Shown here in pieces: positions 1 through 62,500 of a DNA stretch of 62,500 nucleotides. The stretch lies in NCBI RefSeq assembly GCF_000013005.1, contig NC_007722.1:1-62500 (forward strand), in the 5' to 3' direction. Source of the DNA: Erythrobacter litoralis HTCC2594 (GTDB lineage: Bacteria; Pseudomonadota; Alphaproteobacteria; Sphingomonadales; Sphingomonadaceae). The notes beneath the pieces are model-generated. The model ran no database searches. It saw only the letters and a program-made list of their open reading frames with translations, and was not told the origin of the DNA. Position numbers and translations under genes: made by a program. Every line of letters begins with the position of its first letter. The first letter of the stretch is position 1.

Positions 1-2253
1 GCTTGCCGGGACGCTCAGCGTGTAGTTACCGGCGTCGGTGCCGGTCAGCGCGGTGCCGCTGACGCTCACGGTCTTGCCGGTCCCGGCGTTCTTGTCGGCG
101 AAGGTGAAGGTCGTGCCGCTGGTGCCGACCGCGTCGCCCGCCACCACGCCGTTGAGCGTGACCGAGCCGGTGCCTGCGGTGGTGCCGTCGTAGGTCTTGC
201 TGTTGGCGGTGGCAACGAGTCCGATCGGCTTCGGAGTAATGCTCGCTCTGGCGGCATTGAGAGGCGCGGCGGCTTGATAATTTTGCGAGTCCGCACCGCC
301 GAGAGTAAATCCGAAGGAGACGGATTTGTCGGTGCCGACGTTCTTGTCGTTGAATGCAAAGGAGGGATCTTGTGCAAAGACGTTGTCGCTGCCGACTATC
401 CCCACCAGGTCGATCGAGCCCGATGCGCTTGTAGTTCCGTCATACACCTTGTTGTCGACAATCACGCGAAATGAGAGGAACCTTTTCAGGATATCGGCCA
501 GCGTGCTTGCAGGCACGCTCAGCGTGTAGTTGCCGGCATCCGCTCCGGTCAGCGCGGTGCCGCTGACGCTCACGGTCTTGCCGGTCCCGGCGTTCTTGTC
601 GGCGAAGGTGAAGGTCGTGCCGCTGGTGCCGACCGCGTCGCCCGCCACCACGCCGTTGAGCGTGACCGAGCCGGTGCCTGCGGTGGTGCCATCGTAGGTC
701 TTGCTGTTGGCGCTGACCGAAGCGGTGATCGCCTTGGCCAGGATATCCGCCAGCGTGCTTGCCGGGACGCTCAGCGTGTAGTTGCCGGCATCCGCTCCGG
801 TCAGCGCGGTGCCGCTGACGCTCACGGTCTTGCCGGTCCCGGCGTTCTTGTCGGCGAAGGTGAAGGTCGTGCCGCTGGTGCCGACCGCGTCGCCCGCCAC
901 CACGCCGTTGAGCGTGACCGAGCCGGTGCCTGCGGTGGTGCCGTCGTAGGTCTTGCTATTGGCGGAGACGCTCGCGGTGATCGCCTTGGCGAGGATGTCG
1001 GCCAGCGTGCTTGCCGGGACGCTCAGCGTGTAGTTACCGGCGTCGGTGCCGGTCAGCGCGGTGCCGCTGACGCTCACGGTCTTGCCGGTCCCGGCGTTCT
1101 TGTCGGCGAAGGTGAAGGTCGTGCCGCTGGTGCCGACCGCGTCGCCCGCCACCACGCCGTTGAGCGTGACCGAGCCGGTGCCTGCGGTGGTGCCGTCGTA
1201 GGTTTTGCTGTTGGCGCTGACCGAAGCGGTGATCGCCTTGGCCAGGATATCCGCCAGCGTGCTTGCCGGCACGCTCAGCGTGTAGTTACCGGCGTCGGTG
1301 CCGGTCAGCGCGGTGCCGCTGACGCTCACGGTCTTGCCGGTCCCGGCGTTCTTGTCGGCGAAGGTGAAGGTCGTGCCGCTGGTGCCGACCGCGTCGCCGG
1401 CCACCACGCCGTTGAGCGTGACCGAGCCGGTGCCTGCGGTGGTGCCGTCGTAGGTCTTGCTATTGGCGGAGACGCTCGCGGTGATCGCCTTGGCGAGGAT
1501 GTCGGCCAGCGTGCTTGCCGGGACGCTCAGCGTGTAGTTACCGGCGTCGGTGCCGGTCAGCGCGGTGCCGCTGACGCTCACGGTCTTGCCGGTCCCGGCG
1601 TTCTTGTCGGCGAAGGTGAAGGTCGTGCCGCTGGTGCCGACCGCGTCGCCCGCCACCACGCCGTTGAGCGTGACCGAGCCGGTGCCTGCGGTGGTGCCGT
1701 CGTAGGTCTTGCTGTTGGCGGTGGCAACGAGTCCGATCGGCTTCGGAGTAATGCTCGCTCTGGCGGCATTGAGAGGCGCGGCGGCTTGATAATTTTGCGA
1801 GTCCGCACCGCCGAGAGTAAATCCGAAGGAGACGGATTTGTCGGTGCCGACGTTCTTGTCGTTGAATGCAAAGGAGGGATCTTGTGCAAAGACGTTGTCG
1901 CTGCCGACTATCCCCACCAGGTCGATCGAGCCCGATGCGCTTGTAGTTCCGTCATACACCTTGTTGTCGACAATCACGCGAAATGAGAGGAACCTTTTCA
2001 GGATATCGGCCAGCGTGCTTGCAGGCACGCTCAGCGTGTAGTTGCCGGCATCCGCTCCGGTCAGCGCGGTGCCGCTGACGCTCACGGTCTTGCCGGTCCC
2101 GGCGTTCTTGTCGGCGAAGGTGAAGGTCGTGCCGCTGGTGCCGACCGCGTCGCCCGCCACCACGCCGTTGAGCGTGACCGAGCCGGTGCCTGCGGTGGTG
2201 CCATCGTAGGTCTTGCTGTTGGCGCTGACCGAAGCGGTGATCGCCTTGGGCGT
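1..2253 (-). repeat. Tandem 252-bp YDG repeats with a 1512-bp higher-order period
   Basis: Nine units of exactly 252 bp (84 residues) lie in frame inside the tpsA-like gene. A landmark, acgctcagcgtgtag, recurs at 11, 515, 767, 1019, 1271, 1523 and 2027. The units at about 236-487 and 1748-1999 are a divergent type (KVYDGTTSASG instead of KTYDGTTAGTG). Bases 1-737 match bases 1513-2249 wherever I compared them, giving a six-unit period of 1512 bp. The array continues past the left edge. Such identical DNA favours unequal recombination and can also be miscounted in short-read assembly. Confidence 0.95.
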
Positions 2254-5200
2254 GATGGTCAGACGGCCCGCATCGCTCAGCGAGAGGGAGTAGCCCCGGC
2301 TGGTGGCCAGCGTGCCCTGGGCCAACGAGATCGTGTAGGGGCTGCCTGAAACATCGGCATTGGCCGCCGATCCCGAGGACGACACCGTCGGCGCGCCACT
2401 CAAGACATTGCCCTGCGTGTCGGCAAGGAATGCGCCTGCCACGCCCGGCTGAAAGCCGCTCGCAGTCCAATTCGAACCGAGCGCACCGGTGAGATTCGTG
2501 CCGTAGACCTTGCTTGCATTGGTCGAGGCGACCGTGACCGTCGGCCGGAATGCGAAAACGTAGCGGTTGTCCGAAACTGCGCTGGGCGCAAGCGAGCCGA
2601 TTGTCGCGTTCCATATCGCAGTATTGCCGCTATCGAGACCGTTGAAGGTATTGCCGCTTGGTGCTGCCGAATAGACCACCCAGTGATCCGAGGCATTGAT
2701 CGCAGCGGCACCGCGGTTGTTGATGAAATTGCCGCTCGCCGAGAGGCCCACAATCTTGCCGGTAATGCTGCCACCGGCACCGATTGTGAGATTGCCGCTC
2801 GATTTGATCGTTACATCCTGCCCAGTCGCGGCAACGGGCCCGTTTATTCCCAGGTTAATGGTGGAGTTGAGCGTGACCGGGCCACCCGCCGTGATCGTGC
2901 CGAGGCCCATAATCTGGTTGGCATTGTCGAGCGTGAGGGCACCGGTGGTTCGGGCGCTCAGGACCATCGCATTGATCGTGCCGGTTCCGGTGACGCTGCT
3001 CGGCGCAAGCGTGCGGCCGATATCGAACAGCGACGCGCCGACAACCACGTTGTTGAAGGCGACGCTTCCGGCAGTATCGAGCGTGATGGGCAGGAGCGCA
3101 TTGAGGTTGCCGAGGTTGAGCGCGCCGGAGCCGGTGCTTTCGATGTCAATCCCGCCGAGCGATAGGATAGACGATGTCGTAATTGCTCCCGGGGCGGTGA
3201 GGGTGGCGTTACCGAAGGAGCCGCGCTTGTCGATTGCGCCGCCGGCGATGTTACCGGAGGCGGAGTTCAGGGCGATGTTCGATCCGGTTTGAGTTTCCGC
3301 CCCGGTGACGTAGCTTCCCGTCCCCGCGGGTTGAACGAAAGTATAGGACGTGTTGTCCGCGCCCAGACCGGTTGTCGTCGTGCTCGTAAACTGGATGTCG
3401 CTGGCAGCGACGACCCTTATGTCGTCGCCGGCCAGCATATTCCCGGCGGTGACAGCCCCATTGTTGGAAGTTACCACGATGTCGGTGCCGGCGGTCAAGT
3501 CGACGAGTTGCATGGCTCCGTTCGAATGGAGCAGTACCGAGCCTGTCGTCGCCGTGGCACCGAGAGATGTGGCAATGTTACCTGACGCGATGTTCCTTCC
3601 TGCCGTCAGGAAAATATCGCTGCCGTCGGACCGGATAGCACCGGTCGCGATATCACTTGTAGCCCCGCCAGCTTTGACGATGACGGGCGAAGGACCGTTC
3701 CCCGTGATGGTACCGGTCGTGACGCTTCCGGCGCTCGCCTGGACATCGACGCTACCGCCGGTCGCGAGGAGGTCCTTCGAGGTGATGGCACCGATGCTGT
3801 CGAGATCGATCCCGGCTGCGCTGATGTTGCCGCTGAAGGTGACCGAAGACGGATCGGCGCTTGCCCCGACACCCAGCGCACCGCCCGCCGTTGCCGTGCC
3901 AGCGGTCATTGAGCCCGACGTATCGAGACTGATCGTCGTCCCTGCTGTCATGTTGCCGAGGTCGAGATTGCCCCCGCCGGTGCTGTCGACATCGATCGCG
4001 GCGCTCGATCCGATGGAAGATGTTGTGATGGCACCCGGTGCGGTCAGCAATGCGCTGCCGCCGGTCGCCGACACGGCACCGGTGGTGATCGCGCCGCCCG
4101 TGCTGTCGAGATCGACGAAGCCTGCGGTCGATGCGACATTGCCGAGCTGAAGATTGCCCGCGGCCTGAAGGTCGACGGACCCGCCGCTCGTCGCACCAGT
4201 GATCGTGAGCGAGGTCGGCAGCGTCGTCGCACCGATGGCCACGCCTTCGGCATCGATCCCGTCGCTGTTGGCGACGGCCCCGGTGAGGCTGAAAGCACCG
4301 GTGCCGTTGAGCGTGATTGCCCCGGTCGCGGTCAGCGTCTCTGCGGTGAGCGCATTATTGAGCACGATGCCACCATTGGTGACGGTGATGTTCCTCGCGC
4401 TCGTCAGGTTGTCGTTGATGGTGAGAGTTCCGGTTGTAACGTCGCCCGAAAACGTCGTCGTGCCTCCCGCATCGGTCGCGAGGGATTGGGCGGAATTAAC
4501 CCCGCCCACGGCGGTGCTCCCAGTAGTGTTCAAGGTGATTGTCGTGCCGGCAGACAACACACCAAGCGAAAGAGACCCGCCTGCACTGCTCTCGGCGAGA
4601 ATAGAGCCGCTCGAGGTGATTGCCCCCGTTTGTGTCGATGCGACGTTCGAACCGACGGATAAAACGGTCACATCACCGCCAGTTGCCGAAATTGCGCCGA
4701 CTGAGATCGGGCCCACGGCCAGAGGCGCGCTGCCATTACTCGTACGGACGAGGACACCGCCTCTAGTCGCGGCAATATCCCCGGCCGACAATTGGCCGGC
4801 GGACATCAGGTTCGCTACTGCGCCAGTCGTCGATCCAGTGACGGTAAGGGATCCGAATGCAGAATTGAGGACTACCGTTCCGGCGCCGTTTAGATCACTG
4901 TCGGCCGTGACGCTGGCGATTGTCGCCGAGGTCGAACCAGAAGCTATGACTGAACCGGTTGCACGAAGGTTGCCAGCGACGAGCATCCCTGATGCAATAC
5001 TCAGATCACCATTCGTCGCGGTAACATCGCCGAGTTCTACATTGCCATCCACGATGGAAACGGATCCGCCCGTGATGGATTGCGTCGCTCTTACATTGTT
5101 CGATATGAGCCTGACGAAAGAGGGAGAGGTGGCCGCGCCGTTCAATTCGAGGCGCGTTGTGCCAAGTACGAGCCCACGCGAGGTTTCCAGTCGTATGCCG

Positions 5201-6063
5201 TCGCCGGTGGCGTAAGCTTGGGTGGCGGTCAGCGTTGCGTCGATTTGCAACAGCGACGTCACGCCCGTGTTTGTCAGAAAATGCGCTCCGGCATAAATGC
5301 TTGCGCCCGTGACCGAACCTCCGATGAATTGGGAGTTTGAGCCGGTTCCGCCCGATCGACTTATCGAAACGGAAAGGGGGCTAGCGGGCTGACTGATGAC
5401 TCTGACGTTGTCGCTGGCCGCGAAAACTGCGGTGCCCGATCCGGAATTGAATGTAGCGGTCAGGTTCAGCGAATGACTGGCGAACAGGAGGTTGCCGTTG
5501 GTCGTGAAGCTGGCGCCCGATGGCGAAATGATTCCGGCGCTAGAAACGCCAATCAGTTCGAAAACGTTGGTTCCATTGGCGAAGAGGTTGGTACCTTCGT
5601 AGAAATCGAAGAAATCTTGATCGGCAACATCGAGCGTTGATGCATAAAAGCTATTCGCACTGACTGAAGTGTTCGACCCGAACAGAATGCCGTTCGGGTT
5701 AATTAGCCAGAGATTGACGCCGTTGGCGTTGATTGTCCCGCCGATGTCGGAGAAATTCCCACCAGTCACGCGGTTGAGCACCGAAGCGGTGGGTGCAGCG
5801 CTTGCGTTTGTGAAGTTCGCAGTCGTGCCGGTGGGCACGTTGAAATTATTCCAGTTCGCTACCACCACCGGGGCCAGTACGGACACGTTTGCCGTCGAAG
5901 CATTCGGGTTGGTGACTGTCAGCTGGTTCGGATTGCCCGCACTATCCCGGGCGTTCACGAGGTCGCCCGCATTGATCAATTGCGCAAAGGCGGGGCTGGC
6001 TGCCAAGCCAAGTGTCAATGCTGTGCCGATGGCGAGGGTCTTGCGGAGATGGCGTGCGAACAT
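1..6063 (-). CDS. TpsA-type two-partner-secretion exoprotein (filamentous haemagglutinin family), 3' end outside window
   Basis: Large secreted surface protein, probably an adhesin. The reading frame is open from the ATG at 6063 to the window edge (2021 codons visible, C-terminus missing). Residues 1-27 form a signal peptide ending AFA-Q. The TPS secretion domain follows and shows the family hallmarks NWNNFNV, VLNRVTGG and NLWLINPNGILFG. A long Gly/Ser/Thr/Ala-rich part typical of a beta-helix comes next, then an MBG-like segment (TVTVASTNASKVYG, about 2250-2550), then tandem YDG repeats to the edge. The start lies 22 bases after the tpsB stop, so the two are probably co-transcribed. The family is exported by the adjacent Omp85-type partner. 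Ligand and final length cannot be told from this window. Confidence 0.93.
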   Translation of the reverse strand, partial: MFARHLRKTLAIGTALTLGLAASPAFAQLINAGDLVNARDSAGNPNQLTVTNPNASTANVSVLAPVVVANWNNFNVPTGTTANFTNASAAPTASVLNRVTGGNFSDIGGTINANGVNLWLINPNGILFGSNTSVSANSFYASTLDVADQDFFDFYEGTNLFANGTNVFELIGVSSAGIISPSGASFTTNGNLLFASHSLNLTATFNSGSGTAVFAASDNVRVISQPASPLSVSISRSGGTGSNSQFIGGSVTGASIYAGAHFLTNTGVTSLLQIDATLTATQAYATGDGIRLETSRGLVLGTTRLELNGAATSPSFVRLISNNVRATQSITGGSVSIVDGNVELGDVTATNGDLSIASGMLVAGNLRATGSVIASGSTSATIASVTADSDLNGAGTVVLNSAFGSLTVTGSTTGAVANLMSAGQLSAGDIAATRGGVLVRTSNGSAPLAVGPISVGAISATGGDVTVLSVGSNVASTQTGAITSSGSILAESSAGGSLSLGVLSAGTTITLNTTGSTAVGGVNSAQSLATDAGGTTTFSGDVTTGTLTINDNLTSARNITVTNGGIVLNNALTAETLTATGAITLNGTGAFSLTGAVANSDGIDAEGVAIGATTLPTSLTITGATSGGSVDLQAAGNLQLGNVASTAGFVDLDSTGGAITTGAVSATGGSALLTAPGAITTSSIGSSAAIDVDSTGGGNLDLGNMTAGTTISLDTSGSMTAGTATAGGALGVGASADPSSVTFSGNISAAGIDLDSIGAITSKDLLATGGSVDVQASAGSVTTGTITGNGPSPVIVKAGGATSDIATGAIRSDGSDIFLTAGRNIASGNIATSLGATATTGSVLLHSNGAMQLVDLTAGTDIVVTSNNGAVTAGNMLAGDDIRVVAASDIQFTSTTTTGLGADNTSYTFVQPAGTGSYVTGAETQTGSNIALNSASGNIAGGAIDKRGSFGNATLTAPGAITTSSILSLGGIDIESTGSGALNLGNLNALLPITLDTAGSVAFNNVVVGASLFDIGRTLAPSSVTGTGTINAMVLSARTTGALTLDNANQIMGLGTITAGGPVTLNSTINLGINGPVAATGQDVTIKSSGNLTIGAGGSITGKIVGLSASGNFINNRGAAAINASDHWVVYSAAPSGNTFNGLDSGNTAIWNATIGSLAPSAVSDNRYVFAFRPTVTVASTNASKVYGTNLTGALGSNWTASGFQPGVAGAFLADTQGNVLSGAPTVSSSGSAANADVSGSPYTISLAQGTLATSRGYSLSLSDAGRLTITPKAITASVSANSKTYDGTTAGTGSVTLNGVVAGDAVGTSGTTFTFADKNAGTGKTVSVSGTALTGADAGNYTLSVPASTLADILKRFLSFRVIVDNKVYDGTTSASGSIDLVGIVGSDNVFAQDPSFAFNDKNVGTDKSVSFGFTLGGADSQNYQAAAPLNAARASITPKPIGLVATANSKTYDGTTAGTGSVTLNGVVAGDAVGTSGTTFTFADKNAGTGKTVSVSGTALTGTDAGNYTLSVPASTLADILAKAITASVSANSKTYDGTTAGTGSVTLNGVVAGDAVGTSGTTFTFADKNAGTGKTVSVSGTALTGTDAGNYTLSVPASTLADILAKAITASVSANSKTYDGTTAGTGSVTLNGVVAGDAVGTSGTTFTFADKNAGTGKTVSVSGTALTGTDAGNYTLSVPASTLADILAKAITASVSANSKTYDGTTAGTGSVTLNGVVAGDAVGTSGTTFTFADKNAGTGKTVSVSGTALTGADAGNYTLSVPASTLADILAKAITASVSANSKTYDGTTAGTGSVTLNGVVAGDAVGTSGTTFTFADKNAGTGKTVSVSGTALTGADAGNYTLSVPASTLADILKRFLSFRVIVDNKVYDGTTSASGSIDLVGIVGSDNVFAQDPSFAFNDKNVGTDKSVSFGFTLGGADSQNYQAAAPLNAARASITPKPIGLVATANSKTYDGTTAGTGSVTLNGVVAGDAVGTSGTTFTFADKNAGTGKTVSVSGTALTGTDAGNYTLSVPAS

Positions 6064-6085
6064 GGCGAAAATCCTTTGCGGGCGG

Positions 6086-7825
6086 TCAGCGGGCCGAAGG
6101 GCCGAAAGAAGCGGTGAGCGAGACGAGGAAGCGGCCGGGCGCGCGGCTGGAGCCGGGCACGTTCAACGGTTTGTCGAAGGGATGGGCCCAAGCGGCATCG
6201 AGCACGAAGCGGTCGGCGAAATAGACCCGTGCCCCCAGGCCCGCGGACGACAGCGAACGGCCATTTTCGGTCGTAAAGGTGTCCTTGTTCCAAATGCGGA
6301 CAGCGTCCACGAAACCGTAAGGTTCGATAGTCGTGCGGCCCGACCGGAATACGACACTCGGCTGGACACGCACGCCCAACGCACTGTCACCCGAGGTCGA
6401 CGCGGGATCGTAGCCGCGCCCGATCGTGTAATTGCCGACCGAGAATTCTTCGAAAGCAAGCAAGGGCACGCCCGAATACTGCCCTTGTAACTGGGTCAGC
6501 AGGGCGAAGTCTCCGAACCGCTGGCTGATCGAGTAACCCCCACGCACAAGCAAGGCTGTCGGATCGCCTTCCAGCTTGCTTGGGAAATACAGCCCGTCGG
6601 CCGTGCCGCGCTGGGTCGCGTCGAAGATGTCGAGGCCCTTGCGCAATTGGATCGTGCCGGAAAGCAGACTGATAACACGGCCGTCGGGCGCGAATTCGCG
6701 CTGCGTGCCTTCGAGCTTGGCAAAGGCCACCCGCAGCTTGTCGCGCGTAACGGGCACGGTAACGCCGCCGGCCGACAGGACGCTGTCTTGGTTAATGATC
6801 TCGAGTCCGCCGCCGAGTATCCCGCGCGAGGTGACGGTGCGCGTGACCGGATAATAGGCCTCGATTGCGCCGAGCAGCGAATCGGCCTTCAGCGGCAGGC
6901 CGATAGTGGGGCGCGACTCTGCGTACGCGAGGCTGCCGCCGAAGGTCAGCCCGCTATCCAATGAGAAATAGTGCCCACCTTGTATGGTCCATTGCTCTTC
7001 GAAGTCGAGCGTCGCGCTGGCGCCGATAAAGGTGACGTCGGCAAGTCCGGTCAGCCCGTACAATTCCGCTCTGACCGAGCCGATCTCGCGGCCCAGTGCG
7101 CGTGAACCAAGATTGTTCGCGCTGGCCGTAATGGCGAAGGGCTTGCGGATTACCCGTAGCTGCCCAATCACCTCACCCGGCTGGCCGTTCGGCGCTGCGA
7201 CGAGGTTCAGGGCCACATCGAGACCCGGATTGTCCGAAGCAAGAAGAAGCTCACGCTCGAGATCGGCGATGCGCAGAGGATAGAGGTTCTTGAGCCGCTC
7301 GACCCGGGCAGCAATTCGGCCAGCTTGCCCGCCCTGGTCGCCTACGACCTGCACCTCGGCCAGCCGGGCGAGAATCACTGACAGTCGCGCGCTGCGAGCC
7401 TCGTTCGAAATCTGCTGTTCGGGGATAGTGACCGCGGCGATGTACCCGGCATCATCAAGTCTTCGTGCCGCCTCGTCGCGCAGATCGCACAATTGCGAGA
7501 TTGGTAGCATGCCTTCGCCGGGGACGATGTCGGCCAGCAACGCCGCGATGTCAGCGGGAAGGACCCGGTTATCAGGTCCACTGAAGGTCACCGTGGTTAT
7601 GTTCGCCGTAAGCTCCGACGCATCGAACGGACAGGGTGCCTGCCTCACGTCTTCGCGATCCACCGAGATGTTCGGGTTGAGATCGGGGGCGGTCGGCTGG
7701 GGCAGCTCGATTTGTTCGCGGCTAGGAAGCGACTGGGCCGAAAGGCTGCCTCCGACCGCAACACAAGCAGTAGCCAGTGCGTACGCGGACGTCAGCACCG
7801 CGCGCGACAACACATTTTTCGGCAT
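6086..7825 (-). CDS. TpsB-type outer-membrane transporter (ShlB/FhaC family)
   Basis: Outer-membrane Omp85-superfamily channel that should export the downstream TpsA-like protein. The 579-residue length is normal for the family. It has an N-terminal signal peptide ending near SLSAQ, a Pro-rich linker and a POTRA-like region (roughly residues 75-165, with CDLRDEAARRL and GYIAAVTIPEQ). A long beta-barrel part follows, carrying the conserved L6-loop motif IGRGYDP around residue 470 and ending in an aromatic-rich strand. The ATG at 7825 follows a GGGGGAA ribosome-binding site. It is first in the tps operon and divergent from the LuxR-type regulator. Confidence 0.92.
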   Translation of the reverse strand: MPKNVLSRAVLTSAYALATACVAVGGSLSAQSLPSREQIELPQPTAPDLNPNISVDREDVRQAPCPFDASELTANITTVTFSGPDNRVLPADIAALLADIVPGEGMLPISQLCDLRDEAARRLDDAGYIAAVTIPEQQISNEARSARLSVILARLAEVQVVGDQGGQAGRIAARVERLKNLYPLRIADLERELLLASDNPGLDVALNLVAAPNGQPGEVIGQLRVIRKPFAITASANNLGSRALGREIGSVRAELYGLTGLADVTFIGASATLDFEEQWTIQGGHYFSLDSGLTFGGSLAYAESRPTIGLPLKADSLLGAIEAYYPVTRTVTSRGILGGGLEIINQDSVLSAGGVTVPVTRDKLRVAFAKLEGTQREFAPDGRVISLLSGTIQLRKGLDIFDATQRGTADGLYFPSKLEGDPTALLVRGGYSISQRFGDFALLTQLQGQYSGVPLLAFEEFSVGNYTIGRGYDPASTSGDSALGVRVQPSVVFRSGRTTIEPYGFVDAVRIWNKDTFTTENGRSLSSAGLGARVYFADRFVLDAAWAHPFDKPLNVPGSSRAPGRFLVSLTASFGPSAR

Positions 7826-7841
7826 TCACCATTTCCCCCAA

Positions 7842-7877
7842 GAACCGGTCCGCCGCTATCGACATCGATGAACCGGT
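7842..7877. promoter_or_regulatory. Paired GAACCGGT repeat upstream of tpsB
   Basis: Two copies of GAACCGGT, each holding the palindrome ACCGGT, lie at 7842-7849 and 7870-7877, 28 bp apart. They sit 17-52 bp upstream of the tpsB-like start. This is a possible regulator site; the function is inferred from position only. Confidence 0.3.
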
Positions 7878-8008
7878 GCGTCCCCATGAGCTTGATAGAA
7901 GCCGTCTTGGCTTCAGGCCTATCCGCGCTGCCGAATCAGGCCCGCAAGACAAGGCAGTGGTTTCTTACTCACACGTTTCGATGATTATCGCGCTGGGTGG
8001 TGTTCGCT

Positions 8009-8026
8009 ATCCCCACTAAGGGGGAT
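8009..8026. promoter_or_regulatory. Dyad ATCCCC-N6-GGGGAT upstream of the LuxR-type regulator
   Basis: A perfect 6-bp inverted repeat with a 6-bp spacer ends 32 bp before the GTG start of the regulator. LuxR/NarL-type HTH proteins commonly bind dyads of this kind, so autoregulation or control of the divergent tps operon is plausible. No -35/-10 pair is clear enough to call. Confidence 0.4.
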
Positions 8027-8058
8027 GAATAGAAATTTATTGCACTTCAAAAGGTTGC

Positions 8059-9186
8059 GTGGCCTATAGGACACTCGATGCGGGCTCAGAGTTGCAACGT
8101 AGTATGCCGATAAGTCTGGAAGAGGCGTATGATGCGCTGGCGGATGAAAGTCTCTTTTCCGCCTTGATCGACTCCTTTGGCGAACGACTTGGTGCGAGAA
8201 GCTATGCCGGGGGCTGGGCTTCTAATAACTCTGTCGAACAGATTGTCGCTTTCAAAGGTTTCGAGACCGATCAGGTGCAACAATACCTTGCCGGTTTCGC
8301 CGAGATCGATCCATGGACCGTCGCATTTCTGAAACGGCCCGTGTACGGTCGTTTTGTCGACATGCTCGATTACGTCGATAGCGACGCCTATGCGCGCAGC
8401 GCCCTTTACAAGCGGTTTTTCGAACCGGAGGGCATAGATGTGTTCTACGCTGTCGCCTTCATGATGCTGACCGACGCGACGCAAAGCGGCCTGACGTTCC
8501 ATCGCGGCAAGAAGGACGGTGAATTCGGACCGGATGCCATTGCCGCGGTCAATGAAGATGCCGGTGATCTCGCCCGGCTGTTCCACCTGAAGGTTCGCAT
8601 GTCGCAGTTGCTCCACAAGGTGACTGACTGGGAAAAATTGCTGTCCCGGGTCAATGTCGAACTCTACCTGATCGATCGGAGCGGTCGGCTGGTCGATTGC
8701 AACGAGACCGCCAGACTGATGCTGCAGCAGGAGCAGGGCCTGCTGGTACAGGCGGGCCGGATAAGCGCAACCGATCCGCTTACGCGAGCTGCTCTGGAGA
8801 GGATACTGGGCGCCGCGCAGAAAAATCGCCTGGAAGCGACCGACAGTTTCACGGTCGGATCGGGTGGCTCCGCAAGACGATTGGTGGTCCTGCCGGTCGA
8901 GAGCGCGAGCGGCGACCTGCGGCTTGCTTTGATCGGTGAATCAAAAAAGCAGCTCGGTGCCGAGGTAGAGCCCATGTTGCGTGCCGCGTACCGGCTGTCA
9001 CCCATTGAAGCATCGATCATGATCCGCCTGGCAAACGGCGAGGGGCCGAAGGCAATCTCTGTAAGTCGATCCGTAAGCCAAGAAACTACGAAGACCCAAT
9101 ATCGCTCGGCCATGAGGAAGATGGACTGTCGCACCCTCACGGACGCAATCATCGCCGTGAGACGATTACCCGGGGCCTGGTCCTGA
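8059..9186 (+). CDS. LuxR-family transcriptional regulator
   Basis: A 375-residue DNA-binding regulator. The C-terminal 65 residues form a LuxR/GerE helix-turn-helix, starting LSPIEASIMIRLANGEGPKAIS and running through the recognition-helix region to MRKMD. The N-terminal 200 residues resemble the GAF/PAS-like sensory part of sphingomonad and rhizobial LuxR solos (DPWTVAFLKRP, YKRFFEPEGID, TFHRGKKDGEFG); the ligand is unknown. The GTG start at 8059 is favoured by AAAGG just upstream; an in-frame ATG at 8104 is the alternative. It is divergent from tpsB and may control it. Confidence 0.8.
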   Translation: MAYRTLDAGSELQRSMPISLEEAYDALADESLFSALIDSFGERLGARSYAGGWASNNSVEQIVAFKGFETDQVQQYLAGFAEIDPWTVAFLKRPVYGRFVDMLDYVDSDAYARSALYKRFFEPEGIDVFYAVAFMMLTDATQSGLTFHRGKKDGEFGPDAIAAVNEDAGDLARLFHLKVRMSQLLHKVTDWEKLLSRVNVELYLIDRSGRLVDCNETARLMLQQEQGLLVQAGRISATDPLTRAALERILGAAQKNRLEATDSFTVGSGGSARRLVVLPVESASGDLRLALIGESKKQLGAEVEPMLRAAYRLSPIEASIMIRLANGEGPKAISVSRSVSQETTKTQYRSAMRKMDCRTLTDAIIAVRRLPGAWS

Positions 9187-9235
9187 CCGAGAAGCGCCGC
9201 GATCATTCTGCGGAAGCCAAATTCCTGACTTGGTC

Positions 9236-10564
9236 CTAAGGATATCCGGGCAGCGCGCTGTCGGTCTCGCTAACCGGCCGTATCGCGAATATCTCTTCGT
9301 CTCCCCGCAAGCGCGCAACCTTCGCCAGTCCCATGGCGGTCGCAAAGAACAGCAGCAGCGCCGTGCGCGGGTTGTAGAGAATGCCGTCGGCACCCGACAT
9401 GATGAGCAAGCTTAGAACTAGCGCCAGCAGCGGGACCAGTTCGGGAATGCGCGAGGCGTGTCGCAGGAGAATGCGTGCCGCCGCAACGGCCAGGAATGCG
9501 GCCGCCAGCGTCGCAATCGCACCCCAGCTCAGCAGCAATTGCAGGGCAAGGTTGTGCGGTTGCTGGTGGCCCGCCTCGTTCTGGAGCACCCAGACTAGCG
9601 CGGATTCGCCCCAGCCCAGCACCGGGCGCTGCGCGATCAGGTCGAGCGCGATCATCCAGAGGTCCCAACGGCCGGCGGTAACGTCTCTACCTGGTTCCGT
9701 GCCCACTCTGGAAATGCCGAAGGCATTGTTCGGCTGGAACAGTAATTCGGAAGCCGCGACTGCCACGATCGCAATCGCGACGATTGATGTCAGCCACCAG
9801 GTGCTTGGGCGTCGCCGTGTCAGCACCGGTAGCGCGAGCAGCAGGCAAGCAACTGCCAGCATGCCGCCACGTGTCCCCGACCAGAAGGTCAGCGTCAGTG
9901 AAAGTGCAAGCATGGCGTAGAGCCACCAGTCTTCTCGCTGATATTCGTGCCTATCCCACAGCAGGCCGACGGCCAGTGCCGCCAGTGTCGCGGTGTAGAA
10001 CCCGAATAACCGGACGCTGAGGTAACCCGGCAGGGCCGAGGTCCAGATAATCTCGCCGTCGGGCATGGATTGCGCTGACGGTGCCATGGCGAAATGAGCG
10101 ACGAGAATCGGGACATAAACCACGAGGCCGAGCAGCAACGCCTTGGCGAGCGTCTCGAGATCTTGGCGGGTGACGTCCCTGAACAGGTGAAAGATCGCCA
10201 GGGCAAAGCCCAGATGGATGATCCACAGGAAGGCCCGCAGGATAGAAAAGGCCGGGATTTCCGACACCAGCACCGACGACCACCAGAACGTCGCGAGCCA
10301 CAGGCAAAGCGCAGCGATCTGGCTTTTTGTGAGGCTTTGGAAAGCGGCCGCATAGCTCATCCCGCTCGACCGCGCGGCAACGATCACGCCGATCTCGAAG
10401 GCCACGAAAAGCAGGTCGAACTGGCGAATCTGTTCGAACCACAAAGGCGCGACGTGGTGGCTGTAGGTCCTGAACAGCAGCGCGGAGACGACCGGCAGGA
10501 AGCCGAGCGCAAGCCCGAACGCCCAATACGGCTCCCGCTTTGCCCAGCCAATCATCCCGTTCAT
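9236..10564 (-). CDS. O-antigen ligase / Wzy-type polymerase family membrane protein
   Basis: A 442-residue integral membrane protein with about 10-12 hydrophobic segments. A large loop with SGTRGGMLA precedes GRWDLWMIAL, RPVLGWGES and the HNLALQLLLSWG block, a layout typical of the Wzy_C / O-antigen ligase family. Members join or polymerise surface polysaccharide on the periplasmic face of the inner membrane. It is divergent from a GT2-GtrA glycosyltransferase, which fits a small envelope-glycan locus. Ligase and polymerase cannot be separated from sequence alone. Confidence 0.8.
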   Translation of the reverse strand: MNGMIGWAKREPYWAFGLALGFLPVVSALLFRTYSHHVAPLWFEQIRQFDLLFVAFEIGVIVAARSSGMSYAAAFQSLTKSQIAALCLWLATFWWSSVLVSEIPAFSILRAFLWIIHLGFALAIFHLFRDVTRQDLETLAKALLLGLVVYVPILVAHFAMAPSAQSMPDGEIIWTSALPGYLSVRLFGFYTATLAALAVGLLWDRHEYQREDWWLYAMLALSLTLTFWSGTRGGMLAVACLLLALPVLTRRRPSTWWLTSIVAIAIVAVAASELLFQPNNAFGISRVGTEPGRDVTAGRWDLWMIALDLIAQRPVLGWGESALVWVLQNEAGHQQPHNLALQLLLSWGAIATLAAAFLAVAAARILLRHASRIPELVPLLALVLSLLIMSGADGILYNPRTALLLFFATAMGLAKVARLRGDEEIFAIRPVSETDSALPGYP

Positions 10565-10682
10565 CCGCTTGGCGCCCTTCCTCGACCGATCGAAGGCCCC
10601 GAATGGCAGCGATGTCTTAAATCATCATTAACCATCTCTCCCTATCCGGTAAGCCTGACTGCGGCGACGGGGCCTAGACACA

Positions 10683-11807
10683 ATGTACGCATACAAGCTG
10701 GATGAATTTGCGCAGCAAGCGGGCAGGCTCGATTGCGCCATCATCGTCCCGATCCTGAACGAAGCCGCCAATATCCAGCCGCTGATCGAGAAGATCGGTA
10801 CCGTTCTGACCGGTTACGATGCCGAAATCATTTTCGTCGATGACGGTTCGACCGACGGCTCGCTCGAAATTCTCGAAAGCATAGCTGCTGCCAATCGCTC
10901 GATCCGCGTGATCCGCCGCATCGGCAGGCGGGGCCTTTCCTCGGCAGTCGTCGAAGGCTTTCTTTCCACCGTCGCCCCGGTCGTGGCGGTGATGGATGGT
11001 GACCTGCAACACGACGAGAGCGTCCTGCCTGCAATGATCGCAGCCCTGCAATCGGGCGAAGCGGACCTCGCCTATGGCAGCCGCTATGCCGGTGGTGGCT
11101 CGGTCGGAGACTGGGCCGCCGATCGGCTGATGATCAGCAATGTCGCCACCCGCATGGCCGGCAGCGTGATGAAGACTCCGCTGAGCGATCCGATGAGCGG
11201 CTTTTTCGCCATCCGCCGCGAACTGTTCCTCGATATCGCTCCGCGCCTGTCGCAGGCGGGGTACAAGATTCTGCTCGATATCGTCGCCTCGCATCCCGAG
11301 CCGATTCGGGTGAAGCAGGTGCCCTATAAATTCCGCACCCGCACCGCCGGCGAGTCCAAGCTCGATAGCATGGTGGTGCTCGAATATGTCGAGCTGCTGC
11401 TGGAAAAGCTCGTGGGGCGGCTGGTGCCGGTCAAGCTGCTGATGTTCGGCGCGGTCGGGCTGGTCGGTACGCTGGTCCACCTGGCGCTCCTCTGGGGCGC
11501 GCTCACGGGGCTGGGGGCGAGCTTCGCCATCGCCCAGGGCAGCGCGACGCTCGGCGCGATGACGTTCAACTTCGCGCTCAACAACGTGTTCACCTATCGC
11601 GACCGCAAGCTGACGGGCTGGCGCTGGGTGACCGGCTGGCTCAGCTTCTGCGCGGCCTGCGGCATCGGCGCGGTAGCCAATGTCGGCATCGGCACGCTGC
11701 TCTATACCGAGGCGTGGTCCTGGTGGATCGCCGGTCTTGCCGGCGCGCTGATCGGCTCGGTCTGGAATTACGCGGCGACATCATGGCTGACCTGGCGCAA
11801 ACGCTGA
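10683..11807 (+). CDS. GT2 glycosyltransferase fused to a GtrA-like membrane domain
   Basis: Residues about 18-235 form a dolichol-phosphate-mannose-synthase-like GT2 domain: VPILNEAANIQ, the first acidic motif VDDGSTDGS, MDGDLQHDE and SDPMSGFFAIRR. Residues about 250-374 form a four-helix GtrA-like domain (LMFGAVGLVGTLVHLALLWG, FNFALNNVFTYRDR, WNYAATSWLTWR). The expected reaction is transfer of a sugar from a nucleotide donor to undecaprenyl phosphate, with the GtrA part helping flipping. The lipid-linked sugar could feed the membrane glycosyltransferase encoded next, whose start overlaps this gene by 25 bp. The donor sugar is unknown. Confidence 0.88.
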   Translation: MYAYKLDEFAQQAGRLDCAIIVPILNEAANIQPLIEKIGTVLTGYDAEIIFVDDGSTDGSLEILESIAAANRSIRVIRRIGRRGLSSAVVEGFLSTVAPVVAVMDGDLQHDESVLPAMIAALQSGEADLAYGSRYAGGGSVGDWAADRLMISNVATRMAGSVMKTPLSDPMSGFFAIRRELFLDIAPRLSQAGYKILLDIVASHPEPIRVKQVPYKFRTRTAGESKLDSMVVLEYVELLLEKLVGRLVPVKLLMFGAVGLVGTLVHLALLWGALTGLGASFAIAQGSATLGAMTFNFALNNVFTYRDRKLTGWRWVTGWLSFCAACGIGAVANVGIGTLLYTEAWSWWIAGLAGALIGSVWNYAATSWLTWRKR

Positions 11808-13297
11808 CCTCTCGCCCCGCGCAATGGGGGTGGCTCCGCGAGGGCTCGCTGAGCCTCGGCTTGGCGCTGGCACTCGCCGCGTTGCTGATCCGCTATCCCG
11901 CTTTCGGAGACCCGAACTACCATATCGACGAGGGCTTCTACCTGTTCGTCGGCCAGCAGATGCAGCACGGCCTGCTGCCCTATCTCGACATCTGGGATCG
12001 CAAGCCGGCGGGGCTGTTCCTGCTGTACGGCACAATCGCGAGCTTTGGCGGAATTGTGGCCTATCAGCTGACGGCGGGCGTGTTCGCCTGGGCGACCGCC
12101 TGCGTGGTCGCTGCCGTCGTCGGCCGCTTTGCGGATCGCACCGCTGCGGTACTGGCGGGCGTGCTCTATCTCTGCCTCATCGGCGCACTGGCCGGGGGCG
12201 GGGGACAGTCGCCGATCTTCTACAATCTCTTCGTCGCCCTCGCAGGCCTGCTGGTTTTGCAGGTGATCGAAGCGCGCTCCGATGCGCCCGGATGGCGCGG
12301 CGATGCGGCGATGGTGCTTTGCGGCTTGGCGCTGACGATCAAGCCGACCGCGGTGGTTGAGGGCGCATTTTTCGGGCTGGCGCTGCTGATCGTCCGTTGG
12401 CTGTGCTCTCGCGCCTTGATCGCAACTATGCTGCTGGGGGTCCGACTGGCGGTCTTCGGCGCATTGCCGACGCTGCTGATCTGGGCATGGTTCGCCGCCA
12501 TGGGCGGCTTTGCCGAATACTGGTTCGCCACCATGCAATCGATCTTCATGACCGCTTCGCCGCCCGCCGAGGCCGGCTGGATGCGGCTGCGCTACCTGCT
12601 CGCGATCACCTGGCTGCCGCTGGCGCTGGCACTCGCTGGCGTCGCCATGCTGCTGCGTACGCCTGAGCATCTGGGCCAGCCACAGGCATGGTTCGTCGCG
12701 GGGTGGCTCGGGGCGGCGCTGCTGGGCTTTCTCACCGTGCCCAACTTCTACGATCATTACGCTCTCCCCGTTGCGACTGCGGTGGCGGTCGCGTGTGGAG
12801 CTCTGTTCGCTCGCCCGACGACCGGCCCGGTGCTCGGCGCGGCGGCGTGCCTCTATGTTCTCTACGCCAGCGGCTTCCCCGCCGCCCAGCTCGACCGCGC
12901 CGCGCGCTCGGCCGAGGGTTACGCCAGCGCGCAGGCGACCATCGCCCGTCATATCGGTGATGGCTGCCTCTTTGCCTACGACGCGCCGCCCGCGCTCTAT
13001 CGCGGCTTCCGCGTGTGCGACGGCACGCGCTACCTGTTCCCCGAACATCTCAGCAACCAGCGCGAGGCCGCCGCGATCGGCGCCGATCCGGTGGAAGAAC
13101 TGGCCCGCGTTCTCGAAGGCAAGCCTGCCGTCATCGTCGCCTCGGCCGAGCCGACCGTCGAGACCCCCAACCGCGCCACCCGCGAATTGATCGAAGCGCA
13201 TTTGGCTGGTCGATATACCCTCGTCGGAACCGCCGAGCTGGCAGACGTGGTGCGCCCACAGACAATCGAGATTTGGGCAACCAAGTCCTCGCGGTGA
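11783..13297 (+). CDS. Glycosyltransferase family 39/ArnT-like integral membrane protein
   Basis: A 504-residue membrane protein. The loop after the first helix carries HIDEGFYLF and DIWDRKPAGLFLLYG, the acidic motif pattern of polyprenyl-phosphate-dependent GT-C transferases (PMT/ArnT type). About ten further hydrophobic segments precede a soluble C-terminal domain of roughly 130 residues. I chose the ATG at 11783, inside the end of the GT2-GtrA gene; the frame is open 69 bp further upstream, but that would increase the overlap. It probably transfers the lipid-linked sugar made by the preceding enzyme onto a surface glycan, lipid or protein; the acceptor is unknown. Confidence 0.75.
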   Translation: MADLAQTLTSRPAQWGWLREGSLSLGLALALAALLIRYPAFGDPNYHIDEGFYLFVGQQMQHGLLPYLDIWDRKPAGLFLLYGTIASFGGIVAYQLTAGVFAWATACVVAAVVGRFADRTAAVLAGVLYLCLIGALAGGGGQSPIFYNLFVALAGLLVLQVIEARSDAPGWRGDAAMVLCGLALTIKPTAVVEGAFFGLALLIVRWLCSRALIATMLLGVRLAVFGALPTLLIWAWFAAMGGFAEYWFATMQSIFMTASPPAEAGWMRLRYLLAITWLPLALALAGVAMLLRTPEHLGQPQAWFVAGWLGAALLGFLTVPNFYDHYALPVATAVAVACGALFARPTTGPVLGAAACLYVLYASGFPAAQLDRAARSAEGYASAQATIARHIGDGCLFAYDAPPALYRGFRVCDGTRYLFPEHLSNQREAAAIGADPVEELARVLEGKPAVIVASAEPTVETPNRATRELIEAHLAGRYTLVGTAELADVVRPQTIEIWATKSSR

Positions 13298-13420
13298 GGA
13301 GAGCGCCCGGACTTTGTTCTCGATGACCCGAGAGAGTGCTTGGGCTCGATACCGTCCGACGGCCCGCTTGACCCGGGGTCGGGCCGCACTAATGCCGGTG
13401 GCAATGCGAAACGGCACGGC

Positions 13421-15073
13421 ATGAGCGAATGGATCGACCTGGCGAGGCAGGCGTGCGCAGCCGCGCGCGATTTTGCCGAAGCTGCGCGGGTAGTTGCGGC
13501 AGTAGCGGTCGCGCCTGAGGGCAGGCCCGATCCTGTCTTGGTCGAGCGCGAGCAACGGCTGGTGCATGGTTATGCCTGGATCGGCACCACCGTCGCCGCG
13601 CTCGAAGCCACCGCCGATTGGGCCAGCCGTGCCGAGGCAGCCGGGCGCTTTGTCGACGTCGACGAATTGGTCCTGAAGATCGGGTTCGGAGAATATCTAC
13701 ACCAGCTCGCCAGCGGCGTGCCGATGAGCCAGAACGAGATCGTCCGTCCCGGCGAATTGGGGCTCGACCGGGCAGCGTCCACGCTTTGCGACAACACCGC
13801 CACCGCGCGCTTTATGACCGAGGGAAACACGGCCGCCAACCGCACCAAGCTCGCAGTCCTGCTTGCCGAAGGTGCACGGCCCGACGAAGCTTTCGGCGAC
13901 GAAACGCTCGACCTGATCCGCGAACAGTTCCGCGCCTTCACTGCCGACAAGATCACGCCTCACGCCCATCAATGGCACATGGACGATGCGTTGATCCCGA
14001 TGGAGGTCGTGCAGGAAATGGCCGCACTGGGCGTCTTCGGCGTCTGTATCGCCGAGAAACACGGCGGGCTGGGGCTCGGCAAGACGGCCATGTGCCTCGT
14101 GTCCGAAGAACTCTCGCGCGGCTGGATATGCGCCGGTTCGCTCGGCACGCGCTCGGAAATCGCGGGCGAGCTGATCGGCGAGAATGGTACGGCGGAGCAG
14201 AAGGCGAAGTTCTTGCCACAAATCGCGGATGGTTCGATCCTGCCCACGGCGGTCTTTACCGAGCCCGATACCGGCTCCGACCTCGCCTCGGTCCGCATGC
14301 GCGGGGTGCGGCAGGCCGACGGGTCGTGGCAGGTGAGCGGTGCCAAGACCTGGATCACCCATGCCGCCCGTGCGGACCTGATGACGATGCTGGTGCGCAC
14401 CGATCCGGGCACACCGGGCTATGGTGGCCTCTCCATGTTGCTGGCGGAGAAAACGCGCGGCACTGATGCCGATCCGTTTCCCGATACAGGGATAGACGGC
14501 AGCGAGATCGAAGTGCTCGGCTATCGCGGGATGAAGGAATATGCGCTCGGTTTCGATGGCTTCGCCGTCGCCGCCGACGGTCTGCTGGGCGGTGCCGAAG
14601 GGCAGGGCTTCAAGCAGCTTATGCGCACGTTCGAAGGCGCCCGCATCCAGACCGCCGCCCGCGCGATCGGGGTGGCGTGGAATGCTTTCGACCTGGGCCT
14701 GCAATATGCGCTCGAACGCAAGCAGTTCGGCAAGCCGCTGCTCGCCTTCCCGCGCGTGGCGGACAAGCTGGCGCTGATGGTCGCCGAACTCGTGCTGGCG
14801 CGAGAACTCACTTACTCGGCCGCCCGCCACAAGGACAAGGGCGATCGCTGCGATATCGAGGCCGGTCAAGCCAAGCTGCTCGCCGCGCGCACCGCCTGGT
14901 CCAACGCCGACAACGCGCTGCAAATCCACGGCGGCAATGGCTATGCGCTCGAATACCCGATCAGCCGCGTGCTGTGCGACGCGCGCATCCTCAACATCTT
15001 CGAAGGCGCGGGCGAAATCCAGGCGCAGGTCATCGGTCGCGGGACGCTAAAGGCTCAACCCTCCGCCGCCTGA
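13421..15073 (+). CDS. Acyl-CoA dehydrogenase, probably (2S)-methylsuccinyl-CoA dehydrogenase
   Basis: A 550-residue flavoprotein. An extra N-terminal domain of about 165 residues ([32 protein letters not shown]) precedes a complete acyl-CoA dehydrogenase fold: [53 protein letters not shown] and IFEGAGEIQ. This size and N-terminal domain fit the (2S)-methylsuccinyl-CoA dehydrogenase (Mcd) of the ethylmalonyl-CoA pathway as I remember it. A generic large acyl-CoA dehydrogenase is the alternative. The ATG at 13421 was preferred over an upstream in-frame ATG at 13340 because the family begins near this point. The 3' end overlaps a convergent gene by 19 bp. Confidence 0.7.
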
Positions 15074-17964
15074 TCGGGCAGCAACACCACGGTCTCCGGC
15101 GTGTCGCTTCCGGTATGCGTCATGGTGAGCGACAGGCGGTCGCGGATGTCGAGCTTGGCGCGGAGCGCGAGGACCTTGAGCAGGGCGATCACGCGCGGGT
15201 GGACCTTGGAATTGGTCCAGAACAGGCTGCTGTTGAGCTGCAGCCAGCGGCTCGACTTCCCGGCGATGTTTTTCTGTTCGTCATGATAATCGTCAGCGTC
15301 CCACGCCCCTGGCCGGTCCTCGCCTTCGACGGCCGGTACGGAAAAATAGATCGCCCGAAAGCCCTCGATCATGTCCACGAGGTCTTCGCCCATTCGGGCA
15401 GCCTGCAGGAAGGTGTTGCCGAAATCGTGGATGTCGGCGCTACGGTGATCGAGGCGCAGTGCATTACGCGCCTTCTTCCAGTTCAGCACGAAATGATCGA
15501 TATCCTTGCCCGGCTCTTCCTTCTCGAGATAGGCAATGGTTGTGCGGATGTTGGGATTGATCCGACCGATCTCCTGGCTGACGATATCGAAAGATTGTAG
15601 CCTGATTTCCATCGATTGTTCGTCGGAAATCGAGCTCTTGCCGGCATTCGATCCGAGCAACAGCATCTTCTCGAGTCCCGCTTGGTCGAGCGCCAGCTTG
15701 AGCAGGAGCCGGCCAGCGATCTTGGTGTCCGAGCCGCCACTTCCTGCCCAGCGGGTCCACGTCTGCTCCGCCAATCTGCGAGAGGCTTCCCCGATCAGAC
15801 CGGCGTCGACGAGGCTGCCGACAAAACGCAACACTTCGTGCTTTTCCAGATTGTCATCGATATGGCCCATCGAAACCGCGAGGCCCAGCGCGCGCTGCGC
15901 GGAGGAAGGGGCGACGGGTGTGCTGGCCGCGAGTGTCAGCGCGAAGGAGCTCAGGAGGGTAATCTCCCTCTCTGCATCTTCGCCTTTGAATCGCTTCATC
16001 AAGCTCGATTTGGAATCGATCTGGACGTTGCCTTCGCCATCCACGAGCACGCTTGTGTCCGCCGACAGGAGCGACTTCGAGCTGAGCCCGAACCCGAAGG
16101 CGACGAAGTCGAACCCGCGTCCGCTCTGAGACGAGACGAAGCGTTTCAGGCTCGAAGTCCTGTCGACTTCGATGCCGTTGGCGCCCTGCGAACGCAGCAG
16201 CGCGACCAAAGCGCTCATCCTGCCACGCGTTATGGCGCGAAAGGCGTTGCGCGCTTCCTGCGTATCGGCAGTAAAGGCCCCGGAGAATTCGAGGATCGAT
16301 CCCTGCTGCCGCGCTTCCTCGATCTGGATGCCGGCGCTGATCTTGTAACGCGCAGCGTCCTTGCTGGCTTCGACCATTTTACGGAAGAGTGTGTCGTAGC
16401 GGTCGATCAGGCCGGTCACGGCCTGCATGGCTTCGTCAGCCGAAGTGACGTTCCCGTCGATTTTCACGCCAAGCCTGTCGATGGCGCGGCCGATGTTCTT
16501 GCGAGCATTGTCCGATTTGCCGTCGATCATTTCGGCCAGGTTCGAACCGACCTTGCCGATCAACTCGTCGGCCTTGGCGGTGAGGAGATCGCCGAAGCGC
16601 GCTTCCGAGAGGGCTGGGACGCCATCGCCGAGCGCTGAAACCATGCCGGTCACGCCCTTGGCTTTATTGCGAGCCCATCCTTGCGCTGAATCCAGCGCAC
16701 CGGTGAGCTGGCCTGTCATCCAGTCGACAAGCTCGCTCTTGCCCGGCTGGCCCGCAGCGATCACACCTTCCAGATCGCGCACGAGGGCAGCGCGAAGGTC
16801 GGCATTCTCGACCAGTTCGGTCGCTTTCGCGGTCAGGAACTCGCCCGCTTCCTGCCGCAGCAGAGTTCCGGGAGTGAGATAGGGCTGCACATCTTCGAGC
16901 ACGGCGTCCCATTTGCCCAGCGCATCCTGCAGGATTTCATGGACCGGCCCGGACAGTTTGGTCATGTCCACATCGATGCCGAGCGAGGCGGCAAGGTTCG
17001 ACGTTTCGCTGCGCGAGCGTGACAGTTTGAGCAGGATCCGCTGCTGCCCCGGCGATGCGACGTCGCGCATCAGGCTGAGGTTCCATTGACCGGCGATGCG
17101 CAGCGCGGCTTCGACCGACGCACCAAGCTTGGCATCGATCGCGTGACCGACGGAGAAAGCCTTGGCCAGCGCCAGCTTCAGCTCGACACCGGCTTCCCCG
17201 TCGAACCGATAATGGACCGCGGCCAGGTCGCTGCTGGCGAATCCGTTCCAAACGCTGTCGAAATCGAACGGGTTGACGAGATCGTCGAACCGGCTGGCCA
17301 GGGCGAGGCCATAGAATTGGTCGCGATCGGCCGGCGCGAAATAGTATTCGATGCCCGCCTCGGCCCGCGCATCCGCACCGCCGCCGACGCGGCCGAAAGG
17401 AAGCGGGACCGAGCCTGCTGCCTTGGTCTTGAGCGAGCCGCCCGCGCGCATGCACATCAGGTTGGCCGGCAGCGTGTCGCTGTAGCTCCATGTCGTGTTG
17501 GCGGTGGTATCGAGTTTCAGTCCGCCTTCGAATTCGAATTCGTAGGAAGCCTGACCGGAGCCTCCGCCCGATGCGGAGGTTTCTTCGTCGAGCTTCAGCC
17601 AGTCGATCGCTCCGAACTTGTTCTCCGCGCGGGTGCTGTCACTGCCAAAGGAGTCCAGCGGCTCCAGCACTGTCATCAGTTTGTCGGGGATTTTGTCGAG
17701 CAGCGCGTCGAGGCGCGTGGCCTGCGCTGCGAGATCATCGAAGATGTCGCCCGCCCCGACCCCCGCGAAGGCGGCTTTCAAATCTGCATCGTCGGCATTG
17801 TCGGCCACGAGCCGCAGCAGCTCCATGGCATCGCTTGGCCCGTCGATATCCTTGAATGTCTCGTGATATTGCTTGCCAAGCGTGTAGATGGCTTCGACGA
17901 AAGCCTTCTCCTCGCCGAGCTTGGCGAAATCGATCATGGATTGAAGATTGAGAATTTCCGGCAT
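15055..17964 (-). CDS. Large hypothetical protein, 969 residues
   Basis: I do not recognise this family. The ATG at 17964 follows a strong GGGAGG site; the frame is open upstream to 18120, but without comparable support. No signal peptide or membrane segment is apparent, so it is probably cytoplasmic. The first 130 residues look helical. Residues about 140-380 are Gly-rich and beta-like ([32 protein letters not shown]). The middle is helical with several Asp/Lys-rich segments, and the C-terminus ends [15 protein letters not shown]. It stands alone between metabolic genes, convergent with the Mcd-like gene. No catalytic motif was found. Codon use looks like the rest of the chromosome. Confidence 0.75.
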
Positions 17965-18223
17965 CTGATCCCTCCCAGTATTGCTTGAAGCAATCCGAGA
18001 GGACTCTGTCGCCCGGGATCGCAGCATTGCGACTGCCCGGAGGCAATCGGTGGCACGGCGAATTGCGATCGATCGTTGTGTGCCGAGTCGCGACCTTAGG
18101 CGGCATGCGGCAGAATTCAATCGCTTGAGAGAAGCCTCTGCCCGGGACTAGCCGGGACGAAAAGGGGCGACCCATCGGGCCGCCCCGAAGATATTCGCTA
18201 TTCGATTCGTAATGGCGAAGCGA

Positions 18224-19492
18224 CTAGTCGACGAAATCGTCGACCCGCTCGACGATGATCGCCGGGGCCATGCCGCCGGCGGCGCACATGGTAACCATGC
18301 CGGTTGTCTTACCTTGCCGTTCGAGCTCGTCGACCATGGTGCCGATCAGCATCGAGCCGGTCGCGCCGATCGGGTGGCCGAGCGCGATGGCGCCGCCATT
18401 GACGTTGACCTTGTCCCAGTCGAGATCGAGATCGCGCACGAACTTGGCGGCGACCACGGCGAAGGCCTCGTTGATTTCGAACAGGTCGATATCGTCGAGC
18501 GTCATGCCCGCTTTCTCGAGCACCTTCTTGGCCGCCGGGACCGGCGCGTTGAGCATCAGCGTCGGGTCGTCGCCCATATTGGCGGTGGCGACGATGCGCG
18601 CGCGCGGCTTGAGGCCGTGCTTTTCGCAATATTCCTTGCTCGCCACCAGCACGCCCGCCGCGCCATCGACCACGCCCGAGCTGTTACCGGCATGGTGAAA
18701 GTGCTTGATCTCGAGGTCGGGATACTTCTGGTTGATAAGGCCGCGGAAGGTCGTGCCTTTCTTGTCGAGCGGAATGTCCGCGAGCTTGGTGAAAGCGGGT
18801 TCGAGTTGTCCCAGCGTTTCCATCGTCGTCTGCGGACGCGGGAATTCCTCCCGGTCGAGGATCACGTTGCCGTCATCGTCGACTACCGGAACGATCGACT
18901 TGTCGAAGCGGCCTTCCTCGATCGCCTGCGCCGCGCGTTGTTGGCTGCGATAGCCGACTTCGTCGAGCTCTTCGCGGGTGAAACCTTCCATGCTGGCGAT
19001 GGCATCGCCGCACACCCCCTGGTGGCTCTGCGGATGCGTCGCCTGCAGGCGTGCATTGCCGCTGCCCATGCGGGGCAGATCGATGCCCGCCTGCATCTTG
19101 GCCTTGGCCATCTCGGCGGTGAGGCTCATCATCTCCGTCCCGCCGGCGACCACGCAATCGGCCATGCCGGACATGACTTGCGCTGCGGCCAGGTTCACCG
19201 AGGTGATGCCGCCGCCGCAGAAGCGGTCGAGCGTCATGCCGCTGCTGGTCACGTCGTAGCCTGCATCGAGCGCGGCCATGCGACCCATATCGCCCGCCTG
19301 CTTGCCGTCCTGCGTGCTGACCGACCAGATCACGTCGTCGACCGTCGCCGTGTCGAGATCGTTGCGCTCCTTGATGGCTTTCAGGACGGTCGCGGCGAGA
19401 TGCTGCGGATGCTCGTTTGCGAGCGCGCCCTTGCCGACCTTCCCGATCCCGCGCGGGGTGCGAACGGCGTCCACGATATAGGCTTCTGGCAT
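18224..19492 (-). CDS. Thiolase (acetyl-CoA C-acyltransferase)
   Basis: A 422-residue thiolase that should cleave 3-ketoacyl-CoA with CoA, or run the reverse condensation. The catalytic residues are present: the acylated Cys92 in DRFCGGG, the NEAFA box, His373 in GGAIALGHPIGATG, and Cys403 in CAAGGM. The ATG at 19492 follows GGAGAGG. It is divergent from an enoyl-CoA hydratase operon across a 115-bp region with dyad symmetry, suggesting shared control of beta-oxidation-type steps. Chain-length preference is not visible. Confidence 0.92.
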   Translation of the reverse strand: MPEAYIVDAVRTPRGIGKVGKGALANEHPQHLAATVLKAIKERNDLDTATVDDVIWSVSTQDGKQAGDMGRMAALDAGYDVTSSGMTLDRFCGGGITSVNLAAAQVMSGMADCVVAGGTEMMSLTAEMAKAKMQAGIDLPRMGSGNARLQATHPQSHQGVCGDAIASMEGFTREELDEVGYRSQQRAAQAIEEGRFDKSIVPVVDDDGNVILDREEFPRPQTTMETLGQLEPAFTKLADIPLDKKGTTFRGLINQKYPDLEIKHFHHAGNSSGVVDGAAGVLVASKEYCEKHGLKPRARIVATANMGDDPTLMLNAPVPAAKKVLEKAGMTLDDIDLFEINEAFAVVAAKFVRDLDLDWDKVNVNGGAIALGHPIGATGSMLIGTMVDELERQGKTTGMVTMCAAGGMAPAIIVERVDDFVD

Positions 19493-19513
19493 GCTATCCT
19501 CTCCAAAGAATCA

Positions 19514-19572
19514 TTGTGCCGGACCAAGAGTCCGGTTGACGTTTTCGTAAAGCTTGGCCAGCACCGGCACAA
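19514..19572. promoter_or_regulatory. Dyads in the thiolase / enoyl-CoA hydratase divergent region
   Basis: TTGTGCCGG at 19514-19522 is inverted at 19564-19572 (CCGGCACAA). Nested inside is CCGGAC-N5-GTCCGG at 19519-19535. The position between two divergent lipid-metabolism genes suggests an operator for a TetR-type or similar regulator. This is inference from position and symmetry. Confidence 0.4.
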
Positions 19573-19607
19573 GAAAAGTTTCAATTTGCCATGGAGAGGC
19601 GATCCTT

Positions 19608-20393
19608 ATGAGCGACACCGACACGCAGGCCCAGACCGAGGAAGTCCTGACCGAAACCCGCGACGGCATCCTGATCATCACCATCAACCGGCCCGAGGCC
19701 AAGAACGCCATGACCAAGGCGGCATCCGAAGGGATCGCCGCGGCGCTCGACCGGCTCGACAGCGAGGACGACCTGCGCGTCGGCATCCTGACCGGGGCGG
19801 GCGGCACTTTCTGTTCGGGCATGGATCTGAAGGGCTTCCTGCGCGGCGAAACGCCGAGTGTCCCGGGGCGCGGTTTCGGCGGGCTGACCGAGCAATCCCC
19901 GGCCAAACCGCTTATCGCAGCGGTCGAAGGCTATGCTCTGGCAGGCGGGATGGAACTGATGATCAGCTGCGACCTGATTGTCGCGAACTCAGGCTCCAAG
20001 TTCGGTATTCCCGAAGCCAAGCGTGGACTGGTCGCGGCGGCTGGCGGCCTGATGAAGCTGCCCGATCTGATCCCACCGAAAGTGGCGATGGAGCTGGCGC
20101 TGACCGGGGACTTTATCGATTCCGCGCGCGCCTATGAATTGGGCCTGGTCAACCGCGTGACCGATGGGTCCGCGCTCGATGCGGCGATCGAATTGGCGCA
20201 GGCGATTACCGCCAATGGCCCGCTCGCAGTCAAGGTTTCCAAGCAGATCATCGAGGAATCGCGTGGCTGGCCGCTGGAAGAGCGGTGGAAAGAACAGGGC
20301 AAGCTGATGCCGCAGATATTCATGAGCGAAGATGCACGTGAAGGCGCGGCAGCCTTCGCGGAAAAGCGCGCGCCCAACTGGAAGGGCAAGTAA
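19608..20393 (+). CDS. Enoyl-CoA hydratase/isomerase (crotonase) family protein
   Basis: A 261-residue crotonase-fold protein. The oxyanion-hole segments are visible as GAGGTFCSGMDLKGF and EGYALAGGMELMISCDL, and FGIPEAKRGLVAAAGGLMKLP matches the family. The catalytic Glu pair of true hydratases is not obvious, so an isomerase or other crotonase reaction is possible. The ATG at 19608 has GGAGAGG upstream; the frame is also open from 19554. First gene of a three-gene set (2-bp gap to the racemase) likely handling acyl-CoA substrates. Confidence 0.88.
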   Translation: MSDTDTQAQTEEVLTETRDGILIITINRPEAKNAMTKAASEGIAAALDRLDSEDDLRVGILTGAGGTFCSGMDLKGFLRGETPSVPGRGFGGLTEQSPAKPLIAAVEGYALAGGMELMISCDLIVANSGSKFGIPEAKRGLVAAAGGLMKLPDLIPPKVAMELALTGDFIDSARAYELGLVNRVTDGSALDAAIELAQAITANGPLAVKVSKQIIEESRGWPLEERWKEQGKLMPQIFMSEDAREGAAAFAEKRAPNWKGK

Positions 20394-20395
20394 CG

Positions 20396-21544
20396 ATGGC
20401 GGGTCCGCTCAACGGCATCCGCATCGTCGAATTCGCCGGGATCGGGCCGGGTCCGTTCTGCGGCATGATGCTGGCCGACCACGGCGCGGAGGTGATCCGC
20501 ATCGACCGCGCCAGCGGATCGCGCGGCGGGTCGCAACCAGTCACCAGCAAGGATGTCTTGGCGCGCGGGCGCAAGTCGATCGCCGTAGACTTGAAGAGCG
20601 CTGAGGGCGTCGCGCTCGCCCGCAAGCTCGCCGCCAGCGCCGACGGCATCATCGAGGGCTTCCGCCCCGGCGTGATGGAGCGGCTTGGGCTGGGACCGGA
20701 CGAGCTGCTCAAGGACAATCCCAAGCTGGTCTATGGCCGGATGACAGGCTGGGGCCAGACCGGCCCCTATGCGCCCTGGGCCGGACATGACATCAACTAT
20801 ATCGCGCTGGCCGGAGCGCTGGCGCACTACGGCCGCGCGGGCGGCAAACCAACTCCGCCGATCAACATGGTCGGCGATTTCGGCGGCGGCGGCATGATGC
20901 TCGCATTCGGCATGGTCTCCGCGCTGCTCAACGTAGCGCGGGGCGGCGAGGGGCAGGTGATCGACTGCGCCATGACCGACGGAACGGCGGTGCTGATGTC
21001 CATGATGCACGGCATGAAAAACATGGGTGTCTGGTCGGAAGAGCTGGGCGTCAACCTGCTCGATACCGGCGCGCATTTCTATGATACCTACGAGACCGCC
21101 GACGGCAAGTTCATCTCCATCGGCAGCATCGAACCGCAATTCTATGCCGAGCTGCGCAAGCTCGCCGGGCTGGAGGACGATACCCAATTCGATGCCCAGC
21201 ACGACCGCGCGCAATGGGGGGCAATGAAGGACAAGCTCACCGTTCTGTTCAAGACCAGGACGCGGGATGAGTGGAACGCGACCATGGAGCATACCGACGT
21301 CTGCTACGCGCCGGTGCTGACCATGAGCGAGGCAGCGCAGCATCCGCATAATGTCGCGCGCGAGACCTTCATTGAGGTCGGCGGCGACACCCAACCAGCG
21401 CCCGCACCGCGCTATTCCGGCACTGCCAATGCCAATCCCGAACCCGCCCCGATGCCAGGCGATGATACCGATGCGATCCTCAGCTCGCTGGGGATCGAAG
21501 CCGACGAAGCCGCTGCCCTGCGCGACGCGGGCACTGTGGGCTGA
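20396..21544 (+). CDS. Alpha-methylacyl-CoA racemase (class III CoA-transferase family)
   Basis: A 382-residue CaiB/BaiF-superfamily protein. Residues expected for alpha-methylacyl-CoA racemase are present: His131 in GHDINY, Asp161 in GDFGGGG and Glu246 in SIEPQF. All three are offset by five from the positions I recall for the mycobacterial enzyme. It interconverts (R)- and (S)-2-methylacyl-CoA so that branched chains can enter acyl-CoA dehydrogenation. The flanking crotonase and acyl-CoA dehydrogenase genes fit branched fatty-acid degradation. Confidence 0.9.
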   Translation: MAGPLNGIRIVEFAGIGPGPFCGMMLADHGAEVIRIDRASGSRGGSQPVTSKDVLARGRKSIAVDLKSAEGVALARKLAASADGIIEGFRPGVMERLGLGPDELLKDNPKLVYGRMTGWGQTGPYAPWAGHDINYIALAGALAHYGRAGGKPTPPINMVGDFGGGGMMLAFGMVSALLNVARGGEGQVIDCAMTDGTAVLMSMMHGMKNMGVWSEELGVNLLDTGAHFYDTYETADGKFISIGSIEPQFYAELRKLAGLEDDTQFDAQHDRAQWGAMKDKLTVLFKTRTRDEWNATMEHTDVCYAPVLTMSEAAQHPHNVARETFIEVGGDTQPAPAPRYSGTANANPEPAPMPGDDTDAILSSLGIEADEAAALRDAGTVG

Positions 21545-21571
21545 CGCACCGAACAACCAAGGACCAATCCG

Positions 21572-22714
21572 ATGCTCGATACCTCCCAACGCTTCGCCTA
21601 TAATGAAGACCACGAGATGTTCCGCGACACCGTGCGCAAGGTCTTCTCGCAGCATCTCGAACCGCATCTCGACGAACACGAGGAAAAGGGCATCGTCCCG
21701 CGCGAGATCTGGAAAGCGGTCGGCGAAGCGGGCCTGCTGTGCCCCACGGTCAAGGAAGAGAACGGCGGGCTGGGGCTCGATTTCGGCTTCAACTGCGTAT
21801 TGTGCGAGGAACTGAGCTACATCGGCTCCTCCGCCGGTTTCACGCTGCAGAGCGATATCACCGCCAATTACATCGAGCGCCTCGGCAGCGACGAACAGCG
21901 CGCCAAATACCTGCCCGGCATGGTCAGCGGCGATGTCATCACCGCCATCGCTATGACTGAGCCGGGCGCGGGCTCCGACTTGCAGGGCATCCGCACCACC
22001 GCGATCGAGGATGGCAACCACTTGGTCATCAACGGCTCCAAAACCTACATCACCAATGGCCAGAATGCCGACGTGGTGATCGTCGTTGCCAAGACCGACC
22101 CATCGCAGGGCGCGAAGGGCACCAGCCTCGTGCTGGTCGATGCCGACACGCCGGGTTTCGAGCGCGGGCGCAACCTCGACAAGATCGGCCAGCATTCCGC
22201 CGACACGAGCGAGCTGTTCTTCAACGATTGCCGCGTGCCCAAGACCAATATCCTAGGGCAAGAAGGCCGCGGCTTCATCCACCTGATGGAAGAGCTGCCG
22301 CAGGAACGCTTGGGCATCGCGGTCGGCGCACAGGCCGCCGCCCAGCGCGCTTTCGACGAAGCGGTCAAATTCACCAAGGACCGCAAGGCCTTTGGCCAGA
22401 CCGTGTTCGAATTCCAGAACACCAAGTTCACGCTCGCCGACCTGAAGGCCGAGCTACAGGTCGGCTGGGCGCATCTCGACTGGGCCATCAAGCGGCACCT
22501 TGCGGGCGAACTCACCACCGAGGAAGCCTCCGCCGCCAAGCTGTGGCACACCGACCTGCAATGGAAAGCCGTCGACACCTCGCTCCAGCTCCACGGCGGC
22601 GCGGGCTATATGAACGAATACACGATCGCGCGGCTGTGGCGCGACGCCCGCGTGACGCGCATCTTCGGCGGAACGAACGAGATTATGAAAGAAGTCATCT
22701 CGCGGGGGATTTGA
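21572..22714 (+). CDS. Acyl-CoA dehydrogenase
   Basis: A 380-residue FAD enzyme of standard length that should introduce the alpha-beta double bond into acyl-CoA. Signatures are AMTEPGAGSDLQGIRT (FAD/substrate region), GSKTYITNGQNADV, DRKAFGQTVFEFQNTKF, QLHGGAGYMNEYTIAR and RIFGGTNEIMKEVI. It starts 27 bp after the racemase gene and ends the three-gene lipid operon. The acyl chain cannot be predicted; the neighbouring racemase suggests methyl-branched substrates. Confidence 0.92.
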   Translation: MLDTSQRFAYNEDHEMFRDTVRKVFSQHLEPHLDEHEEKGIVPREIWKAVGEAGLLCPTVKEENGGLGLDFGFNCVLCEELSYIGSSAGFTLQSDITANYIERLGSDEQRAKYLPGMVSGDVITAIAMTEPGAGSDLQGIRTTAIEDGNHLVINGSKTYITNGQNADVVIVVAKTDPSQGAKGTSLVLVDADTPGFERGRNLDKIGQHSADTSELFFNDCRVPKTNILGQEGRGFIHLMEELPQERLGIAVGAQAAAQRAFDEAVKFTKDRKAFGQTVFEFQNTKFTLADLKAELQVGWAHLDWAIKRHLAGELTTEEASAAKLWHTDLQWKAVDTSLQLHGGAGYMNEYTIARLWRDARVTRIFGGTNEIMKEVISRGI

Positions 22715-23326
22715 GATCGGTCAGTACCATTCCGCATCATGTGCCCCGAACTTTACAAATTAGGGGATACACCCCGAAAAATACGAGGGCCGTGCACTTA
22801 ATTCGCCGAGCGCAGCTGTGCACCTGACGCTTATCGATGGCTCGTATCGCGCGCATCACTAAGTCAGAGGTCTCCCCTCGCTCACTCACCGTCGCAACCA
22901 GCGCAATTGTCTCACGCGTATAAATGCAGCGGCATAATAACGCCGTCATTTTCCTACAGCGTCTCAATCCATTAGGGATCCGTTTCTTTTCGACATTCAT
23001 TGCCATGGACTGGGCCCTTGACCAAAGGTCACGCCTTCACCCGAAAAAATCTGGCTAACCCCTTCCGCGACAATGGAACTCCCGCAAAACTCACGATCCT
23101 AGAACCCCGTTTGGCGGTGAACTTGTGCGCCCTCCCACCCCCCCCAGCCTCCCCGCAAAGCCCTTGCATTCCGCGCGCTACGCGCTATGTGCGCGCCTTC
23201 GCTGGCTTCGGCTGGCGGAACCTCGTGCGGGAGGCTCGCGTAGGTCGGGCCGCTCGAACCGCTTAACAGGAGGGTGCGAGACGCGGGATCTCCGCGCGCA
23301 TCCGACAGTGTGAAAGGAGTGGCCTC
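22715..23326. other. 612-bp intergenic region before rplK
   Basis: I see no convincing gene or tRNA here. Short symmetric elements are GGGG-N5-CCCC at 22763-22775, GTGCAC at 22792 and 22818, and TGACC-AAA-GGTCA at 23019-23031. The last 170 bp before rplK are GC-rich and probably form the ribosomal-operon leader, where L1 represses translation in other bacteria. An L1 site could not be identified by eye. secE and nusG, which often precede rplK, are absent. Confidence 0.6.
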
Positions 23327-23758
23327 ATGGCCAAGAAGATCGACGGCTATATCAAGCTGATGGTGCCCGCGGGCACTGCCAACCCGTCACCCCCGCTCGG
23401 CCCGGCACTGGGTCAGCGCGGCGTCAACATCATGGAATTCTGCAAGGCCTTCAATGCCGCCACCGACGGCATGGAGAAGAACGCGCCGGTCCCGACCGTG
23501 ATCACGGTCTATGCCGACCGCTCGTTCAGCTTCGTCACGAAGCAGCCGACCGCGACCTACCTCATCAAGAAGGCCGCCAAGATCAAGAAGGGCTCGGGCG
23601 AAACCGGCAAGGTTTCCGCGGGCACGATCAAGCAGAGCCAGGTCAAGGAAATCGCCGAGACCAAGATGCCGGACCTCAACGCGAACGATATCGACCAGGC
23701 CATGAAGATCATCGAAGGCTCGTGCCGTGCGATGGGCCTCGAAGTGGTGGAGGGCTGA
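23327..23758 (+). CDS. rplK: 50S ribosomal protein L11
   Basis: A 143-residue L11 of the large ribosomal subunit; it binds the GTPase-associated rRNA. Family signatures are [17 protein letters not shown] and FCKAFN near the N-terminus and MPDLNANDI toward the C-terminus. The ATG at 23327 follows AAAGGAG. It is co-transcribed with rplA four bases downstream. Confidence 0.98.
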
Positions 23759-23762
23759 CACG

Positions 23763-24455
23763 ATGGCAAAGCAAACCAAGAAGCAGCAGGAAGTCGCCAA
23801 GCTCGACCCGGAAAAGCTCTACACGGTCGATGAAGCCATCGCCGTGCTGCGCGAGCACAAGGCGAAGTTCGACGAGACCGTCGAAGTCGCGATGAACCTG
23901 GGCGTCGACCCGCGTCACGCCGACCAGATGGTCCGCGGCATGGTCTCGCTCCCCAGCGGCACCGGCAAGACCGTTAAGGTCGCTGTTTTCGCCAAGGGCG
24001 ACAATGCCGAGAAAGCTACCGCTGCCGGAGCCGACAAGGTCGGTGCGGAAGACCTCATGGAAGACATGCAGAACGGCAACCTCGATTATGACCGCGTGAT
24101 CGCCACGCCGGACATGATGGGCGTCGTTGGCCGTCTCGGTAAGGTGCTCGGCCCCAAGGGCCTGATGCCGAACCCAAAGCTGGGCACCGTCACCCCGAAC
24201 GTGGAACAGGCCGTGAAGGACGCCAAGGGCGGCCAGGTCGAATTCCGCGTCGAGAAGATGGGAATCATCCATTCCGGCATCGGCAAGATGAGCTTCAAGG
24301 ACGAAGACCTGAAGGCCAACTTCAAGTCGTTCACCGACGCGATCGTCAAGGCGAAGCCGTCGGGTGCGAAGGGCAAGTACGTCAAGAAGGTCTCGCTGAC
24401 CTCCTCGATGGGCCCGGGCCTGAAGATCGACCTCGCCGAAGTCGAGGGCGCGTAA
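23763..24455 (+). CDS. rplA: 50S ribosomal protein L1
   Basis: A 230-residue L1 of the ribosomal stalk. Signatures include [35 protein letters not shown] and [12 protein letters not shown]. The ATG at 23763 gives the normal length; the frame is open to 23727, but that would overlap rplK. L1 is the usual autogenous repressor of the L11 operon. The operon ends here instead of continuing into rplJ-rplL. Confidence 0.98.
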
Positions 24456-24465
24456 TTTGTCAGGG

Positions 24466-24634
24466 GCGAGAGCGCATCCGTGCTCTCGCTTCCTCGCTCA
24501 TGCGACCTGAAGGTCGCGTCGCTGCTGGTGGCCGGCCGACCTCGCGGAGCTTTCAGCTCCGTATGCGAGAAAGAACACTGTCCTACATGGACAGCAGATG
24601 CAAAGGGCCGGTGGAGCGATCCGCCGGCCCTTTT
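24466..24634 (+). ncRNA. Multi-hairpin 3' region of rplKA, ending in a terminator (candidate structured RNA)
   Basis: Five consecutive stem-loops lie between rplA and the next small gene. They are 24466-24489 (8-bp stem), 24502-24517 (GCGACCT-GA-AGGTCGC), 24545-24561 (CGGAGCT-TTC-AGCTCCG), 24578-24594 (CTGTCC-TACAT-GGACAG), and the terminator at 24602-24634. Four perfect hairpins before a terminator exceed what termination needs. A relict L10-type leader, an sRNA or a 3'-UTR-derived RNA are possible; none is established. Confidence 0.45.
24602..24634 (+). terminator. Rho-independent terminator after rplKA
   Basis: AAAGGGCCGG pairs with CCGGCCCTTTT around a loop of about 11 bases. The strong GC stem with an A-tract before it and a T-tract after it could also work on the other strand. 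Confidence 0.85.
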
Positions 24635-24694
24635 GCATGCCCGGCCCCGGAAAGAATCGGCGGCACGAGCGTTATTCGGGAAAGGAGATTGAAA

Positions 24695-24871
24695 ATGCTC
24701 GGCTCACTTTGGGCGATCCTGACGATCATCGGCCCCCTCTTGCTCATCGGCGTCATAGTGTATGCGTGGAAGAAGAACCGTGACGCTCCTGATCGCACGA
24801 TAAGGCAGGCGGAGCGCGGCGCGCGCGAGATTTACGATAGCGAGCCAGGCGATCCCAATTCTCGTAGCTAG
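24695..24871 (+). CDS. Small single-pass membrane protein, 58 residues
   Basis: The start ATG follows AAAGGAG with good spacing. One hydrophobic helix ([21 protein letters not shown], residues 5-25) precedes a basic/acidic tail ([20 protein letters not shown]). Similar short orphan membrane peptides occur in alphaproteobacteria; I know no function. It lies between the rplKA terminator and a convergent deacetylase gene and has its own upstream region. Confidence 0.75.
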
Positions 24872-25032
24872 AGACTAATCCCTGAATAATTTCCGGGCGC
24901 GCGACAAAGTGCCCGAGCGGGATACCAGCGACCGGGTTGCAGCTACCGGTCCGTCGAATGCGGAGAAGCAGGGACGAGGCACATTCCACATAGTCGCTGC
25001 CGAACAGCTCTGTGCCCTCCTTCGCGATATCT

Positions 25033-26010
25033 TCAGAGCGCTCCGTACAGCGCGTTCGACACTGCCTGTTCGGCGTAGCGCATACCGGTGCGGATAGGGC
25101 TGGGAGGAAGCGGGGTGGCCGGACGCTGATTGCCTGCGAGAAGAGGAGGTGTCTCGGCATAGGTCCCCGTCTCGACCCCCTCCATCTGCGAAAGCTCGCG
25201 AAGAAGGCCCGCAAAGCGTCGGCGCACGATCCTGTTCACGGCCAGCTTGCGCCGGTTGATCAGTTCGAAACTGTGCGAGACCAGCGTAAAGCTGTTCATG
25301 TCCTGCGCCTTCGCATGACGAATGGCTGCGAGCATCTCCTGCAATGTCAGCGCGGTGAGCTGGGCATGGCGGAGACTGCCGCCAAGTGCCCCGATGCATC
25401 CGACAGGCACTTCGATAACGCCTTCATACAGCATCGTGCGCTGGTCCTGCGCCGATAAGGCAATCGCATTGTCTCCGCTGCCCACCAATGCCGGGCAGTG
25501 ACTGCTATCATACCGCATGCCGATCGCGGCGAGCGCACGCAGCGTATCGTCGTTGGCACCATAATTGCCCGCCCGGAACGCAACCGGCTTGGGCGCCCCT
25601 GCGGCCACCAGAGTGTCCCGCGCCCATGCGAGCAGCACGCATTGCTCTTCGAAGGTGAAGTCCTTGATGTTACGGCCTGTGCGATCACCGAGGGGGTTGG
25701 CCGCCCCGACGAGCGCCAACCATTCGGTGTGGCAATGCAGTTGGACATCCTGTCCGGCCTCGAGGATGGGCGCGACGATATCCTCGATAGCGGCCACGCC
25801 CCATTGCAACGCCGGCATGGGATCGACGAAGAAAACCGCCTTCTGACCATGTTCGTTGAGCAATTTGAGCTTATGCGTGATTCCGGCAGGTCCCTCGGGA
25901 GTGAGACAGGCGATCGAGCGCGCGAAGTTCTCTGCCCGATCGACCGGTCCAGGCCCATTGCAAAAGCCCGACGAATATTCGGTATCGATCGTGATATAGA
26001 CCGTGGTCAT
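25033..26010 (-). CDS. Polysaccharide-deacetylase-like protein
   Basis: A 325-residue protein beginning MTTVYITIDTEYSS, where the Asp-Thr-Glu motif resembles the first metal motif of the carbohydrate esterase 4 (NodB) fold. VQLHCHTEWLAL supplies a His-x-His-x-Glu pattern and AFRAGNYGANDDTL matches the later RxGxY-type motif of the fold. No signal peptide is visible. It probably hydrolyses an N-acetylated or similar glycan precursor. I chose the ATG at 26010 because the frame upstream of it, open to 26301, runs into the neighbouring CinA-like gene. Confidence 0.75.
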   Translation of the reverse strand: MTTVYITIDTEYSSGFCNGPGPVDRAENFARSIACLTPEGPAGITHKLKLLNEHGQKAVFFVDPMPALQWGVAAIEDIVAPILEAGQDVQLHCHTEWLALVGAANPLGDRTGRNIKDFTFEEQCVLLAWARDTLVAAGAPKPVAFRAGNYGANDDTLRALAAIGMRYDSSHCPALVGSGDNAIALSAQDQRTMLYEGVIEVPVGCIGALGGSLRHAQLTALTLQEMLAAIRHAKAQDMNSFTLVSHSFELINRRKLAVNRIVRRRFAGLLRELSQMEGVETGTYAETPPLLAGNQRPATPLPPSPIRTGMRYAEQAVSNALYGAL

Positions 26011-26122
26011 CCGTACAGAAGCTTCCGACAGTAATCGTCGGCGCCTGGCCTCCCTGCCTGTTTCAGCTTGCGATGCCCTTAGCAGGAGCGGGTTAATGGG
26101 CGGTTTTCGGAAGTAAGACCGG

Positions 26123-26890
26123 TCAGATCCCGCCGGGCGTAAAATCATGCCCTGCCGTCGCAAGGGCATCGCAGAGCGTGTGGACGCAACTTGCCAGCTC
26201 GTCCGCATCGGTCGAGCGGACGACGAAATTGGCTCCCACTTTGCCATCGCGAAAAAACGGATAGCTGCCGATCTGGCAGTGTTCGTGCGCCTGCTCGGCA
26301 TCGCGCAGGATTTCGGCCACTTCGCTTTCTGCGGTCCAGCATCCGATGGTCTCGCTCTTGAGCGGCATGCCGCCTTCGAGCGTGCCAGTCAGCGCATCCA
26401 GCATGCCCGCCGTGATATGCGGCACGCCCGCCATCAAGTGGACATTGCCGATCTTGATGCCCGGCGCGCCGGACATGCGGTTGGGGATCAGTTCCGCGCC
26501 TTGCGGAACGCGCGCCATGCGCAGGCGGGCCTCGGTGATCCCGCCCTTATCGGCGTAGTACTTTTCGAGGATCGCCCGCGCCGTGGGATGCACCACCACG
26601 CCCACACCGAGCGCTTCGGCCACCGCATCGACAGTGATGTCGTCATGGGTCGGTCCGATCCCGCCGGTGGTGAAGAGATAGTCGTTCTCTTCGCGCAGCG
26701 CGTTTACCGCACCGACGATCTTTTCCTGAATATCGGGTACGACACGCACTTCGGCCAGACGAATGCCTTGCACCTGCAGCCAACTTGCCACCTGCGCGAT
26801 GTTCTTGTCATGCGTGCGGCCGGACAGAATCTCGTCGCCGATGACGACAAGGCCGGCGGTCCAGATTCGGTCCGAAGAAGCGACAGTCAT
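26123..26890 (-). CDS. CinA/MoaB-like molybdopterin-binding-domain protein
   Basis: A 255-residue protein with a MoCF-biosynthesis/CinA N-terminal domain: VVIGDEILSGRTHDKN, then FTTGGIGPTHDDITVDAVAEALG. It lacks the C-terminal amidase domain of full CinA. Members are linked to molybdenum-cofactor chemistry or pyridine-nucleotide (NMN or ADP-ribose) hydrolysis; which applies here cannot be told. It lies between the BVMO-like and deacetylase-like genes on the same strand with gaps of 32 and 112 bp, so it may share a transcript. Confidence 0.85.
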   Translation of the reverse strand: MTVASSDRIWTAGLVVIGDEILSGRTHDKNIAQVASWLQVQGIRLAEVRVVPDIQEKIVGAVNALREENDYLFTTGGIGPTHDDITVDAVAEALGVGVVVHPTARAILEKYYADKGGITEARLRMARVPQGAELIPNRMSGAPGIKIGNVHLMAGVPHITAGMLDALTGTLEGGMPLKSETIGCWTAESEVAEILRDAEQAHEHCQIGSYPFFRDGKVGANFVVRSTDADELASCVHTLCDALATAGHDFTPGGI

Positions 26891-26922
26891 GCGGCCTGCC
26901 TAAGCGATTGGTGCTGAGGTGG

Positions 26923-28431
26923 CTACTCTGCCGCTTCGAGAATTTCGCCTGGCTCCCGTGCATTGGCCCCGGCACGCTTGAAGGCGAGCAGGTCATCGTC
27001 GACGGGCTCTTCCACCATGCGCTTGCGGTCGAGAACATAGTCCTGGTTGAGCCTCCATGGATAAGCGACAGCATTCTTCGGCATGATCGCCTTGCCACGC
27101 TGGATATAACCGCTGGAGAAATCGAAGATGTCGTCCTCTTCCAGGGCAGCTTCGCCGGCTTCGGTCAGCACCGGCTCTGCGATCTGCGTGTCCGTCGCTT
27201 TCATGCGGTTCAACACGCGGCAGATATAGTCGGAGTTGATATCCGCCCGCAGGGTCCAGCTGGCGTTGAGATAACCGAACACCACCGCGAGGTTGGGCAG
27301 GTTCGAGAACATGCAGCCCTTGTAGTAATAGCGCTGTGCGAAATCGATCTGCTCGCCATCGACCGAGACGTCGATCTTGCCGGCGACAGCAAGCTTCAGC
27401 CCGGTCGCGGTGATGATAATGTCGGCCTCCAGCCTTTCGCCGCTCTCCAGCTCGACGCCGCCTTCGACGAAGCGCGCGATGCGCCCGGTCTTCACGCTTG
27501 CCGTGCCCGAATTCATCGCTTCGAACAGGTCGTCGTCCGGCACCAGGCACAGGCGCTGGTCCCAAGGGTCGTAGGGCGGGGTGAACGCTTCCTTGTCGTA
27601 ATCCTTGCCGAGCGCCTTTTCGATGCGCTTGTAGAGCATCTTCCTGACCTTCTCGGGCTTGGTCCGCGCGCGCTTGAAGCCGATGTCCTGCAGCTTGATG
27701 TTCTTCCAGCGGGTGATCCTGTAGGCGGTCTCTTCGGGCAGGATCTTGCGCAGGAAATTGGCGAGGCCGTCCTTGGCAGGTCGCGAGAACATCCATGTCG
27801 GCGTGCGTTGGAGCATCGTCACATGCGCAGCCTTGTCGGCCATCGAAGGCACGATGGTGACGGCGGTCGCGCCGGAGCCGATAACGATCACCTTCTTACC
27901 GGCATAATCCAAGTCTTCCGGCCAGAACTGCGGGTGGATTACCTGCCCTTTGAAGTCACCGAATTCGAAGCCAGGATCGTAGGGTTCGTCGTAATCGTAA
28001 TAGCCCGAGCCGAGGTAGAGGAAATTGGCGGTAAGCCGCTTCTTCTCGCCGTCCTTGGTCTGGATAGTGACGGTCCATTGGGCGGTCGAGCGGTCGAAAT
28101 CGGCGGCGACCACGCGGTGGCCGTAGCGGATATGTTCGCGGATCCCGCGCTCGTCGACGATACGGTTGAGGTAGTCGAGAATTGCGGGCGCATCGGCGAT
28201 GCTCTTCTCGTGCTTCCATGGCTCGAACACGAAGCCGAGCGTGTGCATATCGCTGTCGGATCGGATGCCCGGATAGCGGAACAGGTCCCAGGTCCCGCCG
28301 AGATTGTCGCGCATTTCGACGATGCCGTAACTATGATCGGGGCAGTGCATTTCCATATGCGCGGCCATGCCGATGCCTGAAATGCCGGCGCCGACGATCA
28401 GCACGTCGAAGTCGGTATTTGCGATAGTCAT
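26923..28431 (-). CDS. Flavin-containing monooxygenase, Baeyer-Villiger type
   Basis: A 502-residue FAD/NADPH monooxygenase. The N-terminal dinucleotide motif is GAGISGIG and the second is GSGATAVT. Between them lies FKGQVIHPQFWP, which fits the FxGxxxHxxxW fingerprint of Baeyer-Villiger monooxygenases. TATGLKL is the conserved late motif. These enzymes insert oxygen next to a ketone to give an ester. The ATG at 28431 follows GGAGAGG; the frame is open to 28530. Its neighbours, a P450 fusion and lipid-degrading genes, suggest oxidation of hydrophobic compounds; the substrate is unknown. Confidence 0.88.
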   Translation of the reverse strand: MTIANTDFDVLIVGAGISGIGMAAHMEMHCPDHSYGIVEMRDNLGGTWDLFRYPGIRSDSDMHTLGFVFEPWKHEKSIADAPAILDYLNRIVDERGIREHIRYGHRVVAADFDRSTAQWTVTIQTKDGEKKRLTANFLYLGSGYYDYDEPYDPGFEFGDFKGQVIHPQFWPEDLDYAGKKVIVIGSGATAVTIVPSMADKAAHVTMLQRTPTWMFSRPAKDGLANFLRKILPEETAYRITRWKNIKLQDIGFKRARTKPEKVRKMLYKRIEKALGKDYDKEAFTPPYDPWDQRLCLVPDDDLFEAMNSGTASVKTGRIARFVEGGVELESGERLEADIIITATGLKLAVAGKIDVSVDGEQIDFAQRYYYKGCMFSNLPNLAVVFGYLNASWTLRADINSDYICRVLNRMKATDTQIAEPVLTEAGEAALEEDDIFDFSSGYIQRGKAIMPKNAVAYPWRLNQDYVLDRKRMVEEPVDDDLLAFKRAGANAREPGEILEAAE

Positions 28432-28551
28432 ATTTCGGTCCTCTCCTGCAACCGATCCCAATAAGCATATTTGGAACGGATTGGCGAGTCTTGCGCTGTC
28501 CCTCCAACTCGGCTGCTGACGCGGCTCCAATGTCTCGTTAGAGCCGCCCGC

Positions 28552-30564
28552 ATGTCTGCTTTCCGATCGCTACCGTTTCTCGCACTGGTCCTCACCGCAC
28601 CCGCCTTCGCGCAGGAGGCCGACGAAGAGAGCGACGACGTTATTATCGTGACCGGGGAAGGTTTGCCCGAAACGCCTGCCGAACCTGCCTATTCGGTGCG
28701 CGAGATCGCGCGCGATCAGATTGTCACGACACCGTCGGGCCGGATCGAGGATGCCTTGGGCGCGGTGGCAGGTTTCCAGCAGTTCCGCCGCTCGGACAGT
28801 CGTTCGTCCAATCCGTCGGCACAGGGCGTGACCCTACGGGCTCTTGGCGGCAACGCCACCAGCCGCGCGCTGGTGACGCTCGACGGCGTGCCGATGCAGG
28901 ACCCTTTCTTTGGTTATGTCCCGTTCGCCGCGCTGGTGCCGGAGCAGATCGGCAGCATCCGTGTCACCCGCGGCGGCGGTTCTGGCCCGTTCGGGGCAGG
29001 GGCACTGGCCGGCACGATTGCGCTGTCGAGCGCTGATATCGGCGCGCTCGGCCCCGTCACGGCATCGGCGCTGGTCAACGATCGCGGCGGGACGGAAGTA
29101 TTCGGCGGCGCGGCCGTCCGGCTGGGTGAAGGTTTCGTAACCGCCAGTGGCCGCTGGGATCGCTCGCAGGGTTTCTTCACGACCCCCGTGGACCAGCGTG
29201 TACCGGCGACGGCGCGGGCGGCCTTCGACAACGTTTCCGGGCAAATCCGCGCGGTTGCGCCGCTCACCGAGACTCTGGAACTGCAGGCCCGCGTGCTGGC
29301 ATTCGACGACCGCCGGACCTTGCGCTTCGATGGGGCGGACAGTTCGGCGAGCGGACAGGATGCGAGCATCCGGATCGTGGGGCGGGGCGACTGGGAAGTG
29401 GATGCGCTGGCTTATGTCCAGGCGCGCAATTTCACCAATGTCGTGATCAGTTCCACCCGCTTCGTGAAAGTGCTCGACCAGAGCAACACGCCGACGACGG
29501 GCATTGGCGGCAAGCTGGAAGTGCGGCCACCTGTAGGCGAAAACCACGTCCTGCGTATCGGTGTGGACTATCGCCGCGCCGAGGGTGAGTTGCAGGAGCA
29601 GCCCTTCAGCGCCTTCACCGGCGAACTGCGTGCCCGCAGGCGCACCGGCGGTGCGACCAGCGATTTGGGCTTCTTCATCGAGAACGACTGGACGCTGGGT
29701 AATTTGGTGCTGACCGGCGGATTACGCGCCGACCGGACGGCGATAACCGATGGCTTCTTTCGCGAAGTCAGCGCAGCGGGCCTTACCACCGTCGACAATG
29801 TCTTCGCCGACCAGAAGGACTGGACCGTCACCTGGCGCGGCGGCGCGCTTTTCCGGGCGGGCGAGAGCCTGTCGCTGCGCGCCGCCGCCTATAGCGGCCT
29901 GCGCCTACCGACGCTCAACGAACTTTACCGGCCCTTCGTGGTGTTCCCTGTGGTGACAGAAGCCAATGCGGCACTCGACGTCGAGCGGCTGGAGGGCTTC
30001 GAAGCGGGTCTGGACTGGGCACCGGTCGACGGAGTAGCCTTCTCGCTGACGGCGTTCGACAACCGCGTCGAAAATGCCGTCGCCAACGTCACACTCACGC
30101 CGACTCTTCGCCAGCGCCAGAATCTCCCCGCAATCGATGCGCAGGGTCTGGAGCTTGGTGCGCGCGTTTCTCGCGGTGCATTCAGCTTCGACGGGACGCT
30201 CGCCTATACCGATGCCGAGGTCGACGGCACGGGGGCATCGATGGCGCTCGACGGCAACCGGCCGCCGCAGACCCCGCGCTGGGCCGCTGCTGCCACCGTG
30301 AGTTGGAAGCCGCTTGAGAACGGCATAATCTCGCTGACCCTTCGCCATGTCGGCGCGCAGTTCGAAAGCGACCAGGAAACCGATGTCCTGCCCGCCGCGA
30401 CCACGCTCGGCGCCTTCGTGCAGGTGCCACTCACCGGCGGCTTTTCATTGATCTTGCGGGGCGAGAACCTGACAGACGAGACCATCGTTACCCGCAACTC
30501 CGATGGTGCGATCGATCTCGGCGTTCCGCGCACGGTGTGGGGCGGGGTGCGGTACGGCTTCTAG
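28552..30564 (+). CDS. TonB-dependent outer-membrane receptor
   Basis: A 670-residue receptor for TonB-energised uptake. A signal peptide (MSAFRSLPFL to AFAQ) is followed by a TonB-box-like DVIIVTGEG and a plug domain (PSGRIEDALGAVAG, NPSAQGVTLRALGGNATSR, TLDGVPMQDPF, SIRVTRGGGS). A 22-strand-type barrel follows and ends in the aromatic GGVRYGF. GLRLPTLNELYRPF is a common siderophore/cobalamin-type receptor segment. The ATG at 28552 begins the signal peptide. No Fur box or cobalamin riboswitch was seen upstream, so iron is not a safe call for the ligand. Confidence 0.92.
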   Translation: MSAFRSLPFLALVLTAPAFAQEADEESDDVIIVTGEGLPETPAEPAYSVREIARDQIVTTPSGRIEDALGAVAGFQQFRRSDSRSSNPSAQGVTLRALGGNATSRALVTLDGVPMQDPFFGYVPFAALVPEQIGSIRVTRGGGSGPFGAGALAGTIALSSADIGALGPVTASALVNDRGGTEVFGGAAVRLGEGFVTASGRWDRSQGFFTTPVDQRVPATARAAFDNVSGQIRAVAPLTETLELQARVLAFDDRRTLRFDGADSSASGQDASIRIVGRGDWEVDALAYVQARNFTNVVISSTRFVKVLDQSNTPTTGIGGKLEVRPPVGENHVLRIGVDYRRAEGELQEQPFSAFTGELRARRRTGGATSDLGFFIENDWTLGNLVLTGGLRADRTAITDGFFREVSAAGLTTVDNVFADQKDWTVTWRGGALFRAGESLSLRAAAYSGLRLPTLNELYRPFVVFPVVTEANAALDVERLEGFEAGLDWAPVDGVAFSLTAFDNRVENAVANVTLTPTLRQRQNLPAIDAQGLELGARVSRGAFSFDGTLAYTDAEVDGTGASMALDGNRPPQTPRWAAAATVSWKPLENGIISLTLRHVGAQFESDQETDVLPAATTLGAFVQVPLTGGFSLILRGENLTDETIVTRNSDGAIDLGVPRTVWGGVRYGF

Positions 30565-30616
30565 CCCGTCACGATAGGTTCTTTGCTGCCCCTCCATTGT
30601 CTGGCAGATATGCCGC

Positions 30617-33600
30617 ATGGATGCACCAACAGCGCTCGCCCCGATCCCGCAGCCGCCGGGCAAGCCGATCGTCGGAAACGCCTTCACCGTCGATTCTTCC
30701 CGCCTGATCCAGTCCCTGATGGAACTGGCCGAGGAATACGGCCCGATCTTTCAGCTCGAAGTGATGGGAACGCCGCTGGTGTTCGTCTCCGGCGCGGACA
30801 TGGTGGCGGAGATTTGCGACGAGAGCCGCTTCGACAAGACCGTGCGCGGCCCCCTCAAGCGGCTGCGGCTGATTGCGGGCGACGGGCTGTTCACCGGCGA
30901 CACCGACGATCCCAACTGGGCCAAGGCGCATCATATCCTGCTGCCCTCCTTCAGCCAGAAGGCGATGGGCAGCTACCTGCCGATGATGACCGATATCGCC
31001 AGCCAGCTGATGCTGAAGTGGGAGCGGCTGAATTCGGACGATGTCATCGACGTGCCGATGGACATGGTCCGGCTGACGCTCGACACGATCGGCGTGTGCG
31101 GCTTCGGCTATCGCTTCAATTCCTTCTATCGCGAGGACTTCCACCCTTTTATCGAGGCTTTGAACCGAACGCTCGACACCACGCAGAAGATGCGCGGGCT
31201 TCCGGGCGAGAAGCTGCTCAAGCGTCAGCAGATCGAACAGCTCAACGAAGACGCGGCCTACATGAACAATCTGGTCGACGAGATCATCCGCGAGCGGCGG
31301 CAGACAGGCGAAAGCGGGCAAGGCGACCTGCTCGATTTCATGCTCTCGGGCCGCGACCCGGTGACGGGCGAGCGGCTGTCGGACGAAAACATTCGTTACC
31401 AAATCAACACTTTCCTGATCGCTGGGCACGAGACGACATCGGGCCTGCTGTCCTTCACGCTCTATTACCTGCTCAAGAACCGCGACGTGCTGCAGCGTGC
31501 TTATGCCGAGGTCGACGAAGTGCTGGGGCGCAATATCGACCAGACGCCGACGCTCTCGCAGATCGGCCGCCTGCCTTACATCCGCGCGATCCTGTCCGAA
31601 GCGCTGCGGCTGTGGCCGACCGCTCCGGCGATGGGCCTCGCACCGTTCGAAGACGAAGTGTTGGGCGGGAAGTACGCCATTGCCAAGGGCACTTTCACGA
31701 CTGTCCTGATTCCTTCGCTCCACCGCGACAAGTTGGTGTGGGGCGAGAATCCTGAAGCCTTCAATCCCGATAATTTCAGTCCCAAGGCCGAAGCAGCCCG
31801 TCCACCGCATGCGTACAAACCCTTCGGCAATGGCCAACGCGCCTGCATCGGGCGGCAATTCGCGATCCAGGAATCGATCCTCGTGCTCGGCATGCTGTTG
31901 CAGCGGTTCGAGCTGTTCGATCACGCCGACTATCAGCTCAGGATCAAGGAAACGCTGTCGATCAAGCCCGACGGCTTCACCATCAAGGCGCGGCTGCGCC
32001 ATGATGTCGAGCGGGGCGGGGTGGCAACGGTCGAGCCGGAGTCCAAGACCCCTGACCAAGCCGCTGCCGTCCCTTCCCATGGGACACCGCTCCTGGTCCT
32101 TTACGGCTCCAATCTCGGGTCCAGCGAAGGCTTCGCCCGGGAACTGGCGCAACGCGGTGAGTTCAGCGGTTTCGATGTGACCATGGCGCCGCTCGACGCC
32201 CACGTGGCAAAGCTGCCGACCGATGGCGCGGTGGCCATAGCCTGCGCGTCCTACAACGGCATGCCGCCGGACAATGCCGCCAAGTTCGTCGACTGGCTGG
32301 AGCAGGCCGATGCTGCCGACGCACCACTGTCGAATGTGTCCTACCTCGTCCTCGGCTGCGGCAACAGCGACTGGGCAGCGACCTTCCAGGTCGTGCCACG
32401 CAAGATCGATGCTTTGATGGAGCAGCACGGCGCCGAGCGTCTCGTCCCCGCGGAAGAACTCGACGCTCGCGGTGATCTCGACACACAGTTTCACGATTGG
32501 CTCGACGGCCTGATCCCACAATTGGGCGATGCCTTCGATATCGATCTCGAAAGCGGGTTCGACGCGGTGTTCGAGCCGCTTTACACGGTCGAGATAACCG
32601 ACAGCATAACAGGCAACACTGTCGCCGATCGCGTCGGCGCGCGCGAAGTCGAGGTCGTGGCCAATCGCGAGCTCAAGGACACCAGCAAGGACGAGGGCCG
32701 CTCGACCCGCCATCTCGAAGTCCGCCTGCCCGAGGGCATGGAGTACGAGCCGGGCGATCATCTGTGCGTCGTGCCGGTTAACGATCCTGCCGTTGTGGAC
32801 CGGCTGCTCAAACGCTTCGGCCTTGATCGCGACACTTTTGTCCGCATCGAATCGCGCAGCGATATGCGCGGGCCATTTCCGAGCGGTAGCACCTTCTCCG
32901 TCCTCAACCTCGCGGAAACCGCAGGTGAACTCCAGGCGGTCGCCACGCGCAAGGACATCGCCACGCTGGCGCGCTATTCGGAATGCCCCAACTCGCGCGC
33001 CGCGTTGGAAGCGCTGGCTGCGCCGCCATCGGCTGACGGGACGGATCGCTACACCAGCGAAGTGCTCGAGAAGCGTAGATCGGTGCTCGACATGCTCGAA
33101 GAATTTCCCGCATGCGACGTTCCGCTCGCGGTCTTCCTCGAACTGATACCCTTTCTCAGCCCGCGCTATTATTCGATCTCGTCTGCGCCGGAGGCCAATC
33201 AGGGCCTTTGTTCGATCACAGTGGGGGTTGTCAAAGGTCCGGCGCTGGCAGGCACCGGCGAATTCAAGGGCACCTGCTCCGCCTATTTGGCAGACCTGCC
33301 ACCGGGTGATCGGTTCCGCGCGGTCGTGCGCAAGCCAACGGCCCAATTCCGGTTGCCCGACAATCCGGAAACTCCGGTGATCATGATCGGTCCGGGGACC
33401 GGTGTGGCTCCGTTTCGCGCCTTTCTTCAGCGCCGTGACCATTTGCAAGAAGACGGTGCAGTGCTTGGCGAAGCCATGCTGTTCTTCGGCTGCCGCCACC
33501 CGGACATCGATTACCTCTACCGTGAAGAGCTGGATGACTACGACCAACGCGGCGTCGCGACGGTGCATGCTGCCTTTTCGCGCCACGATGGCTCGCGCAC

Positions 33601-33829
33601 CTATGTGCAGGACCTGATCGCGCGGGAAGCAGACCGGGTGTGGGAGCTCATAGAACAGGACGCGCGCATTTACGTGTGCGGGGATGGCGCCCGGATGGAG
33701 CCCGATGTGCGAAAGGCGTTGATGGCTATCTACGCTGAAAAGAAGAGTAGCGATGAAGCGAGCGCCAAAGCCTGGATCGACGATCTCGTCGCACAGGACC
33801 GCTATCTGCTCGACGTATGGGTCGGCTAG
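30617..33829 (+). CDS. Self-sufficient cytochrome P450-NADPH reductase fusion (CYP102/P450-BM3 type)
   Basis: A 1070-residue fusion enzyme, nearly the length of Bacillus P450-BM3. The heme domain (about 1-470) has the oxygen-activation motif AGHETTSG from residue 269, EALRLWPTAPA, and heme ligand Cys410 in FGNGQRACIG. GDGLFTGDTDDPNW retains the BM3 substrate-channel Phe (Phe87 in BM3). The FMN domain (about 485-640) starts LLVLYGSNLGSSEG; the FAD/NADPH part has RYYSISSAP and GPGTGVAPFRAF. Expected reaction: subterminal hydroxylation of fatty acids or similar chains with NADPH and O2. It follows the receptor gene by 52 bp. A very long reverse-strand frame across it is a codon-bias shadow. Confidence 0.96.
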   Translation: MDAPTALAPIPQPPGKPIVGNAFTVDSSRLIQSLMELAEEYGPIFQLEVMGTPLVFVSGADMVAEICDESRFDKTVRGPLKRLRLIAGDGLFTGDTDDPNWAKAHHILLPSFSQKAMGSYLPMMTDIASQLMLKWERLNSDDVIDVPMDMVRLTLDTIGVCGFGYRFNSFYREDFHPFIEALNRTLDTTQKMRGLPGEKLLKRQQIEQLNEDAAYMNNLVDEIIRERRQTGESGQGDLLDFMLSGRDPVTGERLSDENIRYQINTFLIAGHETTSGLLSFTLYYLLKNRDVLQRAYAEVDEVLGRNIDQTPTLSQIGRLPYIRAILSEALRLWPTAPAMGLAPFEDEVLGGKYAIAKGTFTTVLIPSLHRDKLVWGENPEAFNPDNFSPKAEAARPPHAYKPFGNGQRACIGRQFAIQESILVLGMLLQRFELFDHADYQLRIKETLSIKPDGFTIKARLRHDVERGGVATVEPESKTPDQAAAVPSHGTPLLVLYGSNLGSSEGFARELAQRGEFSGFDVTMAPLDAHVAKLPTDGAVAIACASYNGMPPDNAAKFVDWLEQADAADAPLSNVSYLVLGCGNSDWAATFQVVPRKIDALMEQHGAERLVPAEELDARGDLDTQFHDWLDGLIPQLGDAFDIDLESGFDAVFEPLYTVEITDSITGNTVADRVGAREVEVVANRELKDTSKDEGRSTRHLEVRLPEGMEYEPGDHLCVVPVNDPAVVDRLLKRFGLDRDTFVRIESRSDMRGPFPSGSTFSVLNLAETAGELQAVATRKDIATLARYSECPNSRAALEALAAPPSADGTDRYTSEVLEKRRSVLDMLEEFPACDVPLAVFLELIPFLSPRYYSISSAPEANQGLCSITVGVVKGPALAGTGEFKGTCSAYLADLPPGDRFRAVVRKPTAQFRLPDNPETPVIMIGPGTGVAPFRAFLQRRDHLQEDGAVLGEAMLFFGCRHPDIDYLYREELDDYDQRGVATVHAAFSRHDGSRTYVQDLIAREADRVWELIEQDARIYVCGDGARMEPDVRKALMAIYAEKKSSDEASAKAWIDDLVAQDRYLLDVWVG

Positions 33830-33847
33830 TGACGGCGGGTTATCGGG

Positions 33848-33865
33848 AAAGTGGCGGAGACGGAG
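33848..33865. repeat. Distal att core (copy of tRNA-Ser 3' end)
   Basis: AAAGTGGCGGAGACGGAG, identical to 38523-38540. It copies the last bases of the tRNA including the CCA complement. TTATCG precedes both copies, with a short indel between, so homology may extend a little further. Confidence 0.9.
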
Positions 33866-33930
33866 TCCGCCCAACCATGATTCAGCGATGATCGTGGGTG
33901 ATCGCGTTAGCTATGGATTTCCTTGTGTTC

Positions 33931-33941
33931 TTACTTGGTAA
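33931..33941. promoter_or_regulatory. TTACNNNGTAA palindrome, left-end copy
   Basis: TTACTTGGTAA lies between the distal att core and the integrase. It matches three copies on the other side of the integrase gene, at 35214, 35350 and 35431, and is probably bound by an island protein (AlpA-like protein or integrase). Confidence 0.5.
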
Positions 33942-33985
33942 AGTTCGCCCACGTGCATTGACGTTCAGCTCCAACCGTTCAAAAG

Positions 33986-34006
33986 TGTGGGCACGATTGT
34001 TGGCAC
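33986..34006. promoter_or_regulatory. Paired 12-bp-spaced repeats, left end (putative integrase arm sites)
   Basis: TGTGGGCAC at 33986-33994 and TGTTGGCAC at 33998-34006 are in the same direction, 12 bp start to start. A matching pair with the same spacing and orientation lies near the other end of the island (38451-38471). Arm-type sites for P4-like integrases are expected in such positions. Confidence 0.6.
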
Positions 34007-34019
34007 TGGAGCGATCATC

Positions 34020-35177
34020 ATGGGCAAACTGACGGCGGTAAAAGCTAAAGCGATCAAAGAGGCGGGGCGCTATAGCGATGGGAACGGGCTTCAACTCGTG
34101 GTCAAAGCCAGCGGTGCCAAATCCTGGATTCTACGAGTTCAGCACGATGGCAAGAGGCGCGATATCGGATTGGGGCCTCTGTCCGAAGTTGGACCCGCAG
34201 AGGCCCGTGAGAAGGCCGTGGAGGCACGGAAGGTAATTCGTGGGGGTGGTGACCCGTCGGGCTTGAAAAGCGGCTCAGGAAGAATCTCTGGCCGTCCTCC
34301 GACCTTTCGCGAGCTGGCGACCAGCTACCATGACGACCACAAGAGTAGCTGGAAAAACGCGAAACATCGCGAACAGTGGCTTTCCACTCTCGACACCTAC
34401 GCCTTTCCAATCTTCGGCGACCAGCCGGTCGATCGTGTGGACAGTCGAGACGTTCTCGATTGCCTCAAGCCGATCTGGAACGCGAAACCGGAGACGGCTC
34501 GCCGTGTCCTACAACGTGTTCTTAGAGTTCTGAATTACGCTCATGGGATGGGGCATCGGGAGCACGAAGCGCCAACGCAGTCCATACGGGCGGCTTTGGG
34601 CAAGCAGCGTTCTCAAGTGAGGCACCATGCGTCGTTGCCCTACGCCGAAATGCCGGAGCTGATGGCAAAGCTAGAGGCCGCATCGGGCGTTGGCGCAATG
34701 GCGCTTCGCTTCGCGATCCTGACTGCCGCGCGATCTGGCGAGGTTCGTGGCGCTCAGTGGAACGAGATGGATTTGGCAAAGAAAACTTGGACGGTTCCGG
34801 CAGAGCGGATGAAGGCTCGCCGCGCACACGCTGTCCCGCTATCGCCAGCCGCGCTCGCCATCTTGGAGGATGCGAAGGGGCTAAGGAAGAAGCCCGAGGG
34901 CTTCGTGTTCCCTAGCAGTCGCGGCATCGCGCTCAGCGACATGACGTTGCTGAAGGCCATCCGCGCTGCGAGCGATCAGAACACCACAGTGCATGGCTGT
35001 CGCACCAGCTTTCGTGTGTGGGCTGCGGAGAAGACCAGCTGTCCAGCCGCCGCTGCCGAGGCAGCGCTTGCGCATACGATACACAACAAGGCTGAAGCGG
35101 CTTATCATCGAACCGATTATCTCGACATACGGCGGCAGCTCATGGCCGATTGGGGGGCGTTCCTTGCTGGCGGGTGA
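34020..35177 (+). CDS. Tyrosine-type site-specific integrase (P4-like, DUF4102 N-terminus)
   Basis: A 385-residue recombinase that should catalyse integration and excision at tRNA-Ser(GCU). The N-terminal arm-binding domain (YSDGNGLQLVVKASGAKSW, GLGPLSEVGPAEAREKA) is typical of P4-type island integrases. The catalytic domain shows the first Arg in TAARSGEVRG, His-x-x-Arg in VHGCRTSFR, and a late LAHTIHNKAEAAYHR segment with the final His and the nucleophile Tyr in AYHR. The ATG at 34020 is preferred; the frame is open from 33987. The gene appears intact, so the island may still move. Confidence 0.95.
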   Translation: MGKLTAVKAKAIKEAGRYSDGNGLQLVVKASGAKSWILRVQHDGKRRDIGLGPLSEVGPAEAREKAVEARKVIRGGGDPSGLKSGSGRISGRPPTFRELATSYHDDHKSSWKNAKHREQWLSTLDTYAFPIFGDQPVDRVDSRDVLDCLKPIWNAKPETARRVLQRVLRVLNYAHGMGHREHEAPTQSIRAALGKQRSQVRHHASLPYAEMPELMAKLEAASGVGAMALRFAILTAARSGEVRGAQWNEMDLAKKTWTVPAERMKARRAHAVPLSPAALAILEDAKGLRKKPEGFVFPSSRGIALSDMTLLKAIRAASDQNTTVHGCRTSFRVWAAEKTSCPAAAAEAALAHTIHNKAEAAYHRTDYLDIRRQLMADWGAFLAGG

Positions 35178-35505
35178 TCAGTTCGCTCCCTATGGCATTC
35201 AATTTTTGCCTCGTTACTAGGTAACAGTTATTTTGTGTTGTAAATTCAACAGGTTATATGACCTTTATATATTCATTCATTTGGATCAATAAGATATAAG
35301 AAGTAGGTAATTATATATAAGAAAATGAAATATAAGGGAAAAATATCTCTTACTTAGTAACGAGCCGGAAATTAAACGGCACTGGGGGCGAGGTCGGTTT
35401 TTTGTGAAGCCGTTCCAACAGTTTCAGCCGTTACCAAGTAAGCCGATAAGTTCTCCTTCACCCTACAGTCGATGTGGTTATCTCCGTGGTTGAAGGAGAC
35501 ATTCG
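35178..35505. other. 328-bp AT-rich control region of the island
   Basis: Noncoding region between the integrase and the AlpA-like gene. Bases 35221-35340 contain only 28 G or C in 120, in sharp contrast with the GC-rich chromosome. It carries three TTACNNNGTAA palindromes (next entry) and three ATATAAG words at 35294, 35315 and 35330. This may be the promoter and recombination-control region; an origin is possible, but no replication gene is present. Confidence 0.6.
35214..35441. promoter_or_regulatory. Three further TTACNNNGTAA palindromes
   Basis: TTACTAGGTAA at 35214-35224, TTACTTAGTAA at 35350-35360 and TTACCAAGTAA at 35431-35441. Flanks are also related: CGTTAC(C/T)AAGTAAG is the extended form, and the copy at 35350 is in the reverse direction. 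They lie 64-292 bp upstream of the AlpA-like start and look like operators or excisionase sites. Confidence 0.55.
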
Positions 35506-35691
35506 ATGGATGAAACCCCACAACAGCACGGCGCGAGGATTGCTTTCAGCGTTGCGGAAACCGCCGAAGCTACCGGCCTTGGTCGAACGACCATCTACTC
35601 GCTAATTCGCGACGGGAAACTTCGCTCCGTGAAAGCCGGCAACCGACGGCTGATTCGAGCCTGCGATGTCTACGGCCTTGTCCAGGTCTAA
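35506..35691 (+). CDS. AlpA/excisionase-type helix-turn-helix protein
   Basis: A 61-residue DNA-binding protein. AFSVAETAEATGLGRTTIYS is followed by LIRDGKLRSVKAGNRRLI, the winged-HTH pattern of the AlpA/MerR-type excisionase (helix_turn_helix_17) family. The ATG follows GAAGGAGA. Such proteins regulate island integrases or act as directionality factors. The TTACNNNGTAA palindromes just upstream are its natural candidate targets. Confidence 0.88.
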   Translation: MDETPQQHGARIAFSVAETAEATGLGRTTIYSLIRDGKLRSVKAGNRRLIRACDVYGLVQV

Positions 35692-35778
35692 GCCCCGGTG
35701 CCAAGCGTGCTCCGTCTCCATGAGTGGCAGTTCTCCGCGTTGCGATTGAACGGCCTTTGTGCAAAAGTTCTCCTGCTC

Positions 35779-35939
35779 GACGGTCAATCCCGTCGGGCGG
35801 AGCGTCGTAACTCCGTGTCGCAAGGCCGGTCGAGATTTCTCGGCCGGGTGGCCGACGCGTATGTCCAAGGCAGTGCCTGCCCAAAGGCGGCGGCGCTCCG
35901 ACTTGCGCGGAGTTACGAACGCCCGGCTTAGGTCCGGGC
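35779..35939. ncRNA. Candidate structured RNA between the AlpA-like and lipoprotein genes
   Basis: The 275-bp gap holds nested inverted repeats. CGACGG-N6-CCGTCG starts near 35779. TCGTAACTCCG (about 35805-35815) is inverted at about 35908-35918 with further pairing GGGCG/CGCCC and CGCAAG/CTTGCG on either side. GCCCGG-N7-CCGGGC lies at 35921-35939 just before the next gene's ribosome-binding site. A long folded transcript or leader is possible. Direction and function are unknown. Confidence 0.35.
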
Positions 35940-35966
35940 CGCTCCTGAATTCTTGTAGGGGCGACA

Positions 35967-36725
35967 ATGTCGAAAGCCAAAAGAGAGACCTCCGATCGGC
36001 GCAAAGCCAGCCGCACTGGTGATTCTCGCACGGCAGAGAAGCCAGCGAAGATGCAAGGGTGCTTTGCGGCCGGAATCATCGCGGCATCGCTGTTCGGATG
36101 CTCGGGCGAGACGAGCCAGGCTGACAATGTTGCAGCGAGTGCCACTGAAACCGCTGCGCCCGATTGGAAAACCCTCCCTGATGGCAGTCGCGGCTATTTC
36201 GTTCAGCGAAAAAACGGATCCGAGACAACAGAGAGGTGTTGGCAAGTCGATGGGCATTGGGATTGTCTTGGCGCTTTCACGCTTGGTCGCTCAGACCCAT
36301 CCAACGGGTCTGCCGAAATGGCGATCGAGGCGGACATCGCCGGTCCGAGCTTCTTTGCATCGCGCGCCTTCAAGAAACGACTGAATGATCCGTTTCCGCA
36401 TGGGGATGAAGATAGTCCAGCGGGGGGATACCGTTGCTACACGGCAGGCAGTGGGTTCCTTAACGAAACGATCTTTGCGGGATCGAAAGATGGAGGGGCG
36501 ACGCTGATGTCTAATGATTCGGCGCCCGGACAGCCTTTTGGCGGAAACCCTTGGTCGGCAGAGTTCGTGAACAAGTTTATGCAAGAAAATGGTGTGACTG
36601 CAGATCGGCCCTACTGGAATTGCTTTCACATTGAGCGATTGATCGCATCTGGAAGTCTAGCGACGTTGGTTACAACAGCGCTCACCTATGAAGGATTGAT
36701 CGGACCAGAATCCGCAATGGAATAA
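35967..36725 (+). CDS. Island-encoded putative lipoprotein of unknown function
   Basis: A 252-residue protein I do not recognise. A charged N-terminal stretch precedes a hydrophobic segment with a lipobox-like end (AAGIIAASLFGC-SGE), suggesting lipid attachment at the Cys. The ATG at 35967 has AGGGG at good spacing; an in-frame ATG at 36051 would give a standard short lipoprotein signal. The mature part has several Cys (RCWQVDGHWDCLG, YRCYTAG, WNCFH) that could form disulfides, fitting a periplasmic location. It is the only plus-strand cargo gene and converges with the membrane-protein gene. Confidence 0.65.
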   Translation: MSKAKRETSDRRKASRTGDSRTAEKPAKMQGCFAAGIIAASLFGCSGETSQADNVAASATETAAPDWKTLPDGSRGYFVQRKNGSETTERCWQVDGHWDCLGAFTLGRSDPSNGSAEMAIEADIAGPSFFASRAFKKRLNDPFPHGDEDSPAGGYRCYTAGSGFLNETIFAGSKDGGATLMSNDSAPGQPFGGNPWSAEFVNKFMQENGVTADRPYWNCFHIERLIASGSLATLVTTALTYEGLIGPESAME

Positions 36726-36812
36726 GACGATTAGGATAGTTTCAGAGAGGAGACCGACCCGGCTGCAACCCTACGAGAATCACAGAGTGAGTAAACCGGT
36801 GCTAGCCTTTAC

Positions 36813-37406
36813 CTACTGGTCTTGCTCGCCCGTCTCCCCAGGATCAGAGATTAGCGCTAGTCTGTAAATCGCCAACGCTGCTCCCACGACGAGCGTGATT
36901 GAGTATACAAGGAGAGTGTAGCCAACAAACGAGCCAACCAGCTTCAAGACTACAAAGCCCCATCCGATAGCTGGCAACGAGGCCTTTGTTGCTGCTGCGA
37001 GATCAGCGAATGCGCTTCCGTCAAAGCCGAACGCCCATACCAACGCGATAACCTGCACGAAGATGAAGTGAAAAAAGGTTGCGTTTACCTGCTCTAATGC
37101 GCTGACATCATCGTCACTTTTCACAGCCCTCATCGCTCCTTTGACGCGAGCGGTTATCAGGCTGAACAGGATGGCATATGTGCCTAAGCTAAAGCCGAGA
37201 AGGCTAGGGACCAAAGCGTAGATCGTGTCGACCCAGTCAGGGTTCAACCACTGTCGATAGCTTGCCGCTGCAATGAGCACGGAGACGAGAAACAGCGGTG
37301 ATCCGAACACGCCGGACCAGCCGCCGTATGCATGGAAATAGCGGCGGATATGTCGCGAGAAAGGTCGGAACTGGCCGGTGAGCTTCACCCTCCTAACCCG
37401 ATCCAT
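36813..37406 (-). CDS. Multi-pass membrane protein, second gene of the DUF4747-like module
   Basis: A 197-residue protein with four or five hydrophobic segments (GSPLFLVSVLIAAASY, ALVPSLLGFSLGTYAILFSLI, FFHFIFVQVIALVWAFGF, and a long C-terminal one from GWGFVVLKLVG to ALAIYRLALI). The basic N-terminus (MDRVRRVKL) is probably cytoplasmic. Its ATG at 37406 lies inside the end of the preceding gene (22-bp overlap), implying translational coupling and a shared job. No family recognised. In a defence reading this would be the membrane-acting effector; that is inference. Confidence 0.75.
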   Translation of the reverse strand: MDRVRRVKLTGQFRPFSRHIRRYFHAYGGWSGVFGSPLFLVSVLIAAASYRQWLNPDWVDTIYALVPSLLGFSLGTYAILFSLITARVKGAMRAVKSDDDVSALEQVNATFFHFIFVQVIALVWAFGFDGSAFADLAAATKASLPAIGWGFVVLKLVGSFVGYTLLVYSITLVVGAALAIYRLALISDPGETGEQDQ

Positions 37407-38254
37407 CGAGGTATTAACCGACGGAAAGCGTTTTGCTCACTCATCTCATCGGGGTCGAATTTGTCGTGAAGCTCAGCGGGCATTTGCTCGGTTGATTTCG
37501 TAACGGCACCTTTCTCGTCACGTCCCCTCACCTCAACCTCTCCGTTCTCGAGCGCGACCTCGCTAACGGCTCGCATTTCATCGGTCGGATTCACAGACTG
37601 ACCGGGATCAGCTTGGTAGGAAAGAGAAATCCGCTGGCTGTTGGTTTGCGCGAGATGAGCCTCAATCTGATTCTCGAAGTCGTCTGCGAAGATGTCAGGG
37701 TTTGGCTTGTAGATTGTGATCTTCACTTCTTTGATCACGGGAAGCGCGAACAGAGCTTCAAGACCGGCTCGGCTCTGGACGATTGTGACATGAACCTTCC
37801 CGTATTCAGCTTGGATTCTTGGAGCGGCGGCAAGGCTTTCAAACAGGGTCTGCGCCTGTCTCGCTGATAAGCTCTTTCCCTCCGAATAGCTTTGGACATA
37901 GAGTCGATGCTTCTCGGTATCGAACTCGAAATAGAAGCTCGCCGCATTCGGGTGAAGGTTTTCAGGTATCTGGACCTTGGCGACTTGAGCCTCGGTCGCA
38001 TCTTGCATTTCAGATGCGTCGAACCAGCGACCATCGAACTCGACCTTCACGAAGGTTGTAATGATGCCTGAGACAAAACCTCGATCATTCGCTTCTTTGT
38101 GAACGAGCGACAGCATTCCAAATCGGTCGCCGTGCAGCTTGACGGCAATTTTTTGCTTGAAAAGATCGGAAACGAGTTGAGCATAACGTTCCGGAGAATG
38201 CGGGTGGGTTCGCACATTCAAGACCGAACTAGATACTTTGATCTTCCGCGCCAC
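37385..38254 (-). CDS. DUF4747-like protein
   Basis: A 289-residue soluble protein. The N-terminus (NVRTHPHSPERYAQLVSDL, KLHGDRFGMLSLV), the middle (VQIPENLHPNAASFYFEF, KHRLYVQSYSEG) and VKITIYKPNPDIFADD match my memory of DUF4747, a family of about 280-330 residues without known function. The GTG start at 38254 follows GGGGA. First gene of a two-gene unit with the overlapping membrane protein, at the tRNA-proximal end of the island, where cargo is often found. Role unknown; anti-phage sensing is a hypothesis from context only. Confidence 0.75.
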   Translation of the reverse strand: MARKIKVSSSVLNVRTHPHSPERYAQLVSDLFKQKIAVKLHGDRFGMLSLVHKEANDRGFVSGIITTFVKVEFDGRWFDASEMQDATEAQVAKVQIPENLHPNAASFYFEFDTEKHRLYVQSYSEGKSLSARQAQTLFESLAAAPRIQAEYGKVHVTIVQSRAGLEALFALPVIKEVKITIYKPNPDIFADDFENQIEAHLAQTNSQRISLSYQADPGQSVNPTDEMRAVSEVALENGEVEVRGRDEKGAVTKSTEQMPAELHDKFDPDEMSEQNAFRRLIPRWIGLGG

Positions 38255-38450
38255 TCATCATCCCCTATCAGCGTCGAGGCGACACTTCATAGATCAACTG
38301 TCGCGCTTGGGAAGAATCTTGTCAGGCAGTAGTGTCAGCTGGCTTTCGCAAAAGCGCGAAAATTATCTCGGCAAAGCGGCGGCACCATTGGACCTTAGTG
38401 AGAAATCTGCGGCTGCAAAAAGGTGTTACCCTTACAGCCCCTAGTTCGAT

Positions 38451-38471
38451 TGAGGGCACCAGTGTGGGCAC
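38451..38471. promoter_or_regulatory. Paired 12-bp-spaced repeats, right end (putative integrase arm sites)
   Basis: TGAGGGCAC at 38451-38459 and TGTGGGCAC at 38463-38471, same direction and same 12-bp step as the left pair. They end 52 bp before the tRNA-side att core. Confidence 0.6.
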
Positions 38472-38522
38472 TCGATCTGATGCAAGGCAAAAAGCCCTTG
38501 GATATCAGATCCTTATCGCAAA

Positions 38523-38540
38523 AAAGTGGCGGAGACGGAG
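38523..38540. repeat. tRNA-proximal att core
   Basis: The second copy of the 18-bp repeat overlaps the tRNA-Ser 3' end, so insertion leaves an intact tRNA. Confidence 0.9.
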
Positions 38541-38618
38541 GGATTCGAACCCTCGATACCCCGATAGAGGTATGGCTCCTTAGCAGGGAGCTGGTTTCAG
38601 CCACTCACCCACGTCTCC
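38527..38618 (-). tRNA. tRNA-Ser (anticodon GCU)
   Basis: A 92-nt class II tRNA read on the minus strand. The acceptor stem GGAGACG pairs with CGTCTCC. The anticodon loop holds GCT (CTGCTAAG), a long variable arm (ATACCTC TATCG GGGTAT) follows, then GGGTTCGAATCCC as the T arm and an encoded CCA. It serves as the island's attachment site. Confidence 0.97.
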
Positions 38619-38842
38619 GCATGTCGCTGTAGAGCCGAGCCCGGCGACAGGGGCCGCGCTATAACGGTGGGGCTGCCTGCTCGCAAGCGAAGACTGCATT
38701 GCGCGCCGGGCCTCTGGAATATCTGCGGTTCCACTCGCTTCATCGCGTTTTCGATTCGCTTCGTCGTTCCCGCGTTGCTGCGCGGCCCGTGGGCGATTCT
38801 TTTGGGCAGTGAGGGGCATTGGGCTCCGATCGAGGACGGATC

Positions 38843-39664
38843 ATGACCGGAATTTCGCGCTCCCTTCGCTCCGCATTCGCCGGGCTCGCTGCTTGCGCCG
38901 CGCTCGCCGCGTCGCCGCTGTCGGCGCAGGGCGTCGAGACGATCGATCCGGACAGTGCCGCGATCGACGGCGATCTTGCCGAACAGCCCGGCGACCAGCC
39001 TGTCTATGGAGAACCGAACACACCGGATGCCGAGCCGACCCTCGACATCACGCCGGAGCCGGCCGCCGGCGCTCCTGTCGCGCCGAGCTGGTCCGATCCG
39101 GGCGAAGTCGAGAGCTGGTCCTCCGAAACCGTCGGTGCCCGGCAACAAGTGCCGCCCGAAGCGGCCGCAACCCAGGCCAGCACCACCTATGGCGAAGACG
39201 ATCTGATCGGTGCCGCCAACAGCGTCTTCGGCGACGGTGCGGAAGGCGTGGCCAAGATGATCCAGAAACTGCTCGCCGATCAGGGGGAGCCCAACGCCTA
39301 TATCGTCGGGCGCGAAGCGGGCGGGGCGTTTATCGTCGGCGCGCGCTATGGCTCGGGCAAGCTCTTCCACAAGGTCGAAGGCGAGCGCCCGGTCTACTGG
39401 ACCGGCCCGTCGATCGGCTTCGATGCTGGGGCCAATGCCGGCAACACTTTCGTGCTGGTGTATAATTTGTACGACAGCGAAGAGCTCTACGAGCGCTATC
39501 CGGCCGGCGAAGGTCAGGCTTATGTGCTGGGCGGCCTGCACGCGAGTTATATGCGCAAGGGCGACGTCGTGCTGATCCCGATCCGGGTCGGTGCCGGCCT
39601 GAGGCTCGGCGTAAATGCAGGCTACATGAAGTTTTCCAAGAAGCAGCGCTGGCTGCCCTTCTAG
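38843..39664 (+). CDS. eipA: DUF1134 / EipA-like envelope-integrity protein
   Basis: A 273-residue periplasmic protein. A signal peptide ends near PLSAQ, then a long acidic Pro-rich linker leads to the DUF1134 domain (about residues 120-273: IGAANSVFGDGAEGVAKMI, GAFIVGARYGSGKLFHK, GPSIGFDAGANAGNTF, RVGAGLRLGVNAGYMKFS). EipA homologues in Brucella and Caulobacter support cell-envelope integrity. The ATG at 38843 has GAGGA upstream; 38819 is an alternative start. It stands alone after the tRNA gene. Confidence 0.88.
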   Translation: MTGISRSLRSAFAGLAACAALAASPLSAQGVETIDPDSAAIDGDLAEQPGDQPVYGEPNTPDAEPTLDITPEPAAGAPVAPSWSDPGEVESWSSETVGARQQVPPEAAATQASTTYGEDDLIGAANSVFGDGAEGVAKMIQKLLADQGEPNAYIVGREAGGAFIVGARYGSGKLFHKVEGERPVYWTGPSIGFDAGANAGNTFVLVYNLYDSEELYERYPAGEGQAYVLGGLHASYMRKGDVVLIPIRVGAGLRLGVNAGYMKFSKKQRWLPF

Positions 39665-39755
39665 TCGCACGGTCGCTCCAAGGGTCGCAAAAAGGCCCGG
39701 CGGTCATACGAATTCCGGTTGCGGGCGCCGCGCAGCGCAGGCAATAGCTGCGGCC

Positions 39756-40934
39756 ATGCTCGAAGCCCTCGAACCGCAAGCCCCCGACGCGCTGCTGGCG
39801 CTGATCAAGCTCTTCGCCTCCGACGACCGCGACGAAAAGATCGACCTCGGCGTCGGCGTCTATCGCACGGATGATGGCGCGACGCCGGTTTTCAAGGCCA
39901 TCAAGCAGGCCGAACAGAAGCTGGTCGATATCCAGGAATCGAAGGGCTATCTCGGTCCGGAAGGCGATATCGGCTTCGTCCACGCCCTGATGCCGCGCAT
40001 CTTCGGCAAGAACGCCACGATGAACGGTCATATCGAAGGCATGCAGACACCCGGCGGCACCGGCGCTTGCCGACTGGCCTTCGCCCTGGCGCAGAAGGCG
40101 GGCGTCGGGCGCGTTTTGATGGGCGTGCCAAGCTGGCCCAATCATGCCCAGATCCTCGCCGATGTCGGCCTCGAGGTGATGACCTTCGAACATGCCAAGC
40201 CCGATGGGACCGCCAATCTCGATGCTCTGCTCGGCGCGTTGCGCACGGCGGGTGAGGGCGATGCGGTGCTGCTCCATGGCTGCTGCCACAATCCTACTGG
40301 CGTGGACTATAGCGCCGAGGACTGGGCCGCCATAGCCGAAGCGCTGGCGGACAGCCCGGTTCTGCCCGTCATCGATACTGCCTACCATGGCCTGGGACAG
40401 GGGCTGGACGAGGACGTCGCCGGGCTACGCACGGTACTGGCCGCGGTGCCGGAGGCGCTGGTGGCCTATAGCTGCGACAAGAATTTCGGGCTGTATCGTG
40501 ACCGTGTCGGGGCATTCTACGTCAAGGCCAAGAGCAGCGAGCAGATGGATGCCATCCTGTCCAACGCCAATGCTCTCGCGCGGGCCAATTGGTCGATGCC
40601 GCCCGATCACGGCGGTGCGGCCGTACGGCTGGTTCTGCGCAGCGAGGACATGACCAAGGTCTGGCTCGACGAGCTCGAAAGCATGCGCAAGCGCCTGCGC
40701 TGGGTGCGCGACCGCCTGGCGCAGGCGGACAATGAAGTGCCCGGTCTCGATCTGGCACCTCTGGGTCGCCAGAACGGCATGTTCGCCATGCTGCCCCTCG
40801 ACAAAGACCAGATCCAGAAATTGCGCGACGACCACGCGGTCTACATGGCAGGCTCGGGCCGCATCAATGTCGCAGGTCTGACCAAAGGCAATATGGACAA
40901 GTTCATCGGCGCACTGGCGGATGTCACCGGCTGA
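39756..40934 (+). CDS. Aromatic-amino-acid/aspartate aminotransferase
   Basis: A 392-residue class I PLP aminotransferase close to TyrB/AspC. LGVGVYRTDDGATPVF is the characteristic N-terminal motif. TPGGTGACRLAF and HGCCHNPTGVD contact the cofactor and substrate, and the Schiff-base Lys lies in SCDKNFGLYRDRVG. AGSGRINVAGLT carries the Arg that binds the substrate carboxylate. Amino transfer is between aspartate or aromatic amino acids and 2-oxoglutarate. It overlaps the following acetyltransferase gene by 14 bp. Confidence 0.93.
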   Translation: MLEALEPQAPDALLALIKLFASDDRDEKIDLGVGVYRTDDGATPVFKAIKQAEQKLVDIQESKGYLGPEGDIGFVHALMPRIFGKNATMNGHIEGMQTPGGTGACRLAFALAQKAGVGRVLMGVPSWPNHAQILADVGLEVMTFEHAKPDGTANLDALLGALRTAGEGDAVLLHGCCHNPTGVDYSAEDWAAIAEALADSPVLPVIDTAYHGLGQGLDEDVAGLRTVLAAVPEALVAYSCDKNFGLYRDRVGAFYVKAKSSEQMDAILSNANALARANWSMPPDHGGAAVRLVLRSEDMTKVWLDELESMRKRLRWVRDRLAQADNEVPGLDLAPLGRQNGMFAMLPLDKDQIQKLRDDHAVYMAGSGRINVAGLTKGNMDKFIGALADVTG

Positions 40935-41487
40935 CCTCGACCGCCAGCCTATCCTCGAGGGGGAGGCGCTGCGCCTTCGGCCATTGGGCTTGGAGGATTT
41001 CGACGCGCTCTTCGCGGTCGCTGCCGATCCCCTCATCTGGGAACAACATCCGGCGCACGACCGCTGGCAAGAACCTGTCTTTCGCGTATTCTTCGCCGAC
41101 GCCTTGGCCCATGGCGGTGCCTTGGCGGTGATCGACAAGCGAAGTGGCGCCGTCATCGGTTCCTCGCGATACCAGGGGCTGGAGCCGGAAGTTGGCGGAT
41201 CGATCGAGATTGGGTGGACTTTCCTCGCGCGCGAATACTGGGGCGGGAAAGCCAATCTCGAGCTTAAGCGCTTGATGGTGCGCCATGCCTTGGCCAGCGT
41301 CGCGGAGTGCCGCTTTGCCGTCGGGGAAGAAAACTGGCGCTCGCGAAAGGCGATGGAGAAGATCGGGGGACGACTGTCCGACCGCGTCGAGGACCGCAAA
41401 ATGGCCGGGACCTCGGCCCGCCACGTCCACTACGTGATCGGGCGGAGCGAATTCGCTGGCGGGCCTCTGGGCGCCACGGCCCAATAA
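40921..41487 (+). CDS. GNAT-family N-acetyltransferase (RimJ/RimL-like)
   Basis: A 188-residue acetyltransferase. LRLRPLGLEDFDALFAVAADPLIWEQHP is the usual opening of RimJ/L-type GNATs; IGSSRYQGLEPEVGGSIEIGWTF and GKANLELKRLMVRHAL form the acetyl-CoA region, with ENWRSRKAMEKIGG as the late motif. Substrate unknown. The start lies within the end of the aminotransferase gene, so the two are likely co-translated. Confidence 0.9.
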   Translation: MSPADLDRQPILEGEALRLRPLGLEDFDALFAVAADPLIWEQHPAHDRWQEPVFRVFFADALAHGGALAVIDKRSGAVIGSSRYQGLEPEVGGSIEIGWTFLAREYWGGKANLELKRLMVRHALASVAECRFAVGEENWRSRKAMEKIGGRLSDRVEDRKMAGTSARHVHYVIGRSEFAGGPLGATAQ

Positions 41488-41548
41488 GCTTTAACGCGAA
41501 AATAACCGTGATCTCCTAAGGCCCCCTCAACACAGGGGAATCGGGATA

Positions 41549-41713
41549 ATGTTCAGGCCACTTTTCAGGGATCAAAGCGGCAGTCCGGCGACCGAGTTTG
41601 CGCTTGTCGCTTCGATTATCTCAATAGCAGCCCTCGGCGCGTTCATGGCGCTCGGCGAGCAATCGAGCAATCAGATGACCAAGGTCGAAACGGCCTATGC
41701 CGAAGTGAACTGA
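41549..41713 (+). CDS. Flp/Fap-type pilin-like peptide, 54 residues
   Basis: A short open frame with a basic N-terminus (MFRPLFRDQSGSPATEFALV), then a hydrophobic helix (ASIISIAALGAFMALG) and a short polar tail. GSPATEF resembles the prepilin peptidase site of Flp pilins (Gly before an ATxExx motif, Glu at +5). No tad/cpa assembly genes are nearby, so the gene is an orphan. The ATG at 41549 has GGGG-rich sequence about 10 bp upstream. Confidence 0.7.
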   Translation: MFRPLFRDQSGSPATEFALVASIISIAALGAFMALGEQSSNQMTKVETAYAEVN

Positions 41714-41728
41714 CGGACTTACCTTGCG

Positions 41729-42349
41729 TCAGGCCGCACGCAGGCTCTCCATGCGCCTCAGGTAGCGTGCAAGCACATCTATTTCGAGATTGACCTCGGA
41801 CCCGGCCTCGATCCGGCCGAGCGTCGTGACTTCCCATGTATGCGGGATGATATTGAGCGAGAAGGTGCACGACCCGTCGTCGTGGTCTGTCACTTCGTTG
41901 ACCGTAAGCGAGACACCGTCGACGGTTATCGAGCCCTTGGGCGCGATATAGGGCGCCAGATCCTTCGGCGCGCGGATCTTCACCGTGTGCGAGCCGCCCA
42001 CCTCAACCGCGCTTTCGACAGTGCCGACCGCATCGACGTGACCGGTCACGATATGTCCGCCCAGTTCGTCGCCCAGCTTGAGCGCGGTTTCGAGATTGAG
42101 TGCGCCGCCGACCTGCCACATGTCGCTCGCGGTCTTCGAAACGCTTTCGCCCGAAACGTCGACGGCAAACCAGGCATCGCCTTCCCGGCCGCCGCGATCG
42201 ACCACCGTCATGCACGCGCCCGAGCAGGCGATCGACGCGCCGATGGCGATGTCCGCCGGGTCGTAAGGGCAGCGCACGCGCACGCGCAGGTCGCTTAGTT
42301 GCTCTGCGCTTTCGATGGTGCCGATGGCGGTGACGATACCGGTAAACAT
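41729..42349 (-). CDS. ribE: Riboflavin synthase, alpha subunit type
   Basis: A 206-residue enzyme that dismutates two 6,7-dimethyl-8-ribityllumazine into riboflavin. It begins MFTGIV and carries two lumazine-binding repeats (SIACSGACMTVVD and SITVDGVSLTVNEV; GGHIVTGHVDAVGTV). The ATG follows AGGAG just after the ribD stop, so it is in an operon with ribD. No FMN riboswitch is visible at this gene. Confidence 0.96.
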   Translation of the reverse strand: MFTGIVTAIGTIESAEQLSDLRVRVRCPYDPADIAIGASIACSGACMTVVDRGGREGDAWFAVDVSGESVSKTASDMWQVGGALNLETALKLGDELGGHIVTGHVDAVGTVESAVEVGGSHTVKIRAPKDLAPYIAPKGSITVDGVSLTVNEVTDHDDGSCTFSLNIIPHTWEVTTLGRIEAGSEVNLEIDVLARYLRRMESLRAA

Positions 42350-42358
42350 GCGTGCTCC

Positions 42359-43336
42359 TTAGCTTCGTTGCCGCTCATAGGCTTCGTAGCAATCGCTGCC
42401 AAGCTGGCGGCGTTCGACCAGTTTCCAGCTTCCGTGGGCGGACGTGAGGTCGGCTAGTCCGATATTGCCGAAGGCCGGTTTGCCGCCCCCGATCACGATC
42501 GGGGCACGATAGATGTCGAGCCGGTCGACCAGGTTTTCGGCAAGAAAACTGGCAGCCGCGCCCGCGCCGCCTTCGACATAGAGATATTGCGCAGCCTCGA
42601 GCCGGTCGATCTGGGCCGGTTCGTTGATGATCCGCACGCCGTCGATGGGTACGCCACGGGTGAGGACGACGCGCTGCGGGCTGCGGTCTTCGAGCCCCGG
42701 CAAGCGCACGTCGAGACGCGGTTTGTCGGCACGCCAGGTACCGCCGCCGACCAGGATGGCATCGCTCATCGCACGGCGCGAGTGACAATGCGCGCGCGCT
42801 TCTTCGCCTGTGATCCACTGGCTTTCGCCGCTCGCGAGAGCGATGCAGCCATCGAGCGAGAGAGCGAGCTTGAGCGTGACATGCGGCCGCCCGAGACGTT
42901 CGCGGGTGAGAAAGCCTGCAAGGCTGGCCGCAGCTGCAGGGGACGGCAGCGTTTCGACCGTGATGCCGCTTCTGCGCAGGCGCGCGATCCCGGCACCATG
43001 TGTTCGCCGGTCTGGATCGACCTCCGCCAGCACGACCCTCTGCGGTCGCGCAGCAACCAGCAAGTCCGCACAGGAGGGGCCGCGATCGGATTCATGGGCG
43101 CAGGGCTCGAGCGTGACATAGATCGTCGCCCCTCGCGCGTCTTGGCCGGCCTGTTCGAGTGCCGCCGCCTCGGCATGTGGTCGGCCGCCAACGCGTGTCC
43201 AGCCGCGACCGATCACGCGATCCTGCTTGACGATGATGCAACCGACAGCGGGGTTGGGTGCACTCACGGGGCGGCCACGACTGGCAAGGCGTGCGGCGGC
43301 GGCGAGCCAGTCCTGATCCCCCCGCGGCCCGATCAC
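42359..43336 (-). CDS. ribD: Bifunctional deaminase/reductase RibD
   Basis: A 325-residue riboflavin-pathway enzyme. The N-terminal deaminase has the zinc motifs HAEAAAL and LEPCAHESDRGPSC; the C-terminal reductase has LKLALSLDGCIA, DAILVGGGTWRADKPRL and YVEGGAGAAASF. The GTG start shares one base with the stop of the gene before it (TAGTG), indicating translational coupling. Confidence 0.95.
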   Translation of the reverse strand: MIGPRGDQDWLAAAARLASRGRPVSAPNPAVGCIIVKQDRVIGRGWTRVGGRPHAEAAALEQAGQDARGATIYVTLEPCAHESDRGPSCADLLVAARPQRVVLAEVDPDRRTHGAGIARLRRSGITVETLPSPAAAASLAGFLTRERLGRPHVTLKLALSLDGCIALASGESQWITGEEARAHCHSRRAMSDAILVGGGTWRADKPRLDVRLPGLEDRSPQRVVLTRGVPIDGVRIINEPAQIDRLEAAQYLYVEGGAGAAASFLAENLVDRLDIYRAPIVIGGGKPAFGNIGLADLTSAHGSWKLVERRQLGSDCYEAYERQRS

Positions 43337-43785
43337 TATTCGATCTCTTCCAGCCCCGCGGCATCGAGCCGCTCGCGCCTTTCGATTTCCGCCTCGGCCT
43401 CTTCGCGGATGCGCTCGGCTTCGGCTTCGGCCTCCATGGCGTCGACATCCAGACCCGACGCCCGACCAAGCTCGCGGTAGAGCGCACGGCGACGGGCCTC
43501 GATTTCCTCGAGCCGTTCGCGGCGTTCGTCCTTGCGCAACTGGTTCTCGATATTGGACTCTATGATCTCGTCGTCGGTGCGGTCAGGCGCGAAGCTGGTG
43601 ATGTAGGTCACGTCCGGGCTGCGCGGCGGGACCATGGTTTCCTGGCTGGCGAACATGTAGAGCATGGCGCCGGGTATCGCGATCGAAGCCAACAGGATCG
43701 GGATGCGATAGGGCTGGGGTCGCCGGAATTCGGTCCAGAAATCCTTGACGCCGGGGGCGGGGTTGAAGCGTGATAGGCGGCCCAT
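43336..43785 (-). CDS. Hypothetical single-pass membrane protein with coiled coil
   Basis: A 149-residue protein. One transmembrane helix (PILLASIAIPGAMLYMF, about residues 28-45) is followed by a long Glu/Arg-rich segment with heptad character (ENQLRKDERRERLEEIEARRR and EAEAEAERIREEAEAEIERR). I know no function for it. It is translationally coupled to ribD, so it may be expressed with riboflavin synthesis without sharing the pathway. Confidence 0.75.
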   Translation of the reverse strand: MGRLSRFNPAPGVKDFWTEFRRPQPYRIPILLASIAIPGAMLYMFASQETMVPPRSPDVTYITSFAPDRTDDEIIESNIENQLRKDERRERLEEIEARRRALYRELGRASGLDVDAMEAEAEAERIREEAEAEIERRERLDAAGLEEIE

Positions 43786-43843
43786 GCGCGCCTACATAGG
43801 GAGCGAGCGGCGCGCGCGCCAGTGGCCTTGCGGGCAGGGTCGC

Positions 43844-44566
43844 TCAGCCGAAAAAGGCGTAGAGAGTGCGACCGTGCTGCTTGAGCCACCCGTCGGCTAG
43901 CGCAAGATCGCCTTCGTACAGCTCGCTCAGCAGGCTGTAGAATGCGGGCGAGTGGTCGAAGTGGACGCGATGCGCGGTCTCATGCGCGACGACCGAGCGC
44001 CGCACATTGTCGGGCGCCATGATCAGCCGCCAGTTGATGCGTACTGTTCCGCTGGAGGAACAGCTGCCCCATCGCCGCCTGGCGCTGCTGATCGAGTAAT
44101 CGGGCGTGGGCAATTGCGCCACCTGCGAATAGTATTGGAGATCGGTTGCGAACGCTTCACGCGCCTGCGATTGAAGCCAACGCTTGAGCCGCGATTGGAG
44201 GGTTTCCTTCGGACCGCAGACATGAATTCTGTCACCGTCGACGACAGGTTTTCTTGGCCGACCACTGTCCCATTCGATCCTCAAATCGCGCCCATGAAAT
44301 GGCAGGACTGCGCCCGGCTCTATCGCAGTCGCTGCTGGCCGCTTGGCCAGTTGCGCGGCGAGCCACTCGGCGCGGCTCTCGGCAAAGGCAATGGCTTCGT
44401 CTGTCCGCCCCCATCGCGGCAGAGTGACGCGCACGCTGGCACCGTCGTCGGCCAGCCTAAGTACCATGCGCTTGGCGGTCGGGTGGCGGCGAATGTCTAG
44501 CGGAAGGTTCGTGCCGCCGAGCGTAATGGAGAGATCGGCGGGATCGCGGCGCAGCCATTCGATCAT
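43844..44566 (-). CDS. YgjP/SprT-like zinc metallopeptidase family protein
   Basis: A 240-residue YgjP-type (DUF45) protein. The zinc site is in VAHETAHRVHFDHSPAF, with HETAH as the HExxH motif. SSARRRWGSCSSSGTVRINWRL is the conserved block before it. The ATG at 44566 overlaps the previous stop as ATGA and is preferred over a TTG at 44578. Substrate and function are not established. Confidence 0.88.
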   Translation of the reverse strand: MIEWLRRDPADLSITLGGTNLPLDIRRHPTAKRMVLRLADDGASVRVTLPRWGRTDEAIAFAESRAEWLAAQLAKRPAATAIEPGAVLPFHGRDLRIEWDSGRPRKPVVDGDRIHVCGPKETLQSRLKRWLQSQAREAFATDLQYYSQVAQLPTPDYSISSARRRWGSCSSSGTVRINWRLIMAPDNVRRSVVAHETAHRVHFDHSPAFYSLLSELYEGDLALADGWLKQHGRTLYAFFG

Positions 44567-45006
44567 GATTCCTGCCAATCGACGATATGGTGCTCGAGCG
44601 GTCCGGCCCGGTTCTCGCTGACGACGCGACCGGCAACCCCTGCGCCTTTGCGATGGACGGCCTCAGGATCGCCTGACAGCAGGTAATGCCATAGCGGCAA
44701 GCCCCGCCCGTCGGCCCTCCGTCGATAGGCGCAACTTTCCGGCAACCAGGCAACGTCCTCGACGATCTTGAGCGTCAGGCGCAAGCAGTCGGGCACGAAG
44801 GTCTTGCGATTGCGATAGTCGGTGCAGCGCGCCGTCTCGGTGTCGAGCAGCTTGCAAGCGACATTGGTGTCTTCGATCTCGCCGGAATCGGCATCCTCGA
44901 TCTTGTGCAGGCAGCATCGCCCGCACCCGTCGCACAGAGCCTCCCACTCCGGCTCGCTCAGGTCGGCCAGGGGCAACTCCCAGAAGCGGTCCCTCAGCGC
45001 ACCCAC
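44563..45006 (-). CDS. YcgN/UPF0260 (YkgJ-type) cysteine-cluster protein
   Basis: About 147 residues with the family Cys set: EWEALCDGCGRCCLHKIED, VACKLLD, CTDYRNR, VPDCLRL and LPESCAYRR, then HYLLSGDPEAVHR. The Cys pattern may bind an Fe-S or zinc centre. The start is uncertain: I take the GTG at 45006, which overlaps the SCO1 stop by 13 bp, since no ATG lies close. The ATGA junction to the peptidase gene implies one transcript with SCO1 and the YgjP-like gene. Confidence 0.82.
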   Translation of the reverse strand: MGALRDRFWELPLADLSEPEWEALCDGCGRCCLHKIEDADSGEIEDTNVACKLLDTETARCTDYRNRKTFVPDCLRLTLKIVEDVAWLPESCAYRRRADGRGLPLWHYLLSGDPEAVHRKGAGVAGRVVSENRAGPLEHHIVDWQES

Positions 45007-45587
45007 AGGGCGAGCTCGGTGGCGACTGCATCGGCACCCTGGTCGGTCGGCAGCGTCGCAATGGGCTCGCCATCGGGGCCGAAGAGGTAGGTGATGTTGG
45101 AATGGTCCATCAGGTACCCGCCACCCGGCTGGTCCTCGCCGCGGGCATAGAAGACCTTGAAGGCGCTGGCGGCCTGCTCGATCTGTTCCGGCGTGCCGGT
45201 CAAGCCGATCAGGCGCGGGTGAAAGGCGTCGGTGAATTCGGCGACGACTTCCTGCGTGTCGCGCTCGGGATCGATGCTGACGAATAGCGGCTGGATTTGC
45301 GCGCCAAGCGCAGGATTGTCCTGCTCGAACTGGCGCAAACCGGCCATCGCCCGCTGGACATCGGTAGGGCAGATGTCGGGGCAATAGGCGTAGCCGAAGT
45401 AGACGATCCTGTATTGCCCGTCGAAATCGGACCAGTTGACAGTGTCCCCGCTTTCGCTCGTTAGTTCGAAATCGCCGCCGATGGTCGATCCGGCGAGCGG
45501 AGCTTCCGGCGGCGGTGCTTGCTCGCCATTGCAAGCGGCCAGTGTCAGGGCCAGGGCGATTGCGGCACAGGATGGAAGGCGTAGCAT
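44994..45587 (-). CDS. SCO1/SenC-type copper chaperone
   Basis: A 197-residue thioredoxin-fold lipoprotein involved in loading copper into cytochrome c oxidase. The signal with lipobox ends ALTLAAC. The copper motif is YCPDICPTDV (CxxxC), with the partner His in MDHSNITYLFG. The rest follows the SCO family (FVSIDPERDT, LIGLTGTPEQI). It heads an overlapping set with the YcgN-like and YgjP-like genes. Confidence 0.93.
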   Translation of the reverse strand: MLRLPSCAAIALALTLAACNGEQAPPPEAPLAGSTIGGDFELTSESGDTVNWSDFDGQYRIVYFGYAYCPDICPTDVQRAMAGLRQFEQDNPALGAQIQPLFVSIDPERDTQEVVAEFTDAFHPRLIGLTGTPEQIEQAASAFKVFYARGEDQPGGGYLMDHSNITYLFGPDGEPIATLPTDQGADAVATELALWVR

Positions 45588-45672
45588 GGCGGTTCTGTTC
45601 AGGGTCTGCTAACTGCGTGACGACAAGGGCGAGTCTGCCCATTCACATAGAGTTTTTGCGGAGACTGCAAAG

Positions 45673-46293
45673 GTGTCAGCACCTGTTTTTCGTCGATCAA
45701 TATCGGCCTTCGGCCTTTCGCTTGCCGTTCTGGCCGCGCCACTGGCCGCGCAATCGGGCATGTTTTCCGATAGCTACAACTTTCTCGAGGCCGTGCGCGA
45801 TCGTGACGGCAATCAGGTGACGCAGATAATCGAGACGCCCGGCAGCACGCTGATAAACACCCGCGATCTGGCCACCGGCGATACCGCACTGCACATTGTG
45901 GCTGAACGGCGCGACACGGTGTGGATCAGGTTCCTGACGCAGAAGGGCGCCAATCCCAACATCGCCAACAAGGCTGGCGTGACCCCGCTGATGATTTCCG
46001 CCAGCCTGGGCAATACCGAAGGCGTCGAGGCCCTGATCAAGGCCGGCGCGCGTCACGACGAAGGCAACAATCTGGGCGAGACGCCGCTGATCACTGCGAC
46101 CCACCAGCGCAATATCGAAATGGTCAAGCTCCTGCTCTCCAAGGGCGCGGATCCCGATCGCAACGACAATTCCGGCCGTTCGGCGCGCGATTATGCCGAG
46201 GCGATCGGCAGCAAGCGGCTCACCATGGAATTCGAAGCCGCCGACGCGGCGCGAGACGGCAAGGAACAGACCGACTACGGCCCGCGTTTCTGA
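45673..46293 (+). CDS. Periplasmic ankyrin-repeat protein
   Basis: A 206-residue protein with a signal peptide (to PLAAQ) and about four ankyrin repeats (TGDTALHIVAERRD, AGVTPLMISASLGN, LGETPLITATHQRN, SGRSARDYAEAIGS). Ankyrin repeats bind proteins; the partner is unknown. The start is GTG at 45673 with GGAGA upstream. It is divergent from the SCO1 gene and just upstream of coq9 on the same strand. Confidence 0.88.
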   Translation: MSAPVFRRSISAFGLSLAVLAAPLAAQSGMFSDSYNFLEAVRDRDGNQVTQIIETPGSTLINTRDLATGDTALHIVAERRDTVWIRFLTQKGANPNIANKAGVTPLMISASLGNTEGVEALIKAGARHDEGNNLGETPLITATHQRNIEMVKLLLSKGADPDRNDNSGRSARDYAEAIGSKRLTMEFEAADAARDGKEQTDYGPRF

Positions 46294-46297
46294 AACG

Positions 46298-46960
46298 ATG
46301 ATCGATAACGTCCAAGACATGACCCTCGCCGAGCTGAGGCTCGCGCTGGCGCCTGCCATCGCCGATTCCGCCATTTTCGATGGGTGGGGCGACGATGCTC
46401 TGGAGATGGCGGCCGAGATGGAAGGCGTCGATGTCGATGTCGCGCGGCTGGCGTTCAAGGGCGGGCAGATGGCGATGATCCGTGCCTGGATCGAAAATGT
46501 CGATGCGCGCATGACAAGCGAATGGCCGCAGGAAAAGCTCGCCGAGCTGAAAATCCGCGAACGCATTCGCTCGCTGGTGCGGTTCCGGCTGGATGCCGTT
46601 GCAGGACAGGAAGAGGCCGTGCGCAGCGCACTCGCCATCATGTCGATGCCGCAGAACGCCGGCGAAGGCATAAAGATCGGCTGGCGGACGGCGGATATCA
46701 TGTGGCGGCTCGCAGGCGATACCGCGACCGATTACAACCACTACACCAAGCGCACGATCCTCGCCGGGATATACGGCGCGACGCTGACCTTCTTCATCAA
46801 TGATGACAGCGAGGACAAGGTCGAGACCAAGGCGTTCCTCGATCGGCGGATTGACGGAGTGATGAAGTTCGAAAAGCTGAAGGCGAAATTCCTCAATTCG
46901 GACCGTGAAACCTTCAGCGTCACGCGTTTCCTGGGCCGATTGCGCTATCCGGCGCGCTGA
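46298..46960 (+). CDS. COQ9-family ubiquinone biosynthesis protein
   Basis: A 220-residue COQ9-like protein, which in other organisms binds lipids and delivers intermediates to the COQ7 hydroxylase. Signatures are MTLAELRLALAPAIADSAIFDGW, ERIRSLVRFRLDAV, GWRTADIMWRLAGDTATDYNHYTKR and LAGIYGATLTFFINDDS. The ATG at 46298 lies 4 bases after the ankyrin gene stop; the upstream-open frame runs into that gene. Confidence 0.93.
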   Translation: MIDNVQDMTLAELRLALAPAIADSAIFDGWGDDALEMAAEMEGVDVDVARLAFKGGQMAMIRAWIENVDARMTSEWPQEKLAELKIRERIRSLVRFRLDAVAGQEEAVRSALAIMSMPQNAGEGIKIGWRTADIMWRLAGDTATDYNHYTKRTILAGIYGATLTFFINDDSEDKVETKAFLDRRIDGVMKFEKLKAKFLNSDRETFSVTRFLGRLRYPAR

Positions 46961-46973
46961 GACGCAGCTTCTA

Positions 46974-46991
46974 TTGAGAATGAGTTGCAAT
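46974..46991. promoter_or_regulatory. Probable Fur box upstream of feoAB
   Basis: TTGAGAATGAGTTGCAAT lies 28 bp before the feoA start. The half-sites TTGAGAAT and the TTGCAA-type end match iron-regulator boxes as I recall them in alphaproteobacteria, and the target genes import Fe(II). Confidence 0.6.
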
Positions 46992-47019
46992 TAGCCGCGC
47001 GGTCTGGCAGCGGCGAGGC

Positions 47020-47259
47020 ATGACCCTTGAAGGACTCGCGCCCGGCTGCTGTGCCACCATCACCTCAATCGATTGGGACAGCATCGCTGCAGATGACGGC
47101 AAGCGCTTGCGCGCGCTCGGCTTCGACGCCGGTGTCGAGGTGTCGGTCAAGCATCGCGGCGTCTTCGGTGGGCGCGATCCGCTCGCGGTGACGCTGGGGC
47201 GGATGACGATTGCGCTGCGCCGGGTCCATGCTGCCGCTGTCTCGGTCTCGGAAGGCTGA
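47020..47259 (+). CDS. feoA: Ferrous iron transport protein A
   Basis: A 79-residue SH3-like FeoA with LAPGCCATITSI, RLRALGFDAGVEVSV and DPLAVTLGRMTIALRR. It is a small cytosolic partner of FeoB in Fe(II) uptake. The feoB start follows 13 bp after its stop, and a Fur-like box precedes it. Confidence 0.92.
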   Translation: MTLEGLAPGCCATITSIDWDSIAADDGKRLRALGFDAGVEVSVKHRGVFGGRDPLAVTLGRMTIALRRVHAAAVSVSEG

Positions 47260-47272
47260 GGGGCGCGAGCGC

Positions 47273-49111
47273 ATGAGCACGATCCGCACCGTCGCGCTGG
47301 TGGGCAACCCCAATGCCGGCAAAAGCGCGCTGTTCAACAAGCTGACCGGCGCGCGGCAAAAGATCGCCAACTATCCCGGCGTCACGGTAGAGCGTAAGGC
47401 CGGGCGCATGGTGCTGGCGAGCGGCGAGCCGGTCGAATTGCTCGACCTGCCGGGCAGCTACGCTTTCGATGCCGCCAGCCCCGACGAGGAAGTGACCCGC
47501 AAAGTGGTCTTCGGAGAGCAGGAAGGGCAGCGCCAACCCGACGTTCTCGTCGTGGTACTCGATGCCGCCAATCTCGAGCAGCATCTGGTTTTTGCGCAGG
47601 AAGTGATCGAGCTGGGCCGCCCGACGGTGGTGGCGCTCAACATGGTCGATCTCGCCGAGCGCGACGGGCTTACCCTCGATCCCGATGCGCTCGGAAAAGC
47701 GCTGGGCGTGCCGGTCGTGCCGACCGTCGCTGTGCGCAGTCGTGGGCTCGACGATCTGGTCGCGGCGGTATCCGACCTCCCGCTCGGCGATCCATCCCCG
47801 CGCCCGCATATCGACCTTACCGAGCGTCGGCTCGAAGCGAAGAATATCACCAAGGCGGCGATCCTGTCGAAAAGTTCGCGCGCGACGCTGGAAAGCAGTC
47901 TTGATAAGGTGCTGCTGAATCCGTGGATCGGACCGGTCATCCTGTTCGGATTGCTGTTCGTGGTGTTCCAAGCGGTGTTCGCCTGGGCCGATCCGTTTAT
48001 CGGTCTCATCGAAGGCGCGACCGAGTGGCTGGCCGGGCTGGTCGTGGCGACCATGCCGGAAGGCTTTGTCCGCGACCTCATTACAGAAGGCTTGATCGCG
48101 GGTGTCGGCTCGGTCGTCGTCTTCCTGCCGCAGATCGTCATCCTGTTCGCCTTCATCCTGGTCATGGAAGCGACCGGCTATATGGCGCGCGCCGCATTCC
48201 TGATGGACCGGCTGATGGCAGGCGTGGGCCTGTCGGGCCGCAGTTTTATCCCGCTCCTTTCCAGCTTCGCCTGCGCCATTCCCGGCATCATGGCGACCCG
48301 CAGCATCGCCGATCCGAAGGACCGGCTCACCACGATCCTGATCGCGCCGTTGATGACATGCTCCGCGCGGCTACCGGTCTATGCCGTCATCATTGCCGCA
48401 GTGATGCCCGCGACCACGGTCGGCCCGGGCATTGGGTTGCAGGGCCTCGTTCTCTTCGCTCTCTATGTCGCAGGCATAGTCGGTGCACTGCTGGTGGCGC
48501 TGGTTCTGCGGCGGACGGTAACCGCAGGCGCTGCCTCCGGTTTCATCATGGAACTGCCGCGTTACCAATTGCCGCGGATCAGGGACTTGCTGATCGGCCT
48601 GTGGCAGCGCGCATGGGTTTTCCTTCGCCGCGCGGGTACGATCATCTTTGCAGCGACGGTGATCCTGTGGTTGCTGCTGACTTTCCCCAAGGCCGATCCG
48701 GGCGAAAACCAGCTCGATGCAAGCTTTGCAGGGCAGATCGCGAGTGTAATGCAGCCGGTGTTCGAACCGATCGGCTTCAACCGCGAAATGACCCTTTCCA
48801 TCGTCCCTGCCATGGCGGCACGCGAAGTCGCTGTCGCATCGCTGGCGACAACCTATGCGGTCGAGGCCGAGGACGAGGAAGAGACGGAAAGTGCGTTGCG
48901 CGACCAGATCGCTGCGCGCTGGAGCTTGCCGACTGCGCTCGCTTTTCTCGCCTGGTTTGTCTTCGCTCCGCAATGCCTTTCCACCATCGCCGTCGCCCGG
49001 CGCGAAACGAATGGGTGGAAATGGCCGATAGTCATGTTGGGCTATCTGTTCGCGCTGGCCTATATCTTCGCGGGAATCACTTACTGGAGCGCGCTGGCGC
49101 TCGGACTCTAG
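47273..49111 (+). CDS. feoB: Ferrous iron transport protein B
   Basis: A 612-residue GTPase-permease for Fe(II). GTPase motifs are GNPNAGKSALFN (G1), DLPGSYAFD (G3) and NMVD (G4). The membrane part includes the Gate-like segments GLIAGVGSVVVFLPQIVILF and LSSFACAIPGIMATR, and CSARLPVYAVIIAAV with a conserved Cys. It is shorter than the 700-770 residues of enteric FeoB, as is common in related bacteria. The ATG at 47273 starts the GTPase domain; the frame is open to 47210. Confidence 0.96.
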   Translation: MSTIRTVALVGNPNAGKSALFNKLTGARQKIANYPGVTVERKAGRMVLASGEPVELLDLPGSYAFDAASPDEEVTRKVVFGEQEGQRQPDVLVVVLDAANLEQHLVFAQEVIELGRPTVVALNMVDLAERDGLTLDPDALGKALGVPVVPTVAVRSRGLDDLVAAVSDLPLGDPSPRPHIDLTERRLEAKNITKAAILSKSSRATLESSLDKVLLNPWIGPVILFGLLFVVFQAVFAWADPFIGLIEGATEWLAGLVVATMPEGFVRDLITEGLIAGVGSVVVFLPQIVILFAFILVMEATGYMARAAFLMDRLMAGVGLSGRSFIPLLSSFACAIPGIMATRSIADPKDRLTTILIAPLMTCSARLPVYAVIIAAVMPATTVGPGIGLQGLVLFALYVAGIVGALLVALVLRRTVTAGAASGFIMELPRYQLPRIRDLLIGLWQRAWVFLRRAGTIIFAATVILWLLLTFPKADPGENQLDASFAGQIASVMQPVFEPIGFNREMTLSIVPAMAAREVAVASLATTYAVEAEDEEETESALRDQIAARWSLPTALAFLAWFVFAPQCLSTIAVARRETNGWKWPIVMLGYLFALAYIFAGITYWSALALGL

Positions 49112-49126
49112 CGAAGGAATTGTGAA

Positions 49127-49657
49127 ATGGCGGGCTCGCTCAACAAGGTCATGCTGATCGGCAATCTGGGGCAGGACCCGGAAGTGCGCAGCTTCCAGAA
49201 TGGCGGCAAAGTCTGCAACCTGCGCATCGCCACCAGCGAGACGTGGAAGGATCGCAATAGCGGCGAGCGGCAGGAGCGCACCGAATGGCACACGGTCGCG
49301 ATCTTTTCAGAAGGTCTCGTCAACGTCGCGGAGCGCTATCTCAAGAAAGGCTCCAAGGTTTACATCGAAGGCCAGTTGCAGACTCGCAAGTGGCAGGACC
49401 AGAGCGGCAATGACCGCTATTCGACCGAAGTCGTGCTGCGCGGCTATAACGGCACGCTGACCATGCTCGACGGTGCCGGTGGCGGCCAAGGCGGTGGTGG
49501 CGGCGGAGGCTACGGTGGCGGTGGCCAGCGCTCGGGCGGGAACAATGGCGGCTGGGATCAGGGCGGTGGTGGCCAAAGTGGCGGCCAGAGCGGCGGTGGC
49601 TCCGGCGGCGGAGGCGGCTCGAACTACGACGATCTCGACGACGATATCCCGTTCTGA
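49127..49657 (+). CDS. ssb: Single-stranded DNA-binding protein
   Basis: A 176-residue SSB. The OB fold opens [19 protein letters not shown] and has [12 protein letters not shown] long Gly/Gln-rich linker leads to the acidic tail DDLDDDIPF that recruits partner proteins. It starts 15 bp after feoB and is convergent with the yceD-like gene. Confidence 0.97.
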
Positions 49658-49683
49658 GTCGTCCGCACAGGAACGCCTGCTCT

Positions 49684-50208
49684 CTAGTTCTTCTTCAACG
49701 CGGCCAAGGCCTCGGCCAAGGGTCCGCTGGGCGTGTCCTCAGTGACAATTCCGGCTCTTTCGCGTGCCGCGTCGGCATTCGGACCTTCCGCATAGGGATC
49801 GATTGCCAGTGCCAGGCTCTGCGCGATAGCCTCGCCGAGATCGAAGCTGTCGCCTCTGTACTCGATCTCGTCGAGGTCTTCGCGCTCGAGTTCGATCTCT
49901 TCGCCTTCCACTGCGACCTCGCTTTCGCTTGCCGGGACGAACACGAAGTCGAGTTCTTCATCGATGGCGACGGGAAAGTCTTCGCCCGAAATCGCGCAAG
50001 GCTGAGTGATACTGGCTGCAAGCATGCCGGTCGCCGCTACGCGTTGCCCGTCGGGGTCGAGCGCCACCTCGGCTCGAAGACTATCAATGGTCGTGATGCC
50101 GAAGCGCGCAGCCAGCGCAGCGCGTTCGGCTTCGTCGGCTTCGACGACGACCGGTTCGTGCTTGATCGCCCGCAATTTGACTAAGCGGCTGAGTTCGTGC
50201 GCGCTCAC
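49684..50208 (-). CDS. YceD/DUF177-family protein
   Basis: A 174-residue acidic protein with QPCAISGEDFPVAIDEELDFVF and the DUF177 C-terminal segment DSFDLGEAIAQSLALAIDPYA. YceD-type proteins are linked to 23S rRNA metabolism in other organisms. The GTG start overlaps the upstream stop as GTGA, so it is translationally coupled to the Cbp3-like gene. Confidence 0.88.
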   Translation of the reverse strand: MSAHELSRLVKLRAIKHEPVVVEADEAERAALAARFGITTIDSLRAEVALDPDGQRVAATGMLAASITQPCAISGEDFPVAIDEELDFVFVPASESEVAVEGEEIELEREDLDEIEYRGDSFDLGEAIAQSLALAIDPYAEGPNADAARERAGIVTEDTPSGPLAEALAALKKN

Positions 50209-50723
50209 AGCATCAGATCCGCGTGCAGCAATTGGTCGTATGTGAGGGCATCGAGTGCGGCGGCAAAGCGGCGCACTTTCTTGGCGACGCAGGCAGGCGA
50301 ACCGCCTTCCGAGAAGGTCACATTGCGCTCGATCGCGGCTACCAAGGCTGCATCGTCGGCCTGCGCCAGCCCTTCACGCAAGGCGCCGGTGCGTCCGCCC
50401 AGCGCGCTCATCAGCTGACCGAGCTTCTTGCCGACCGTCGGGTCGCCGATCCCGGCTTCACGTAGCTGCCCGTCCATATCGTCGACAAAGAGCTCGGTCA
50501 GCCGGGCGGAGGCGGACAAGGTCTCGGGATCGCGTTCGACCCGCAGCATGACAACGGCGAGGATCGTACTGAGCATGTCGAAGCGCCCTTCGAGCGTGTC
50601 GGCCACGCCGCATTCGGCATAGAGATCGGGGCTGCGCGCAACCTTGACGATCTGGTGCCACAGCGGGCGGAGCTGCTCCTTGGGGTCTGGGGTGCGCTGG
50701 AAGAGTTTGCTCAGCAGGCTCAT
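50205..50723 (-). CDS. Cbp3/UPF0174-type ubiquinol-cytochrome c chaperone
   Basis: A 172-residue helical protein of the Cbp3 chaperone family, which assists cytochrome bc1 assembly. Signatures are WHQIVKVARSPDLYAECGVADTLEGRFDM, VERDPETL and FVDDMDGQLREAGIGDPTVGKK. It is the first gene of a pair with the yceD-like gene and divergent from bamE. Confidence 0.88.
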   Translation of the reverse strand: MSLLSKLFQRTPDPKEQLRPLWHQIVKVARSPDLYAECGVADTLEGRFDMLSTILAVVMLRVERDPETLSASARLTELFVDDMDGQLREAGIGDPTVGKKLGQLMSALGGRTGALREGLAQADDAALVAAIERNVTFSEGGSPACVAKKVRRFAAALDALTYDQLLHADLML

Positions 50724-50913
50724 CTTTGGCAGGTCTCCAATCGAGGTCGTGCGGCCTATTCATCCGCAATTCAAACCGCTCTGCGCACAGGCGACTAGGC
50801 AATCGCCGTTGCAGAGCCGGGTGCTTCGCCCTAAGGCTCGCAGCCGATATAGGGAACGGTGCCGAAGGCGAAAAGCCTAGCCGGTACGGAGCGATACGAA
50901 GGAAGGTTTATCG

Positions 50914-51408
50914 ATGGCATTTTGCTTTGGCCGCAGAGGGAGCCGTGCAAAGGTTCTCGGGGCTGGCGCATTGCTGGCGATGGGCCTCGCGCTCAGCAGC
51001 TGCGGCACGATCCGCGAGAGCCGCGGATACGTGGTCGACCAGCTATTGCTCGACCGGGTTCAGCCGGGCATCGATAACCGGCAGTCGGTCGCTGCGACAC
51101 TCGGTCGCCCGACCTTCGAAAGCCAGTTCGGCGAGCCGACGTGGTACTACGTGTCCAGCGTGACCGGTCGCCGCCCCTTCGTCCGCCCACGCATTCGCAC
51201 GCACCAGGTGCTAGCGGTTCGTTTCGACCAGGCCGGCAATGTGATCGCCACCGATATTTCCGGAATCGAACAGGTTGCCTACATCACACCCGATGGCGAC
51301 AAGACCCCCACGCTAGGCCGTGAGCGCGGGTTCCTCGAGGACCTGTTCGGCAATATCGGCACCGTCGGTGCACCGGGTGCCGGGGCCCCGGGTGGACCGG
51401 GGCGTTAG
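50914..51408 (+). CDS. bamE: BamE-family outer-membrane assembly lipoprotein
   Basis: A 164-residue SmpA/OmlA-type lipoprotein of the BAM complex. The lipobox is ALSSC; the domain shows VQPGIDNRQSVAATLGRPT and EPTWYYVSS. A Gly/Pro-rich C-terminal tail is added relative to E. coli BamE. The ATG at 50914 gives a normal signal peptide. Confidence 0.9.
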   Translation: MAFCFGRRGSRAKVLGAGALLAMGLALSSCGTIRESRGYVVDQLLLDRVQPGIDNRQSVAATLGRPTFESQFGEPTWYYVSSVTGRRPFVRPRIRTHQVLAVRFDQAGNVIATDISGIEQVAYITPDGDKTPTLGRERGFLEDLFGNIGTVGAPGAGAPGGPGR

Positions 51409-51464
51409 GTTCCGTTCCACCAGCCTGACTTGACCCCGCCACGCCGCGCCCCATATCGCGCGGC

Positions 51465-52022
51465 ATGGACACATCTTTAAACGCCCACGGCCTCACGCAA
51501 TGGCACGGCACCACCATCATCGGCGTCAAGCGCGGCGACAAGATCGTCGTCGCGGGTGACGGCCAGGTCTCGATGGGCAACACCGTGATGAAGCCCAATG
51601 CCAAGAAGGTGCGTCGGATCGGTGAGGGCAAGGTCGTGGCTGGCTTCGCCGGTGCTACGGCCGATGCGTTCACGCTCTTCGAGCGGCTGGAACGCAAGCT
51701 GGACCAATATTCGGGTCAGTTGATGCGCGCTGCTGTCGAGCTCGCCAAGGATTGGCGCACCGACAAGTACCTGCGCAATCTAGAAGCGTTGATGATCGTC
51801 GCCGACAAGGAAACTTTGCTGGTTCTGACCGGAAACGGCGATGTGCTTGAGCCGGAAGGTGGTATCGCCGCGATCGGGTCGGGGGGGAACTATGCCCTCG
51901 CTGCTGCGCGCGCCCTTTCCGACTACGAAGACGATGCCGAACAGATCGCCCGCAAGGCCATGGCCGTCGCGGCAGAAATATGCGTTTTCACCAACGGCAG
52001 CGTCACGCTCGAAACCGTTTAA
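51465..52022 (+). CDS. hslV: ATP-dependent protease HslV, proteolytic subunit
   Basis: A 185-residue HslV. The active N-terminal Thr is in [11 protein letters not shown], preceded by a short propeptide of about 15 residues. [23 protein letters not shown] and [14 protein letters not shown] are conserved family blocks. It forms a double hexamer with HslU, encoded after an inverted-repeat element. Confidence 0.97.
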
Positions 52023-52027
52023 TTTGC

Positions 52028-52109
52028 CGTCATCCCAGCGAACGCTGGGATCTGCTTCCACTTGTGAAGCGCCCGATTGACAGAGATCCCAGCGTTCGCT
52101 GGGATGACG
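52028..52109. repeat. REP-like inverted repeat between hslV and hslU
   Basis: Two 26-bp arms (52028-52053 and 52084-52109) are exact reverse complements around a 30-bp spacer. Each arm contains its own hairpin CCCAGCG-AA-CGCTGGG (or its reverse). The right arm ends 8 bp before the hslU ATG. This resembles REP/BIME elements found repeatedly in sphingomonad genomes. It could affect the hslV-hslU expression ratio. Confidence 0.85.
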
Positions 52110-52116
52110 AGAGTAA

Positions 52117-53418
52117 ATGACCGAAGCACTCACCCCCAAGGCGATTGTCGCCGCGCTCGACGAGCACATTATTGGTCAGAAAGACGCCAAACGCGCCGTT
52201 GCCGTTGCGCTTCGCAATCGCTGGCGCCGCTTGCAGCTTGGCGCGGAACTCCGCGACGAAGTCACGCCCAAGAACATCCTCATGATTGGCCCGACCGGCT
52301 GCGGTAAAACCGAGATCAGCCGCCGTCTGGCCAAGCTTGCCGAAGCGCCTTTCATCAAGGTCGAAGCGACCAAGTTCACCGAAGTCGGCTATGTGGGTCG
52401 CGATGTCGAGCAGATCGCGCGCGACCTGGTCGAAGAAGCAATCCGGCTTGAGAAAGATCGCCGGCGCGAAGCGGTTCGTGAAGCCGCCAGCACGGCCGCC
52501 ATGGAGCGGCTGCTGGATGCGCTGGTCGGCGATAATGCCAGTGAAGCAACCCGCGAGAGCTTTCGCGAACGGGTCGTCCAGAACGCGATGAACGATGTCG
52601 AGGTAGAAGTCGAAGTCTCCGATAGCCCGAGCATGCCGATGGAAATTCCCGGCCTCGGCGGCAATGTCGGCATGATCGACCTCAGCGACATGATGGGCAA
52701 GGCGCTGGGCCGCAACAACAAGAAGCGGCGCAAGCTCAAGGTGCCGGACGCTTGGGACAAGCTGGTCGAGGAAGAGGCCGAAAAGCGCATGGACCAGGAC
52801 GACGTGTCGCGCGTCGCGCTGGAAAATGCCGAAACCAACGGCATCGTCTTCCTCGATGAGATCGACAAGATCGCCGTGAGCGACGTGCGCGGCGGCTCGG
52901 TCAGCCGCGAAGGCGTACAGCGCGATTTATTGCCCCTTATCGAGGGTACAACTGTGTCAACCAAGCACGGACCGATGAAGACCGACCACGTCCTGTTCAT
53001 TGCCAGTGGCGCTTTCCATGTTTCCAAGCCGAGCGACATGTTGCCCGAACTGCAGGGCCGCCTGCCGATCCGCGTCGAATTGCGCGCGCTTGAGATCGAG
53101 GACTTTGTCCGCATCCTCAGCGAGACCCGCGCCAACCTCGTCGAACAATACAAGGCCCTGCTGGGCACCGAGGACGTGACGGTCGAAATCACCGACGACG
53201 CGATCCGCGAAGTCGCGACGATCGCCGCGCAGGTCAACGAGAGCGTCGAGAATATCGGTGCCCGCCGCTTGCAGACAGTGATGGAGCGGCTGCTCGAGGA
53301 ATTGAGTTTCGAAGCCGAAGAGCACAAGGGCGAGACCATCGTGATCGATGCGGCCTATGTGAAGGACAAGCTTTCCGAACTCGCCGAGGATAGCGACCTC
53401 AGCAAATATATCCTGTGA
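52117..53418 (+). CDS. hslU: ATP-dependent protease ATPase subunit HslU
   Basis: A 433-residue AAA+ unfoldase. Walker A is GPTGCGKTE, the pore region [12 protein letters not shown], the I-domain insert spans about residues 110-240, Walker B is [11 protein letters not shown], and the C-terminus ends SKYIL, which docks into HslV. The ATG at 52117 lies just after the REP-like element. Confidence 0.97.
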
Positions 53419-53825
53419 CGCGGCCCGTCGCCGAAACCGCAGCGACGATCGCCGGGATGGATCCGGTGCTCGACGAGCCGCTGTGGTGTTTTGTCGGCGG
53501 GTACGAGCCGGAGCTGGTCATACAATGGATGAGCCATGCGCTCGGCACATTCCGCGAAGCCGAAGGGCTTTCGCTGATCGTCCCGCATGCGGTCGCGCTG
53601 GAGCACGAGCTTCAAGCCGATCCCTATGCGCGAATTACCTTGCGGGTGCATTCGGCGCTGGAAGGCGTCGGGCTGACCGCCGCTGTTGCCAGCGCACTCG
53701 CCAAGGCCGGGATCGCCTGCAATATGGTTGCCGCCCTGCGCCACGATCATGCTTTCGTGCCGGCAGACCGCGCCGAGGAAGCGCTGGCGATCCTCAAGCA
53801 GTTGCAGGCTACCGCCACGCTCTAA
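53415..53825 (+). CDS. ACT-domain protein
   Basis: A 136-residue protein of the ACT_7-type family: [55 protein letters not shown] and [21 protein letters not shown] domains usually bind amino acids; the ligand is unknown. The GTG start overlaps the hslU stop as GTGA, so it is probably translated with hslU. Confidence 0.82.
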
Positions 53826-55315
53826 GGGTGCGGCGCCAGCCCCAGTTCCACGCCCGTCCGATCGGTCACGGCATGGCGATCGACCATGTCGGCGCTGGCT
53901 TCATTGAGGCCCACCACCTGCACGCTGCGTCCGTTGGCGCGCATGCGCTCGACCACCTTGTCGAGTGCGCCGACGCCTGAGATGTCCCAGAAATGCGCGT
54001 CGGACACGTCGATGATAACGTGATCGGCAGGGTCGGGCTGTTTGCTTTCCGGCCCGAGCGCGGCTTCGAAACGTTCCACGCTGGCGAAAAAGATCTGCCC
54101 CCTGGCGGTATAGGTGGCGGTATTGCCTTCGCGGGTGCGAGTGACTTCGAACAGGTTCATCACCATGGCGGCGAAGAAGATGCCGGAGAGCAATACGCCG
54201 ACCAGCACGCCGAGCGCCAGGTTGTGTGTCGTCACCACGACAGCAACCGTTGCCAGCATGACGACCGAAGCCTGCCACGGATGATGGCGCAGGTTGGGGA
54301 TCGAGGTCCATGAGAAGGTCCCGATCGAGACCATGATCATCACCGCGACCAGCGCGGGCATCGGGATCTGGCCCACGATCGGCCCGAGCAGCCAAAGGAG
54401 GAGCAACAGCGTCACCCCTGCGGTCAGCGCCGAAAGCCGTCCACGCCCGCCGCTGGTGACATTGATCACGGATTGCCCGATCATGGCGCAGCCGCCCATG
54501 CCGCCGACGAGCGCTGCGCCGATATTGGCCACGCCCTGGCCCCAGGTCTCGCGCCGCTTGTTGCTGCCGGTGTGCGTCATATCGTCGACGATCCGCGCAG
54601 TCAGCAGGCTCTCGATCAGGCCGACCGCTGCCATGGTTGCCGAATAGGGAGCGATGATCTGCAGGGTCTCCCACGTCAGCGGCACGTCGGGCCAGACGAA
54701 ATAGGGCAGGCCTTCCGGCAGTTCGCCCATGTCGGAGACTGTGTTGACCGGCGCATCGATCCAGATCGTCAGGAGCGTGAGCAGCACGATTGCGACCAGG
54801 GGTGACGGCACAGCCGTCGTCACGCGCGGCAGCAGGTAGATGATCGCCAGCGCCACTGCGACCATGGCATAGGTTTCCCACCCGACATTGGTGAGTTCCG
54901 GCAACTGCGCCATAAAGATCAGGATCGCCAGCGCGTTGACGAAGCCGGTGATGACGGCGCGGCCGACGAATTGCATCAGCAAGTCCAGTCGCAACACGGC
55001 AGCGATGCCCTGGAATATACCCATCAGTATCGTCGCGGCGAAAAGGTATTCGACCCCGTAATCGCGGACCAGCGGGATTACCACGACGGCGACCGCCGCC
55101 GTCGCCGCCGAGATCATGCCGGGCCGACCGCCAGTGAAGGCGATGATCATCGCAATCGCGATCGAGGCATAGAGCCCCACGCGCGGATCGACCCCGGCGA
55201 TGATCGAGAAACCGATCGCCTCGGGGATGAGCGCGAGGCTTACGACGATCCCGGCCAGCAAGTCGGCGCGCACATTGGAGAGCCAGTCGCGTTTGAACGC
55301 GGCGGGTGAATACAT
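53822..55315 (-). CDS. SulP-family anion transporter with STAS domain
   Basis: A 497-residue SLC26/SulP permease. The membrane part carries RADLLAGIVVSLALIPEAIGFS, SIAIAMIIAFTGGRPGMISAATAAVAVVV and AMIGQSVINVTSGGRGRLS, the usual family landmarks. The C-terminal STAS domain spans about residues 395-490 (HVIIDVSDAHFWDISGVGALD). The substrate could be sulfate, bicarbonate or another anion. The ATG at 55315 fits the family N-terminus; the frame upstream of it is open but unsupported. Confidence 0.92.
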   Translation of the reverse strand: MYSPAAFKRDWLSNVRADLLAGIVVSLALIPEAIGFSIIAGVDPRVGLYASIAIAMIIAFTGGRPGMISAATAAVAVVVIPLVRDYGVEYLFAATILMGIFQGIAAVLRLDLLMQFVGRAVITGFVNALAILIFMAQLPELTNVGWETYAMVAVALAIIYLLPRVTTAVPSPLVAIVLLTLLTIWIDAPVNTVSDMGELPEGLPYFVWPDVPLTWETLQIIAPYSATMAAVGLIESLLTARIVDDMTHTGSNKRRETWGQGVANIGAALVGGMGGCAMIGQSVINVTSGGRGRLSALTAGVTLLLLLWLLGPIVGQIPMPALVAVMIMVSIGTFSWTSIPNLRHHPWQASVVMLATVAVVVTTHNLALGVLVGVLLSGIFFAAMVMNLFEVTRTREGNTATYTARGQIFFASVERFEAALGPESKQPDPADHVIIDVSDAHFWDISGVGALDKVVERMRANGRSVQVVGLNEASADMVDRHAVTDRTGVELGLAPHP

Positions 55316-55557
55316 GAAACCAGTCCTGTGAGCTGTCCGGTGCGGGAAATCGCTCGCAAGCGGCACCGGAAGAATGAGCGGGCGCAGGTAGGCAATGTTG
55401 CAGTGCAGCACAACCCTGCGCATGCGAATTCACCATTGCGCCTTGCAGAAGGGCATTGCCGGTTTGTCGATTGGGTGAAGGGTCAGGTTGTCAGGCACCA
55501 GCAGGGCTGATTTAGTGGCCGAATCAATCGCGTATTGAATTTGGGGGTCTGCACATC

Positions 55558-58404
55558 ATGAAATCTTCCGCTCTTGCCGCCGGCGCGGCTTTGCTCGCGC
55601 TGGCGACCGCTCAACCTGCGCTCGCCGACGATCACACTGCCGATACACCGGTGCTCAGCGCGCCCGAGATCGAATTTACCGAATGGACGCTCGACAACGG
55701 CCTGCGCGTGATCGCGTTGCCCGACGACAGCACACGGACGGTCTACACCTCGGTCTGGTACGATGTCGGGTCCAAGCATGATCCCGATGGTCGGTCCGGC
55801 TTCGCTCACATGTTCGAGCATATTCTCAGCCGCAAGACGCAGAACATGCCGTATAATCTCATTTATTCGCTGACCGCGGACGTAGGCGGCACGCGCAATG
55901 CCTCGACCGGTTACGATCGCACCAATTATTACGAGATCGTTCCCGCCGAATATCTCGAGACGATGCTCTGGACGCACAAGGAGCGGATGGCGCTGCCGGT
56001 GGTGGACGAGCAGGTTTTCGAAAGCGAGCGCGGCGTGGTGAAGGAGGAATTCCGCACCCGCGTGGCGTCGCAGCCCTATGGTCCGTTGATCTCGCTGGCC
56101 TTGCCGGAGAACGCGTTCGACACATTGCCGCAGCGGCGCCCGATCATCGGAAGTATCGAAGATCTCGACTCGGCCGAGCTTGGCGATGCGCTGGCGTTCC
56201 ACGAAGCCTATTACGGCCCCGACACCGCAACCCTGATTGTGGCGGGCAATTTCGCGATCGAGCAATTGCGCGCCCTGGTCGACAAGTACTTCGCCGACAT
56301 CCCGCGCCGGGCCAATCCGTTGCCGCTCGACATCGCACCCTCGACGGTCGAACGGACCGAGCCCCGCAGTTTCGCGATGACGAACCCCAACGTGCCGTTG
56401 CCGGTCGTCGGCTCCTTGTGGAAGCTTCCGGCGGCAAACCATCCCGACATACCGGCACTCTTGCTGCTGGACGGTATCCTCGGCACGGGTGCCAGCAGCC
56501 GCTTGCAGGAAAAGCTCGTGCGGTCCGGCATTGCGGTGGACAAGGCGCAGATCATGCGGCCATCCGAGGAAGGCGGCTATTTCGCGACCTTGGCATTCGT
56601 CAGCCCGGCAGGCGACACGGCTGTTGCCAAGCAGGCGATCGATAACACCCTCGCCGACATTCGCGAGAATGGCGTGAGCGAGGCCGAATTGTCGGAGGCG
56701 CGCAACGAGTTTTTCGCCGCGCGTTTGAACTCGCGGCAGACCGCCCGCGGCCGTGCCAGCGAGCTTGGCGAAGCCTTGTTTACCTCAGGCGGCGACCCGC
56801 GCGCGGCGGACATCCTGCTGCAAGCGATCACACAGGTCACGCTCGACGACATCAGGCGCGTAGCGGCGGAATATCTCGATCCATCGGCGCGGACGGACCT
56901 TTCCTATGCAGCCGGCGAAGCCAACCCGGAGGCGTGGCGCAACCCGGTCCCCATGCCGGAATACGTCACGCTGCCACCGTCCGGCAGCACGCCGCTCAGC
57001 GTATTGGATGAAAGCCGGCGCGAGCCGGTGCCGGGACCATCGGCGGCACCGGCCGTCGCCGATCCGGAACTGGTGCAACGGACGCTGGATAACGGCATCA
57101 AGCTGGTCGCTGCACAGACCGGCGATGTGCCGATCGTGACCATTACGGCGGTGATGCCGGGCGGCGCGATCACCGACTCGCGCGAATTGGCCGGAGTCTC
57201 ATCGCTCGCTGCCTCGCTCGCCGATCAGGGCACCAGCAGGCTCGACGCGGCTGGGCTTGCGGCAGCACTGGAATCGCTCGGGGCAAACCTTTCGGTCTCG
57301 CCCGGCGATGAGGGCACGTTGGTAAGCGTGAACGCGCCGGCGGCCACTATCGACAAGGCGGGTGCCCTCTTGGTGGAGGTGCTGCGCGATGCGTCGTACC
57401 CGCAGGACCAGTTCGATATCCAGAAGGCGCGGCTGCTCGACAATGTGAAATCGCTGCGGTCGAATCCGTCGGCACTGCCCAGCGTGGTGTCCGCACCGAT
57501 CCTGTTCGGCGACGCGCCGTACGGGATCGGCGCCAATGAGGCCACGATCGCAGCCATCACGCCGGCGGACCTGATAGCCTATCGCGAGAAATGGTGGCGG
57601 CCGGACACGATGCAACTGGTCATCAGCGGCGGGATTCCGGCCGAGCGGCAGGTCGCGCTGGCGCAAGATTTGTTCGGGGGCTGGACCGCCGATGGCGATG
57701 CGCCCGAATTGCCGGGCGAACGCGCCGGCGAGGCGCGCCCCCCGCGCACCATCGTCGTCAACCTGCCCGACGCGGGCCAGGCGACCGTGCTCGCGGCGGT
57801 CCGCGCACCTTCGCGGGCAGCGGACGACTATTTCGACCTGTCGATCGCCAATGCCATCCTCGGTGGGGGCTCGAGCGGCCGCCTGTTCGAGGAAATCCGC
57901 ACCAAGCGCTCGCTCAGCTACGGAGCCTACAGCGGGCAACCGTCGCGGGTCGACGAAGGCTATCTGACAGCCAGCTCGCAGACCGCCAACGAAACGGTCG
58001 GCGATGTCGTCGAAGTGATGCTTGGTGAGTTCGACAGACTTTCCAGCGAAGACTTCGATCCGGAATTCATCGAGGCGCGCAGGCGTTACCTCGTCGGCTC
58101 CTCGGAACGGCGTCTGGAGACTTCGGCAGGGTTCAACGGCGCGATCGCCGGTCTGCTGCAAAACGGTCTCGATCCTGCCGAGGCGCTTCGCTACGCGGCC
58201 AATCTAGGTGAGGTAACGCCCGAGCGGGCGCGCGCAGCCGCCGATGCCTATATCTCGTCGGAGGACGCGACGCTGATCATCGCTGGCGATGCTTCGATCT
58301 TCCTCGACGACCTGAAGGCCATAAGGCCCGACGTAACGGTGATCGAAGCGGCGGATGTAGATTTCGCAGATCCATTGGGCGAGATTGCCGTGGCGGGTGA
58401 GTAA
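55558..58404 (+). CDS. M16-family zinc metallopeptidase (pitrilysin type)
   Basis: A 948-residue secreted protease. A signal peptide ends PALADD. The zinc motif is His84-x-x-Glu87-His88 in AHMFEHILSRKT, with RGVVKEEF supplying the downstream acidic ligand region. A second M16 pair begins near residue 500 (VQRTLDNGIKLV), where no HxxEH is visible, as usual for the non-catalytic half. LGGGSSGRLFEEIRTKRSLSYG is a typical late motif. It probably cleaves peptides in the periplasm or at the surface. Confidence 0.94.
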   Translation: MKSSALAAGAALLALATAQPALADDHTADTPVLSAPEIEFTEWTLDNGLRVIALPDDSTRTVYTSVWYDVGSKHDPDGRSGFAHMFEHILSRKTQNMPYNLIYSLTADVGGTRNASTGYDRTNYYEIVPAEYLETMLWTHKERMALPVVDEQVFESERGVVKEEFRTRVASQPYGPLISLALPENAFDTLPQRRPIIGSIEDLDSAELGDALAFHEAYYGPDTATLIVAGNFAIEQLRALVDKYFADIPRRANPLPLDIAPSTVERTEPRSFAMTNPNVPLPVVGSLWKLPAANHPDIPALLLLDGILGTGASSRLQEKLVRSGIAVDKAQIMRPSEEGGYFATLAFVSPAGDTAVAKQAIDNTLADIRENGVSEAELSEARNEFFAARLNSRQTARGRASELGEALFTSGGDPRAADILLQAITQVTLDDIRRVAAEYLDPSARTDLSYAAGEANPEAWRNPVPMPEYVTLPPSGSTPLSVLDESRREPVPGPSAAPAVADPELVQRTLDNGIKLVAAQTGDVPIVTITAVMPGGAITDSRELAGVSSLAASLADQGTSRLDAAGLAAALESLGANLSVSPGDEGTLVSVNAPAATIDKAGALLVEVLRDASYPQDQFDIQKARLLDNVKSLRSNPSALPSVVSAPILFGDAPYGIGANEATIAAITPADLIAYREKWWRPDTMQLVISGGIPAERQVALAQDLFGGWTADGDAPELPGERAGEARPPRTIVVNLPDAGQATVLAAVRAPSRAADDYFDLSIANAILGGGSSGRLFEEIRTKRSLSYGAYSGQPSRVDEGYLTASSQTANETVGDVVEVMLGEFDRLSSEDFDPEFIEARRRYLVGSSERRLETSAGFNGAIAGLLQNGLDPAEALRYAANLGEVTPERARAAADAYISSEDATLIIAGDASIFLDDLKAIRPDVTVIEAADVDFADPLGEIAVAGE

Positions 58405-60222
58405 TCACTCCGCCGCTTCGGCGGTCGGCTCACTTTCGGCCTGCTGGCGGGCCCACATCTCGGCATAAAGGCCGCCGCGTCGCAGCAAATCGGCGTGGCG
58501 GCCTTGCTCTTCCAGATGGCCATCGTCGAGCACCAGGATGGTGTCGGCATCGGAAATGGTCGAGAGCCGATGGGCGATTGCCAATGTCGTGTGGTTGCGG
58601 CTGACACGTTGCAGCGTGCCGAGAATATCCTGCTCGGTTCCGCTGTCGAGCGCGCTGGTGGCTTCGTCGAACAGGAGAATGGGCGGTCCCTTGAGCAGGG
58701 TGCGGGCGATCGCGACGCGCTGCTTCTCGCCGCCGGACAGTTTGAGACCGCGCTCGCCGACTTCGGTTTCCAGTCCGTCGGGCAGCTTTTCGATGAAAGG
58801 CAGGATTGCCGCGTCGTCGGCGGCGCGCAGGATTTCCCCCTCGCTGGCTCCCTCGCGGCCATAGGCGATGTTGTAGCGCAGGGTGTCGTTGAACAGCACG
58901 CTGTCCTGGGGGACGATGCCGATGGCTTCGCGCAGCGATTGCTGCTGCACCTTGGCGATGTCCTGCCCGGCGATCAGGATGCGCCCGGCCTGCGGATCGT
59001 AGAACCGGAACAGCAGGCGACCGATAGTGCTCTTGCCTGCGCCCGACGGGCCAACGATGGCGACGCGCGAGCCGGCGGGTACTTCGAAGCTGAGGCCGTG
59101 CAGGATCGTCCGCTCGGGATCGTAGCCGAACACGACGTTGTCGAAGGCCACCGTCGGGGGGTCGGCGACGAGCGCAGGCGCGCCGGGCACATCGATTACT
59201 TCGACCTGGGTATCCATCAGGCGGAACATTTCCGCCATGTCGACCAGACCCTGTCGGATCGTACGATAGACCCAGCCGAGCATATCGAGCGGGCGAAACA
59301 ATTGCATGAGATAGAGATTGACCGCTGTCAGGTCACCGACGGTCAGCGCCCCCTGGCTCCAGCGCCAGACCACGAATCCCATCGCGAGCGCCATCAGGCC
59401 GTTGGTGATCAGCGCCTGCGTTATGTTGAGCAGCCCAAGCGAGTTTTCCGATTTGATCGCCGCTTCGGCATAGGCGCGCGCGGCCGAGGCATATCGATCC
59501 TCCTCGCGCTTTTCCGCGCCGAAATATTTGACCGTTTCGAAATTGAGGAGCGAGTCGACCGCACGGCTGAGTGCCCTGCCGTCGAGATCGTTCATTTCCG
59601 CGCGCAGCTTGACCCGCCACTCGGTGATCCAGCGGGTGACGGCGATATAGAGCACCACGGTGACGCCGGTCGCCACGACGAGCTCCCAGCCGAACAGTGC
59701 GTAGAAGATTACCGCTACAGCGGTCAGTTCGACCAGGGTCGGAGCGATGTTGAACAGGATGAAATAGAGCATCGAGTCGATGCTCTTGGTGCCGCGTTCG
59801 ATCGTCTTGGTGACCTCTCCGGTGCGACGCGAGAGGTGGAAACGCAGGCTCAATTGGTGCAGCCGTGCGAACACATCTTCGGCAAGGTCTTGCGTTGCGA
59901 TCTGCCCGACCCGCTCGAACACGATGTTTCGAACCTGATCGAAGACCAAGCTCAAGATGCGTGCGCCGACATAGGCGATCACGAAGCCGAGCGCGACCAT
60001 GGTCAGAGGATCACCATCAGCCGCCATGGTATCGATCGCACCCTTCATGGCGAGCGGCATGGCGAGGATGATTGCCTTGGCAGCAAGCACCATGATCAGT
60101 GCGCCGACAATCCGCGCCTTCAGGTCGCGGCGTCCGGCAGGCCATAGATAGGGCAGGAACCGCCGCAGCGTGCCCCAGCCGTCGAAATCAGCCTTGGATT
60201 TTGTGGGATAGTCGGGCGGCAT
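58405..60222 (-). CDS. Atm1-type ABC transporter (fused membrane-ATPase)
   Basis: A 605-residue ABC half-transporter of the Atm1/HMT1 family. Six helices include the family segment DLAEDVFARLHQLSLRFHLSRRTGEV. The ATPase has GPSGAGKST (Walker A), IVPQDSVLFNDTLRYNI, the signature LSGGEKQRVAIART and LLFDEATSALDSGTE. Alphaproteobacterial Atm1 proteins export glutathione-type conjugates and aid metal detoxification. It is convergent with the M16 gene, with stops nearly touching. Confidence 0.94.
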   Translation of the reverse strand: MPPDYPTKSKADFDGWGTLRRFLPYLWPAGRRDLKARIVGALIMVLAAKAIILAMPLAMKGAIDTMAADGDPLTMVALGFVIAYVGARILSLVFDQVRNIVFERVGQIATQDLAEDVFARLHQLSLRFHLSRRTGEVTKTIERGTKSIDSMLYFILFNIAPTLVELTAVAVIFYALFGWELVVATGVTVVLYIAVTRWITEWRVKLRAEMNDLDGRALSRAVDSLLNFETVKYFGAEKREEDRYASAARAYAEAAIKSENSLGLLNITQALITNGLMALAMGFVVWRWSQGALTVGDLTAVNLYLMQLFRPLDMLGWVYRTIRQGLVDMAEMFRLMDTQVEVIDVPGAPALVADPPTVAFDNVVFGYDPERTILHGLSFEVPAGSRVAIVGPSGAGKSTIGRLLFRFYDPQAGRILIAGQDIAKVQQQSLREAIGIVPQDSVLFNDTLRYNIAYGREGASEGEILRAADDAAILPFIEKLPDGLETEVGERGLKLSGGEKQRVAIARTLLKGPPILLFDEATSALDSGTEQDILGTLQRVSRNHTTLAIAHRLSTISDADTILVLDDGHLEEQGRHADLLRRGGLYAEMWARQQAESEPTAEAAE

Positions 60223-60295
60223 GCGTCCCTAAGTGGGGCTCAGGCATACATCCGGCAAGCGCGGAGACTGGATGCCAGCAGACGACGGGTGCTGG

Positions 60296-61267
60296 CTAAC
60301 CGCCGACGCGGCTGGGGAAGAACACGCGCTGGTAGGGGTTCACGTTGTAGGAGCCGCCCGGCAAATCGAACAACACCCGCCGCGAAGAGAAGTCGATCGC
60401 GATGCGCTCGAAGTTCTGCAGGTTACGCATCCCCATGATGACGGTCGGCTGGTCCTCCAGTCCCAATGCGGCAAATGCCGGGCTGTCGGCAAAGCTGATC
60501 GGGACGTTCGACAATTCCATTCCGCCAATCTGCAGTCGCTTCGCCCAACCGAGTTTGCCGACCACCAGGACCCCGTTGACGTCGGTCGATTGGACTTCGG
60601 TGCCGAGCCGTGCGCGCATCTTGCGCTGCAAGGCCCGGTTGGCGACCGTGTTCTGTGCCCCCGTGTCGATAATGACCGACGTCTTTATGCCGTCGATCCG
60701 GGCGTTGGTGATGATCATCTGTCCCAGCCGTCGTCGCGCCTTGACCACGATCTCGTAGCCGCGATTGCCGCCCAGCGAGTCCGCATCGGCCACCGTCATC
60801 CGGTCTTCCTTGAAGTCTATCAACACGCGCAGGTCCTGCAGGCTGTCGAGACCAAGGATGCCGTCGGCACCGAAATTGGCGCCTTCGAGCAGCGGCGATT
60901 CCAGATTGTCGAACAGCCTTCCTGCAAATTCGAGCCCGTTGAGCCGAACCATGTCCACCTCGCGCCGGCTGCCCATGGCGACGAGCGTGGCGCGCCCGAG
61001 CGGGGTCATGCCGATTTCGTGCGAGACCTTCTTGCTGACCACCGTCGCCTGCGCCCCGGTATCGATCATGAAACGGTATGGACCCTGGCCTTCGATGGTG
61101 ACCGGCACAGTCAGCCGTTCATACCGGTCTTTCTCCGCCTGGATGACGTCCGGGTCGATCGCTTCGGTCGGGGCCGTGGCTGCCTCGGGGGTGTTGCCGA
61201 CAGCGCTCGCCGGTGCAAGGGCGGCGGCCAGCAGGGTGCTTGCACCGGCGAGCGACCGTTTAAGCAT
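60296..61267 (-). CDS. Two-lobed retropepsin-like aspartic protease
   Basis: A 323-residue exported protein (signal peptide ending about ASAVG). Two active-site-type motifs are present: FMIDTGAQATVV (about residue 68) and VIIDTGAQNTVAN (about residue 200). DGILGLDSL and VIMGMRNLQ match the flap and second Asp-fold region after each. Both lobes carrying DTGA suggests a pepsin-like intramolecular dimer built from retroviral-type halves. Substrate unknown. It is on the same strand as the Atm1 gene, 73 bp upstream of it. Confidence 0.85.
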   Translation of the reverse strand: MLKRSLAGASTLLAAALAPASAVGNTPEAATAPTEAIDPDVIQAEKDRYERLTVPVTIEGQGPYRFMIDTGAQATVVSKKVSHEIGMTPLGRATLVAMGSRREVDMVRLNGLEFAGRLFDNLESPLLEGANFGADGILGLDSLQDLRVLIDFKEDRMTVADADSLGGNRGYEIVVKARRRLGQMIITNARIDGIKTSVIIDTGAQNTVANRALQRKMRARLGTEVQSTDVNGVLVVGKLGWAKRLQIGGMELSNVPISFADSPAFAALGLEDQPTVIMGMRNLQNFERIAIDFSSRRVLFDLPGGSYNVNPYQRVFFPSRVGG

Positions 61268-61369
61268 CTGTTTTCTCCATGGGGCCGGGGGCGATCGTGC
61301 AGGGCTGTTCCCGGCCCGCGCATACGAGAGAGTATCACGGGTGTCGTGCTACGCCAAACACGGGCGTTC

Positions 61370-62500
61370 TCAAGCCGGGGCGTGCCCCGCCGAATTGCGA
61401 TCGGTATGCGTGGTCACGGCAGGAGACGGTTCGCCCTGCCGCAGCATGGCCCAGGTTTCCGCAATAAGATGTGGCCAGAAGATGCGGATGGCGAGACCGT
61501 AGACTGCGGCTCCGCACAGCGCCTTCGCGAGCAATTCGATGAATGGGGCCGGATCGGGCAGGAATGCGTCGAGGGCCAACACCGCCAGCACCATCGTTCC
61601 GTTGGCCAGCATGATCGGGGAGAGCTCGCCGAAAAGCTTGCGCCACGTAAGGCCGATCCGGGGAAGTGTCAGCAGCAGTGTCCAGAACATTAGCAGCGGC
61701 GCGCAAATCCACCAAGCGTAGACGAGGCCGAAGGGTCCCGACGCAACGCCTACCAGGAATGACAGGGGGAAAATGATCGCACCGAACGCATTGGTCCGAA
61801 CGTACACGCCGGGTTCGCCCATCGCGTTGGTGACGGGGCTGCACACGATCTGGATCGCCATGGCCGGCATCGCCAAAGCCAGGCCTGCGGCAATCGGCGC
61901 CATAGCAACCCATTTTTCGCCGAACAGCGTCAGCACCGCCGGTTCGGCGGTCAGTGCCAGCCCGAAATAGATCGGAGCGGTCACAAGCAGGACCGTGCGC
62001 AATGTCTTGAGGAAATAGGGGGCGAGCGATTTTCCGGTCCTGTGCAATTCGGCATAGGCCGGAAACGCGACATCGTTAATCGGCGGCAGGAAACGACCGG
62101 TGACAATCAGGGTGAGAAAAAGCGCCTCGGCATAAAGCCCGAGATCATGCGTATCGAAAACCCGACCGGCTATGAAGATGTCGCTTTGGCTCTGGATGAT
62201 CCAGAACATCTGGCAAACTGTGAGGGCCCCGCCAAAATGGAGAATGTCGCGCGCGCCGCGCAAATCGAAGACCGGCGGGACAAGCGAACGAGCGGCGATG
62301 GTCAAGGCGATCGCACGAAACACGAAGCCGGAGATAGGCGCGTAGACCAAGGCCCACACGCCGTAACCCCACCAGGCCATGACCAGTGCCACGATGGCGG
62401 CGAGGGTAGCGGCGAGCATGCTGATCTTGCCCTGGATCCGGAATTCGAGCCGCTTGGCCAGCAACTCGGATGGTAGAGCGGTGAAGGGAATGGTCAGGAA
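61370..62500 (-). CDS. Wzx-type polysaccharide flippase / oligosaccharide translocase, N-terminus outside window
   Basis: Partial membrane protein, open to the right edge (377 codons visible). Hydrophobic segments recur every 25-35 residues. LLAKRLEFRIQGKISMLAAT and GRFLPPINDVAFPAYAELH resemble polysaccharide-biosynthesis flippases of the MOP superfamily (Wzx/RfbX). It probably moves a lipid-linked glycan across the inner membrane. A TTG at 62464 is open-frame but internal; the true start lies upstream. Confidence 0.85.
   Translation of the reverse strand, partial: FLTIPFTALPSELLAKRLEFRIQGKISMLAATLAAIVALVMAWWGYGVWALVYAPISGFVFRAIALTIAARSLVPPVFDLRGARDILHFGGALTVCQMFWIIQSQSDIFIAGRVFDTHDLGLYAEALFLTLIVTGRFLPPINDVAFPAYAELHRTGKSLAPYFLKTLRTVLLVTAPIYFGLALTAEPAVLTLFGEKWVAMAPIAAGLALAMPAMAIQIVCSPVTNAMGEPGVYVRTNAFGAIIFPLSFLVGVASGPFGLVYAWWICAPLLMFWTLLLTLPRIGLTWRKLFGELSPIMLANGTMVLAVLALDAFLPDPAPFIELLAKALCGAAVYGLAIRIFWPHLIAETWAMLRQGEPSPAVTTHTDRNSAGHAPA

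What the first reader, a model, noticed from the sequence alone, without database searches (positions are those of the whole stretch)
36813..38254. Overlapping DUF4747-like plus membrane-protein module as island cargo: candidate uncharacterised system
Seen: two minus-strand genes overlap by 22 bp, with a soluble 289-residue DUF4747-like protein first and a 197-residue protein with 4-5 hydrophobic segments second. They are cargo of an integrase-bearing tRNA island. Known: compact tRNA islands often carry anti-phage systems, and soluble sensor plus membrane effector is a common abortive-infection layout. Inference: the pair may be a defence or toxin-type unit. I know of no named system with this pair and cannot prove novelty.
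Basis: partly seen in the sequence, partly recalled or inferred. Interest (0 to 1): 0.75.

Follow-up and report, generated by a model that had tools for sequence, protein, structure and literature searches.

The report
RexAB-like suicide pair on mobile island
Two neighbouring genes on a small mobile DNA island probably form an alarm-and-membrane-pore pair that stops virus-infected bacteria from making more virus, built like phage lambda's RexAB but with almost no sequence resemblance to it.

Summary
Both genes, their order and the overlap are real. The 289-aa protein is a clear DUF4747 member (PF15931, 176 bits, cut-off 27). Its partner has four membrane helices and no Pfam family. The island is real: a 4.7-kb insertion between 18-bp repeats at tRNA-Ser(GCT), with integrase, excisionase-like gene and an empty site in a congener.

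The genes were inseparable where examined: 57 of 57 loci, 31 distinct sequences, all with DUF4747 first and the membrane gene next. Of 14 genome loci, 9 lie in a prophage, beside a defence gene or near a tRNA.

The DUF4747 model's best PDB matches are RdgC and lambda RexA, though profile comparison with RexA and CarolAnn gp44 finds nothing. Best reading: a RexAB-type abortive-infection pair (cytoplasmic sensor, membrane effector) that PADLOC's RexA/RexB models miss. The idea is not wholly new: papers linked DUF4747 weakly to RexA, CarolAnn and Sbash, and a 2026 paper lists a 'DUF4747/CarolAnn prophage system'. This is a divergent bacterial branch on a minimal satellite-like island. Function is inferred, not shown.

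The parts
37385..38254 (-). DUF4747 protein, 289 aa, predicted RexA/RdgC-like cytoplasmic sensor
   Evidence: PF15931 E=1.3e-51; phrog_10040 E=1.6e-88; model pLDDT 87; Foldseek best PDB hits RdgC 2owl and lambda RexA 8twq
36813..37406 (-). four-helix membrane protein, 197 aa (191 aa if the GTG at 37388 is the start), predicted effector
   Evidence: 4 hydrophobic segments; model pLDDT 88.7 with four long helices; phrog_20580 E=6e-25; adjacent in 31 of 31 distinct loci
37385..37406 (-). overlap of the two genes: 22 bp with the ATG start, 4 bp (GTGA) with the GTG start
33848..33865 (.). distal attachment repeat, 18 bp exact
38523..38540 (.). attachment repeat at the tRNA-Ser 3' end
   Evidence: 15 of its 18 bases occur once in the fetched 8-kb empty-site region of a congener
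38527..38618 (-). tRNA-Ser (GCT), insertion site
   Evidence: Rfam RF00005 38530-38618
33987..35177 (+). tyrosine integrase, 396 aa, at the tRNA-distal end
   Evidence: PF00589, PF22022, PF13356
35506..35691 (+). HTH_17 / excisionase-family protein, 61 aa
   Evidence: PF12728; TIGR01764 above cut-off
35967..36725 (+). unknown island gene, lipoprotein-like N-terminal region by eye
   Evidence: no Pfam or NCBIfam family up to E=1; 1 weak relative in the 118 other genomes of a 119-genome search

Best explanation
The pair is a RexAB-type abortive-infection (phage exclusion) unit carried by a minimal integrative element. Shown here: a two-gene unit that is never split in the loci examined, with nearly abutting or overlapping genes; a soluble DUF4747 protein whose predicted fold is closest to RdgC and lambda RexA; a four-helix membrane partner with a basic N terminus and a charged loop between helices 2 and 3; mobile, tRNA or defence contexts for 9 of 14 genome loci. 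Inferred: the DUF4747 protein, probably a dimer that clamps DNA as RexA and RdgC are thought to do, senses a phage DNA or DNA-protein intermediate; it then contacts the cytoplasmic middle loop of the membrane partner; the partner, probably as an oligomer lined by its conserved polar residues (Asn108, His113, Gln118 on helix 3), opens and depolarises the membrane, so infection aborts.
Confidence: 0.75

Rival explanations
1. The pair mainly serves its mobile element: the RexA/RdgC-like protein tunes recombination, excision or a lysis-lysogeny decision and the membrane protein only tethers or restrains it; defence is secondary or absent.
For: RexA alone biases the lambda switch and binds DNA non-specifically; in Butters the soluble protein is the active part and the membrane partner dampens it; RdgC is the top structural match; 5 of 14 genome loci lie behind a phage tape-measure gene.
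Against: It also occurs on small plasmids and beside chromosomal restriction or Septu genes, where no phage switch was seen; the membrane partner is missing in none of 57 loci and has invariant polar residues in a helix.
Confidence: 0.12
2. An addiction (toxin-antitoxin) module: the membrane protein is a toxin and the DUF4747 protein its antitoxin, keeping the island in place.
For: Two tightly coupled genes on a mobile element; two small plasmids carry it next to ordinary toxin-antitoxin genes; the membrane effector of the P. putida pair is toxic when activated.
Against: The two plasmids already carry RelE/NadS or BrnT/BrnA; in P. putida the soluble protein activates the membrane protein rather than silencing it, and CarolAnn genes are not toxic singly.
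Confidence: 0.08
3. A stress-response or envelope pair unrelated to phages.
For: I saw no tested function for a member of this branch in the passages read; the neighbouring island gene looks like a lipoprotein by eye.
Against: Rare and patchy (2 of 385, 7 of 398 and 2 of 296 sampled genomes, this one included each time), 9 of 14 genome loci in mobile, tRNA or defence contexts, RexA-like fold.
Confidence: 0.05

Closest known systems
Phage lambda RexA/RexB
   Same: Soluble protein with RexA/RdgC-like fold followed by a four-segment membrane protein on the same strand; similar length of the soluble protein (289 vs 279 aa)
   Different: No sequence match of either protein to PF15969/PF15968, PADLOC RexA/RexB or by profile comparison; the partner is longer (197 vs 144 aa); 15-bp gap in lambda, overlap here; here on an island without structural phage genes
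Gordonia phage CarolAnn gp44/gp43 and mycobacteriophage Sbash gp30/gp31
   Same: Same order, overlapping genes (26 bp in CarolAnn, 22 or 4 bp here), four-segment partner; authors reported a weak DUF4747 match
   Different: Soluble protein 370 vs 289 aa; no Pfam DUF4747 hit for gp44 up to E=10 and no profile match to our family
Pseudomonas putida RexABpp (PP_5643/PP_5644)
   Same: Cytoplasmic RexA-like protein plus four-helix inner-membrane effector from a prophage
   Different: Not compared by sequence here; only passages of the paper were read
RdgC
   Same: Best-ranked structural match of the DUF4747 model
   Different: A bacterial recombination-associated protein (passages); that it has no membrane partner is recalled

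Membership tests
Pfam DUF4747 (PF15931) | score above the gathering cut-off over most of the model | tested here: met
   176 bits vs 27; profile positions 1-253 of 257
RexAB-type exclusion systems (broad kind) | cytoplasmic component with RexA/RdgC-like fold | tested here: met
RexAB-type exclusion systems (broad kind) | four-helix membrane protein encoded immediately downstream | tested here: met
RexAB-type exclusion systems (broad kind) | both genes together exclude phage with loss of membrane potential | not testable with these tools
   needs phage and membrane-potential assays
RexA / RexB sequence families (PF15969, PF15968, PADLOC RexA/RexB) | significant sequence match of both proteins | tested here: not met
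   No hit for our proteins; lambda proteins do hit; hhalign E 0.74 and 0.32
CarolAnn gp44/gp43 family | sequence-profile relationship | tested here: not met
   hhalign E 0.15 and 0.5 to the single proteins, 0.43 to a 25-member gp44 family
tRNA-targeting integrative element | integrase, flanking direct repeats at a tRNA 3' end, empty site in a relative | tested here: met
complete prophage | capsid, terminase or tail genes on the element | tested here: not met
   The five main genes between the repeats gave no structural phage family; smaller ORFs were not scanned

The most novel reading that the evidence does not exclude
DUF4747 plus its four-helix partner is a large, little-recognised branch of RexAB-like immunity in proteobacteria, spread independently of lambda-like switches by prophages, plasmids and minimal satellite-like tRNA islands, and descending from the same RdgC-like DNA clamp; it would show that RexAB is one twig of a general bacterial DNA-clamp-plus-channel immune family.
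Probability: 0.5. Interest if true: 0.65.

Novelty: new variant of a known kind. Interest (0 to 1): 0.5.

Why it matters
RexAB is one of the first described phage-exclusion systems, yet what RexA senses and how RexB acts remain unsettled. A family with 31 distinct, strictly paired, sequence-diverse members found here, in ordinary proteobacteria and often away from a lambda-like switch, gives another genetic setting for that question. It also marks a gap in annotation: PADLOC-DB 2.0.0 (2023), which has RexA and RexB models, does not see this pair; DefenseFinder was not available to test.

Tried and rejected
Sequence links to RexA, RexB, CarolAnn gp44 and gp43 by hhalign and PDB searches gave nothing. 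Structural comparison of the membrane model found chiefly soluble helical bundles in PDB, none convincing, and no BFVD hit below E=0.37; absence of a match is not evidence of a new fold. tblastn of both window proteins and of one distant DUF4747 protein against 50,697 phage records found nothing, although 8 IMG/VR viral contigs carry the pair, a ninth came with the membrane query, and PHROGs hold both families. A distant DUF4747 query found no plasmids, another the same three as before. A cross-check by printed contig length paired 29 of 80 DUF4747 rows with a listed membrane-protein row; the membrane list was cut at 120 of 210 and both searches need shared 5-mers, so I treat it as a lower bound. 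It leaves open that some membrane relatives lack DUF4747; genome searches with the membrane profile found none without it. The MADS mad1 hit of the 61-aa HTH protein is judged a generic HTH match, since the NCBIfam MAD1 model scores 14.3 against a cut-off of 80. In the PADLOC tally of 133 neighbours (85 families, first 25 shown), the DRT hit is judged a family A DNA polymerase and the mad8 hit is a conjugation coupling protein; both were set aside. The RtcR and mad3 hits and the second PtuA and PtuB members were not traced; only PtuA of L004 was confirmed, and a PtuB beside it is assumed from position. Rfam found only the tRNA in the island. Promoter and terminator scans were at about chance level.

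Full report
What is there. The two minus-strand ORFs are at the stated places. The 289-aa product is a full-length DUF4747 protein (PF15931, 176 bits against a cut-off of 27) and matches phrog_10040. The 197-aa product has no Pfam family but matches phrog_20580; it has four hydrophobic segments above 1.5 and a fifth only above 1.2, and four long helices in a confident model (pLDDT 88.7). The 22-bp overlap depends on the start codon: the GTG six codons later gives a 4-bp GTGA overlap and is nearer to what relatives do, whose candidate starts lie mostly from -4 to +6 bp of the DUF4747 stop.

The island. The pair lies between two exact 18-bp repeats, 33848-33865 and 38523-38540; the second covers the 3' end of tRNA-Ser(GCT). 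Between them are a tyrosine integrase, an excisionase-type HTH protein, one unknown gene and the pair. The left flank was found in one of four congeners, G001; there the left flank and the tRNA with its right-hand neighbour lie together, with one copy of 15 of the 18 repeat bases in the 8 kb fetched and no island. The five main genes include no structural phage gene, so it is a minimal integrative, satellite-like element. The tRNA site is a hotspot: integrases 48-50% identical sit at a tRNA-Ser(GCT) in two other genomes with other genes behind them, whose island borders I did not determine; in one of them (G022) it is the same locus, since the right-hand neighbour is 60% identical. Relatives of the integrase elsewhere neighbour a type I restriction system (G005) and a PIN plus HTH gene pair (G009).

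Is the pair a unit? Loci were gathered with DUF4747 as query (plasmids) and with the membrane protein as query. All 57 that were scanned have both genes on one strand, DUF4747 first; 31 remain after removing identical DUF4747 sequences, this one included. Two more membrane-query loci repeat two of them and also have both. Three plasmids have DUF4747 and the same three have the membrane protein. In samples of the window's order PF15931 was found in 2 of 296 genomes and the membrane profile in 2 of 292, the same two. The distance matrices of the two proteins correlate at 0.94 with no permutation of 2000 reaching it; shared descent alone can give this, so it shows that the two travel together, not that they touch.

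Where relatives sit. The family is rare and patchy: 2 of 385 genomes of the class sample, 7 of 398 of the phylum, 2 of 296 of the order, this genome counted each time. Of 14 genome loci, five lie 1.2-3.5 kb downstream of a tape-measure gene on the same strand, that is, in prophages (L007, L009, L011, L012, L014); L004 has Septu PtuA upstream and L003 type IIG/II restriction-modification matches directly downstream; L008, L010 and L014 have a tRNA within 1 kb. That makes 9 of 14; the other five (L005, L006, L013, L015, L016) showed none of these, and no control was run for the prophage and defence contexts. Among distinct loci with full flanks a tRNA lies within 1 kb in 5 of 18 (Ser, Gln, Met, Thr), against 5.1% of 2180 control windows from the long loci; with three short loci counted because a tRNA was seen (this one, L069, L071) it is 8 of 21. 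Two Acinetobacter plasmids carry the pair next to toxin-antitoxin genes.

What is in print. A full-text search for DUF4747 found five papers and one for PF15931 none. In passages, the Sbash, CarolAnn and Butters papers describe a weak DUF4747 match in their soluble proteins and in lambda RexA, with a four-pass membrane partner; the Butters match had E=140. The fifth paper only lists a DUF4747 gene in a Salmonella strain (passages). The EMBO J 2026 paper counts 17 'DUF4747/CarolAnn prophage system' operons behind capK/capS among 443 (passages only). The RexA structure paper (abstract and passages) and the P. putida RexAB paper (passages) supply the mechanism; two further searches on RexAB were used as listings. 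In what I saw, no member of this DUF4747 branch was tested; I did not read these papers whole.

Verdict. I file it as a DUF4747 family member that probably works like RexAB, not as a member of the RexA/RexB sequence families, whose tests it failed.

Noticed in passing
window 35967-36725 (+): Third cargo gene of the island, with a lipoprotein-like N-terminal region by eye; 1 weak relative (E=1.5e-4) in 118 other genomes of the family.
   Followed up: partly
window 33987-35177 and L095, L097: Here the integrase sits at the tRNA-distal end reading inward, whereas related integrases at tRNA-Ser(GCT) in two other genomes sit right beside the tRNA.
   Followed up: no
window 38527-38618; L095, L097: tRNA-Ser(GCT) is a hotspot for this integrase family with different genes behind it; the same locus is used in G022, where a strawberry-notch-type helicase and a Toprim protein follow the integrase.
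   Followed up: partly
BFVD hits A0A8S5S8L2 and A0A8S5S8H0 (phage ctylc9): The same phage gives the second-best structural match to the DUF4747 model and the best, insignificant (E=0.37), match to the membrane model, suggesting a further divergent pair.
   Followed up: no
L040, L041 (Acinetobacter plasmids of about 11 kb): The pair stands beside RelE/NadS or BrnT/BrnA toxin-antitoxin genes on small plasmids.
   Followed up: no
L003 11459-18044; L004 3224-9690: Restriction-modification matches plus a protein that looks like DUF262 by eye in L003, and Septu PtuA in L004, near the pair.
   Followed up: partly
window 30617-33829 (+): Long ORF left of the island that by eye is a cytochrome P450 fused to its reductase (CYP102-like, recalled); no family search was run on it.
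   Followed up: no
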